This document shows positions 1 through 46,362 of a stretch of DNA of 46,362 bases, one piece after another. The notes beneath the pieces are model-generated. The model ran no database searches. It saw only the letters and a program-made list of their open reading frames with translations, and had not been told where the DNA came from. The stretch's first letter is position 1, and the number at the start of each line of letters is the position of its first letter. This DNA is from an uncultured Opitutaceae bacterium (GTDB lineage: Bacteria; Verrucomicrobiota; Verrucomicrobiia; Opitutales; Opitutaceae). A program made the translations under genes and the position numbers. Location of the stretch: contig CALFNN010000017.1 of the NCBI GenBank assembly GCA_937902925.1, positions 1-46,362 of the forward strand. The letters are read 5' to 3'.

Positions 1-335
1 CTCCATCGCGGCACGGACGTTTAGATCACCTAGTGCGTAACCCAGCAACAGCGTCGTAGATTCCAGAAAGAGTAGCGGAAGGCGCAGACGCTGATAGTCG
101 AGTGGTGCAAGCAGACTGACATAATCCTCTTCGGTGATTTCTGTAGATAAGGTGCCGCGTTGAGATCGGCTGGTAGTCCTAAGATTGCAGCCGACCGTTC
201 GAGGAGTTGGGGGAACGTTGGAGCGAGGTTGTTAGTCGCGGCTTTCGAGAAGCCGGTGCCAACGAATAGTCCGAGTCGCTCATCGTAAGACGCGGTCGCA
301 AGCCAACGAATGACTTGTGTACGAGTGTATGGCAT
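1..335 (-). pseudogene. Decayed SIR2-like domain gene, 5' part; runs off the window
   Basis: The frame from ATG at 335 opens with MPYTRTQVIRWLA and then GLFVGTGFSKAAT, which matches the nucleotide-binding start of SIR2-like NADase or deacetylase domains. At about 150-165 the homology leaves this frame. Another minus-strand frame continues to base 1 with TEITEEDYVSLL and then LLLGYALGDLNVRAAM, the late part of the same domain. The roughly 130-150 residues expected between them are absent, so an out-of-frame internal deletion is the simplest reading. The gene starts 15 bp after the isocitrate dehydrogenase stop on the same strand and is visibly less GC-rich than its neighbours, which suggests transfer. 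SIR2-like proteins of this kind often act in anti-phage defence (known for the family), but this copy should be inactive. The 3' end lies outside the window. Confidence 0.6.
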
Positions 336-350
336 GCTTCTGCGTATCCT

Positions 351-6539
<6,189 letters not shown>

Positions 6540-6631
6540 TCGTGGCGGGCGGTGTGCTTGCGATTGCGTCCGCCTCGACAAGCTTTCAGGTTTCACGCGC
6601 TTTCCTCCGTCGGCCTCTTCCCCTGTTTCCC

Positions 6632-7576
6632 ATGAAATCACTTCGCTCCCTGCTGGCCGCCGCGGCCGTCGGTTCCGTCGCCACCGTATCCGGCCTTGGT
6701 CAAATCAACACGGTCCAGACCGTCGCGCCCGGGGTTTATTTTCACGAGGGCGACCCGCGGCGCGGCCACAGCAACAACGGCTGGGTGGTGTTCGGCGATT
6801 TCGTGTTCGTGATCGATGCGAACTATCCGTCCGGCGCGAAGATCGTGATGCCGCAGATCAAGACGACGACGGACAAGCCCGTGAAGTTCGTCTTCAACAC
6901 CCACCATCACGCCGACCACGCCTACGGCAACCAACTGTGGGCCGACGAGGGTGCGACGCTGCTCTCGACGACCCGGGCGCTCGAGGAGATGAAAAAGGTC
7001 GAGACCGGTTACTTCGGCGGGCCGCCCGGACGCTGGGAGGCGGCCGCGGCGAAGCGGCCGGACGTTGCGGCGACACACCTCAAGCCGCCCTACGTGCTGT
7101 TTCCAGACGAGCTGATCTTCGACGACGGCAAGGAGCGGGTGGAACTGCATTGGTTTGGCGCGGGGCACACGCAGGGCGACGGTTATGCGTGGCTGCCGAG
7201 GGAAAAGATCCTGTTCACGGGCGACGCCTGCGTGAACGGGCCGCACAACAACGTCGACGACGGCAACATCACGGAATGGATCAAGACGCTCGAGATCGCC
7301 AAGCAACTCGGCGCGGAGAAGGTCTGCCCCGGCCATGGTCCGATGGGCGGACCCGAGATCATCGTCGACCAGCAGGCGTATTTCATCGCGTTACGCGACC
7401 GCGTGAAGGCGCTGGTCGACGCCGGCAAGTCCGCGGGCGAGATCAAGGCGGCGGCGGCGGCGATCGCGGCCGAACTCAAGAAAATTCCCAACATCGCGCG
7501 CTACGTGCAGCCGGATCTGACCCGTCACGTGCAGCGGGTCTACCTCGAACTGGGCGGCACGGTGTTTCCGAAATAA
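6632..7576 (+). CDS. Secreted metallo-beta-lactamase-fold hydrolase
   Basis: This 314-residue precursor starts MKSLRSLLAAAAVGSVATVSG, a signal peptide, so the enzyme is exported. The metallo-beta-lactamase fold is shown by its zinc ligands in order: His91, His93, Asp95 and His96 in NTHHHADHAYGN, His179 in GAGHTQGD, Asp198 in FTGDACVNG, and His235 in CPGHGPMGG. This set predicts a dinuclear zinc site. The Asp at position 198 and absence of Cys argue against class B1 beta-lactamases; it resembles the broad periplasmic hydrolase group rather than glyoxalase II. Substrate is unknown. ATG 6632 is chosen because the signal peptide starts there and it carries the CCC-ATG context. The next gene starts 12 bp after its stop, so the two are probably co-transcribed. 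Confidence 0.85.
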   Translation: MKSLRSLLAAAAVGSVATVSGLGQINTVQTVAPGVYFHEGDPRRGHSNNGWVVFGDFVFVIDANYPSGAKIVMPQIKTTTDKPVKFVFNTHHHADHAYGNQLWADEGATLLSTTRALEEMKKVETGYFGGPPGRWEAAAAKRPDVAATHLKPPYVLFPDELIFDDGKERVELHWFGAGHTQGDGYAWLPREKILFTGDACVNGPHNNVDDGNITEWIKTLEIAKQLGAEKVCPGHGPMGGPEIIVDQQAYFIALRDRVKALVDAGKSAGEIKAAAAAIAAELKKIPNIARYVQPDLTRHVQRVYLELGGTVFPK

Positions 7577-7587
7577 GCGACACGCCC

Positions 7588-8127
7588 ATGCATCGGGTCG
7601 GGACCGGCGTGGGAGCGGACCTTTCGCGGCCGGCGAAGCTGCAACTGGTCGGTGTGCTGGCGGTGCTTGCGGGAGCGGCATTCGGCTGGATCGGCACCTG
7701 GGGTCCGCCGTCGCAAGACGAGTTGGTGCCGGTGTCGGGGCGGCTGGTGGCGCTCACGGCCCGCGCAACCTCGCGCAGTGGGCATTACCTCGATCTCGAC
7801 CTCGACGATGGCGGTGCGCGGCGGCAGCTCAGCCAGATCGATGTGTCCTTCCGTTATCCCGCCATCAGCCGGTTGAAGGCCGGCGACGCCGTCACGGCGC
7901 TCGTCAAGCCGGACGAAGTCGGTCGCGACCTCGCCTGGTATTGGGAAGTCCGGCGCGGAAGCGAAGTCGTGCTGAGTTACGAACAGATGGCGGAGTGGGA
8001 AAAACTCCGCAACGGTGCACTCGGGCGGATCGGGAAAGGGTGCCTGCTGGCGGGACTGGCGCTGTTTGCCGCCGGGCGCGCGGCCCGCTGGTTCAGGAAC
8101 CGTCAGGCCGCGGGGCCGGTGAAATGA
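7588..8127 (+). CDS. Hypothetical two-helix membrane protein
   Basis: This 179-residue protein has a hydrophobic segment near residues 18-38 (LVGVLAVLAGAAFGWIGTW), a soluble middle of about 110 residues, and a second hydrophobic segment near 150-165 (CLLAGLALFAAGRAARW) with a basic tail. The topology predicts a domain facing the periplasm. That domain contains VSGRLVALTARATS, YLDLDLDDGG and LKAGDAVTALVKPD, a beta-rich pattern that could be an OB-like barrel. No named family is recognised. It follows the metallo-hydrolase by 11 bp and may be expressed with it. Confidence 0.75.
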   Translation: MHRVGTGVGADLSRPAKLQLVGVLAVLAGAAFGWIGTWGPPSQDELVPVSGRLVALTARATSRSGHYLDLDLDDGGARRQLSQIDVSFRYPAISRLKAGDAVTALVKPDEVGRDLAWYWEVRRGSEVVLSYEQMAEWEKLRNGALGRIGKGCLLAGLALFAAGRAARWFRNRQAAGPVK

Positions 8128-8185
8128 ATTTAGCGTGGCGCGGGCACGCGGAACCCCCATGCTCGGGGCCAGTCAGTTTTCGCCC

Positions 8186-8740
8186 ATGAAAAGATTCCCC
8201 TTGCTCCTACTGCTTCTGCTCGGCGCCGCCCGGCTGCTGGGTCAGTCCGAGACGCTCGACTTCGGCGGCCACGGCAAGCTCACGCTCTACCTGCCCGGCG
8301 ACTGGAAGTTCAACACCTCGGATTTTGGCGACCGCCAGTTGATCAACATCAACCCCACGGGCGACGCCAATGCGAGCTGCACGCTGACGATCACGTTTCC
8401 CGACCAGGATCACTACGACACCAAAGGCCGGCTCAAGCAGCGCGTGGAGGTCAACGGCGTGCAGTATGCCGAGCAATCGGTCGAGGGGAAGGCGGTCGGG
8501 AAGGAGTTCAACCTCCAGAAGGGTTACGGCTTCTACTGCAATTTCACGGACCCGGAACTCGTCGGAAAGCCGCCACAAAAAGGCAACTTCAAGACGATCA
8601 CCGAGGGCATGATCCACCTCGCCCCCGACGTTCTGATCGAGGTGGCCATCTCGGCCGACGGTTTCTCCAGCGACCCGTATCAGCAACTGCTCGGGATGCT
8701 CGAGGGGATGGAGCTCTCGGCGGGCGGCGGCAAGCCCTAG
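8186..8740 (+). CDS. Hypothetical secreted protein
   Basis: This 184-residue precursor has a leucine-run signal peptide (MKRFPLLLLLLLGAARLLGQ). The mature part reads LDFGGHGKLTLYLPGDWKF, then CTLTITFPDQDHYDTKG, and a C-terminal part with EGMIHLAPDVLIEVAISADG and a short helix LLGMLEGMEL. The pattern recalls PsbP-like or similar small alpha/beta periplasmic proteins, but that is only a resemblance. ATG 8186 is preferred over an upstream in-frame start at 8135 because it begins the signal peptide and has GCCC directly before it. Function is unknown. It converges with the cupin gene, 34 bp away. Confidence 0.75.
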   Translation: MKRFPLLLLLLLGAARLLGQSETLDFGGHGKLTLYLPGDWKFNTSDFGDRQLININPTGDANASCTLTITFPDQDHYDTKGRLKQRVEVNGVQYAEQSVEGKAVGKEFNLQKGYGFYCNFTDPELVGKPPQKGNFKTITEGMIHLAPDVLIEVAISADGFSSDPYQQLLGMLEGMELSAGGGKP

Positions 8741-8774
8741 GCGGCGGCGGGTCGCCCGGCAGGCTGAGCGTCCT

Positions 8775-9269
8775 TTAGTCCGCGGTCTCGCGGCCGGCCG
8801 GAGTCGTGGCGGTGATGAACCGGAACACGTGGTAACTGGCGCGGCCGGGGCCGGCGTTTTTCAAGCCGTGGAGGTCGCCGGAGGCGAAAAAGAAAACCGA
8901 CCCGGCGCCCGCGACCTGCGAGTGCCCGTTGATCATGACGTCCACGGAGCCTTCCTTGACGACGATCATTTCCTCGTCGGGGTGACGATGCGGCGCGTGC
9001 GGCGCCTCACCCGGGTTGAGGGTCGTCGCGTGGCACTCGAAGTTGGTGAGCGTCGCGGTGGGGCCATCGAAAAAACTGCGCCGCTCGCCGGCGGCGGTCG
9101 GCTGCACCGGCCGTTTCGCCCAATCGAGGACCATCGAGCCCAGTTTGGATTTCGACGCGGGGTTGGAGTTTGCCATGGCGATGAGCGTGACGGACGAAAG
9201 CGCGACGGCAAGAGCGGGCCGGGCCCGGCGCCGGACTTTCGAGGTGACATCAACGGCGGCGCTCCGCAC
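8775..9269 (-). CDS. Single-domain cupin, probably secreted
   Basis: The protein has one cupin barrel. Metal-ligand block one is HAPHRHPDEEMIVVKEG (two His and one Glu) and block two is ASGDLHGLKNAG (His), so a bound metal ion is expected. From GTG 9269 (164 residues) the N-terminus VRRRARPALAVALSSVTLIAMA looks like a signal peptide. From ATG 9176 the protein would be cytoplasmic and 133 residues long. The longer form is preferred because the related bicupin at 20037-20900 is clearly secreted. The long start overlaps the 5' end of the divergent membrane-protein gene by about 95 bp, which is unusual and leaves the start uncertain. Ligand and reaction are unknown. Confidence 0.75.
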   Translation of the reverse strand: MRSAAVDVTSKVRRRARPALAVALSSVTLIAMANSNPASKSKLGSMVLDWAKRPVQPTAAGERRSFFDGPTATLTNFECHATTLNPGEAPHAPHRHPDEEMIVVKEGSVDVMINGHSQVAGAGSVFFFASGDLHGLKNAGPGRASYHVFRFITATTPAGRETAD

Positions 9270-9888
9270 GTTGACCCGCGTCGTGTCGTTCCTCGCATTC
9301 TACACCGTCGTCGTGACGCTCGGCGTCCTGAGCATGGGATTTCAACTGCTGGCGTCGCGCCTGCTGAGCCCTCATTTCGGGTCGTCGATCATCGTGTGGG
9401 CGTGGCTGATTTCGACGTTTCTGGCGGCGTTCAGCTCGGGCTCGATGCTCGGGGGCTGGATCAGCAATCTCGCCGCGGAACGCCGGCACCGGGCGCAGGT
9501 GACCGGCGCCGCGCTGGCCGTGATCTCGCTGGCCGTGACGGCGGGGTTCGGCCGGCCGATCCTCGACTGGATCGAGGTGGCGTTTCTCGACGTGGGCACG
9601 GCACTGCTGGTATCGTGCGCGCTGTTGTTCTTCGTGCCGGTCACGGCGCTGTCGTCGTTCGGGCCGCAGTGCGTGCAGTATCTCGCGGCGCGCGACACGC
9701 CGCCGGGCAAGGCGTCGGGGATTGTCTACGGCGTGAGCACGCTCGGCAACATCGCGGGGGTGATGCTCACGGCGTTTGCATTGATCCCGCATTTCCGCGT
9801 GTCCGCGCTCCTCTACGGCTGGCTGGCGGTCGCCGTGCTGAGCCTCGCGGCGCTGCTGCACCTCCTGCGCGCTCCCGCCTCGCCATGA
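9175..9888 (+). CDS. Membrane protein resembling the transmembrane half of spermidine-synthase-like fusions
   Basis: This 237-residue protein has about six hydrophobic segments. The blocks LLASRLLSPHFGSSIIVWAWLIS and FGPQCVQYLAARDTPPGKASGIVYGVSTLGNIAGV are characteristic of the membrane domain often fused in front of a spermidine-synthase-like methyltransferase domain. (Both blocks are quoted in part from positions about 60 and 165.) Here the soluble domain is the next gene, overlapping by ATGA at 9885-9888, so translation is probably coupled. ATG 9175 has GGAG six bases upstream, the best ribosome-binding match in the window. ATG 9181 is an alternative. The start overlaps the divergent cupin gene if that gene uses GTG 9269. 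Confidence 0.75.
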   Translation: MAMSVTDESATARAGRARRRTFEVTSTAALRTLTRVVSFLAFYTVVVTLGVLSMGFQLLASRLLSPHFGSSIIVWAWLISTFLAAFSSGSMLGGWISNLAAERRHRAQVTGAALAVISLAVTAGFGRPILDWIEVAFLDVGTALLVSCALLFFVPVTALSSFGPQCVQYLAARDTPPGKASGIVYGVSTLGNIAGVMLTAFALIPHFRVSALLYGWLAVAVLSLAALLHLLRAPASP

Positions 9889-10799
9889 AACCGATTTTTC
9901 CGCTCGCCTGTCTCCTGCTGCCCGCGGCGCTCGCCGCGGCGGACAGTGCCGATTACACCGAGAGTTTCGACACGCTCTACAACAGCCTGACGGTCCAGAA
10001 GACCGGGTCGGTCGTCGAACTCCGGGCCCGGTCGCGACGGGGCGAGGCGCTCGAGTCGGCGGTGGACCTGAGCGATCCGCTGCGGTTGGTGGTGGGCTAC
10101 ACGCAGACGCTCTATGCGGGACTGCTCTTCCAGCCGAAACCGGCGCGCGTGCTCATGATCGGCTTGGGCGGCGCCGGGTTTCACCGGCTGTTCACCGCAG
10201 CCTATCCGACAGCGCTGCTGCAAACCGTCGAGCTCGATCCCACGGTGCTCGAGCTCTGCGAATCGCGGCTGGCATTCAAGCCGACCGCGCAGACGCCGGT
10301 CACGTTGATGGATGGCCGGGTGTTCGTGAAACGCGACCAGGGAAAATGGGACTGGCTGATCCTCGACGCCTTCCGCGGCGGCTACGTGCCGCCGCACCTC
10401 AAGACGGAGGAGTTTTATCGCGAGTGCGCCGCGCGGCTCACGGATCGCGGCGTTTTCATCAGCAATCTGCACATGGGCACGGAGCTGTTTTATTCCGACA
10501 TCAAGACCATCGAGGCGGTGTTTCCGCAGGTCGTGCTGTTCCAGACGACGGGGCGTGGCAATGTGATCGCCTGCGCCGTCAAATACCGTGCGCCCGACAT
10601 CACCGATCCGGGGAAATGGCCGGAGGTCGCCACGCTGATGGAACCGGCGTTTGCGGGTCACCTCGACCTCGCGAAAGTCCGCGGGGAACGAATGGTGGAG
10701 CCGTGGGCCGACGTGCTCCATGCGCGCGTGCTGACGGACGATTTTTCACCGGTGGAGTTTCTGGACACCGTGAAGACCAACGACACCAAGGAACGGTAG
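9885..10799 (+). CDS. Exported spermidine-synthase-like protein
   Basis: The 304-residue precursor begins with a signal peptide (MKPIFPLACLLLPAALAAAD). The rest has the spermidine synthase Rossmann fold: ARVLMIGLGGAGFHRLF is the glycine-rich cofactor loop, TVELDPTVLELCE is the acidic strand, and LDAFRGGYVPPHLKTEEFY is the motif after the active site. True spermidine synthases are cytoplasmic and need decarboxylated SAM, so an exported form is probably not a polyamine enzyme. The gene overlaps the membrane partner by four bases and probably forms one functional unit with it. The start is fixed by the ATGA overlap and the signal peptide. The actual substrate is unknown. Confidence 0.8.
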   Translation: MKPIFPLACLLLPAALAAADSADYTESFDTLYNSLTVQKTGSVVELRARSRRGEALESAVDLSDPLRLVVGYTQTLYAGLLFQPKPARVLMIGLGGAGFHRLFTAAYPTALLQTVELDPTVLELCESRLAFKPTAQTPVTLMDGRVFVKRDQGKWDWLILDAFRGGYVPPHLKTEEFYRECAARLTDRGVFISNLHMGTELFYSDIKTIEAVFPQVVLFQTTGRGNVIACAVKYRAPDITDPGKWPEVATLMEPAFAGHLDLAKVRGERMVEPWADVLHARVLTDDFSPVEFLDTVKTNDTKER

Positions 10800-10953
10800 G
10801 GGCGGGCCGACGCGCCGGGAGTCCCGGGCCGTGCGTGCGGCGGTCCGCGGCCGCTGTTGGGTTCGAAGTTTTTTCCCGCCGACCGGTTTCGGTGGTTGAC
10901 GCGGCTTCGGGCGGAAGAGGAAAGTCTCGGTGCCCCGACTTTCTTTCGTCCCG

Positions 10954-12315
10954 ATGTCGATTCCTACCCCGACCGAATCCAGCGCCAGCCATCTTGCGGC
11001 CCTGGATCGCGCGCGGAAGAAGGCCTACTGGCGGCTGCTGCCGCTGCTGTTCCTCTGTTATGTCATCGCCTATGTGGACCGGGCGAACGTCTCGCTGGCG
11101 AAACTGACGATGTCGAAGGACCTGCCCGCGTTCAACGACGAGGTGATCGGGATCGGGGCCGGCATCTTTTTCCTCGGCTACTTTCTCCTGGAGATTCCCG
11201 GTTCGCTCATCGTGGAGAAGTGGGGTGCGCGCAAATGGATCACCCGGATCATGCTGACGTGGGGGGCGGTCGCCGCGCTGACGGCTGTCGTGCAAACGCC
11301 GCACCAGTTTTACGTCGTGCGGTTTTTCCTCGGCCTTGCGGAAGCCGGATTTTTTCCCGGGGTGATCGTATTTCTCACGCACTGGTTCACGGCGCGGGAC
11401 CGCTCGCGGGCGGTCGCGACGTTCATCGTGGCCACGCCGACCGCGCAGATCGTCAGCCCGAAGATCACCGCCTATTTGCTGCCGATCGGAACGACCGAGA
11501 CGATCAAGGGCGTCGTCGTGCACCACGCCACGCTGCTCGGCCTGCAGGGCTGGCAGTGGGTTTATATCACGTGGGGCCTGCCCGCGATCGTGCTCGGCGT
11601 GATCGTGTGGTTCAGCCTGACCGACCGGCCGCGGGACGCGAAGTGGCTGACGACCGAGGAGCGTGATGCGCTGGAGCAGGAGCTCGCAAAGGAAAAGGCC
11701 AGGCGATCGGCGGGGCGCAAGATGAAGGTGCTCGAGGCGTTGGGCCACCCCAAGGTGCTGTTGCTGGCGCTGGCCTACTTTGGCTGCGTGACGGCGAGCT
11801 ACGGGACGGAGTTTTTTTTGCCGAGCATCCTCGACAACTGGTATCACCTGAAGCTCGGCAACATCGCGTGGCTCGTGATGCTGCCGCCGCTGCTTGCGCT
11901 GAGCGGCCAGTTGTTCGTCGGCTGGAGTTCGGATCGGACGAAGGAGCGGCGCTACCACGCGGTGGTGCCCATCGTGATCGGCGCGGTCGGCATGGCGGTG
12001 GCGCCGCTGACGCAGGGGCACCTCGCGTTGACGATTATCTGCTTCATGCTCGCGGCCGCGGGCGTCAAGGCCTACCAGCCCGCTTTCTGGGCGCTCCCGA
12101 GTCTGTTTTTGACCGAAGCGGCCGCGGCTGGCAGCATCGGCCTGATCAACTCGATCGGAAACCTCGGGGGATTTCTCGGGCCGCGGATCCTTGGTTACGT
12201 CAAGACGCACACGGGCAACTTTGCGGATGGGGTGTTTATTCTTGCCGCGGCCATGATGGTCACGGCCACCGTGATTTTCTACCTCGGCCTCGGCCATCGT
12301 GAAAAGGACGCGTAA
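10954..12315 (+). CDS. MFS transporter, anion:cation symporter (ACS) type
   Basis: This 453-residue inner-membrane protein has twelve predicted helices. The signature YVDRANVSLAKLTMSKDL after helix 1 and the FLLEIPGSLIVEKWGARKWI block between helices 2 and 3 match the ACS family, whose members import tartrate, hexuronates, phthalate and similar anions by proton symport. The central loop (about 220-250) is charged and cytoplasmic. Placement upstream of xylulokinase and a polygalacturonase favours a hexuronate or another pectin-derived sugar acid as substrate, but sequence alone does not settle this. ATG 10954 is preferred; an upstream GTG at 10930 would add eight residues. Confidence 0.85.
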   Translation: MSIPTPTESSASHLAALDRARKKAYWRLLPLLFLCYVIAYVDRANVSLAKLTMSKDLPAFNDEVIGIGAGIFFLGYFLLEIPGSLIVEKWGARKWITRIMLTWGAVAALTAVVQTPHQFYVVRFFLGLAEAGFFPGVIVFLTHWFTARDRSRAVATFIVATPTAQIVSPKITAYLLPIGTTETIKGVVVHHATLLGLQGWQWVYITWGLPAIVLGVIVWFSLTDRPRDAKWLTTEERDALEQELAKEKARRSAGRKMKVLEALGHPKVLLLALAYFGCVTASYGTEFFLPSILDNWYHLKLGNIAWLVMLPPLLALSGQLFVGWSSDRTKERRYHAVVPIVIGAVGMAVAPLTQGHLALTIICFMLAAAGVKAYQPAFWALPSLFLTEAAAAGSIGLINSIGNLGGFLGPRILGYVKTHTGNFADGVFILAAAMMVTATVIFYLGLGHREKDA

Positions 12316-12443
12316 CCATTCGGACGCGCCGGGTGCGGTCGCGCTAATGTTCGCCAAAGTTTCGCTTTGAACGCGGGGGCCGGAAGGCGGTAAGGGATCG
12401 GTCGGCCGCGGACAATCCGGGCGCCCCTCGAATCTTTTCATCC

Positions 12444-13964
12444 ATGTCCCTCTTCATTGGCATCGATTCCGGCACACAGAGCGTCAAGGCGGTCGTCCTC
12501 GACCTCGACACCCGCAAGGTCATCGCCGAGGCGCGCGCCCCGCACCGGCTGATCGATGGGCTGCCCGTCGGGCACATGGAGCAGCATCCCCAGGAATGGG
12601 CGGTGGCGATGGACGCGGCGATCGCGGAGGTTGCGGGCAGGGTCGACCGGGCACACGTCCGCGGCATCGGCGTCTCCGGCCAGCAGCACGGCTTCGTGCC
12701 GCTGGATGCGAAGGGCAACGTGATTCGTCCGGCGAAACTCTGGTGCGATACGAGCACGACAGCCGAGTGCGCGATCATTACGAAAAAACTCGGCGGCCCG
12801 AAGGCGGCTATCCGCCTGACCGGCAATCTCATCCTGCCGGGGTTTACTGCACCGAAAATCCTCTGGCTGAAACGACACGAGCCGGCGAACTACAAGAGGC
12901 TCCGTCACGTGCTGCTCCCCCACGATTACCTGAATTTTCACCTGACGGGAAATTGCTTCATGGAGTTCGGCGACGCATCCGGCACGGCGCTCATGGATGT
13001 GCGCCGGCAGGTGTGGTCGGCGGCCGCGATCAACGCCGTCGACCGGCACCTGGCCGATTGGCTACCCTCGCTGTCGCCATCGCACGAGGCCGCGGGGACG
13101 CTTCGGCCGGAACTGGCGGCAAAGTTCGGATTGCCGGATGGTGTCATCGTGAGCGCGGGTGGCGGCGACAACATGATGGGCGCGATCGGCACGGGCAATG
13201 TCTCGCCTGGAATTGTCACCGCGAGCTTCGGCACGAGCGGGACGATCTACGCCCATGCGAAACAGCCCGTCGTCGATCCGCTCGGCGAGATCGCGGCCTT
13301 CTGCTCGTCGACCGGAGGATGGTTGCCGTTGCTCTGCACGATGAACGTCACGACCGTGACCGAGCAGGCGCGGGCGCTCTTCGGTTACGATCACGCGGCG
13401 CTCGATGCGGCAGTGGCGGCCACGCCGCCGGGCGCGGGCGGACTCGTCCTGCTGCCGTATCTCGCCGGCGAACGGACGCCGAATGTGCCGGATGGGTCAG
13501 GAGTGTTGTTGGGGTTGAATCAAAAGAGTTTCAACCCGGGTCATATCGCACGCGCGGCGATGGAGGGCGTCACGATGGGGATGAACTACGGGCTCCGGCG
13601 CCTCGCGACGTTGGGGGTGAAAGCCCGGGAAATTCGCGTGACCGGCGGCGGGGCGAAGTCGCCCGTCTGGCGGCAACTCATGGCGGATATTTTCGGCGTG
13701 CCGGTGGTGGCGATGGTCGAGGATGAAGGCGCGGCACTCGGCGGCGCGCTGCAGGCGGCGTGGTGCGCGGCGTTGCGGGAAGGCCGGAAGGCGAAGCTCA
13801 CCGATTTCACGACGGGCGCGGTGGCGCTGAACGAGGCGACGCGTTGCCGGCCAGACAAAGCGAACATCGCTCGTTATCGCGAGTTGCAGGCACTGCAGGA
13901 CAAGCTGAGCCTGGGCTTGCGCGAGCTGTTTCCCCTGCAACGTGGTCTGGCGGACATTGACTGA
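12444..13964 (+). CDS. xylB: Xylulokinase (FGGY family)
   Basis: This 506-residue cytoplasmic kinase phosphorylates D-xylulose to xylulose 5-phosphate for the pentose phosphate pathway. FGGY hallmarks are GIDSGTQSVKAVVLDLD (N-terminal phosphate loop), GVSGQQHGFVPLD (sugar pocket), VSAGGGDNMMGAIGTG with the likely catalytic Asp, and the C-terminal ATP-binding blocks TGGGAKSPVWRQLMADIF and DEGAALGGALQAAWC. Length matches the family. The QQHG motif favours xylulokinase over glycerol or gluconate kinase. It lies 128 bp after the MFS gene and 61 bp before the GH28 gene on the same strand, so the three may form one sugar-utilisation unit. Confidence 0.9.
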   Translation: MSLFIGIDSGTQSVKAVVLDLDTRKVIAEARAPHRLIDGLPVGHMEQHPQEWAVAMDAAIAEVAGRVDRAHVRGIGVSGQQHGFVPLDAKGNVIRPAKLWCDTSTTAECAIITKKLGGPKAAIRLTGNLILPGFTAPKILWLKRHEPANYKRLRHVLLPHDYLNFHLTGNCFMEFGDASGTALMDVRRQVWSAAAINAVDRHLADWLPSLSPSHEAAGTLRPELAAKFGLPDGVIVSAGGGDNMMGAIGTGNVSPGIVTASFGTSGTIYAHAKQPVVDPLGEIAAFCSSTGGWLPLLCTMNVTTVTEQARALFGYDHAALDAAVAATPPGAGGLVLLPYLAGERTPNVPDGSGVLLGLNQKSFNPGHIARAAMEGVTMGMNYGLRRLATLGVKAREIRVTGGGAKSPVWRQLMADIFGVPVVAMVEDEGAALGGALQAAWCAALREGRKAKLTDFTTGAVALNEATRCRPDKANIARYRELQALQDKLSLGLRELFPLQRGLADID

Positions 13965-14025
13965 GCACCATTTCTCGCGGTCGTTCGTCTTCCCACCACG
14001 CCGTCTTTTGCCAACGATCAACCCC

Positions 14026-15579
14026 ATGAACTCTCTTCAACTTCGCCTGCGGTGCGGGGCCACATGCCTCGCCTTTGTTTTTGCCTCGTTCGCCTCGGCG
14101 CAATCCGCCGATGACTGGATGTCCGGCTTCGTGATGCCGGTCGTCAAGGAGCCGGCGATCCCGGCCCACGTCGCGAGGATCACCGACTTCGGGGCCGTGT
14201 CGGGGGGCCGGGTGCTTTGCACGGAAGCGATCGCCAAGGCGATCGACAGTGTCGCCGCGCAGGGTGGCGGCCGGGTGGTCATTCCGCCGGGCATCTGGCT
14301 GGCGGGACCGATCGTGCTCAAGAGCAACGTCGAGTTGCGCGCCGAGGAGGGCGCGCTGGTGCAATTCTCCACCGACACCAAGCTGTTCAACGGCCCGGCG
14401 CTGATCTCCGGCGAAAACTTGGAAAACATCGCGATCACCGGTCACGGCATCTTTGACGGGGCGGGCGACGCGTGGCGGCCGGTGAAGCACTACAAGATGA
14501 CGGAAGTCCAATGGAAGGCGCTCGTCGCCTCGGGCGGTCGCGTCGATGCGCAACAGGACATGTGGTATCCCTCGGAAGGCGGATTCCGCCGGCCGCGGAT
14601 GCTGAACCTGCGTTCCTGCCGCCGCGTGCTGCTGGAAGACGCGACGTTCCAGAATTCGCCCTCGTGGAACATCAATCCCGCATTCTGCGACGACGTCACG
14701 ATCCGCAATCTCAACATCCGGAACCCGTGGTATTCCCAGAACGGCGATGGCCTCGACCTCGAGTCGTGCCGCAATGTCATCATCCGCGGCACCCGGCTCG
14801 ACGTCGGCGACGACGCGCTCTGCATGAAATCCGGCGCGGGCGCCGAGGCGCGCAAGAGCGGCCGGCCGACGGAAAACGTGTTGATCGAGGACTGCACGGT
14901 TTATCACGGCCACGGCGGATTCACGATCGGCAGCGAGATGTCGGGTGGCGTCCGGAACATCCGCGTGAACAACTGCGTGTTCATCGGCACGGATATCGGG
15001 CTGCGGTTCAAGACGCAGCGCGGCCGCGGCGGCGTGGTGGAAAAAATCTACCTGAGCAACATCCAGATGACGAACATCCCGACCGACGCGATCAGCTTCA
15101 ACATGTATTACGGCGGCGCTGGTCCGACCGAGGAAGCCGACAACGGATTGGTCGAGTCGAAACCGGCCGCCGTGAGTGAAGGCACGCCGCAGTTCCGGGA
15201 TATCTACATCGAGAACGTGACCTGCCTCGGCGCGCGGCGTGCGGTGCAATTGCAGGGGCTGCCCGAGATGCCGATCGCGGGGATTCACCTCCGCAATGTC
15301 TCGATCACCGCCGACCAAGGGCTGGTCTGTCAGGACGCGAAAAACATCACGCTGAGCGGCGTTGAGATCGTCAACAGCAAGGGCCCGGTCGCAAGCTTCG
15401 TTGGCAGCAGGGACATCACGGTCGACAAGCTGACTTACCACGCTGGTGCCGATACGCTCTTCAAGGTGTTTGGCAAAAATAACGCCGGCATCGCGGTTCG
15501 CGACACCGATGCGAAAGGTGCGAAGCAAGCGGTCGAGCTGACGAACGGCGCCGAGGCCGGCGCGATCAAGATTGAATGA
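14026..15579 (+). CDS. Secreted GH28 polygalacturonase-family glycosidase
   Basis: This 517-residue precursor has a signal peptide (RCGATCLAFVFASFASAQ). The mature protein is a right-handed beta-helix with all GH28 hallmarks in order: QNGDGLDLESC (first Asp), VGDDALCMKSG (the Asp pair), GHGGFTIGSEMSGG (the His-Gly motif), and GLRFKTQRGRGG, a variant of the usual RxK motif. It should hydrolyse alpha-1,4-galacturonosyl bonds of pectin or a related rhamnogalacturonan link. The variant last motif and the extra length over endo-polygalacturonases suggest an exo-acting or bacterial-clade enzyme. ATG 14026 follows CCCC and opens the signal peptide. It converges with the large pectinase gene across two hairpins. 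Confidence 0.9.
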   Translation: MNSLQLRLRCGATCLAFVFASFASAQSADDWMSGFVMPVVKEPAIPAHVARITDFGAVSGGRVLCTEAIAKAIDSVAAQGGGRVVIPPGIWLAGPIVLKSNVELRAEEGALVQFSTDTKLFNGPALISGENLENIAITGHGIFDGAGDAWRPVKHYKMTEVQWKALVASGGRVDAQQDMWYPSEGGFRRPRMLNLRSCRRVLLEDATFQNSPSWNINPAFCDDVTIRNLNIRNPWYSQNGDGLDLESCRNVIIRGTRLDVGDDALCMKSGAGAEARKSGRPTENVLIEDCTVYHGHGGFTIGSEMSGGVRNIRVNNCVFIGTDIGLRFKTQRGRGGVVEKIYLSNIQMTNIPTDAISFNMYYGGAGPTEEADNGLVESKPAAVSEGTPQFRDIYIENVTCLGARRAVQLQGLPEMPIAGIHLRNVSITADQGLVCQDAKNITLSGVEIVNSKGPVASFVGSRDITVDKLTYHAGADTLFKVFGKNNAGIAVRDTDAKGAKQAVELTNGAEAGAIKIE

Positions 15580-15593
15580 GAAATCGCAGTCGC

Positions 15594-15619
15594 CAGGCGC
15601 CGGCAGAGACTGGCGCCTG
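15594..15619 (+). terminator. Hairpin downstream of GH28 gene
   Basis: CAGGCGCC at 15594-15601 pairs with GGCGCCTG at 15612-15619 around a 10-base loop, giving a perfect 8-bp GC-rich stem 14 bp after the GH28 stop. TGATTT follows rather than a full U-tract, so intrinsic termination would be weak. Confidence 0.45.
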
Positions 15620-15636
15620 ATTTGAGGACGATTTTG

Positions 15637-15667
15637 GGTGGAGGCGGCTCCCCGAGCTGCCTCCACC
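15637..15667. repeat. REP-like palindrome between convergent pectinase genes
   Basis: GGTGGAGGCGGCTC at 15637-15650 pairs with 15654-15667 around CCC, with one G-T position. The core, GGCTC then pyrimidine-CC then GAGC, is the same as in the arms of the inverted repeat at 30683-30782, so this seems to be a single unit of a dispersed repeat family. It lies seven bases from the stop of the large pectinase gene and could also act as a bidirectional terminator. Confidence 0.6.
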
Positions 15668-15673
15668 AAATGG

Positions 15674-18600
15674 CTATTTGCCGGCGGCCGACACGGTCAG
15701 GGTTGCCGGCGAGCTGGTCGCGGAGACCGCGAGACTGGCGGGTTTCAGCGCGCTGGCGGCGACGTCAAATCCATCGAGGGAATTGGAGACCACGGCGGCA
15801 TACTTGCCGGCTTGGGCAGCCTGGACGTTCGTCAACGTCAGCGTCGCGCCGGTCGCGCCGGAAACATCGGCGCCATCGGCGAGCTTGCCGTCCGCCAGCG
15901 GCTTGCCGTTGAACGTCCATTGAATCTTCGCGGCAGCCCTGCTGGCTCCGCTCGTGCCGGCGACGCCCACGGTAAACGTCGCGCCGGCGCCGGGGGCGAC
16001 GGACTGGTTTTTCGGCTGCGACACGATGGCGAGCGCGTTGGCCGTGATGATTTTTCCCACGTCGGTATCACCGGTGAACTGGACATTGGACGCGTTGTAG
16101 ATCTCGAAGCCCGGGCCGTCGCTCATGCGAACGTTGTTCAGCTTGATGTTGTCGATGAGGTAGCCGTCCAACGCGAGGCCCCAGATGATGTTGTAGCCCT
16201 TCGTGCCGGTGGCGGTGACGTTGTTGATCGTGACGTTTTTCCAGGCGGGCAGCGTCTTTCGCGCGAGGGAATTCGGCGGCTTGGCGTTCCATGCGTTCAC
16301 CTTTTCCGGCGTGATCAGGTTGTTGCCGGAAATGGAGCCGGGGTTTCCCACGGGGTGATAGTAGCTGTAGAATACGATCGGGTATTCGACGTTGCGCATC
16401 GTGAGATTCGTGCAGGTGATGTTTTTCACGTCGCCGCCCTCGGTGGCGTCGGCCTTGAGTCGGAGGCCCGAGGTCGTGCCGACGAAGGTGCAGTTCTTGA
16501 TAACCATGCCGTCGAGCCCGCGGTTGCTCTGACCGCCGACGGACATGCCGTGGCCCTCGGCGAAGAAGCAGTCGGAGACCGTGATGTCGCTGCAATAGGT
16601 GCCGCCCGGCTTCATGACGATATTGTCGTCGCCGGTCGCGATGGAGCAGTTCTGGAAGAGCTGGTGCGACCCGGAGGGATCGACGCCGTCGGTGTTGGGA
16701 CCTTCGGGCGTGTCGATGACGAGGTTGAAGACGGTGAGGTTGTTGGTCGAACCGAGCGCGGCGTGAAACATCGGCGAGCGCGTAAGGGTGACGCCTCCGA
16801 GGTAAACGCGATCGCAATTGCCGGTGCGGATGAGGAACGGGCGGTGCGGCAGGTTGCGGTTGGTGCGGAACGCACGCCACCACGCCTCGCCGTCGCCATT
16901 GATGGTGCCGGCGCCGGTGATCGCGACATCATGCACGCCGGTGGCGCTGATGAAGTCCGCGTAGCGTTCGCCCGTGGCGGGATACGCGGGGATTTTTCCG
17001 TCGGTGGCGAATGGCAGGGCGCGAAGCGTCGCCCCGTGGTCGACCTGGAGGTTGATGTTGTTGCCCAGCCGGATGGGACCGCTGAGGTAGGGCTGCGCCG
17101 CGGCGGGAATGGTGACGATGCCGCCGCCGCCTGCGACCGCGACGTCGATGGCGCGCTGGATGGCGGCGGTGTTGTCGGTGGCGCCGTCGCCGACGGCTCC
17201 GTAGGCGGTCACGTCGTAGGCGGCCTCGGGAAACTTCGGGAGCGGGGGCGGCGTGTTGGTCTGCGGGGCGACGGGCATCAATTCGGCGGCGTCACTCGTG
17301 ACGGAGCCGGCGGTGTTGGTCACGGTTACCGTGTAATTGGCCGCGTCGTCCCAGTTCAGGTTTTCGAAGCGGAGAACCGGTTGGGTGTCGCCGGGAATCG
17401 GCTGGCCGTTTTTGCGCCATTGATAGCTTAAGCGGCCGGCGCTGCCGGTTGCGACCACGGTGAAGTAGGGATTGGTGCCGAGCAGACCGAGCTGACTCAC
17501 GGGTGGCACGACGATCGAGGGTGCGCCGGCGGCGGCGGCGGCGGCAGCCGCGACGGGTGTCGCCGTGAAGATCGCGGCGGATTTCGGATTCCAGTCGTGG
17601 CCCAACACGAAGGCGGGATTGCTGTAGTTCGCGATCGTGGCGGCATCGTCGGGCTGCTTCAATTGGCGCGAACCGGGGAGGCGATACGTCACGTCGGTCG
17701 GTTGGCCGTCGGCGGAGTGGCTGTTGAATTCCCAAAAATGAACGTTCGCCGTCCCGGCGGCGCCGCCCTGGAACTGCCAAGCCGTGGTGCCGACGGCGGG
17801 TCCGAGCACACAGTCGAGAATGACGACCTCGCTTGCGGGATAGCGCGACGCGGCGATGCGCGAGAAATAGTTGCCCATCACGCCCTGAAGTCCGTCGAAC
17901 GTGCAGTGCAGGTAAACGAAGCCATGGTTGGTGGGCTGATTGCGAATCTGCGTGTAGAACGCCCCCGAACGCACCGAGCGGGCAATGCAGTTCTCGAAGA
18001 AGACCGGGCCGGTGCCCCACATGAAATCGACGTCGCCCTCGATGAAGCAGTTGTTGAGATAGGCCTGGCCGTTGATCTGGAGCGTGTCCTGAAAGCTGTA
18101 AAGATCGACGTCCTTGAGAATCGCATGCGCCGTGGTCGTGCCATTGAGAATGATCGCCTCGGCCTGCGCGCCGCCCTGCGGCGTGGTGTTGCGCAGCGTG
18201 AGGTTCGCGATGGTGAGGTCGTTGACGCGATGGCCGAGGAAGAGCGCGCGGCGGTAGATGGGGCCGACCTTCGGGTCGACCGAGCCCGGGTCGGGCTGCG
18301 CGCCGCCGAAGGGATTCCCGCCAAAATCCGTGTTGAAGCGGGCATTGTTGGCGTAGGCGATGACGGTCTGCTTGCGGTCCTCGCCGAGTAACGTGATCGC
18401 GTTCTTGTTCGTGACAAAAACCATCTCCTGATAGGTGCCGGTGCGGATGAAGACCGTCGTCGGAGTCGTGTTGCCATCGGGAATGAAATCGAGCGCGCCC
18501 TGCACCGTGCAGAAATCTCCCTTGCCGTCGGCTGCGACGGTAAGGCGCGTGGAGCCGGCGGCGGGCGCGGCCGGCTTGGTGGTGAAACGCCACGCGGCCG

Positions 18601-19828
18601 GCTGGTCGAGTGCGGCAAACGCGTCGCTGCCATCCTTGAAGACGCCGGCGTCGACGGTCACGTAATAGGTCTTGTTGTAAGCGAGGGCGCCGTGCCGCGG
18701 GAAGATCGTGGCCTGGCTGCCGGCGACGATCACGGGATAGTATTTGTAGCCGACGAGACCGCCGATCGCCTGCGTCGCGGTCGGGGAACTGACGTCGATC
18801 GTCTCGACGAGGGAATTATCGGCAGCGTCGACGATGCGAATCTTGCCCGCGGAGCCCAACGTCGGCGGAGCGGCGAACGTGAGGCGCAACGGAGTGTCGG
18901 GCGGGACGTTGGTGGCATTTGCCGCGGGGAAGGCCGCGTTCAGCGGCAGTGAAAGCTTCACCGCGGCGGCGGCCTGGGCGACACCGCCCATCGCATCCGC
19001 GGCCATCGCCAGGCCGGTGTCCTTCAGGTAGCCGGCGAGACTGGCATCGTTGAGCTGAAGGAGCCCATGCACGACGCTCGCGGCGTTGACGAGCGCGCCG
19101 GCGGGATTCGTGTGCGTGTTGTCCTGCGGAAAATAGAGGGCCTTGATCCGTGGCCGGCCGATGCCGTCGTAAAGGTCGGCGATGATGCCATTGACATCGA
19201 CGAACGGGACGCCGCGGGCCTTGGCGACCTCGGCCGCCCACGGGCCGTGATTCTCCTCGCCGCGGACGATTTTGCCGCCAGCCCATTTGCTGCGCGGCAC
19301 GGGCAAGAGGACGATCACCTTCGCGCCGGCGGCGACGCCCTCGTCGATCATCTTCCCCATGTAGTAGCCGAAGGTGTGGATCTGCATCTTTTCGCCGGTG
19401 CGGGGGTTGGTGGCTTCCTCGACCTCGTCGCCCAGGCCCGGCAGATCGTAGCGGTCGATGCTGATCGCACTCTTCGTGTCGTTGTGCCCGAACTGGAGGA
19501 GGACGACATCACCGGGACGCAACTGGCTGCGCACGGCTTCCCACCGGCCCTCGCCGATGAACGTGCGTGCGCTGCGTCCGCCGAGGGCACGGTTCTCGAC
19601 CTTGATCTTGGCGGGATCGAAAAACTCGGCGACGCGCTCGCCCCAGCCGAGGATGGGCGGCCGTGAGGGAGCGGCGGTCGAATCGCCGCAGACAAAAAGA
19701 ATCGGCAGTCGTTTTTCCGCGGCGCCTTGGGCGGACGCGGCGGCACCGAATGACGACTGAACGCCGGCGAAAGCGAGGAATGCGAGGACGGGAGCGAGTT
19801 TCAGGAAGGAGAACCGGGGATTTTTCAT
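15674..19828 (-). CDS. Three-enzyme secreted pectinase: CE12 acetylesterase, CE8 pectin methylesterase, GH28 polygalacturonase
   Basis: This 1384-residue precursor starts at ATG 19828 with a signal peptide ending near residue 30. Domain 1 (about 40-275) is an SGNH/CE12 rhamnogalacturonan acetylesterase: Ser50 in CGDSTAA, the GGRSARTF block, Asn116 in GHNDTKS, and Asp236 with His239 in DNTHTNPAG. An Ig-like spacer (about 292-417) follows. Domain 2 (about 425-752) is a CE8 pectin methylesterase: Gln556, Gln580 and Asp581 in YSFQDTL, Asp601 in GDVDFMWG, and probably Arg657. A poly-Ala linker and an Ig-like domain (about 770-853) lead to domain 3 (about 865-1240), a GH28 polygalacturonase: PNTDGVD (1044-1050), GDD (1066-1068), GHG (1092-1094) and RLK (1123-1125). 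A final Ig-like domain closes the chain. No catalytic residue appears lost, so it should deacetylate, demethylate and cut pectin. Confidence 0.93.
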   Translation of the reverse strand: MKNPRFSFLKLAPVLAFLAFAGVQSSFGAAASAQGAAEKRLPILFVCGDSTAAPSRPPILGWGERVAEFFDPAKIKVENRALGGRSARTFIGEGRWEAVRSQLRPGDVVLLQFGHNDTKSAISIDRYDLPGLGDEVEEATNPRTGEKMQIHTFGYYMGKMIDEGVAAGAKVIVLLPVPRSKWAGGKIVRGEENHGPWAAEVAKARGVPFVDVNGIIADLYDGIGRPRIKALYFPQDNTHTNPAGALVNAASVVHGLLQLNDASLAGYLKDTGLAMAADAMGGVAQAAAAVKLSLPLNAAFPAANATNVPPDTPLRLTFAAPPTLGSAGKIRIVDAADNSLVETIDVSSPTATQAIGGLVGYKYYPVIVAGSQATIFPRHGALAYNKTYYVTVDAGVFKDGSDAFAALDQPAAWRFTTKPAAPAAGSTRLTVAADGKGDFCTVQGALDFIPDGNTTPTTVFIRTGTYQEMVFVTNKNAITLLGEDRKQTVIAYANNARFNTDFGGNPFGGAQPDPGSVDPKVGPIYRRALFLGHRVNDLTIANLTLRNTTPQGGAQAEAIILNGTTTAHAILKDVDLYSFQDTLQINGQAYLNNCFIEGDVDFMWGTGPVFFENCIARSVRSGAFYTQIRNQPTNHGFVYLHCTFDGLQGVMGNYFSRIAASRYPASEVVILDCVLGPAVGTTAWQFQGGAAGTANVHFWEFNSHSADGQPTDVTYRLPGSRQLKQPDDAATIANYSNPAFVLGHDWNPKSAAIFTATPVAAAAAAAAGAPSIVVPPVSQLGLLGTNPYFTVVATGSAGRLSYQWRKNGQPIPGDTQPVLRFENLNWDDAANYTVTVTNTAGSVTSDAAELMPVAPQTNTPPPLPKFPEAAYDVTAYGAVGDGATDNTAAIQRAIDVAVAGGGGIVTIPAAAQPYLSGPIRLGNNINLQVDHGATLRALPFATDGKIPAYPATGERYADFISATGVHDVAITGAGTINGDGEAWWRAFRTNRNLPHRPFLIRTGNCDRVYLGGVTLTRSPMFHAALGSTNNLTVFNLVIDTPEGPNTDGVDPSGSHQLFQNCSIATGDDNIVMKPGGTYCSDITVSDCFFAEGHGMSVGGQSNRGLDGMVIKNCTFVGTTSGLRLKADATEGGDVKNITCTNLTMRNVEYPIVFYSYYHPVGNPGSISGNNLITPEKVNAWNAKPPNSLARKTLPAWKNVTINNVTATGTKGYNIIWGLALDGYLIDNIKLNNVRMSDGPGFEIYNASNVQFTGDTDVGKIITANALAIVSQPKNQSVAPGAGATFTVGVAGTSGASRAAAKIQWTFNGKPLADGKLADGADVSGATGATLTLTNVQAAQAGKYAAVVSNSLDGFDVAASALKPASLAVSATSSPATLTVSAAGK

Positions 19829-20008
19829 ACGAAGGCGACGGCAAGACGGAACGAGGGGCGGCAAGGATGCTGCCGGAAAAAAGAGACTTGCACACGTGTC
19901 GTAATCGTCGAGCCGGAATCGCAGGCGTGACGAGCATGCGAACACCAACGCCCCGCGAAGCTGCCGGCGCGCTCACTCCTCTCTTTCTCGTCGTCGTTCC
20001 GTGCGTCA

Positions 20009-20028
20009 GCCGCCGGTGATGCGGCGGC
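20009..20028 (-). terminator. Hairpin just after the bicupin stop
   Basis: Seven perfect base pairs (GCCGCCG with CGGCGGC) enclose a six-base loop, eight bases beyond the bicupin stop on its strand. There is no T-tract, so it may slow rather than end transcription before the large pectinase gene that follows on the same strand. Confidence 0.4.
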
Positions 20029-20036
20029 GGCCCCGA

Positions 20037-20900
20037 TCAATTCGCCGCGACTGTTTCCTTCGGCGTGGCTTCGGTCATGATCCGGAAAACGTAGTAGGTT
20101 GCCGGGGTGGTGCCGACGTTCTTCATGCCGTGGAGATCGTTGGATGCGAAAAAGAAAATCGAGCCGGGCCCCGCGCGCTGCGAGACGCCATTGATCGTGG
20201 CTTCCATCAATCCCTCCTGAATGGCGATGAATTCCTCGTCCGGATGCCGGTGGGCGGCGTGAGGCGACTGGCCGGGGTTGAGCGTGGTGACATGGCAGTC
20301 GAACTTGACCATCGTCGTCGTGGGCGAGGAGACGACCTCGCGGCGCGCACCCTGCGCGGTTGGCTTGGCGACGAGCTTTTCCCAGTCCCAGACGCTGGAA
20401 GGGAGCTTGCCCGGCGCGGCGACTTCCGCCGCGGGCTTGTTCGGGACGGACGCGGTGGCGGCGGTGGTGAAGTTGAACACGAAGTAGGTCGCCGGCGTAT
20501 CGCCGACGTTCTTCATGTTATGGACGTCGTGGGAGGCGAACAGCCACGAAGAGCCCGCGCCGACCCGTTGCTTGTGGCCATTGATATTCACCTCGAGCGT
20601 GCCCTCCTTCAGGACGATGACTTCCTCCTGCGGATGGTGATGGGGCGCGTGGGACTCGAAGCCGGGCTTCAGGGTGGTGAGGTGCGACTCGAACCGCACG
20701 AGCGTGGGGGTCGGGAGATTGGTGACGGCGCGTTGTTCGCCGGAAGCCTTGGTGACGACCTTGAGGTCCTCCCATTTGAAAACGGCGGAACCCTGACGGG
20801 CTGGCGCGGCGGAAGTGGGCGGCTGGGCGTGCAGGAACACGGGTGACACCGGAACAACGACGACGGCGAGAACGGGCAGAAAACGGAGGCTCAGGTTCAT
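20037..20900 (-). CDS. Secreted bicupin
   Basis: This 287-residue precursor has a signal peptide (MNLSLRFLPVLAVVVVPVSP, then VFLHAQ). Two tandem cupin barrels follow. The first has SHAPHHHPQEEVIVLKEG and SHDVHNMKNVG. The second has PHAAHRHPDEEFIAIQEG and SNDLHGMKNVG. Both keep the His, His, Glu and His ligands, so both should bind metal. The second half is closest to the single cupin at 8775-9269, so duplication and fusion of a single-domain ancestor is likely. It lies between a DUF1080 hydrolase and the large pectinase on one strand. A role with sugars or lignin-derived ligands is possible but not shown. TTTCCC precedes the ATG. Confidence 0.85.
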   Translation of the reverse strand: MNLSLRFLPVLAVVVVPVSPVFLHAQPPTSAAPARQGSAVFKWEDLKVVTKASGEQRAVTNLPTPTLVRFESHLTTLKPGFESHAPHHHPQEEVIVLKEGTLEVNINGHKQRVGAGSSWLFASHDVHNMKNVGDTPATYFVFNFTTAATASVPNKPAAEVAAPGKLPSSVWDWEKLVAKPTAQGARREVVSSPTTTMVKFDCHVTTLNPGQSPHAAHRHPDEEFIAIQEGLMEATINGVSQRAGPGSIFFFASNDLHGMKNVGTTPATYYVFRIMTEATPKETVAAN

Positions 20901-21009
20901 GGGAAAAACAGACGGGGTTTAGGGATTTCCGGCTGCGTGGCGCGCAGTCGGGGAAAGTGAAGCGGGAAATTGCGAGAGGTCGATCGCGCGGTGCGGCCCG
21001 GACGGCGGC

Positions 21010-21717
21010 TCAAGTGCGTTTTGGCATCGGGGCGTTGAGATCCTTGGCGGGTGGCAGGGGCGTGAGGGTGAGGTTGCGGAAGTCGACCGCCTTCCCCTCG
21101 GACTGGAACCCGATCATCCCGGCGCCGGGGACCACGCCGGTCATCCGGTTCACCTGGGTGCCGTTGACAGTGAGCGTGATGGTGTCGCCGGAGACGACGA
21201 TATCGAAGGTGTTCCATTCGCCTGCGGGCTTCTCCACGGCTGGGCCGGGGCGCGACAGCCGGCCGGTGCTGACGCCGCTGGGATTGTGGCTGACGATTTC
21301 CTCCTTGCTGCGGGCGTCGAAATACGAGGCGAAGTCGCCGGCGCGGCCGCTTTGGAGCTGGGCCTCGAAGCATTTGGGCCAGATCACGTCGTCGCCGACG
21401 ATGTTGAGCAGGATGCCGCTGTTGCCGGGCCCCTTGGGCCAGCGCCACTCGGCGTGCAGCGTGTAGTCGGCGTAGGCGATATTCGTGCGCACGTAGCCGC
21501 GACCAACACCGGCGCAACGCAACAGGCCGTCCTCCACCTTCCACGCATCCTCGGGTTTGATCGTGGTCTCGCGCACGTAGACGTGAAGGCCGGTGAAATC
21601 GCGGCCGTTGAAAAGCTGGATCGTCGGAGCCGGGGGCACGGGAACGGACTGCGTCGCCGGTTGGGCGACGGCCGGAACAAGGAGCAGACAGGACAGGGCG
21701 GGGAGGAGATAACGCAT
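21010..21717 (-). CDS. Secreted DUF1080 protein (3-keto-disaccharide hydrolase family)
   Basis: This 235-residue precursor begins with a signal peptide (MRYLLPALSCLLLVPAVAQP). The mature part is a concanavalin-like jelly roll with the DUF1080 hallmarks: IQLFNGRDFTGLHVYV, AWKVEDGLLRC, YTLHAEWRWPKGPGNSGILL, WPKCFEAQLQSG, EWNTFDIVVSGDTITLTVNG, and a closing IGFQSEGKAVDFRNL. The family includes 3-keto-glucoside hydrolases, and many members only bind sugars, so the exact role here is open. ATG 21717 is preceded by CCCC and opens the signal peptide; upstream in-frame extension has no family match. The bicupin gene is 109 bp downstream on the same strand. Confidence 0.85.
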   Translation of the reverse strand: MRYLLPALSCLLLVPAVAQPATQSVPVPPAPTIQLFNGRDFTGLHVYVRETTIKPEDAWKVEDGLLRCAGVGRGYVRTNIAYADYTLHAEWRWPKGPGNSGILLNIVGDDVIWPKCFEAQLQSGRAGDFASYFDARSKEEIVSHNPSGVSTGRLSRPGPAVEKPAGEWNTFDIVVSGDTITLTVNGTQVNRMTGVVPGAGMIGFQSEGKAVDFRNLTLTPLPPAKDLNAPMPKRT

Positions 21718-21894
21718 GGGGTGAGGGAAGGCCTGACGGATTGCGCGGGGCGGCGTTGCGGAAGGATTACTCCGCGTCCGGCCGAATGAGGAATGGGGGG
21801 CGGCACCCGGCACAGCGCATAATTCAGCGAAAAGAACTCTCCGCAACATTGCGTTCGCAGCGTGGCGGCCTGCGAAAAGCGGCGAGTTCCGGAA

Positions 21895-21922
21895 TTGAAT
21901 TAGTGACGGAGCGGCGTATAGG
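21895..21922 (+). promoter_or_regulatory. Sigma-70-like promoter for the small membrane protein gene
   Basis: TTGAAT at 21895-21900 and TATAGG at 21917-21922 are 16 bp apart and lie just before the start at 21937. The implied leader is only about 8 bases, so translation would be almost leaderless. The local sequence is AT-richer than most of the window, which raises the chance of a random match. Confidence 0.35.
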
Positions 21923-21936
21923 ACGTCGATTTGGAA

Positions 21937-22233
21937 ATGAAGTCGAGAACACGCTATAGCGTAACTTGGGAAGAAGCCCCCGTTTGGCTGCGGATTTTGG
22001 GCACCGCCGCACTGGTAAATTTCTTCACGTTTTGGATTGGCGTCGTGCTCCTTGGTGGTGATGCCGTGAACGGCCGGATTCAGAACGGACATTACTTCCT
22101 GCGCAGTCACGCGCATCTCCAGGAGGTATCGGCGGGGATTTTCATCTACAGTGAGATTCATTGCATCAGTGCCATGGTTGGTATGGTTGCCACGATGCTG
22201 GCGGTGGTTTGGTTCAAATCTCGGAGGGCGTGA
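21937..22233 (+). CDS. Small hypothetical membrane protein
   Basis: This 98-residue protein has two hydrophobic segments: one near residues 18-40 (ILGTAALVNFFTFWIGVVLL) and one at the C-terminus (ISAMVGMVATMLAVVWF) followed by KSRRA. The linker GGDAVNGRIQNGHYFLRSHAHLQEVS is probably exposed. Its start, TRYSVTWEEAPVWLRILG, resembles small hypothetical proteins of related bacteria, but no function is known. Base composition is lower in GC than in the neighbouring genes. ATG 21937 is chosen; TTG 21931 is possible. Transcription diverges from the DUF1080 gene. Confidence 0.65.
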   Translation: MKSRTRYSVTWEEAPVWLRILGTAALVNFFTFWIGVVLLGGDAVNGRIQNGHYFLRSHAHLQEVSAGIFIYSEIHCISAMVGMVATMLAVVWFKSRRA

Positions 22234-22281
22234 CGTCGAGTTCGAAAAACATATCCGGGACCTGCGTCTGCACCGGGGCGC

Positions 22282-23550
22282 TCAGCGCGTGAGACGGTAG
22301 ATGAGAATCGCGGTGCGCTTGATGAGTTCGGGGGCCGACTTGAGGTCGGCCCACTCGTTCGGCGCGTGCGCGCCACCGCCACGGATACCGAGGCCGTCGA
22401 GACCGGGGAGCGGTGGCGATACGAAAGCGATGTCGCCGGCGCCGCGCGCCTTGGGATCGTAGGCTGTCACCGCGGCATAGCCGAGGTCACGGCTGACCGT
22501 GTCGAGTTGGGCGAGCAGCGCGTAGTTGGCAGGCGACTCGGGCATGGCGGGATAACCTTCGTTGAACTTGATCTCCGCCGACGTGCGCGGGAGATGGTTC
22601 GCGACGATCGCGCGCATTTTTTCCTCCGCTTCCGCCAACTGGGCGGAACTCAAGGTGCGGAGGTCGCCGTGAATCTGGACGCGTTGCGCGATGATGTTGG
22701 TCTTGCCGGTCACCGTGCCGCTGGTCCGATCAAGCGTCGTGTCGGTGCCGCCGACGATGAGCGCCGGGTTCAGCGTCAATCCGTCGAGTTTGCGAAGATC
22801 GGTGTAGAAGCCCTGCAGAATGCGGGCTGATTCGTAAACGGCGCCGCTACCGATCGGCGCGGAAAATATGGCCGACGAATGACCGGTGGCGCCCTGGGTC
22901 TCGATTTCCCAACTGATGCTGCCACGCCGCGCGATGGTCGCGGTATTCCCGACGGCAGTCTCGAAGGCGAGCGCGAGGTCGCTCCGCTTCGCGGCGTCGA
23001 GCAGGTCGCGACGGGTGATTTCCTGCGGGCTGCCGACCGCCTCCTCGTCGCCGGACATGACCACGATGATCTGGGCGCCGTCGAGCGCGCCGGCGGCCTG
23101 CAAGGCGCGAAGGGCGTAAATGATGACGAGATCGCCGCCCTTGATGTCGCTGGTGCCGGAGCCGACGGCGCGGTCGCCGTCGCGGCGAAAATTCCCGCCG
23201 GGCAGCACGGTGTCGAGGTGGCCGATGAGCAGGACGCGCCGGCCGTGCGTGCCGCGATGCTCCGCGATGAGGTGACCCGCGCGACCGGTTGTGGCCGGTA
23301 GTTCCGCGAAATGGCTGTCGAAGCCGATGCCGGTGAGCTGCGCGCCGAAGAGGTCGCCGACTTTCCGCACGCCGGCGAGATTCTCGGTCGTGCTGTCGAT
23401 CTGGACCGCCTCCTCGAGATCGCGGGCGAAACCCGCGGACTCCGCATCGACGGCCGCGGCGATTTTCTCCTCGACGGGCGTCAGGCTGGCGATGGCCTGC
23501 CGCGGGAGAAGGAGAACGCAAGCGAGTGCGAGGAGAACGCGAAAAGACAT
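22282..23550 (-). CDS. Secreted M20-family metallopeptidase
   Basis: This 422-residue precursor has a signal peptide (MSFRVLLALACVLLLPRQAIA). M20 dizinc ligands and catalytic residues are visible in order: GHLDTVLPGG (His and catalytic Asp), GTSDIKGGDL (bridging Asp), MSGDEEAVG (catalytic and metal Glu), AFETAVG (Glu), and GGGAHAPNEWAD (final His). The dimerisation domain lies between, with HSSAIFSAPIGSG. Members cleave peptides or remove a C-terminal glutamate (carboxypeptidase G2 type); this exported form most resembles that group. The papain-like gene ends 64 bp upstream on the same strand, so both may serve peptide breakdown. Confidence 0.9.
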   Translation of the reverse strand: MSFRVLLALACVLLLPRQAIASLTPVEEKIAAAVDAESAGFARDLEEAVQIDSTTENLAGVRKVGDLFGAQLTGIGFDSHFAELPATTGRAGHLIAEHRGTHGRRVLLIGHLDTVLPGGNFRRDGDRAVGSGTSDIKGGDLVIIYALRALQAAGALDGAQIIVVMSGDEEAVGSPQEITRRDLLDAAKRSDLALAFETAVGNTATIARRGSISWEIETQGATGHSSAIFSAPIGSGAVYESARILQGFYTDLRKLDGLTLNPALIVGGTDTTLDRTSGTVTGKTNIIAQRVQIHGDLRTLSSAQLAEAEEKMRAIVANHLPRTSAEIKFNEGYPAMPESPANYALLAQLDTVSRDLGYAAVTAYDPKARGAGDIAFVSPPLPGLDGLGIRGGGAHAPNEWADLKSAPELIKRTAILIYRLTR

Positions 23551-23614
23551 GCTGCGAAAACAACAGGGCTGCGGCCGGGCGTCGAGCGCAGGAATCGGGC
23601 AGACGGAAATTACG

Positions 23615-24814
23615 TCAGAGCCCCGCTCTCGCCGGGTCGCCGGGCTCGACCTCGAGGAGGGCGCTGTCGACGAGATTTTTCTCGAGATAGCCATAGGTCG
23701 CGTAGCCATAGCCGCTGGCGCCCCAGTGCACGCCCCAGGAATTCTTGAAGACGAACACGGTGTCGGCGACTTGGCCGGTCTTGTTTTCATAGCCGACCAT
23801 CGTGACGGCGTGGCCATTGCCCTCCTGTGGTTGCTGCGTGCTCAGGTAACCGGAGCGGAGCGCGCGCCACGCCGGCCAGCGCAGGCCGACGGCAACCGGC
23901 ACGCCGGCGTCGAGCGCGTGGATCAGGTTGGCGAGGCGCGTTGCCTGGTCGCGGCCGGGCAGGGCGTTGACCGAAACGCGCCGATGACTCCGGGCCGCCG
24001 CGACCACGGCCGGCGGCGGATCGGCTTCACCCGAGCGGGCAAAGGAGTAGGGCATGGCCGACTGCGGCGGAATGCCATAGGTGCGGAGAGCGGTGACGAC
24101 TTCGGAAAGCGAGAAACCCTCGTCAGCCGTCTCCAGCGCCTCGGAGTCGCCCGTGTCGGCCGTCTCGGCGGACGGCCGGGGACGCGGGGCGCGGTTGAGA
24201 ATCTTGCTCGTGGCCCACACGAGATACTCCTCGGAGAATCGCTCGGGCTGCCCGGTGATCTGGCCGTTTTGCAGCTCGAGCGCGCTGACGATCGCGAACA
24301 CGGCGCAACTGGGCCGCGGGCCCTGATTCTTGACGTTGAGGCCGAGTGCGGCGAAGCGGGGCCGCAAATCCACGACGGGGCGGATCTCCGGCGGCCGGCC
24401 GAAAGACTGAAGCAGCGCGTCGAAGCCGTAGAGTTCCGAGGACGCCGGTTTCTGCACGGGCTTGGGCGCCGTTTCGGCCGCATGGCGCGCAGCGGCCTGT
24501 GCACTGGACAACGCGGCATCCGCGGCCGCATCGGCGGCGGGATCGTAGCCGAAGGCGGCTTGCAGCTCCGGCGGGAGATCGCGGAGGCGGACCGAGGTCA
24601 GGCCGCCGGCATGCGAGATCATCATCGTCCGGGCATTGACGGAGCGAACCTGCACGTGCTGGTAGGTCGTGGCGCCGATCTGCAACGAATCGAACGTGGC
24701 TCCGACGCCGAGCCGGGCGGAGCCGGCGAGCGCGAGCGCGGCGAATGCGAAAGCGAGTCCGGCGACGAGGCCCGCGACAATCACGCGAGGGCTGATGGGG
24801 GAAAGGCGGCGCAT
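23615..24814 (-). CDS. Papain-like (C1A) cysteine protease with N-terminal PVC-type short domain
   Basis: This 399-residue protein has a hydrophobic anchor or signal at residues 10-32. Residues 40-92 match a short module frequent in Verrucomicrobia-type proteins: YQHVQVRSVNARTMMISHAG, then VRLRDLPPELQAAFGYDP. An Ala-rich linker leads to the C1 domain. Gln164 and Cys170 are in NQGPRPSC, His335 is in GNGHAVTMVGY, and Asn358 with Trp360 is in FKNSWGVHWG, so the catalytic set is complete. An acidic insert at about 205-235 is not typical of papain. It probably acts outside the cytoplasm on proteins. ATG 24814 is used; an in-frame start at 24856 would add 14 residues. Confidence 0.85.
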   Translation of the reverse strand: MRRLSPISPRVIVAGLVAGLAFAFAALALAGSARLGVGATFDSLQIGATTYQHVQVRSVNARTMMISHAGGLTSVRLRDLPPELQAAFGYDPAADAAADAALSSAQAAARHAAETAPKPVQKPASSELYGFDALLQSFGRPPEIRPVVDLRPRFAALGLNVKNQGPRPSCAVFAIVSALELQNGQITGQPERFSEEYLVWATSKILNRAPRPRPSAETADTGDSEALETADEGFSLSEVVTALRTYGIPPQSAMPYSFARSGEADPPPAVVAAARSHRRVSVNALPGRDQATRLANLIHALDAGVPVAVGLRWPAWRALRSGYLSTQQPQEGNGHAVTMVGYENKTGQVADTVFVFKNSWGVHWGASGYGYATYGYLEKNLVDSALLEVEPGDPARAGL

Positions 24815-25028
24815 AAAAACCCGCGGAGAGAAAAGCGGTTTCTGCGCGGCGTGCAACGTGCGATCGAGGCCGGCCGCGACCGCGCTGGCCGCGGCGCCGG
24901 ATATTTGTTCGCACCGTCAGACGGCGCCATTCCCGGCTTGAGCGCATCTTTCGCCGGCGCAGACTCGTCCTCCCCGAGGCGCGCGGACCAACTCCCGCAC
25001 CCTTCAAGCCGAGTTTTCCAACCCCATC

Positions 25029-28000
25029 ATGAAGCGAACACGAAAGTTTCTGGTCATTGTTGCAACCCTGGCGGCGTGGACGATGCCCGCAGGGCAGCTC
25101 CAGGCGCAGCCGCCGTCGGACCCGTTGAAGGCGGGCTTCGAGACGCCGCCCGACTCGGCCAAGCCGCGGACGTGGTGGCACTGGACGATGAGCAACGTCA
25201 CCAAGGAGGGCATCACGAAGGATCTCGAGTGGATGAAACGCGAAGGGATCGGTGGCTTCATGCTCGCCGATGTGAGCGCGTCGGGACCGTCCCGGCAGGT
25301 CGTCGACAACCCGAAGCCCTACGGCACACCGGAATGGTATGATGCGGTGCATCACGCGGCGGCCGAGGCGGACCGACTTGGGTTGGAGATGTCGATCTTC
25401 AGTTCCCCGGGCTGGAGCGAGACCGGCGGCCCGTGGGTGACGCCCGCGGAGGCGATGAAGAAATACGTCTGGAGCGAAACGCCGGTCGCGGGTGGGAGTC
25501 ATTTTTCCGGCAAACTCATCGCACCGCCGAACAATATCGGCCAGATCCGCAACACGGGCGCGGGTTACTACACGAGCGACTCGAAGGAGCCGCCGTTCTA
25601 CGCCGACAGCGCGGTCGTGGCGTATCGGGTGCCCGCGGCCGAGGGCGATGCGGGCGCGGCCAAGCCTATCGTCACGACCAACAACGGTCCGGTCGACGGC
25701 ACGCCGCTCCTCGACGACCAGCTCGGCACGCTGATGACCGTGGCGGCGCCGAAGGACGGCGGGGCGGCGTGGATTCAGTTCGAATTTCCGCAACCGTTCT
25801 TCGCCCGGGCCATCACCCTCGGCGGCAGGGGCGGCAGCGCTGCGGGCATTCCGGTCGGCCGCGTGCTCGCGAGCGACGACGGGAAGGAATTTCGCACCCT
25901 GGTCACGCTGCCGGGCGAACAGCTATACCGGCAGAGCATGGTGCGGACGTATGACTTTGAGCCGACCACGGCGAAATACTACCGCATCGAGATGAGCGGC
26001 GCGCCGATCGGGCCCGCGCCGACCATGAGCCAGGCGCCCAACGTGCCGGCGGCGCAATACGTCCTCAGCGAGGCAGTCCTGCACAGCGGCGCGCGAGTGG
26101 AACGCTGGGAGGAAAAGGCGGGGTTCAGTTTCCTGTTCGAATACGACACGGTGCCGACACCGGCCGTGCCCGCGTCCGCGACCGTGCCCGCCAAGGACGT
26201 GATCGACCTCACCGCGCAGATGAAGCGCGACGGTTCGCTCGAGTGGGATGCGCCCCCGGGCAACTGGGTGGTGCTCCGCCTCGGCTATTCGCTCACGGGT
26301 GCGAAGAACCGGCCCTCGACCCCGGCGGGCTCCGGCTACGAGGCGGACAAGCTCAGCCGCGCCCACATGGAGGCCTATTACCACGGCTATTTCGATCCCC
26401 TCCAGAAGGCGCTCGGGCCGTTGTTCGGAAAATCGCTCCGCTACGTGATGATGGACAGTTGGGAGGCCGGCACGAACAACTGGACGGACGAAATCGCCGC
26501 CCAGTTCCAAAAGCGCCGCGGCTACAGCCCGACGCCCTACCTGCCCGTGCTCACCGGCCGGGTGGTCGACAACGCGGACGTGAGCGATCGCTTCCTGTGG
26601 GATTTTCGCCGGACGCTGGCCGATCTCTGGGCCGACGCCCACTACGGCACGATGGCGGACGAGCTACGGAAGCACGGGATCGGCATCTACGCGGAGGCGG
26701 CGGGAGTCTCGCTCGAGATGCCGGAGGACACGCTGCTCAACAAGAGCAAGGTGGAGATTCCGTCCGGCGAATTCTGGGTGCACGACCTGCATCCGCGGCT
26801 GATGTATTTGCAGGACGTGCGGGGGGCGGCGTCGGCTTCCCATGTTTACGGCAAGCCGCTGACCGCGTCGGAATCGTTCACCGGTGGCAGTTACGAATCG
26901 CCCTACACGTTGAAAAAGGTCGCCGACTACTGGCTCGCGCAGGGCATCAACCGGATGATCTTCCACACCTCGGCGCACCAGCCGCTCGATACGAAGCCCG
27001 GCAACACGATGGTCGGCACGCACCTCAACCGGAACATCACCTGGGCCGAGCTGGCGACACCGCTGTTCACGTATTTCGCGCGCGAGTGCTACATGCTCCA
27101 GCAGGGGAAATTCGTCGCGGACGTCGCCTACCTGCTCAACGAGGGCGCGCCCTCGACGCCGCCGATCTGGGCGAGCGGCACGGTGCCGACGCCGGCCGAC
27201 GGCTTCGATTACGACTTCGTCAATGCCGACGTGCTGCTCAACCGCATGAGCGTGAGCGACGACGGCCGTATCGTGCTGCCGGACGGCATGAGCTACCGGA
27301 TGCTCGTGCTGCCGGAGACCGACCGGATGCGACCGGAACTCGTCAAGAAGATCGGCGAACTCGCGCGGGGCGGTGCGATCGTGCTCGGGCCGAAACCGAC
27401 GCGCTCACCGAGCCTGGCCGGATATCCGGCAGCCGACGGCGAGGTGCGGGCGCTGGCGGAGGATATCTGGGGTGATCTCGATGGGGTGAGCCGGACGATC
27501 CGCTATGTCGGCAAAGGACGCGTCGTCTGGGGGTGGTCGCCGGCAGACACGCTCGCCGCCGCGAAGATCGACAAGGATTTCGAATACTCCGGTGACCTTG
27601 ACTTGAAATTGGCGTGGCTTCACCGCCGGTTGCCCGATCGCGATATTTACTATGTGGCAAATCTTACCGATTTTCCTGCCGACGCGCAAATCCGGGTGCG
27701 CACCGCAGGTGATGGCGCCACGTTTTGGCACCCAGACACCGGTGAAATCGAACGGGTCAAATACGCGACGATTGGCGATCGGACGGTCGTCCCACTCCAT
27801 TTCGACGAACGCGAAGCGGGCTTCTTGGTGTTCCGTCGGAACGCAGAAAGCGGTGCTGGCGGTTGGGTGTCGCAACCGTCACAGACAGTCGCCACCATCG
27901 AGGGAACATGGGATGTTCGGTTTCCGCCAAATCTCGGGGCTCCCTCCGAATCTCAATTCGCCCGGCTTTCTTCGTGGACGGCGAGTAGCGAGGCCGGAAT

Positions 28001-28412
28001 TAAATATTTCTCCGGCACGGCGACCTACACGAAGACCGTCGACGCTCCGCAAGCGTGGTTCCGCCCGGGGGCCGCCACGCTGCTTGACCTGGGACGGGTC
28101 GGCGACATCGCCGAGGTCTCGGTCAACGGCCACGCGCTCGGCGAACTTTGGAAGTCGCCCTATCGAATCGACGTCACGTCCGCGCTCAAGCTTGGCGAAA
28201 ACAAGGTCGAGATCAAGGTTACCAACGAGTGGACGAACCGTCTCGCCGGCGACGCCACCGTGCCGGAGGGCCAGAAGATCCTCAACACGGGTCCCTCTGC
28301 CGCCGGTCGCGGTGGTCGTGGGGGCGGCGGCCGGGGCGGATTCGGCGGCGCGCTGCCCGAATCCGGGCTGCTCGGCCCGGTCACGATTCTGTCGCAATCC
28401 CCAGTCCCATGA
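25029..28412 (+). CDS. Secreted GH106 alpha-L-rhamnosidase
   Basis: This 1127-residue precursor has a signal peptide (VIVATLAAWTMPAGQLQAQ). The GH106 start is seen in PRTWWHWTMSNVTKEGITKD and WMKREGIGGFMLADV. The barrel continues with MSIFSSPGWSETGG and, near residue 475, YVMMDSWEAGTNNWTDE, an acidic block expected at the active site. A discoidin-like beta insert (about 235-345) and a C-terminal jelly roll with LLDLGRVGDIAEVSVNGHAL complete the layout. GH106 enzymes remove L-rhamnose from rhamnogalacturonan. The C-terminus carries a Gly/Arg-rich insert (about residues 1092-1110), and about 27590-28020 is less GC-rich. The next gene overlaps by ATGA, so an operon with CE15 and CE12 is likely. 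Confidence 0.93.
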   Translation: MKRTRKFLVIVATLAAWTMPAGQLQAQPPSDPLKAGFETPPDSAKPRTWWHWTMSNVTKEGITKDLEWMKREGIGGFMLADVSASGPSRQVVDNPKPYGTPEWYDAVHHAAAEADRLGLEMSIFSSPGWSETGGPWVTPAEAMKKYVWSETPVAGGSHFSGKLIAPPNNIGQIRNTGAGYYTSDSKEPPFYADSAVVAYRVPAAEGDAGAAKPIVTTNNGPVDGTPLLDDQLGTLMTVAAPKDGGAAWIQFEFPQPFFARAITLGGRGGSAAGIPVGRVLASDDGKEFRTLVTLPGEQLYRQSMVRTYDFEPTTAKYYRIEMSGAPIGPAPTMSQAPNVPAAQYVLSEAVLHSGARVERWEEKAGFSFLFEYDTVPTPAVPASATVPAKDVIDLTAQMKRDGSLEWDAPPGNWVVLRLGYSLTGAKNRPSTPAGSGYEADKLSRAHMEAYYHGYFDPLQKALGPLFGKSLRYVMMDSWEAGTNNWTDEIAAQFQKRRGYSPTPYLPVLTGRVVDNADVSDRFLWDFRRTLADLWADAHYGTMADELRKHGIGIYAEAAGVSLEMPEDTLLNKSKVEIPSGEFWVHDLHPRLMYLQDVRGAASASHVYGKPLTASESFTGGSYESPYTLKKVADYWLAQGINRMIFHTSAHQPLDTKPGNTMVGTHLNRNITWAELATPLFTYFARECYMLQQGKFVADVAYLLNEGAPSTPPIWASGTVPTPADGFDYDFVNADVLLNRMSVSDDGRIVLPDGMSYRMLVLPETDRMRPELVKKIGELARGGAIVLGPKPTRSPSLAGYPAADGEVRALAEDIWGDLDGVSRTIRYVGKGRVVWGWSPADTLAAAKIDKDFEYSGDLDLKLAWLHRRLPDRDIYYVANLTDFPADAQIRVRTAGDGATFWHPDTGEIERVKYATIGDRTVVPLHFDEREAGFLVFRRNAESGAGGWVSQPSQTVATIEGTWDVRFPPNLGAPSESQFARLSSWTASSEAGIKYFSGTATYTKTVDAPQAWFRPGAATLLDLGRVGDIAEVSVNGHALGELWKSPYRIDVTSALKLGENKVEIKVTNEWTNRLAGDATVPEGQKILNTGPSAAGRGGRGGGGRGGFGGALPESGLLGPVTILSQSPVP

Positions 28413-29737
28413 AGGTCCAACCGCTCTACCGTTTCCTTTCCACCGCGATCGCGCTCGGCGCCGGCGTTGTCGCTCGCGCCCAGATCGTCGACTCCGATCC
28501 CGGCTCCGTCGCCAGTATTCCTGTCAACTATACCGAGGCGAAAACGGGCAGCTACACGCTGCCCGATCCGCTGAAGCTGGCCGACGGTGAACCTGTGACC
28601 GACGCGAAGACGTGGTTCGAAAAGCGCCGGCCGGAGATCTTCAAGATGGTCGAGGAAGGCGAATATGGCCGCGTGCCGCCGCGGCCCGAGGCGATGACGT
28701 TCGATGTCTTCGACAAGGGCACGCCCGCGTTCGACGGCAAGGCGCTGCGCAAGCAGGTCACGATCTACCTCACCGCGAGCCGGACGGAGAACTACGTCGA
28801 CCTGTTGCTCTATCTCCCCGCCAACGCGCCCGGCCCCGTGCCCGTGCTCATCGAGTTTGGCTGGATTCCCAACAACCTCGCGGTGCCCGACGATCCCGGC
28901 GTGAAGGTCGGCCGGCGCTGGGATGCCCAGAAGAAAACGCGCGTGCCGGCCACGCCGGTCGCCAACGACCGCGGCATCTTCCGGCTGCGCAACATCGCCG
29001 ATGTCCTCGCGCGCGGCTACGCGGTGGCGACGTTCTGCTACACCGACGTCGATCCCGACGCACTCGAGGCGATGGCGCAGGGGATTCGCGCCGCCTACTT
29101 GAAGCCCGGTCAGACCGATCGCGCGCCCGATGACTGGGGTTCGGTCGCCGCGTGGGGCTGGGGCGCGAGTCGCGTGATCGATTACCTCGAGACCGATCCG
29201 CAGATCGACGCGAAGCGCGTTGCACTCACCGGCGCCTCCCGCCTCGGCAAAACGACTCTCTGGGCCGCCGCACGCGACGAGCGCATTGCGTGCGCGATCG
29301 CGAGCGTGTCGGGCGAGGGTGGCGCGGCCCTCAGCCGTCGCGACTACGGCGAAACAATCGCGCACCTCGTGGCGCCGTCACGCTACCCCTATCAATTCGC
29401 CGCGAACTACGCCAAGTGGGCCGGACGGGCGGACAAAATGCCGTGGGATGCGCACATGATCATCGCCCTCGTCGCCCCGCGGCCGATTCTGCTGCAGACC
29501 GGCAGCACGGACAAGTGGTCCGACCCTTACGGCGAATTTCTCGCCGCGAAGGCGGCGACGCCCGTGTTCGCTCTGCTGGGCAAAAAGGGCATCGAGAAGG
29601 AGCCGTTCCCGGCGGTCGGCAAACCGCTGATGAACACGCTCGGCTATCTGATGCACGACGGCCCGCACGGCGTGCTGCCGGCGGACTGGCCAGTGTTTCT
29701 CGATTTCCTCGACGCCCACCTGAAGCCGGCAAAGTGA
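28409..29737 (+). CDS. Secreted CE15 glucuronoyl esterase-like protein
   Basis: This 442-residue precursor has a signal peptide (ALGAGVVARAQ). The alpha/beta hydrolase carries CE15 blocks: WGSVAAWGWGASRVIDYLE, Ser277 in LTGASRLGKTTLW, Glu303 in SVSGEGGAALSRRDYG, WDAHMIIALVAPRP, and His420 in HDGPHGVLP. Serine, acid and histidine are all in place. CE15 enzymes split the ester between 4-O-methylglucuronic acid in xylan and lignin alcohols; Opitutus terrae homologues have been characterised (established knowledge). Coupling to a rhamnosidase and acetylesterase suggests a pectin-side ester target instead, which is inference. Its ATG overlaps the GH106 stop, and the CE12 gene starts 10 bp after its own stop. 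Confidence 0.88.
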   Translation: MKVQPLYRFLSTAIALGAGVVARAQIVDSDPGSVASIPVNYTEAKTGSYTLPDPLKLADGEPVTDAKTWFEKRRPEIFKMVEEGEYGRVPPRPEAMTFDVFDKGTPAFDGKALRKQVTIYLTASRTENYVDLLLYLPANAPGPVPVLIEFGWIPNNLAVPDDPGVKVGRRWDAQKKTRVPATPVANDRGIFRLRNIADVLARGYAVATFCYTDVDPDALEAMAQGIRAAYLKPGQTDRAPDDWGSVAAWGWGASRVIDYLETDPQIDAKRVALTGASRLGKTTLWAAARDERIACAIASVSGEGGAALSRRDYGETIAHLVAPSRYPYQFAANYAKWAGRADKMPWDAHMIIALVAPRPILLQTGSTDKWSDPYGEFLAAKAATPVFALLGKKGIEKEPFPAVGKPLMNTLGYLMHDGPHGVLPADWPVFLDFLDAHLKPAK

Positions 29738-29747
29738 TTCCTGACCC

Positions 29748-30680
29748 ATGATGCACCTGCAAACGTGTCGTCTGCTCGCCATCGCCTCCGTGGCATTCCT
29801 CGTCGGAACGCTGGTTCGCGCGGAGGAAACGTCCGCACCTCCGCGTCCCGCCGGCCGGGCGGCGCGGCCCGTGGCGCCACAATCCGTCTGCCCGCGCGAT
29901 GCGCTGCCATGGACGGCATCGGACTTCAAATCGCTCAACCCGAACCTACCATCGCTGATCATCGCGGGCGACTCGACGGCCGACAAGGGCCCCGACGCGT
30001 GGCACCGTGGCTGGGCGGCGCTGTTGATCGACTATTTCGACGCGACGAAGATCAACGTCGTCAACCGCGCCCGCGGCGGCCGCTCGTTCCGCTCGTTTGT
30101 GCACGAGGGCTTGTGGGACCAGTTGATCGCCGCCGTGAAGCCGGGCGATGTCGTGATGATCCAGTTCGGTCATAACGACGGCGGCGACATCAAGGCGGCA
30201 AATGGCCGCGCCGATTTGCCGGGCGTGGGCGACGAGACGCAGGATGTGACGCGCGCCGACGGCTCCGTGGAAACCGTGCACACGTTTGGCTGGTATGAGC
30301 GAAAGTTTATCCGGGATGTCCGTGCCAAGGGCGGGGTGGCCGTCGTGATGTCGACGACCGTCTACAATCGCTGGACCGATGGGCATCATGCGAACAAGCC
30401 GGGAAACATTTACGTCTGGGCGAAGCAGATTGCGGATGAGGAGAAGGTGCCGTTCCTCGACCACGGGGCGCTGATCTCGGCCCGCTATGAGCAGCTCGGG
30501 CAGGACGCGGTGAAGCCGTTCTTCGCGGCGGATCCGTTGCACACGACGACGTTTGGCGCCGTGGTGAATGCCGAGTTATTCGTGGCCGGAGTGAAAAGAC
30601 TCGGGTTGACGACGCTCGTGGACGGCCTGAACGCAAAGGGCCGGGCGATTACGGACGAGTCTCCGCCCGCTGCGAAATAA
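29748..30680 (+). CDS. Secreted CE12 rhamnogalacturonan acetylesterase
   Basis: This 310-residue precursor has a signal peptide (LLAIASVAFLVGTLVRAEE). SGNH-hydrolase blocks are the nucleophile serine in IIAGDSTADKG, Gly in RARGGRSFRSF, Asn in IQFGHNDGGD, and the Asp/His pair in AADPLHTTTFGA. It should remove acetyl groups from rhamnogalacturonan. It resembles the first domain of the large pectinase at 15674-19828, so the window has one free-standing and one fused copy of this enzyme type. It is the last gene of the GH106-CE15-CE12 operon, and a REPIN-like element follows its stop at once. ATG 29748 (preceded by CCC) or the adjacent ATG 29751 is the start. Confidence 0.9.
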   Translation: MMHLQTCRLLAIASVAFLVGTLVRAEETSAPPRPAGRAARPVAPQSVCPRDALPWTASDFKSLNPNLPSLIIAGDSTADKGPDAWHRGWAALLIDYFDATKINVVNRARGGRSFRSFVHEGLWDQLIAAVKPGDVVMIQFGHNDGGDIKAANGRADLPGVGDETQDVTRADGSVETVHTFGWYERKFIRDVRAKGGVAVVMSTTVYNRWTDGHHANKPGNIYVWAKQIADEEKVPFLDHGALISARYEQLGQDAVKPFFAADPLHTTTFGAVVNAELFVAGVKRLGLTTLVDGLNAKGRAITDESPPAAK

Positions 30681-30682
30681 AG

Positions 30683-30782
30683 GCTGGGGTGGGACGGCTC
30701 TCCGAGCCGCGCTGAGTTTTTACACGAAGAGCGATTTCGGGACGGGAACTCAGGCCGGCTCGGAGAGCCGGCCCCACCCAAG
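30683..30782. repeat. REPIN-like inverted repeat between convergent genes
   Basis: Arms at 30683-30716 and 30749-30782 are about 34 bp and nearly complementary, separated by about 32 bp. Each arm carries its own small palindrome, GGCTC-TCC-GAGCC. This two-unit inverted layout is like REPINs. The core is shared with the single hairpin at 15637-15667. It starts three bases after the CE12 stop and ends before the beta-propeller gene stop, so it may also end transcription from both sides. Confidence 0.7.
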
Positions 30783-30829
30783 ACGGCGCGCGGAAGAAGA
30801 ACACGATCAGCCGCTGCCGCCGCCCCAGG

Positions 30830-32314
30830 TCACGGCCACATTTTCTTGCTGTCGTAGGTCCGGTCGAGCCAGGACTTCGGCACGGGCACGACGCAGATAT
30901 TGAGCGAGCGGTTGTCCGCCGAGAGCATGGCAGTCTGCACCTCGATTCGCGTGCTGTCGGCGCTGAACGTCGGGTGAACGTGATCCTGCGCCCCCGTCTT
31001 GTGTCCTAAATCCGCGAGCAGCGCCATCTCGCCGGTGTGACGGTCGATCAGCCACAGGCGGTATTGAAAATCGTCGCAGACCGCCCACCGCCCGTCGGCC
31101 GAGCCGTTGACGTGCCAGTCGGAGCGTCCCGGGTCGCCGACGGGAACCTGACCGACGATGCGCATGACGCGGGTGCGAAGATTCACGATCGCGACGCCGG
31201 TGGGATGTTCGCCCGTGCTCGATTCCGGACCCCAGTCGACATCGGCGGCGAGGCCGGGATGCCGGTGCGCCAGGATGGCGATGGCCACTTCGTCCTTCGA
31301 GATCACCGCTTCGTGCGTGATCCAGTCGTAGGGCGCCTCGGGATAAAGCGGGCGGAGACCGGTGCCGTCGGCCATGACCGTCCACGTGCGCTGCGGCGCC
31401 TTGCCGCCGGTCTCCCAGCAGAAGACGATCTCGCCGGGCACCCACGGGTTCGTCTGAACGTGGCCGATCTGGAACGGGACGGTGACGATGTTCTTCACCT
31501 CGCCCGTCTTGAGGTTCATGCTCGCGAGCCCGGTCGGGCCGGCGCCCATGCCGCGCGGCCCGAAACGTTCGGCGGGTTTTTCGCCGGCGGGGAGAAGGCT
31601 GGAGACCTCGTCGCCGCTGACCCGGCAGTAAATGTAGTCCTCGTTGGCATCGAGGCCCATGTTGCCGTCGGCAAACATGCCGTCGGGAAATTTCCCGCAG
31701 GTGCGCTCGTAGTGGGCGGCGGGCTGAAGCGTGCTGGCGGCGCTGTCGGCAAAGAGCGATGCGAGGTCGATCTCGATGATCGCGAAAGGCCCGCGCGAGC
31801 GGTTGGCGCCGCTCCCACGAACGGGCGCCGCGGCCGCACCGGTCGCCGGAGCTTCACCGGGGTTTGGATTCAACGAACGCGCGACGCCGTTCGCACCGGC
31901 GGCGGCGCGGCCGCGCCCACCGCGCCCGCGGCCGGCCTCGGGGTCGAGGTTGCGCATGATGTAGAGCTTCATCGAGTGCCGGGCATTGCAGAGCATGCCC
32001 ATGTAACCGTCCTCGGTGAGTTGCACGATGTCGCCCGTCTCCTCGTTCACGGCCATCGCCTGGCCACCGGGAGCGCGATTGGAGCGGAACACGACCCACT
32101 TGCCGTCGGCGGTCCACTGCGAGTGGGTCTGATAAATCTTCGAATCGCCGGCCGGCGTGCTGGTGAGGAAGGTGAGCGGCACACCGGTGACGGGATCGAT
32201 CACGACTTTCTTTTCCGACGGGAAGCGCCGGCCCATCTGCGCGAGCGCGGGTGTGGCCAGCGAAACGGAAACGGCCAGCGCAAGGACGATGGCACCAAGG
32301 GATTTTAGTTTCAT
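30830..32314 (-). CDS. Secreted beta-propeller protein, probable oligogalacturonate lyase (PL22-like)
   Basis: This 494-residue precursor has a signal peptide ending ATPALAQ. TolB-like blade repeats are clear: SQWTADGKWVVFRSNRA, MADGTGLRPLYPE, SADGRWAVCDD and FSADSTRIEVQ. Candidate metal residues match oligogalacturonate lyases: His334 in ITHEAVI, His401 in DWHVNGSADG, and Gln443, His445 and His447 in AQDHVHPTFS. PL22 enzymes turn unsaturated digalacturonate into monomers using manganese; most known ones are cytoplasmic or periplasmic. An Arg/Gly/Ala-rich insert (about residues 127-176) separates two early blades. The location facing a rhamnogalacturonan operon supports the role. A non-catalytic TolB-like propeller remains possible. 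Confidence 0.65.
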   Translation of the reverse strand: MKLKSLGAIVLALAVSVSLATPALAQMGRRFPSEKKVVIDPVTGVPLTFLTSTPAGDSKIYQTHSQWTADGKWVVFRSNRAPGGQAMAVNEETGDIVQLTEDGYMGMLCNARHSMKLYIMRNLDPEAGRGRGGRGRAAAGANGVARSLNPNPGEAPATGAAAAPVRGSGANRSRGPFAIIEIDLASLFADSAASTLQPAAHYERTCGKFPDGMFADGNMGLDANEDYIYCRVSGDEVSSLLPAGEKPAERFGPRGMGAGPTGLASMNLKTGEVKNIVTVPFQIGHVQTNPWVPGEIVFCWETGGKAPQRTWTVMADGTGLRPLYPEAPYDWITHEAVISKDEVAIAILAHRHPGLAADVDWGPESSTGEHPTGVAIVNLRTRVMRIVGQVPVGDPGRSDWHVNGSADGRWAVCDDFQYRLWLIDRHTGEMALLADLGHKTGAQDHVHPTFSADSTRIEVQTAMLSADNRSLNICVVPVPKSWLDRTYDSKKMWP

Positions 32315-32460
32315 AACGGGGTATTGCCTGCGCGGTCGGGAATGACCGGGTTCGAGACGAAGCGAGCCGACATTGGGGCAACGGCCAGTCGGGAGAAGGG
32401 CTTTAAAATCTGACCGTCCCAATTCCCGCGGCCCGAGTGCCGGAACGACGGGCGGAAACG

Positions 32461-32486
32461 AAAAAACCCCGCCGGTGAAGGCGGGG
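32461..32486 (-). terminator. Rho-independent terminator of the aldolase gene
   Basis: On the minus strand a perfect 7-bp stem (CCCCGCC with GGCGGGG, loop TTCACC) is followed at once by six T. It lies 27 bp past the fructose-bisphosphate aldolase stop. This is the only canonical intrinsic terminator seen in the window. Confidence 0.88.
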
Positions 32487-32513
32487 CTGAAAGGTGGCTT
32501 CGTTCGCCGGAGC

Positions 32514-33464
32514 TTATTTGCCGAGGCTTTTCTTGAGGTCGGCGAGTTGGTTCTCGGAGCCGAGGAGTTTGTTGCGGCTCGCGATGAACTTCGCGTATTC
32601 CTCGATGAAGATTTTGCCGGGCGGGCGGAAGTCGAACTCGCCCGGCTTGTCGCGGAAAAATTCGCGGTGCACGCGCGTCCAGACCAGGCGGCCGTCGGTG
32701 TCGATGTTGACCTTGGTGACGCCGAGCTTGGCGGCGGGCAGGTATTCGTTCGGGTCGACTCCCATCGAGCCGGCGATCTTGCCGCCCGCGGCATTGATGC
32801 GGTCGACTTCCTCCTTCGGCACGGAGGAGGAGCCGTGCATGACAAGCGGGAAACCAGGCAGCAGGGCCTTGATCTTCGTCAGCACGTCAAAGTGGAGCGA
32901 TTGCTTGCCCTTGAACTTGAAGGCGCCGTGCGAGGTGCCGATGGCGCAGGCGAGCGAGTCACACCCGGTCTTCTTGACGAAGTCCTGGGCCTCGGCGGGA
33001 TTCGTGAGCATCGCGTGGCCTTCATCGACCTTGATGTCCTCCTCGACGCCGCCGAGCATCCCGAGTTCGGCCTCGACGGAAATCCCCTTGGCATGGGCGC
33101 GGTCGGTGACGCGCTTGGTGATGGCGACATTCTGATCGAACGGATCGTGCGAGGCGTCGATCATCACGGAGCTATAGAAGCCGGAGTCGATGCAGTCGTA
33201 GCACGTCTCCTCGTCGCCATGGTCGAGGTGGACGGCGAAGATGCAGTCCGGAAAAATCTCGGCGGCGGAGCGGATGATCGCCTCGAGCATGCGCTTGTCG
33301 GTGTATTTGCGCGCGCCCTTGGAAATCTGGATGATGAACGGCGCCTGGGACTGGATGCAGCCTTTGAAGAGGCCCATCGCCTGCTCGGCGTTGTTGATGT
33401 TGTAGGCGCCGACGGCGTATTTGCCGTAGGCGTGTTTGAAGAGCTGCGCGGTGGTGACGATCAT
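32514..33464 (-). CDS. fba: Class II fructose-bisphosphate aldolase
   Basis: This 316-residue cytoplasmic enzyme interconverts fructose 1,6-bisphosphate with glyceraldehyde 3-phosphate and dihydroxyacetone phosphate. Class II zinc motifs are FAVHLDHGDEETCYD (catalytic Asp81, zinc ligand His82), SVEAELGMLGGVEED, CAIGTSHGAFKFKG (His), and VMHGSSSVPKEEV (His and phosphate loop), followed by GVTKVNIDTDGRLVWT. The start is ATG 33464, which opens the conserved IVTTAQLFKHAYGKYAVGAYN; an in-frame extension to 33548 is unconserved. A strong terminator follows the stop. Confidence 0.95.
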   Translation of the reverse strand: MIVTTAQLFKHAYGKYAVGAYNINNAEQAMGLFKGCIQSQAPFIIQISKGARKYTDKRMLEAIIRSAAEIFPDCIFAVHLDHGDEETCYDCIDSGFYSSVMIDASHDPFDQNVAITKRVTDRAHAKGISVEAELGMLGGVEEDIKVDEGHAMLTNPAEAQDFVKKTGCDSLACAIGTSHGAFKFKGKQSLHFDVLTKIKALLPGFPLVMHGSSSVPKEEVDRINAAGGKIAGSMGVDPNEYLPAAKLGVTKVNIDTDGRLVWTRVHREFFRDKPGEFDFRPPGKIFIEEYAKFIASRNKLLGSENQLADLKKSLGK

Positions 33465-33633
33465 AGGCGGAAGAGAAGGGCAACGAGCTTCCCCGTGGAG
33501 GAAACGCCGGGCAAGGGTTTTCGCTGTGCCAAAATGGCGAAAAGCCACGCGTCAGTTGCAGGGGTCATGCCATCCCGCCGGGCGAGTCGTGGGGCCGGGC
33601 GCGACCCACGCCGGCATCGAAAGGCGCGGATCG

Positions 33634-34773
33634 TCAGCCGCCACCACGGCGCCGGCCGCCGGGTGCGGCGGTGCCGTTCGACGCGGCGCCTCCGCCGTTG
33701 CTGCCGCTACGCAAGGCGCTACCGATCACCTGCTGCAATTGCTGCTGGGCTTGCTGCTGCTGCTGGATCTCCTGAAGCGCGGCGAGCTGGTTGCTCGCCA
33801 GCACGCTCTGGGCCTGGCTGATGACGGCCGGAGTGATCGCGACCGCGGCGCCGCCGCGACCGAATTCACCGCCGGCACCGGGTCCACCGGCGACAGCCAT
33901 TGCCGCGCCAAATCCAGCCCCGCGGCCGCCGATACCGCCACCACCGCCGAAATTTTGTCCCGGCCCGGAAGGTGAGGTGGACGGCGGTGTGCTGGCGGCG
34001 AGAATTTGCACGAGCTGCTCCGACTGGGCGAACGTCAACGGCGCGTCGCTGTAGCTCAGTCGTTGCTGCAGTTGATTGACCAGGTTCCGCTCGGGCATCG
34101 TCTGGTCGTAATTCTGGAGCTGCGCAAAGCCGGAATCACCGAGAACGGACTTGAGGCTGTCACTCACGCTGGCCTGGGCATCGGTGAGAAGCTTTCCAAA
34201 GGCATCCCGGTCGGTGCGCGGATTGATGCCCTGGTCGCGCGCGGCGGCGAGCACGTCCTGCAGCGTCGATTGCCGGTCGAGGAGCAGGCTCTCGACCTTG
34301 TCTTGTTGCGCCGCCGTGAGGTTCAGGTTCCGGAAAAGATTGCCATAGGTGTTTTCGAGGCGGGCCTTTTGTTGCACGGCAACCAGCGCCTGCACCTCCG
34401 GGCTCGCCATGACGGCGCGCAGCCCTCCGGGGCCGGGCCCCGGGAATCCACCGCGGCCTCCATTCGGTCCGCCGCGGCCATCGCGTCCACCCAGGAATCC
34501 GCCACGAGCGACCGCACTTCTTCCCGGCGGGGCGGCTGCCGCGCTTTCTCGATCGCCGGCGCGGTCGTGGATTCGGGCCGCGAGCTGATCCTGTAATTCT
34601 TGATTCCGTCGCTCCAGCCCGGCGAGGCGCTTTTTGAGGGCGGCGGTCTCACTCCGGTCGACGCCGGTGGCGCGCAATTCGATCAATTCCCGATACTGCC
34701 GCCAAGCCAGTCCCGCCCCGCCGAGGGAGGTGAGGGCCAGGAGGACGATCGCCAACGTCTTTGATGACTTCAC
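33634..34773 (-). CDS. Envelope protein with LTxxQ-like motifs, tandem paralogue 1
   Basis: This 379-residue protein starts at GTG 34773, giving a membrane anchor or signal (TLAIVLLALTSLGGAGLAW) aligned with the neighbour's start; an in-frame start at 34812 is possible. A coiled coil (ALKKRLAGLERRNQELQDQL) follows, then a Gly/Arg-rich stretch, then NLTAAQQDKVESLLLDRQS, a motif like the LTxxQ of Spy and CpxP proteins, a second copy PLTFAQSEQLVQILA, and a Gln-rich C-terminus. Shared order with the gene at 34843-35922 shows tandem duplication. Function is unknown. A periplasmic chaperone or structural role is only a guess. Confidence 0.75.
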   Translation of the reverse strand: MKSSKTLAIVLLALTSLGGAGLAWRQYRELIELRATGVDRSETAALKKRLAGLERRNQELQDQLAARIHDRAGDRESAAAAPPGRSAVARGGFLGGRDGRGGPNGGRGGFPGPGPGGLRAVMASPEVQALVAVQQKARLENTYGNLFRNLNLTAAQQDKVESLLLDRQSTLQDVLAAARDQGINPRTDRDAFGKLLTDAQASVSDSLKSVLGDSGFAQLQNYDQTMPERNLVNQLQQRLSYSDAPLTFAQSEQLVQILAASTPPSTSPSGPGQNFGGGGGIGGRGAGFGAAMAVAGGPGAGGEFGRGGAAVAITPAVISQAQSVLASNQLAALQEIQQQQQAQQQLQQVIGSALRSGSNGGGAASNGTAAPGGRRRGGG

Positions 34774-34842
34774 AGCGGATGGAACAGAAGGCGAGACGCG
34801 GTCCGGCGACAACGGTTACCAATTCGACGGCCCGGCCGGTCG

Positions 34843-35922
34843 TCAACCTCCCGGCGACGGAGGCGGCGGCGGTGGCCCGCCGTCGATCGTCGCGCCCTGA
34901 AAATGGACCGCGCCGCCCTGGGTCTCGATCGACTGGCGCATGAGTTGCCCCATCTGCTGCTGCGCCTGCTGCTCCGCTTGAATCTCCTGCAAGGCTCCGA
35001 CCTGCGTCGGGCTCAACACACTTTGCGCGCGGTTGACGGTGTCGCTCGTGATCTGAGCCGTGGGCCCGCCGGCGATAGTGGTGAAAAACGGTGTGGCCGC
35101 GGCGACGGCACCGCCCGGTCCGCCACTGCCGGAGGTCACGCGAATGGCGCTGCTATACACCACTGCATTGCCGCCCGGACCCGTGGGAGGAGCGGGCGGG
35201 GCGGTCTCCGCCAGCAATTGCACCATCTGCTCCGTCTGCTGGGGCGTGAGCGGCGCATCGGTGTAGCTCAACCGGCTCGCGAGTTGGTCGACGATGGCCC
35301 GCTGGGTTTGGGTGCGGTCGAACTGCTGGTATTGCTGGTAGGCGGAGTCGCCGATGAGATCCTTGATGCCGTCGTCCATCTCCTTGTTCGCCTGCTGCAT
35401 GAGCGACTGCACCTGGCTGCGACTATCGGGCCCGACCAGGCCCTGCGATCGGGCGGCGGCCATCACGTCGAGCGCCGTGTTTTGCTTGTCGACAAGCAGC
35501 TGCTTGAACTTCTCGAGCTGCTCGGGCGACAGGCCCAGTGTCTTGAAGAGCGCCGCATAATGGGTGTCGAGCTGGCCCCGCTGGCCCACGGCCATGAGTT
35601 TTCGCATTTCCGGCGATTCGAGCGCCATCATCGGTCCGCCGGCGCCACCGCCACCGCCGTTGGAGCGAAAGGTCATGGTCCGGCCGCCGCCCATGGGCTG
35701 GGAGACTGGTGCGGACGATTGTTGTTCACGCAGCACCGCGGTCTCGTCCTGCAGCGCGCGTTCGCGTTTTTCCAGTGCCGCCACGCGCTGCTTCAACGTG
35801 TCGCGCTCCAGGGTGGTCTGGTTGAGCGCGGTCGCGAGGCCGGTTGCGGAAGTCCATTGGCGCCACGCAAGGCCACCGAGGAACAGGACAAGGACGGCGA
35901 GCAGGAAGGCGAATTTTCTCAT
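34843..35922 (-). CDS. Envelope protein with LTxxQ-like motifs, tandem paralogue 2
   Basis: This 359-residue protein has the same plan as its downstream neighbour: anchor (FAFLLAVLVLFLGGLAWRQW), coiled coil (LKQRVAALEKRERALQDE), Gly-rich stretch, GLSPEQLEKFKQLLVDKQN, then SRLSYTDAPLTPQQTEQMVQ and NRAQSVLSPTQVGALQEIQ. It ends in a proline run (GGPPPPPPSPGG), where the other ends in Gly/Arg. The two share the SYxDAPLT and QSVL blocks nearly unchanged. The 69-bp gap to the next gene and same strand suggest joint expression. No catalytic motif is visible. Confidence 0.75.
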   Translation of the reverse strand: MRKFAFLLAVLVLFLGGLAWRQWTSATGLATALNQTTLERDTLKQRVAALEKRERALQDETAVLREQQSSAPVSQPMGGGRTMTFRSNGGGGGAGGPMMALESPEMRKLMAVGQRGQLDTHYAALFKTLGLSPEQLEKFKQLLVDKQNTALDVMAAARSQGLVGPDSRSQVQSLMQQANKEMDDGIKDLIGDSAYQQYQQFDRTQTQRAIVDQLASRLSYTDAPLTPQQTEQMVQLLAETAPPAPPTGPGGNAVVYSSAIRVTSGSGGPGGAVAAATPFFTTIAGGPTAQITSDTVNRAQSVLSPTQVGALQEIQAEQQAQQQMGQLMRQSIETQGGAVHFQGATIDGGPPPPPPSPGG

Positions 35923-35992
35923 GGCGCGGAGGGGTTCGAGATAAGCGTCACGACCGCGCCGGTTTGTCTGCCACCGGAAATTTTTGTTCCGG

Positions 35993-38797
35993 CTACCGCG
36001 GCGGGAACTCGAACTCCGCCTTCACGCCGGTTTTCGACAGCACGAGGAACGCGCCGAACGGCATCCCGCGCTTGGACATGAATCCCTGGATGAGGTCGGT
36101 GCGGCCTTCCTCCAGCAGCTTGAGGACTTCCTCGGGCGGAACCTCCTTCGCGCAAAGGTGGCGCTTCAACGTGAAGACGATCCGGTTGTCCTGGTCCGGC
36201 CGGCGGACATAGTAGGATTCCGGGGTCTGCAATATCTCGCCGCCGTGGTGCGATTTGCTCTGGCCGAGGACGACCGCCTGCGACAGGTCGGGCGGAGCCT
36301 TCGTCTTGCGGGGAATCGGGTTGCCGTCCTTGTCGAGCTTCGGCGCGCGTGGCGGAAACTCCCACGAGAACTTCGGGCCTTCGCGTTTGAGGAACGCGTC
36401 GAATGGCCGGCCTTTCTTCGAGATGAAACCCTTGATGAGCTCGGTCTTCCCGTCGGCGACGAGCTGGATCGCCATCTCCCGCGTAATCGGCTTCTGGCAC
36501 ATCAGCCGGCCAATCCGGAACGTCTGTTTCCAGCCTTCGCCGTCGCGCTCGCGGAGGATGTGGCTCGAGCCGACCTCGCAAAGACCGGCGCCCGTCTTCG
36601 GGTCGGTCCAATACGGCTCGACGGTGCCGAGGTCGACCTTGTCGCCGAAATCATACTCGGCCTTCCACTTGCCCTTCTCCTCGTCCTTCACGAGGCGCAG
36701 CAGCGCGGAGAAACGGTTGCGAGTCTTGGCGGAAATGAAGCCATCGAGCGGGCCGACCGCGCGCTTCTCGACGAGTTCGCGCACCTCGGACTCCTCCATT
36801 TTGCGGCCGCCGATGACCTTGTAGACCATGAACTCGCCGTCTTGCGACTTGTAGCCGCGCAGCGTCTCGCGCAACGGCTTGCCGTCGGTGGGCGAGGGGA
36901 TGTCCGTGACGCGCGCGATCGAGTCGTCCTCCTCGAAGCCCTTGACGCGTTCGATGATGCCCTTGGTCGTGGCCTCGATCTCGGCCATGAACTTCTCGCG
37001 GCTGAACTTGCCGTGTTCCATCTGGCGGAGCTTGTATTCCCACTCGCCGGTGAGGTCGGGCTTGGTGAGTTCCTCCGTCTTCACCGCGGAGAGAAACTGG
37101 ATCAACTGCTCGGCCTTGGCGGTCGGCACGAGTTCGCGCTGGGCGCGGTCCATGTATTTCTGGTTGATGAGGCCGTCGATCGTGTCGGCGCGCGTCGCCG
37201 GCGTGCCGAGCCCGCGCTCCTTCATGGCCTCGGCCATGTCCTCGTCGTCGACGAGCTTGCCGGCTCCTTCCATTGCGGAAAGCAACGTCGCCTCCGTGTA
37301 GCGCGGCGGCGGCCGGGTTTGCTCGGCGTGAAGCACGGGGTCGAGCGTCTTCGCCTTTGCCGGCGTGCCGTCCTCGGGGGAAAGGGCGGGGAGCGCTTTG
37401 GCGTCGGGCGTGCCATCGTCGACGGTCGTCTTCCCGTAAACGGCCAGCCAGCCGGGGAACGTGAGCACCTTGCCCTCGGTCTTGAAATCGTGCCCGGGTG
37501 CGACCGTGCTGAGGCGCGTCGTGACGTCGAATTCCGCCGCGGGGAAAAACGCGGCCACGAACCGGCGGGCGATCATGTCGAACACCTTCGCCTCCATCTC
37601 GTCGAGGTGCTTCGCCTCGTGCGTCGTGGGGATGATCGCGAAGTGATCCGAGATCTGCTCGTTGTTGAAGATGCGTTTGTTCGGCCGCACCCAGCCCTCG
37701 TCGATCACCTTGTGCGCATGGATCGCGAGGTCGCCGTGGCCGTGGAGATTTTGCAACGTCTCGCGGCAGGTCGGGATGTAATCCTCCGGCAACGCGCGCG
37801 AGTCGGTGCGGGGGTAGGTGATCATCTTGTGCCGCTCGTAGAGGGCCTGGGCGATCTGCAAGGTGCGGCGGGCCGGCAACCCATAGCGGTTGTTCGCCTC
37901 CCGCTGCAGCGTCGTAAGGTCGTAGAGGCGCGGCGCGGCCTGTGTGCTGCCCTTCTTTTCCTCCGTGACGCCGGCCAGGGGCTGACCCTGGCAGGCGGCG
38001 AGGACGGCCTCGGCCAGCGCTTTTTCCCAGATGCGATCGATGCGGTCGTGTTCGTCGTTTTCGGTCCGCTTGAAGTTCGGCCGCTGATAGACGCCCTCGT
38101 AGCGCCCCTTCGCGACCTCAAACGTGGCGGTCACCCGCCAGTAGTCGCGCGGCTTGAAATTCCGAATCTCGAGCTCGCGGGCGTAGACGATGGCGAGCGT
38201 GGGTGTCTGGACCCGGCCGACAGAGGCGACGTTGCCGGCACGGGAGCCGAACATGCGTTTCGTCAGTGCGCGCGTGCCGTTGATGCCGATGAGCCAGTCG
38301 CTCTCGCTGCGGCAGCGCGCGGCGTCGGCGAGACCGGCCATCTGTCCGCCCTCGCGCAGGCTCTTGAACGCCGTCTTGATGCCCTCGGTGGTCATCGTCT
38401 GCATCCACGCGCGCTTTACGGGCAGCTTGGACTTGGTGATCTGGTAGAGGTAAGTGAAGATGAGTTCGCCCTCGCGGCCCGCGTCACAGGCATTGATCAC
38501 CTCGCCGACATCCTTGCGGCCGAGGAGTTTTTTCACCGCGTTGAAGCGTTCCTTCGACTGCTCGATGGGCTTGAGGCCGAATTTTTTCGGGATGATGGGC
38601 AGCGTCTCGAGCCGCCAGAAGCCGTATTTCTTCTTGTCGATGTCCTCAGGCATCTCGAGTTCCACCAAGTGGCCGAGCGCATACGAAACGACGAATTCGT
38701 CGTTCTCGTAGTGGTCGCCTTTCTTGGGGATTTTCCCGAGGGAGCGCGCCAGATCCGCCGCGACGGACGGTTTCTCGGCGATGATGAGAGACTTCAT
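35993..38797 (-). CDS. topB: DNA topoisomerase III (type IA) with C-terminal repeats
   Basis: This 934-residue type IA topoisomerase relaxes or decatenates DNA. The Toprim domain shows Glu8 in IIAEKPSVA and ACDAGREGELI (Asp105, Glu109). The active-site Tyr328 is in KMITYPRTDSR, and GRVQTPTLAIV and GLGTPATRADTI are conserved core motifs. After about residue 640 come three copies of the short C-terminal repeat found in bacterial TopB: copy 1 near GPLDGFISAKTRNRFSA, copy 2 near LIKGFISKKGRPFDAFL, and copy 3 near LIQGFMSKRGMPFGAFL. No zinc-finger Cys sets are present. Usual TopB length is 650-750, so the tail makes it long. It lies 125 bp downstream of the TPR genes. Confidence 0.93.
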   Translation of the reverse strand: MKSLIIAEKPSVAADLARSLGKIPKKGDHYENDEFVVSYALGHLVELEMPEDIDKKKYGFWRLETLPIIPKKFGLKPIEQSKERFNAVKKLLGRKDVGEVINACDAGREGELIFTYLYQITKSKLPVKRAWMQTMTTEGIKTAFKSLREGGQMAGLADAARCRSESDWLIGINGTRALTKRMFGSRAGNVASVGRVQTPTLAIVYARELEIRNFKPRDYWRVTATFEVAKGRYEGVYQRPNFKRTENDEHDRIDRIWEKALAEAVLAACQGQPLAGVTEEKKGSTQAAPRLYDLTTLQREANNRYGLPARRTLQIAQALYERHKMITYPRTDSRALPEDYIPTCRETLQNLHGHGDLAIHAHKVIDEGWVRPNKRIFNNEQISDHFAIIPTTHEAKHLDEMEAKVFDMIARRFVAAFFPAAEFDVTTRLSTVAPGHDFKTEGKVLTFPGWLAVYGKTTVDDGTPDAKALPALSPEDGTPAKAKTLDPVLHAEQTRPPPRYTEATLLSAMEGAGKLVDDEDMAEAMKERGLGTPATRADTIDGLINQKYMDRAQRELVPTAKAEQLIQFLSAVKTEELTKPDLTGEWEYKLRQMEHGKFSREKFMAEIEATTKGIIERVKGFEEDDSIARVTDIPSPTDGKPLRETLRGYKSQDGEFMVYKVIGGRKMEESEVRELVEKRAVGPLDGFISAKTRNRFSALLRLVKDEEKGKWKAEYDFGDKVDLGTVEPYWTDPKTGAGLCEVGSSHILRERDGEGWKQTFRIGRLMCQKPITREMAIQLVADGKTELIKGFISKKGRPFDAFLKREGPKFSWEFPPRAPKLDKDGNPIPRKTKAPPDLSQAVVLGQSKSHHGGEILQTPESYYVRRPDQDNRIVFTLKRHLCAKEVPPEEVLKLLEEGRTDLIQGFMSKRGMPFGAFLVLSKTGVKAEFEFPPR

Positions 38798-38899
38798 GTG
38801 GCCGCGAGCCGTTACGCATCACGCCAGCGAAGTGCAAGAAATAGTTTCGGGCGCGTGGGCGGCGAACTGCCGGGCGATCCGTTTTTTTTCGCGCCAGCG

Positions 38900-38915
38900 G
38901 GCGGCGACAGCCGCC
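38900..38915. other. Hairpin between TPR gene and topB
   Basis: GGCGGC and GCCGCC form a 6-bp stem around GACA eight bases past the TPR stop. On the minus strand it is followed by an A-tract, not a T-tract, so it is not a normal intrinsic terminator for the TPR gene. Confidence 0.35.
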
Positions 38916-38922
38916 GACCAAC

Positions 38923-39423
38923 TCACTCTTCCGGCGGGTGCCCCTCGAGTTGTGCGGCCTTCTTTAAATCCGCCGCGGCGCCCGCGGTGTCGCCGCTGGC
39001 TTTGCGCGCGTAGCCGCGGTTGCTGTAGGCACTGGCCGATTGGGGATCGAGGCCGATCGCCTTGGTGCAATCGGCGATGGCGCCCTCGAGGTCGTGGTTT
39101 GCGCGCTTCGCCGCGCCGCGGTTGGCAAAGGCGGCGGCGAAGTTGGGGGTCAACTCTATGGCCGTGGAAAAATCGGCGATGGCACCGGCGAGATCGCCCT
39201 TGGCGCGGAGTGCCTGGCCGCGGTTGTTGTAGGCGATCGCGTAGTCCGGGTTGATCTCGATCGCCTTCGTGAAGTCCGCGATGGCGCCGTCGAGGTCACC
39301 CTTGGCCTGACGGCCGTTGCCGCGGGAATTGTATTCCCGGGCGGTCGTCTGGGCCGGCAGTGCGGAAGCGCCGAGGAGCAGGCCCAGGAGGCAGGTAAAA
39401 GAAAGGAAGCGAGGTGCGATCAT
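38923..39423 (-). CDS. Secreted TPR-repeat protein (short paralogue)
   Basis: This 166-residue precursor has a signal peptide (FTCLLGLLLGASALPAQ). Four TPR units follow at 34-residue spacing, each close to the consensus with GDLDGAIADFTKAIEINPDY and AYNNRGQALRAKGDLAGAIA. The chain ends GHPPEE soon after the fourth unit. TPRs bind proteins; no partner is evident. It shares strong repeat identity with the gene 56 bp upstream, so the pair is a tandem duplication. It probably sits in the periplasm. Confidence 0.8.
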   Translation of the reverse strand: MIAPRFLSFTCLLGLLLGASALPAQTTAREYNSRGNGRQAKGDLDGAIADFTKAIEINPDYAIAYNNRGQALRAKGDLAGAIADFSTAIELTPNFAAAFANRGAAKRANHDLEGAIADCTKAIGLDPQSASAYSNRGYARKASGDTAGAAADLKKAAQLEGHPPEE

Positions 39424-39479
39424 GAACGGAAGAATGGGTGCAGGAGTCAACGGGGACAAACCCCATTGGGCGCGGTTCC

Positions 39480-40532
39480 TCAGCGAGAAGCAGGAAGCCG
39501 GGCGAACTCGGCGCGGGCGAGCGCGAGCTCGGAAAAGCCGGCCTCGCCGGTGGCGACAGACCGGGCGAATAGTTCGCGAGCCGCGCCGGGTTCGCCGCGC
39601 AGCAAGCGAAGCATCCCGGCAAAATAACAAGCCTCGCAGCGACGGCCGCGGGACGACCTGGTGTCGGTCGTGCCGACGGCGGCGAGGAGATCGGGCTCGG
39701 ACAAGTCTCCGGTCAGAAAACGACCGACACTCCTCAACCAGCCGTTTGGCCAGGTCGTCATCGCCAGGATGAGCTCGGATTGCCGGTCGTCGCGATGCAG
39801 CCGGCGAAGAATCACGCAGCGGAGCAGCCGGAGATAAGCCGCGTCGTCTTTCGCCAAATCGATCGCGCGGTCGAGGTCGCCGGCGGCGCCGGAATAGTCT
39901 CCGAGGCCGACGCGCGCGACCCCGCGTCCGGCGAAGGCGGGGCCGGCAGTGGGATTGATTTGGAGTTCGTGATCGAAGTCGTCGATCGCGCCGCCGAAGT
40001 CGCCCAACGCGGTCCGGGTGTTCCCGCGATTGATGTAGGCCGCCCGGTGGTCGGGATTGGCGTCGATAGCCCGGTCGTAGTCGGCGAGCGCGGCTTTGAA
40101 ATCCCCGCGCGCGGCCGCGGTGACGCCCCGGTTGGCGAGCGCGTTGGCGTAGTCGGGCTTGATCGCGATGGCGCGGTTGAGGTCGGCCATCGCGCCATCG
40201 AGGTCGCCCCGGTCGCGCCGGAGGTTGCCGCGGTTGTTGAGGGCGAGGATGTGATTGGGATTGGCGGCCAGCGCGCGATCGTAGTCGGCCGTGGCGCCGG
40301 CGACATCGCCTTTCGCGCGGCGCAGCGCGCCGCGCGCCGTGAACGCATCGAAGGAACGCGAGTCCAGCTCGATCGCCTTCGTGAAGTCGGCGATCGCGCC
40401 GTCGTAGTCGCGCTGTCGCTCGCGCGCGAAGCCCCGGCGGACAAAATCGTCCGAGGTCGTCTGCGCGGCCAGCGTCGCAGGCAGACTGAAAATCAGGAAC
40501 GCGAAGCCGGGGTGGAAGACGAGAAGGCGCAT
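39480..40532 (-). CDS. Secreted TPR-repeat protein (long paralogue)
   Basis: This 350-residue precursor has a signal peptide (FAFLIFSLPATLAAQ). About seven TPR units follow, beginning RRGFARERQRDYDGAIADFT and continuing with NRGNLRRDRGDLDGAMADLN. The last 120 residues leave the TPR consensus and read CEACYFAGMLRLLRGEPGAA, then ATGEAGFSELALARAEF, a C-terminal domain common in bacterial TPR proteins. Two Cys occur close together there. ATG 40532 opens the signal peptide; an in-frame start at 40583 would precede it by 17 residues. Function is unknown beyond protein binding. Confidence 0.8.
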   Translation of the reverse strand: MRLLVFHPGFAFLIFSLPATLAAQTTSDDFVRRGFARERQRDYDGAIADFTKAIELDSRSFDAFTARGALRRAKGDVAGATADYDRALAANPNHILALNNRGNLRRDRGDLDGAMADLNRAIAIKPDYANALANRGVTAAARGDFKAALADYDRAIDANPDHRAAYINRGNTRTALGDFGGAIDDFDHELQINPTAGPAFAGRGVARVGLGDYSGAAGDLDRAIDLAKDDAAYLRLLRCVILRRLHRDDRQSELILAMTTWPNGWLRSVGRFLTGDLSEPDLLAAVGTTDTRSSRGRRCEACYFAGMLRLLRGEPGAARELFARSVATGEAGFSELALARAEFARLPASR

Positions 40533-40611
40533 CGCAGTGCCGGGACCGGGGCGAATTCCGGTTCCGCCACGGCCACGATGCACTCCGCCCCGCGGGCGGC
40601 AACCGGCAATC

Positions 40612-41700
40612 TCAGCTCGCGAGCTTCGGCGTCTCGGCGAACGCGGCGTCGAATGATTTCAGCAGCGACGCGATGGTCCCGTCGGTTTCGTCGCCCATGT
40701 TCGAGATGCGGAAGGTCTTGCCCTTCAGCTTGCCGTAACCGCCGTCGATCACGAGCTGGTGCTTCGACTTGAGAATCTTGTTCAACGCCGCGAGATCGAT
40801 GTTCAGGTTGTTCGCGAAACAGTTGAGCGTGACGGAGCCGTAGCCTTCCCGGGGAAACATCTTGAAGCCCTTCGCGAGGACGTGGTCGCGGACCGCCTGG
40901 TTCAGGCGGGCATGGCGCGCGTGGCGGTTGTCGATGCCCTCCGCCGCGATGTCCTCGAGTTTCGATTTCAAGGCGTAGATGAGCGGGATGACCGGGGTGC
41001 TCGGCGTCATGCCGTTCTCGTGGTTCTTCTGGAACTCGAGAAAATCGTAATAGTAACCGCGGTCGGGGATCGTGGCGGCGCGGGCGAGCGCGCGCTTCGA
41101 GACCGAGATGAGCGACAGGCCGGGCGGGAGCGCGAGCGCCTTCTGCGAGCCGGTGATGAAGACGTCGATGCCGAGTTCGTCCTTCTTGATCGGCAGCGCG
41201 CTGAACGAACTGACGGTGTCGACGATCGAGATGACGTCGGGAAACTCGCGGGCGACCTGCATGACCGCGGCGAGATCGCTCATGCAACCGCACGAGGTCT
41301 CGTTGTGGATGATCGTGATCGCGTCGTAGGCCCCGGTGGCGAGTTCGCGACGCACGGCCGCGGGATCGACCGGCTGGCCCCACTCGAACTTGAGGGCCGC
41401 GGCCGACTTGCCGCAGCGGAGGGCAACGTCGTTCCATTTGTCTGCGAAGGCGCCGTTCATGCAGCTGAGGACCTTCTTTTTGACGAGATTGCGGATGGCG
41501 CCCTCCATCGAACCGAACGCGCTGCTGGTGGAGATGTAAACCGGGTCCTGCGTGTAGACCAGGGCCTGCAGGCCGGGCTGGATCGCGTTATACAAGGCGA
41601 CGAAGTCCGTGCTGCGGTGCCCGATCATGGGCTGCGACATGGCCCGGAGGGTTTTCTCCGAGACGGCGATGGGACCGGGAATGAAGAGTTTGTAGCTCAT
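40612..41700 (-). CDS. Class V PLP aminotransferase (alanine-glyoxylate / serine type)
   Basis: This 362-residue cytoplasmic enzyme begins [20 protein letters not shown] and has the fold-type I class V pattern. [17 protein letters not shown] binds the cofactor phosphate, [14 protein letters not shown] and [14 protein letters not shown] carry ring-contact residues including Asp161, and Lys187 in [14 protein letters not shown] forms the Schiff base. It would transfer an amino group from alanine or serine to glyoxylate or phosphohydroxypyruvate. In some lineages this group replaces SerC in serine synthesis, so that role is possible. The CATCCC-ATG start at 41700 is used. LpxK diverges from it with a 70-bp gap. 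Confidence 0.88.
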
Positions 41701-41770
41701 GGGATGTGCGCGTAGGCCCAGCGAAAACAGTTTACGCACCGCGGGGCGTCAACCTTCATTAGTGCCAGCA

Positions 41771-42985
41771 ATGTCGCCGCACTGGCTGAAGAAAAAATTC
41801 AACGCGCTCGAGCTCTACACGGTCGACGTGATCCTGGGGCGGCGGGCCGACACCGGCGCGGCGATTTATGGGGCATTCCTGCAGGTGCTGTCATGGCTGT
41901 TCAACGCGATCACGCAGGCGCGCCTCTGGCTCTACCGCCACCGGATCCTGCACGACCAGCCGCTGGGCTGCCTGGTGGTGGTGGTCGGGAACCTGACGGT
42001 CGGCGGGACGGGCAAGACCCCAGTGGTGGAGAAATTTGCACGGGCACTGCACGACCGCGGGCGCAAGGTCGCCATCCTCAGCCGCGGCTACAAAAGCAAG
42101 GCACCGCCGTTCTGGAAAAAATGGTGGTGGGGCATCACGCATGCCGAGGAACCGCCACCGCGCATCGTGAGCGACGGCAAGGCCGTGCTGCTCGACAGCG
42201 AGGAAGCGGGCGACGAGCCGTTCATGCTGGCGCGCAACCTCCCGGGCGTGATCGTGCTCGTCGACAAGAACCGGGTGAAGGCGGGCGAGTTCGCGATCAA
42301 GAAATTCGGCTGTGACACGCTCGTGCTCGACGACGGCTTTCAATATCTCCCGCTCAAGGGCCGGCTGAACCTGCTGCTCGTGGACAAGACGAACCCGTTT
42401 GGCAACGGCCACCTGCTGCCGCGCGGCATCCTGCGCGAGCCGATCAAGCACCTGCGCCGCGCAAGCTATGTTTTTCTCACGAAGTCCAACGGCCACCGCG
42501 ACCCCGACCTCGAGGCGCTCATCACGCGGCACAACCCGGGCGTCGATCTCATCGAGTGCGCACACCGGCCGCAGTATCTGCGCCGGCTCGGAAATTCCGC
42601 GGCCGCCACCAACGAGCGCGAGCCGCTGACCTTCCTGAAGGGCCGCCGCGTGCTGGCGTTCAGCGGGATCGCGACGCCGGAGAGTTTCGAGAAATTCCTG
42701 CGCGACTACGGGGCGCTGCTCGTCGCACGGGAGCGGTTCCTCGACCATTACCGGTTCGCCGACGAGGACATCGCCGAGCTGTTCGTCCGCGCCAGACACG
42801 AGGGCGCCGAGTGCCTCGTCACGACCGAGAAGGACGCGGTGCGGATGCCCGAGGGGCGCACCTGGCCGCTGCCGCTCTATTATCTGCGGCTCGAAATCGA
42901 CATCATCAGCGGCGCGGCCGACTTCGACGAAGCGGTGGGCCGGATCTGTTTTCCGCAGAGCGGGGCGCGGGCGGCGGCGAGCTAG
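41771..42985 (+). CDS. lpxK: Tetraacyldisaccharide 4'-kinase
   Basis: This 404-residue inner-membrane-associated kinase adds the 4'-phosphate to the lipid A precursor, the sixth step of lipid A synthesis, so the organism makes lipopolysaccharide. The N-terminal helix precedes the Walker A loop [19 protein letters not shown] (residues 73-84 core). Other family blocks are [57 protein letters not shown] and [14 protein letters not shown]. The insert [20 protein letters not shown] is longer than in E. coli LpxK. ATG 41771 is chosen because family homology begins there. Confidence 0.93.
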
Positions 42986-43082
42986 CGCGGGCGACGGGTC
43001 GCGGGCGGCCGGCAGCGGGCCGGGGCCGGCGCGATTTTCCCCCTTGCGACGGGCGCGGCCCGCGGCGTTAGTTCGGGCCAAC

Positions 43083-44213
43083 ATGATCATCGATCCTCGT
43101 TTCTCCCAGCTGGCCGAGGGGCTGACTGGATTTTCCACGGCCCTCGAGAAGGGCGAGCGCGTGCTGATCGACGCTTTTGACGTGCCCGACGCGATGGTGA
43201 TCGCGTTGATCCGCGCGGCGCGAAAACGCGGGGCGCACCCTTACGTGCAGATTCACCGGGCGCGGATCACCCGGGAGCTTTCGCTCGGGGCCGAGGAGGC
43301 GCAGTTTGCGCCGCATGCCGCCGTCGAGCTCGAGCGCATGCAGAAGATGGACGCCTACATCGCGCTGCGGGGCTCGGAGAATATTTTCGAGGCGTCGGAT
43401 GTGCCGGCGGAAAAGGTGCAGCTGGTTTCGCGGTTGATGAAACCGGTGCTCGACCACCGGGTGGGGAAGACCAAGTGGGTCGTGCTCCGCTGGCCAAGCC
43501 CGGGCATGGCGCAGCAGGCGGGGTTGAGCACGGAGGCGTTCGAGGATTTCTATTTCCGCGTCTGCACGCTCGACTACGCGCGGCTGACGCCGGGCATGGA
43601 TGCGCTGGCCGCGTTGATGAAGAAAACCGACCGCGTGCAGATCAAGGGGCCGGGCACCGACCTGCGATTCTCGATCAAGGGGATCGGCGCGCAGCCGTGC
43701 GGCGGCCTCCGCAACATCCCGGACGGCGAGGTGTTCTCGTGCCCGGTGAAGGAGAGCGTCGAGGGCCACCTTCAATACAACGCGCCCACGGTTTATCTCG
43801 GGGCGTCGTTCGACAACATCCGCCTCGCGTTCAAGAAGGGGAAGGTCATCGAGGCGACCTCGACCAACACGAAGCGCCTGAACGAGATTCTCGATAGCGA
43901 TGCGGGGGCGCGTTACATCGGCGAATTCGCGCTCGGGTTCAATCCGCACATCCTCGAGCCGATGCGCGACATCCTGTTCGACGAGAAAATCGCCGGCTCG
44001 TTTCATTTCACCCCCGGCCAGGCCTACGCGGGCGTGGGCAACGGCAACAAATCCCAGGTGCATTGGGACATGGTCTGCATCCAGCGGCCGGAATATGGCG
44101 GCGGCGAGATCTGGTTCGACGGGAAGCTCATCCGCAAGGACGGCCTGTTCGTGCCGAAATCGCTGCACAAGCTGAATCCCGGCTACCTGCTCGGGCGGAA
44201 GGGCCCGGCTTGA
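43083..44213 (+). CDS. M29-family aminopeptidase
   Basis: This 376-residue protein matches the M29 (AmpS/AmpT) group of dizinc aminopeptidases that remove N-terminal residues from peptides in the cytoplasm. N-terminal blocks are [20 protein letters not shown] and [13 protein letters not shown]. The metal-binding half has [18 protein letters not shown] (Glu), [11 protein letters not shown] (Glu), and [18 protein letters not shown] (His and Asp pair). Signature residues are present. Start ATG 43083 matches the conserved opening; an upstream GTG is unconserved. A hairpin follows at 44222-44240, and an adenosine deaminase gene begins 51 bp downstream. Confidence 0.9.
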
Positions 44214-44221
44214 CCGGGCCG

Positions 44222-44240
44222 GGCGTCGCGTGACGACGCC
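44222..44240 (+). terminator. Hairpin after the M29 peptidase gene
   Basis: GGCGTCG and CGACGCC form a perfect 7-bp stem around CGTGA, eight bases after the stop. No T-tract follows, so it may attenuate rather than terminate before the adenosine deaminase gene. Confidence 0.4.
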
Positions 44241-44264
44241 TGGCGCTGTCCGCCGTTGACCGTC

Positions 44265-45239
44265 ATGCGCGATTTCATCCAGGCGCTCCCGAAGACCGAG
44301 ACGCACCTTCACCTCGAGGGCGCGCTGCCGTATGAGCTGTTGACGGCGTGGCAGCCGGACAAGTGGCCGGCGAATCCGCCGTTCTGCGCACGGAGCTACC
44401 GGTATGTGACGTTTCCCGATTTCGAGCGGATCCTGCTCGAGCACGCGCTGCCGTGGTTCACAAACCCGCAGCGCTATCACGACGCAGCGCAGGCCATTTT
44501 CGCGAAGCACGTCGCGCAGAACGTGCGTTACGTCGAGACGAGCTTTCACCTGCCGGTCACGAAATTCATCAACGTGCCCGGCCCGGAAATCATCGCGGCG
44601 ATCCGCGCGGCGGCCCCGCCGGGCCTCGAGGTGCGGATTTTTGCGGGCATGTTGCGCAGCGACATCACCGGCGACCTCCGGCCCACGATCAATCAATTGC
44701 ACAACTGGGAAGGACTCGCCGGGGTCGACCTGCACGGCTTCGAGCAGATGCCGACCGCGATCGAGACCGCGGAAGTGTGGGCGCGCGTGCGGGCGGCGGG
44801 AAAGGTCACGAAGTGCCACGCCGGCGAATTCGACGGACCGGCGCGCGTGCGCGAGGCGATCGAGCTGCTCGGCGTCACCCGGGTGCAGCATGGCGTCCGC
44901 GCGGCCGAGGATCCCGCGGTGGTGCAGCTGGCGGTGAAGCGCGGCGTGACGTTTGACATCTGCCCGATCAGCAACGTCGGCCTCAGGGTGGTGCGCGCGA
45001 TGCGCGAGCATCCGATCCGGCGATTGATGAAGGCCGGCGTGCGTTGCACGGTGAGCACGGACGATCCGCTGTGCTTCGCCAACTCTCTCACGGAGGAATA
45101 CTCGGCGCTCGCGCTGGAGCTGAACTTCACGCGCGGCGAGCTGGCCCAGGTAGCCCGCAATGGCTGGGAGGTCGCCGACGTGCCGGTCGCGGTGCGGCAA
45201 ACCGCGCTCGCGGAGATTGCGCGGCTGGCGGCGGCGTAA
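44265..45239 (+). CDS. add: Adenosine deaminase family protein
   Basis: This 324-residue cytoplasmic enzyme deaminates adenosine to inosine for purine salvage; a close relative, adenine deaminase, is the alternative. The zinc-binding start is [17 protein letters not shown] (His14, His16). Further signature blocks are [15 protein letters not shown] (Cys-His-Ala-Gly-Glu), [12 protein letters not shown] (His), [11 protein letters not shown], and VSTDDPLCF with the metal-binding Asp pair. The common SLNTDDP is VSTDDP here. ATG 44265 is used; a TTG at 44256 would add three residues. The pseudouridine synthase gene follows by 15 bp. Confidence 0.87.
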
Positions 45240-45254
45240 CCCGGCGCGCGTTCG

Positions 45255-46277
45255 ATGCCCGAAACCTACATCGTGCCCGAGGGGGTCCGGCGCCTGCGCG
45301 CCGACAAGGCGCTCGCGCTCGCCTTTCCCGATCACAGCCGGACGGCACTCCAACGAGCATTCGACGCCGGGCTCGTCACCGCGGGCGGGACGGCCATCAA
45401 GCGGGATCACGAGGTCGCCGGCGGCGACACGCTCGAGTTTGCCATGCCCGACACCACGCCGGCGGCCCTGCGGGCGGTCGACATCCCGCTCGACGTGCTG
45501 TTCGAGGACCGGCATCTGCTCGCCGTCAACAAGGCCGCCGGCATGATCGTGCATCCCGGGGCCGCGACGGGAGAGGATACGCTGGTGCACGCGTTGCTGG
45601 CGCACTGCGCCGGCAGCCTGAGCGGCATCGGCGGGGTGGAGCGGCCGGGTATCGTCCACCGGCTCGACAAGGAAACGACGGGCGTGATCGTCGTCGCGAA
45701 GAACGACAAGGCGCACCGCGCGCTTGCCGACCAGTTTGCGACGCGCACGACCACGAAGGAATACCTGGCGCTGGTGAGCGGCGTCCCGCCGCTGCTCAGC
45801 GGCACGATCGACCGCGCGATCTCGCGACATCCGACTCACCGGCACCGGATGACGGTGGGCGAGGGCGGCAAGCCGGCGCGGACGGATTGGGAGCGCGTCG
45901 AGGCGTTTGGCGACATCGCCGCGCTGTTGCGCTGCCGGATTTTCACGGGCCGGACCCATCAAATCCGTGTGCACCTGAAGTCGCTCGGCCATCCGATCCT
46001 CGGCGACGCGCTTTATGGATGGAAGCCGGATGAACGGATGGCGAAACCGCCGGAGCGGGTGATGCTGCATGCGGAACACCTGGTCATCGCGCACCCGGTT
46101 TCCGGGAAGGAACTGGATTTGCGCGCGCCGTTGCCGGCGGATTTCGAGGCGCAGGTCGCGCAACTTCGCAAACTGGCGGTTGCTGCGGCCAAGGCGAGGC
46201 GGTCGATCGCGACACCGGCGAAACCGCGCAAGAAGCCGGGACCGCCGGCCTATCACGAGCATGAGGATCGGACCTGA
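45255..46277 (+). CDS. rluD: RluA-family 23S rRNA pseudouridine synthase (RluD-like)
   Basis: This 340-residue protein has an N-terminal S4-type RNA-binding segment (RTALQRAFDAGLVTAGGTAI) and the RluA catalytic domain. Blocks are LDVLFEDRHLLAVNKAAGM, PGIVHRLDKETTGVIVVAK with catalytic Asp138, TTKEYLALVSG, and FTGRTHQIRVHLKSLGHPIL. It converts uridines in 23S rRNA to pseudouridine, supporting ribosome assembly. A basic Ala/Lys/Pro tail (from about 300) may add RNA contact. It starts 15 bp after adenosine deaminase, so they may be co-transcribed. RluD is favoured over RluA or RluC by the S4 domain and length. Confidence 0.88.
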   Translation: MPETYIVPEGVRRLRADKALALAFPDHSRTALQRAFDAGLVTAGGTAIKRDHEVAGGDTLEFAMPDTTPAALRAVDIPLDVLFEDRHLLAVNKAAGMIVHPGAATGEDTLVHALLAHCAGSLSGIGGVERPGIVHRLDKETTGVIVVAKNDKAHRALADQFATRTTTKEYLALVSGVPPLLSGTIDRAISRHPTHRHRMTVGEGGKPARTDWERVEAFGDIAALLRCRIFTGRTHQIRVHLKSLGHPILGDALYGWKPDERMAKPPERVMLHAEHLVIAHPVSGKELDLRAPLPADFEAQVAQLRKLAVAAAKARRSIATPAKPRKKPGPPAYHEHEDRT

Positions 46278-46307
46278 CGCCGGGCGACCCGGTTCGGGAA
46301 GACGCCA

Positions 46308-46362
46308 CTAGCGGCGCCTCGGTTCCGTCAGCAGCTCGGCGGCGAGGCCGTAGCGGAGGTTG
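46308..46362 (-). CDS. Possible C-terminus of a gene continuing past the window
   Basis: On the minus strand an open frame enters from the window edge and ends at TAG (46308-46310) after NLRYGLAAELLTEPRRR. The spacing (31 bp beyond the rluD stop) and convergent layout fit a real gene end, but 17 residues do not allow a family call. Confidence 0.3.
   Translation of the reverse strand, partial: NLRYGLAAELLTEPRRR

What the first reader, a model, noticed from the sequence alone, without database searches (positions are those of the whole stretch)
15674..19828. Three pectin-active enzymes (CE12, CE8, GH28) fused in one secreted protein
All three catalytic sets are visible in one 1384-residue chain: SGNH Ser50/Asn116/Asp236/His239, pectin methylesterase Gln580/Asp581/Asp601, and GH28 Asp1047/Asp1067/Asp1068/His1093. 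Three Ig-like spacers separate them. Demethylation and deacetylation normally must precede polygalacturonase action, so one chain holds the whole order of reactions. Two-domain CE8-GH28 or CE12-CE8 fusions are imaginable; this triple layout is unusual to my knowledge.
Basis: partly seen in the sequence, partly recalled or inferred. Interest (0 to 1): 0.75.

Follow-up and report, generated by a model that had tools for sequence, protein, structure and literature searches.

The report
Three pectin enzymes in one protein
A bacterium that seems to belong to the Opitutaceae encodes one apparently secreted protein that joins three different pectin-attacking enzymes; relatives carry the two-enzyme halves, so it looks like an unusual extension of a known kind of plant-wall enzyme rather than a new kind of system.

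Summary
One minus-strand frame, 19828..15674, 1384 aa, carries a CE12-type SGNH esterase, Big_5, a CE8 pectin methylesterase, Ig, GH28 and a C-terminal Ig. All eleven named residues are present. A misassembly is very unlikely: relatives carry each half in-line, CE12-Big_5-CE8 (829 aa) and Big_5-CE8-Ig-GH28-Ig (1168 and 1175 aa), catalytic domains 59-69% identical. Among 230 fetched loci I found 22 CE12/CE8 frames, 12 CE8/GH28 frames and one with all three, this one. The same trio also lies as neighbouring genes in some Acidobacteriota and, partly fused, in Duganella. So the layout is rare in what I searched, but it is the sum of two existing fusions in a family that shuffles Ig-linked pectinases. 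That one chain runs the whole reaction order is not shown: among solved structures CE12 is closest to rhamnogalacturonan acetylesterase, the CE8 is of a divergent group without the RxW tryptophan, endo versus exo GH28 action is open, and nothing has been assayed. Bacteroidota and Bacillota chromosomes were covered only by an exact-pattern scan. New variant of a known kind.

The parts
15674..19828 (-). whole gene, 1384 aa: signal peptide - CE12 - Big_5 - CE8 - Ig - GH28 - Ig
19730..19828 (-). residues 1-33, likely Sec signal peptide (basic start, hydrophobic core, small residues at the likely cleavage region)
   Evidence: read by eye; not tested with a tool
19061..19699 (-). residues 44-256, CE12-type SGNH esterase; Ser50, Asn116, Asp236, His239
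18578..18937 (-). residues 298-417, Big_5 Ig-like spacer
17573..18556 (-). residues 425-752, CE8 pectin methylesterase domain; Gln555, Gln580, Asp581, Asp601, Arg657; no RxW tryptophan
17243..17503 (-). residues 776-862, Ig-like spacer
16079..17218 (-). residues 871-1250, GH28 domain; Asp1047, Asp1067, Asp1068, His1093, Arg1123, Lys1125
15770..16036 (-). residues 1265-1353, C-terminal Ig-like domain
13942..15579 (+). separate GH28 gene, convergent with the fusion gene
20037..20900 (-). cupin gene (two Cupin_2 stretches) directly upstream on the same strand, 208 bp away
29748..30680 (+). separate CE12-like SGNH esterase gene
25029..28412 (+). GH106 alpha-L-rhamnosidase frame, pectin context

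Best explanation
It is a secreted three-enzyme pectinase. Outside the cell the CE12 domain removes acetyl groups from galacturonic acid residues, the CE8 domain removes methyl esters, and the GH28 domain hydrolyses the galacturonan backbone where it has been bared; the Ig-like domains act as spacers that let the three sites work on the same stretch of wall. It arose by stepwise domain joining in a bacterial family where Big_5-CE8 and Ig-GH28-Ig modules are shuffled. Shown here: the single chain, the domains, the catalytic residues, fold matches of two models, and both half-fusions in relatives. Inferred: secretion, that all three sites are active, the order of reactions, and any gain from tethering.
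For: Domains and E-values. Catalytic residues present and conserved among homologues, query included: CE12 Ser50, Asn116, His239 45 of 45 rows, Asp236 38 of 45; CE8 Gln580 125, Asp581 138, Asp601 137, Arg657 133 of 139, Gln555 133 of 139; GH28 Asp1047, Asp1067, Asp1068 62 of 62, His1093 58, Arg1123 57, Lys1125 60 of 62. The pairwise alignment to rhamnogalacturonan acetylesterase pairs the GDS, GHND and DxTH motifs. Models of residues 36-770 and 780-1384 have mean pLDDT 79.9 and 78.8; Foldseek matches the first to pectin methylesterases (8tne 8.9e-17) and rhamnogalacturonan acetylesterase (3c1u 2.9e-12), the second to GH28 enzymes (3jur 3.3e-18; 1bhe Z 42.9, rmsd 2.4, 348 aligned). In-line relatives cover both joints: L081 CE12-Big_5-CE8, L080 and L047 Big_5-CE8-Ig-GH28-Ig. 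The same trio lies as neighbouring genes in L120 and L126 and in L200 and L202, and in four Duganella loci a CE12 frame stands beside a GH28-CE8 frame (L121, L123, L135, L141).
Against: No activity has been measured. Among solved structures CE12 is closest to rhamnogalacturonan acetylesterase. The CE8 group lacks the RxW tryptophan: 0 of 91 rows at 40% or more identity, 39 of 48 other rows. Gln555 and Arg657 rest on the multiple alignment; the pairwise alignment to 1gq8 sets the enzyme's residues opposite Glu557 and Ala660 instead. 216 of the 249 frames counted carry only one of the three enzymes. The operon picture does not hold close to home: of 18 loci with a CE8-only frame of this group (L082-L099), 2 have a GH28 frame and 0 a CE12 frame in the stretch held.
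Confidence: 0.6

Rival explanations
1. The esterase domain serves rhamnogalacturonan I and the other two serve homogalacturonan, so the chain works at the borders of pectin regions rather than as a linear cascade on one polymer.
For: Best solved relative of the CE12 domain is rhamnogalacturonan acetylesterase; its clade is apart from most CE12 domains fused to RxW-type CE8; the window holds a GH106 alpha-L-rhamnosidase frame.
Against: Only three distinct solved sequences matched the CE12 domain, so naming by nearest structure is weak; the one NCBIfam match is pectin acetylesterase PaeY, far under its cut-off (40.9 against 1000 bits). In-line fusion with CE8 argues for a shared substrate (inference).
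Confidence: 0.3
2. One of the three domains, most likely the divergent CE8, is inactive or has another ester as its substrate, so the protein is in effect a two-enzyme chain.
For: RxW tryptophan missing in the whole group; the Pfam match is split into two stretches.
Against: Both catalytic aspartates, both glutamines and the arginine are conserved in nearly all 139 rows, as expected under selection for catalysis; the model matches solved methylesterases.
Confidence: 0.15
3. The triple gene is an assembly chimera of separate genes.
For: The genome is in 105 contigs, where chimeras can occur; no second genome with the full triple was found.
Against: Both joints occur in-line in other genomes; reading frame and third-position G+C are continuous; the best other match in the own genome is 55% identical, GH28 part, a poor source of a chimera.
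Confidence: 0.03

Closest known systems
CE12-CE8 two-domain esterases, e.g. Bacteroides xylanisolvens (PMC4769552, passage seen; its sequence was not examined) and Bacteroides finegoldii L212
   Same: an acetylesterase-type domain and a CE8 domain in one chain
   Different: no GH28; the B. finegoldii CE8 has RPW where this one has RIA and its CE12 falls in another clade
CE12-Big_5-CE8 protein of an uncultured Opitutaceae bin (L081, same frame as L059, 829 aa)
   Same: CE12, Big_5 and CE8 align in-line with the window protein, 64%, 58% and 62% of aligned residues identical
   Different: ends after CE8; no Ig-GH28-Ig
Big_5-CE8-Ig-GH28-Ig proteins of the same family (L080 1175 aa, L047 1168 aa)
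   Same: everything from Big_5 to the C-terminal Ig aligns in-line
   Different: no CE12 domain
PmeC5 of Butyrivibrio fibrisolvens, CE8 with PL9 (PMC12109409, passages seen)
   Same: large secreted multi-domain pectinase joining a methylesterase to a backbone-cutting enzyme
   Different: lyase in place of hydrolase; no acetylesterase domain mentioned in the passages seen
L191, 1371 aa, from the phylum of a Phycisphaerae bin
   Same: three catalytic domains in one chain, an esterase-type domain then CE8 then a glycoside hydrolase
   Different: alpha/beta-hydrolase (BD-FAE) in place of CE12 and GH95 in place of GH28; the GH28 is a separate neighbouring frame

Membership tests
CE12 (SGNH) | GDS serine, Asn of GxND, Asp/His of DxxH (motifs recalled) | tested here: met
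   Ser50, Asn116, Asp236, His239; conserved in 45, 45, 38 and 45 of 45 rows
CE12 (SGNH) | sequence and fold relation to rhamnogalacturonan acetylesterase | tested here: met
   1deo 3.4e-28; Foldseek 3c1u 2.9e-12, though parts of this domain are under pLDDT 50
CE12 (SGNH) | acetate release from pectin | not testable with these tools
   needs an assay
CE8 | beta-helix fold of pectin methylesterase | tested here: met
   8tne 8.9e-17, 1xg2 2.9e-15
CE8 | catalytic Asp pair and the Gln beside the first Asp | tested here: met
   Gln580, Asp581, Asp601; aligned to the QD and VDF motifs of 1gq8 and 1qjv; 125, 138 and 137 of 139 rows
CE8 | second active-site Gln and the Arg | tested here: inconclusive
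   Gln555 and Arg657 in the multiple alignment, each 133 of 139 rows; pairwise alignment to 1gq8 pairs other residues
CE8 | RxW tryptophan, usual in characterised enzymes (recalled as typical, not obligatory) | tested here: not met
   RIA here; 0 of 91 rows of its group, 39 of 48 of the rest; lowers confidence in specificity more than in the family
GH28 | NTD, DD, GHG, RxK motifs of polygalacturonases (recalled) | tested here: met
   residues 1045-1047, 1067-1068, 1092-1094, 1123-1125
GH28 | endo- rather than exo-polygalacturonase | tested here: inconclusive
   VIA-align: 1bhe endo Z 42.9, 3jur exo Z 42.1, tied; Foldseek ranks exo 3jur first and 1bhe seventh; phmmer ranks 1bhe first
GH28 | polygalacturonase rather than rhamnogalacturonase | tested here: inconclusive
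   favoured by motifs and by Z 42.9 against 35.9 for 1rmg; NCBIfam scores of PglA (108 bits) and rhamnogalacturonidase BT4146 (106 bits) are alike and far under both cut-offs

The most novel reading that the evidence does not exclude
The chain is a tethered machine for doubly esterified (acetylated and methylated) pectin, and its Big_5-linked CE8 belongs to an uncharacterised methylesterase group whose remodelled active site (no RxW tryptophan) accepts acetylated substrate that classic enzymes do not, which is why this group has been joined to CE12 and to GH28.
Probability: 0.15. Interest if true: 0.5.

Novelty: new variant of a known kind. Interest (0 to 1): 0.33.

Why it matters
If all three sites are active, one polypeptide would deacetylate, demethylate and cut pectin: a test case for whether tethering enzymes in order speeds breakdown, and a candidate single enzyme for sugar-beet type pectin. 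The half-fusions in relatives are natural controls, and the CE8 group without RxW has no member among the solved structures matched here (one search lists eleven, all at 5e-15 or weaker).

Tried and rejected
Searching for the full triple elsewhere with the whole protein: 57 relatives, 252 same-family genomes, 286 of the class; none besides the own genome. In some searches only the best two candidates of each genome were scored and the limit was 1e-60. CE8 family searches (PF01095): 387 genomes of the window's phylum, 6 genomes behind loci, 247 and 246 of the phyla of two other loci, 249 of the phylum of a Duganella locus, 149 of the phylum of a Treponema locus. Sets overlap; 1880 genome searches by the tool's count. 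One search is a weak test: its limit was 1e-10, and this window's own CE8 scores 1.4e-10 and was itself missed there. CE8 frames of 1000 aa or more listed were fetched and scanned (one of 4439 aa only in part; one search listed none). From, 12 CE8 frames over 1200 aa were not fetched under those handles (G096, G099, G102, G105 two, G112, G121, G123, G134, G136, G154, G266), and some long GH28 or CE12 frames (e.g. G010:C119, G033:C19) were not either, so a hidden triple is not excluded. The scan of all genome contigs used six exact peptide patterns and reaches close relatives only: 63 loci, no second triple. Viral contigs: no relative. Plasmids: 199 records with a match, none covering 80% of the query; no near DNA match. 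Bacteroidota and Bacillota chromosomes had no family search, as no centre in them was at hand.

Single origin of the fused forms: in the CE8 tree holding P0001, L010, L060 and L059 together is disfavoured (p-AU 0.0115), smaller groups are not (0.147, 0.166); other CE8-GH28 frames (L012, L154) lie outside that clade. The GH28 tree groups P0001, L060 and L010 with SH-aLRT 88, not starred. I conclude only that the history is not one simple event.

Literature: eight text searches. No listed title or abstract start describes CE12, CE8 and GH28 in one protein; one search found no paper. Full texts were not read; passages were seen of PMC4769552, PMC10807430 and PMC12109409. InterPro and CAZy were not available.
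Full report
What is there. The frame 19828..15674 on the minus strand codes for 1384 residues without an internal stop; upstream in-frame TTG codons would lengthen it, up to 1424 residues. Pfam finds, in order, Lipase_GDSL_2 (47-245), Big_5 (298-417), Pectinesterase (two stretches, best 429-495), Ig (about 800-850), Glyco_hydro_28 (954-1162) and Ig (1268-1349). The start reads like a signal peptide by eye. The window is a whole contig of a 6.0 Mb genome in 105 contigs. The closest named loci are uncultured Opitutaceae or Opitutae bins, so I place it there by inference.

Are the domains sound? Among homologues gathered here (rows covering at least 80% of my own domain models; shorter ones dropped) the key residues are nearly fixed in 45 CE12, 139 CE8 and 62 GH28 rows, query included (numbers under evidence). 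AlphaFold2 on residues 36-770 and 780-1384 gave mean pLDDT 79.9 and 78.8. Foldseek places the first with pectin methylesterases and rhamnogalacturonan acetylesterase and the second with GH28 enzymes. For the second, VIA-align gives 1bhe Z 42.9, 3jur Z 42.1 and 5olp Z 41.0; the first two are tied, so endo or exo action is open. In the CE12 part Ser50, Asn116 and Asp236 fall in stretches under pLDDT 50, so that active site rests on sequence alone.

The CE8 domain belongs to a distinct group. At the active-site arginine, classic rows read RPW while this group reads R followed by other letters (here RIA): none of 91 rows with at least 40% identity to the query has RxW, 39 of 48 other rows do. Arg657 itself is kept in 133 of 139 rows. 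Its place is set by the multiple alignment; the pairwise alignment with 1gq8 sets that arginine opposite Ala660.

Is the fusion real? Very probably. L081 aligns in-line over CE12, the linker, Big_5 and CE8; L080 and L047 align in-line over Big_5, CE8, Ig, GH28 and the last Ig. Third-position G+C is even along the gene.

How rare is it? Over 223 loci, counting each domain sequence once, my models found 14 CE12-CE8, 6 CE8-CE12, 6 CE8-GH28, 6 GH28-CE8 (four of these from Duganella) and 1 CE12-CE8-GH28 frame, the window's own, beside 216 frames with one kind only. Seven later loci added two CE8-CE12 frames from the phylum of a Treponema bin. The models were built from these same families, loci were chosen because they match, and some frames are cut by locus edges, so these are counts of a chosen set, not frequencies. 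Another three-enzyme chain exists: L191 joins an alpha/beta-hydrolase esterase, CE8 and GH95. Two-enzyme CE12-CE8 is in print (PMC4769552, passage).

How did it arise? In the CE8 tree's 25-row clade that holds the query, 21 rows have none of the other two enzymes, with frames of 474-727 aa. The window's CE12 is next to that of L059 (SH-aLRT 91) and with L128 forms a starred group, apart from the CE12 domains of most other CE12/CE8 fusions. Of 17 CE12/CE8 fusion rows in the CE8 alignment besides the query, 16 have RPW and only L059 is of the window's group. So CE12 and CE8 were probably joined more than once, with different CE8 groups. The CE8 tree disfavours one clade of P0001, L010, L060 and L059 (p-AU 0.0115) but does not exclude smaller groups.

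Separate neighbouring genes for the trio occur in L120 and L126 (in L126 GH28 and CE12 are 1.4 kb apart) and in L200 and L202 (in L202 the CE12 frame is cut by the locus edge). In four Duganella loci a CE12 frame stands beside a GH28-CE8 frame. In all, 6 of the 61 loci listed hold all three kinds. Close to home this is not so: of 18 loci with a CE8-only frame (L082-L099), 2 have a GH28 frame and none a CE12 frame in the stretch held. The neighbours therefore support a functional link in general, not a fused local operon.

Reading. A secreted pectinase with three sites is the best explanation. That the sites act in a fixed order on one polymer is inference. The window also holds a second GH28 gene (13942-15579), a second CE12-like gene (29748-30680), GH106, a glucuronyl-esterase-like frame and a cupin gene, a setting that fits pectin use and does not single out homogalacturonan.

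Verdict. Real, the only one of its layout in the sample, assembled from known parts: a new variant of a known kind, moderate interest.

Noticed in passing
L040:4007-18988 (G021:C46): A single open frame of 4994 aa holds GH28, many Ig and NHL repeats and, near its end, a weak TonB-receptor Plug match (25.3 bits, cut-off 23.9; 22 bits in the whole-frame scan) and a match to the enantio-pyochelin receptor 3qlb (1.3e-8). Whether it is a pectinase fused to an outer-membrane receptor is open.
   Followed up: partly
L151 and L152 (G064:C117): An open frame reported as 8554 aa; its held part carries two CE8 domains and one GH28.
   Followed up: partly
L043:4282-10968, L044:5883-12119, L045:2411-8842: Same-family frames of 2229, 2079 and 2144 aa join CE8 with a pectate lyase (PF00544) and several Ig domains.
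   Followed up: no
L191:3976-8088, L192:3749-7888: Frames of 1371 and 1380 aa with CE8 and a GH28 frame next to each; the first joins an alpha/beta-hydrolase esterase, CE8 and GH95; the second was not scanned with Pfam.
   Followed up: partly
L224:3236-7120, L225:3242-7114: Frames from the phylum of a Treponema bin with CE8 and CE12 and about 500 N-terminal residues without a Pfam match (L224 also checked against solved structures).
   Followed up: partly
CE8 domains at 40% or more identity to window residues 425-770: A whole group of CE8 domains, 91 rows here, lacks the RxW tryptophan; its function is untested as far as seen here.
   Followed up: partly
window 28148-29737: Frame with a glucuronyl-esterase domain (PF22244) between GH106 and a CE12-like gene.
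   Followed up: no
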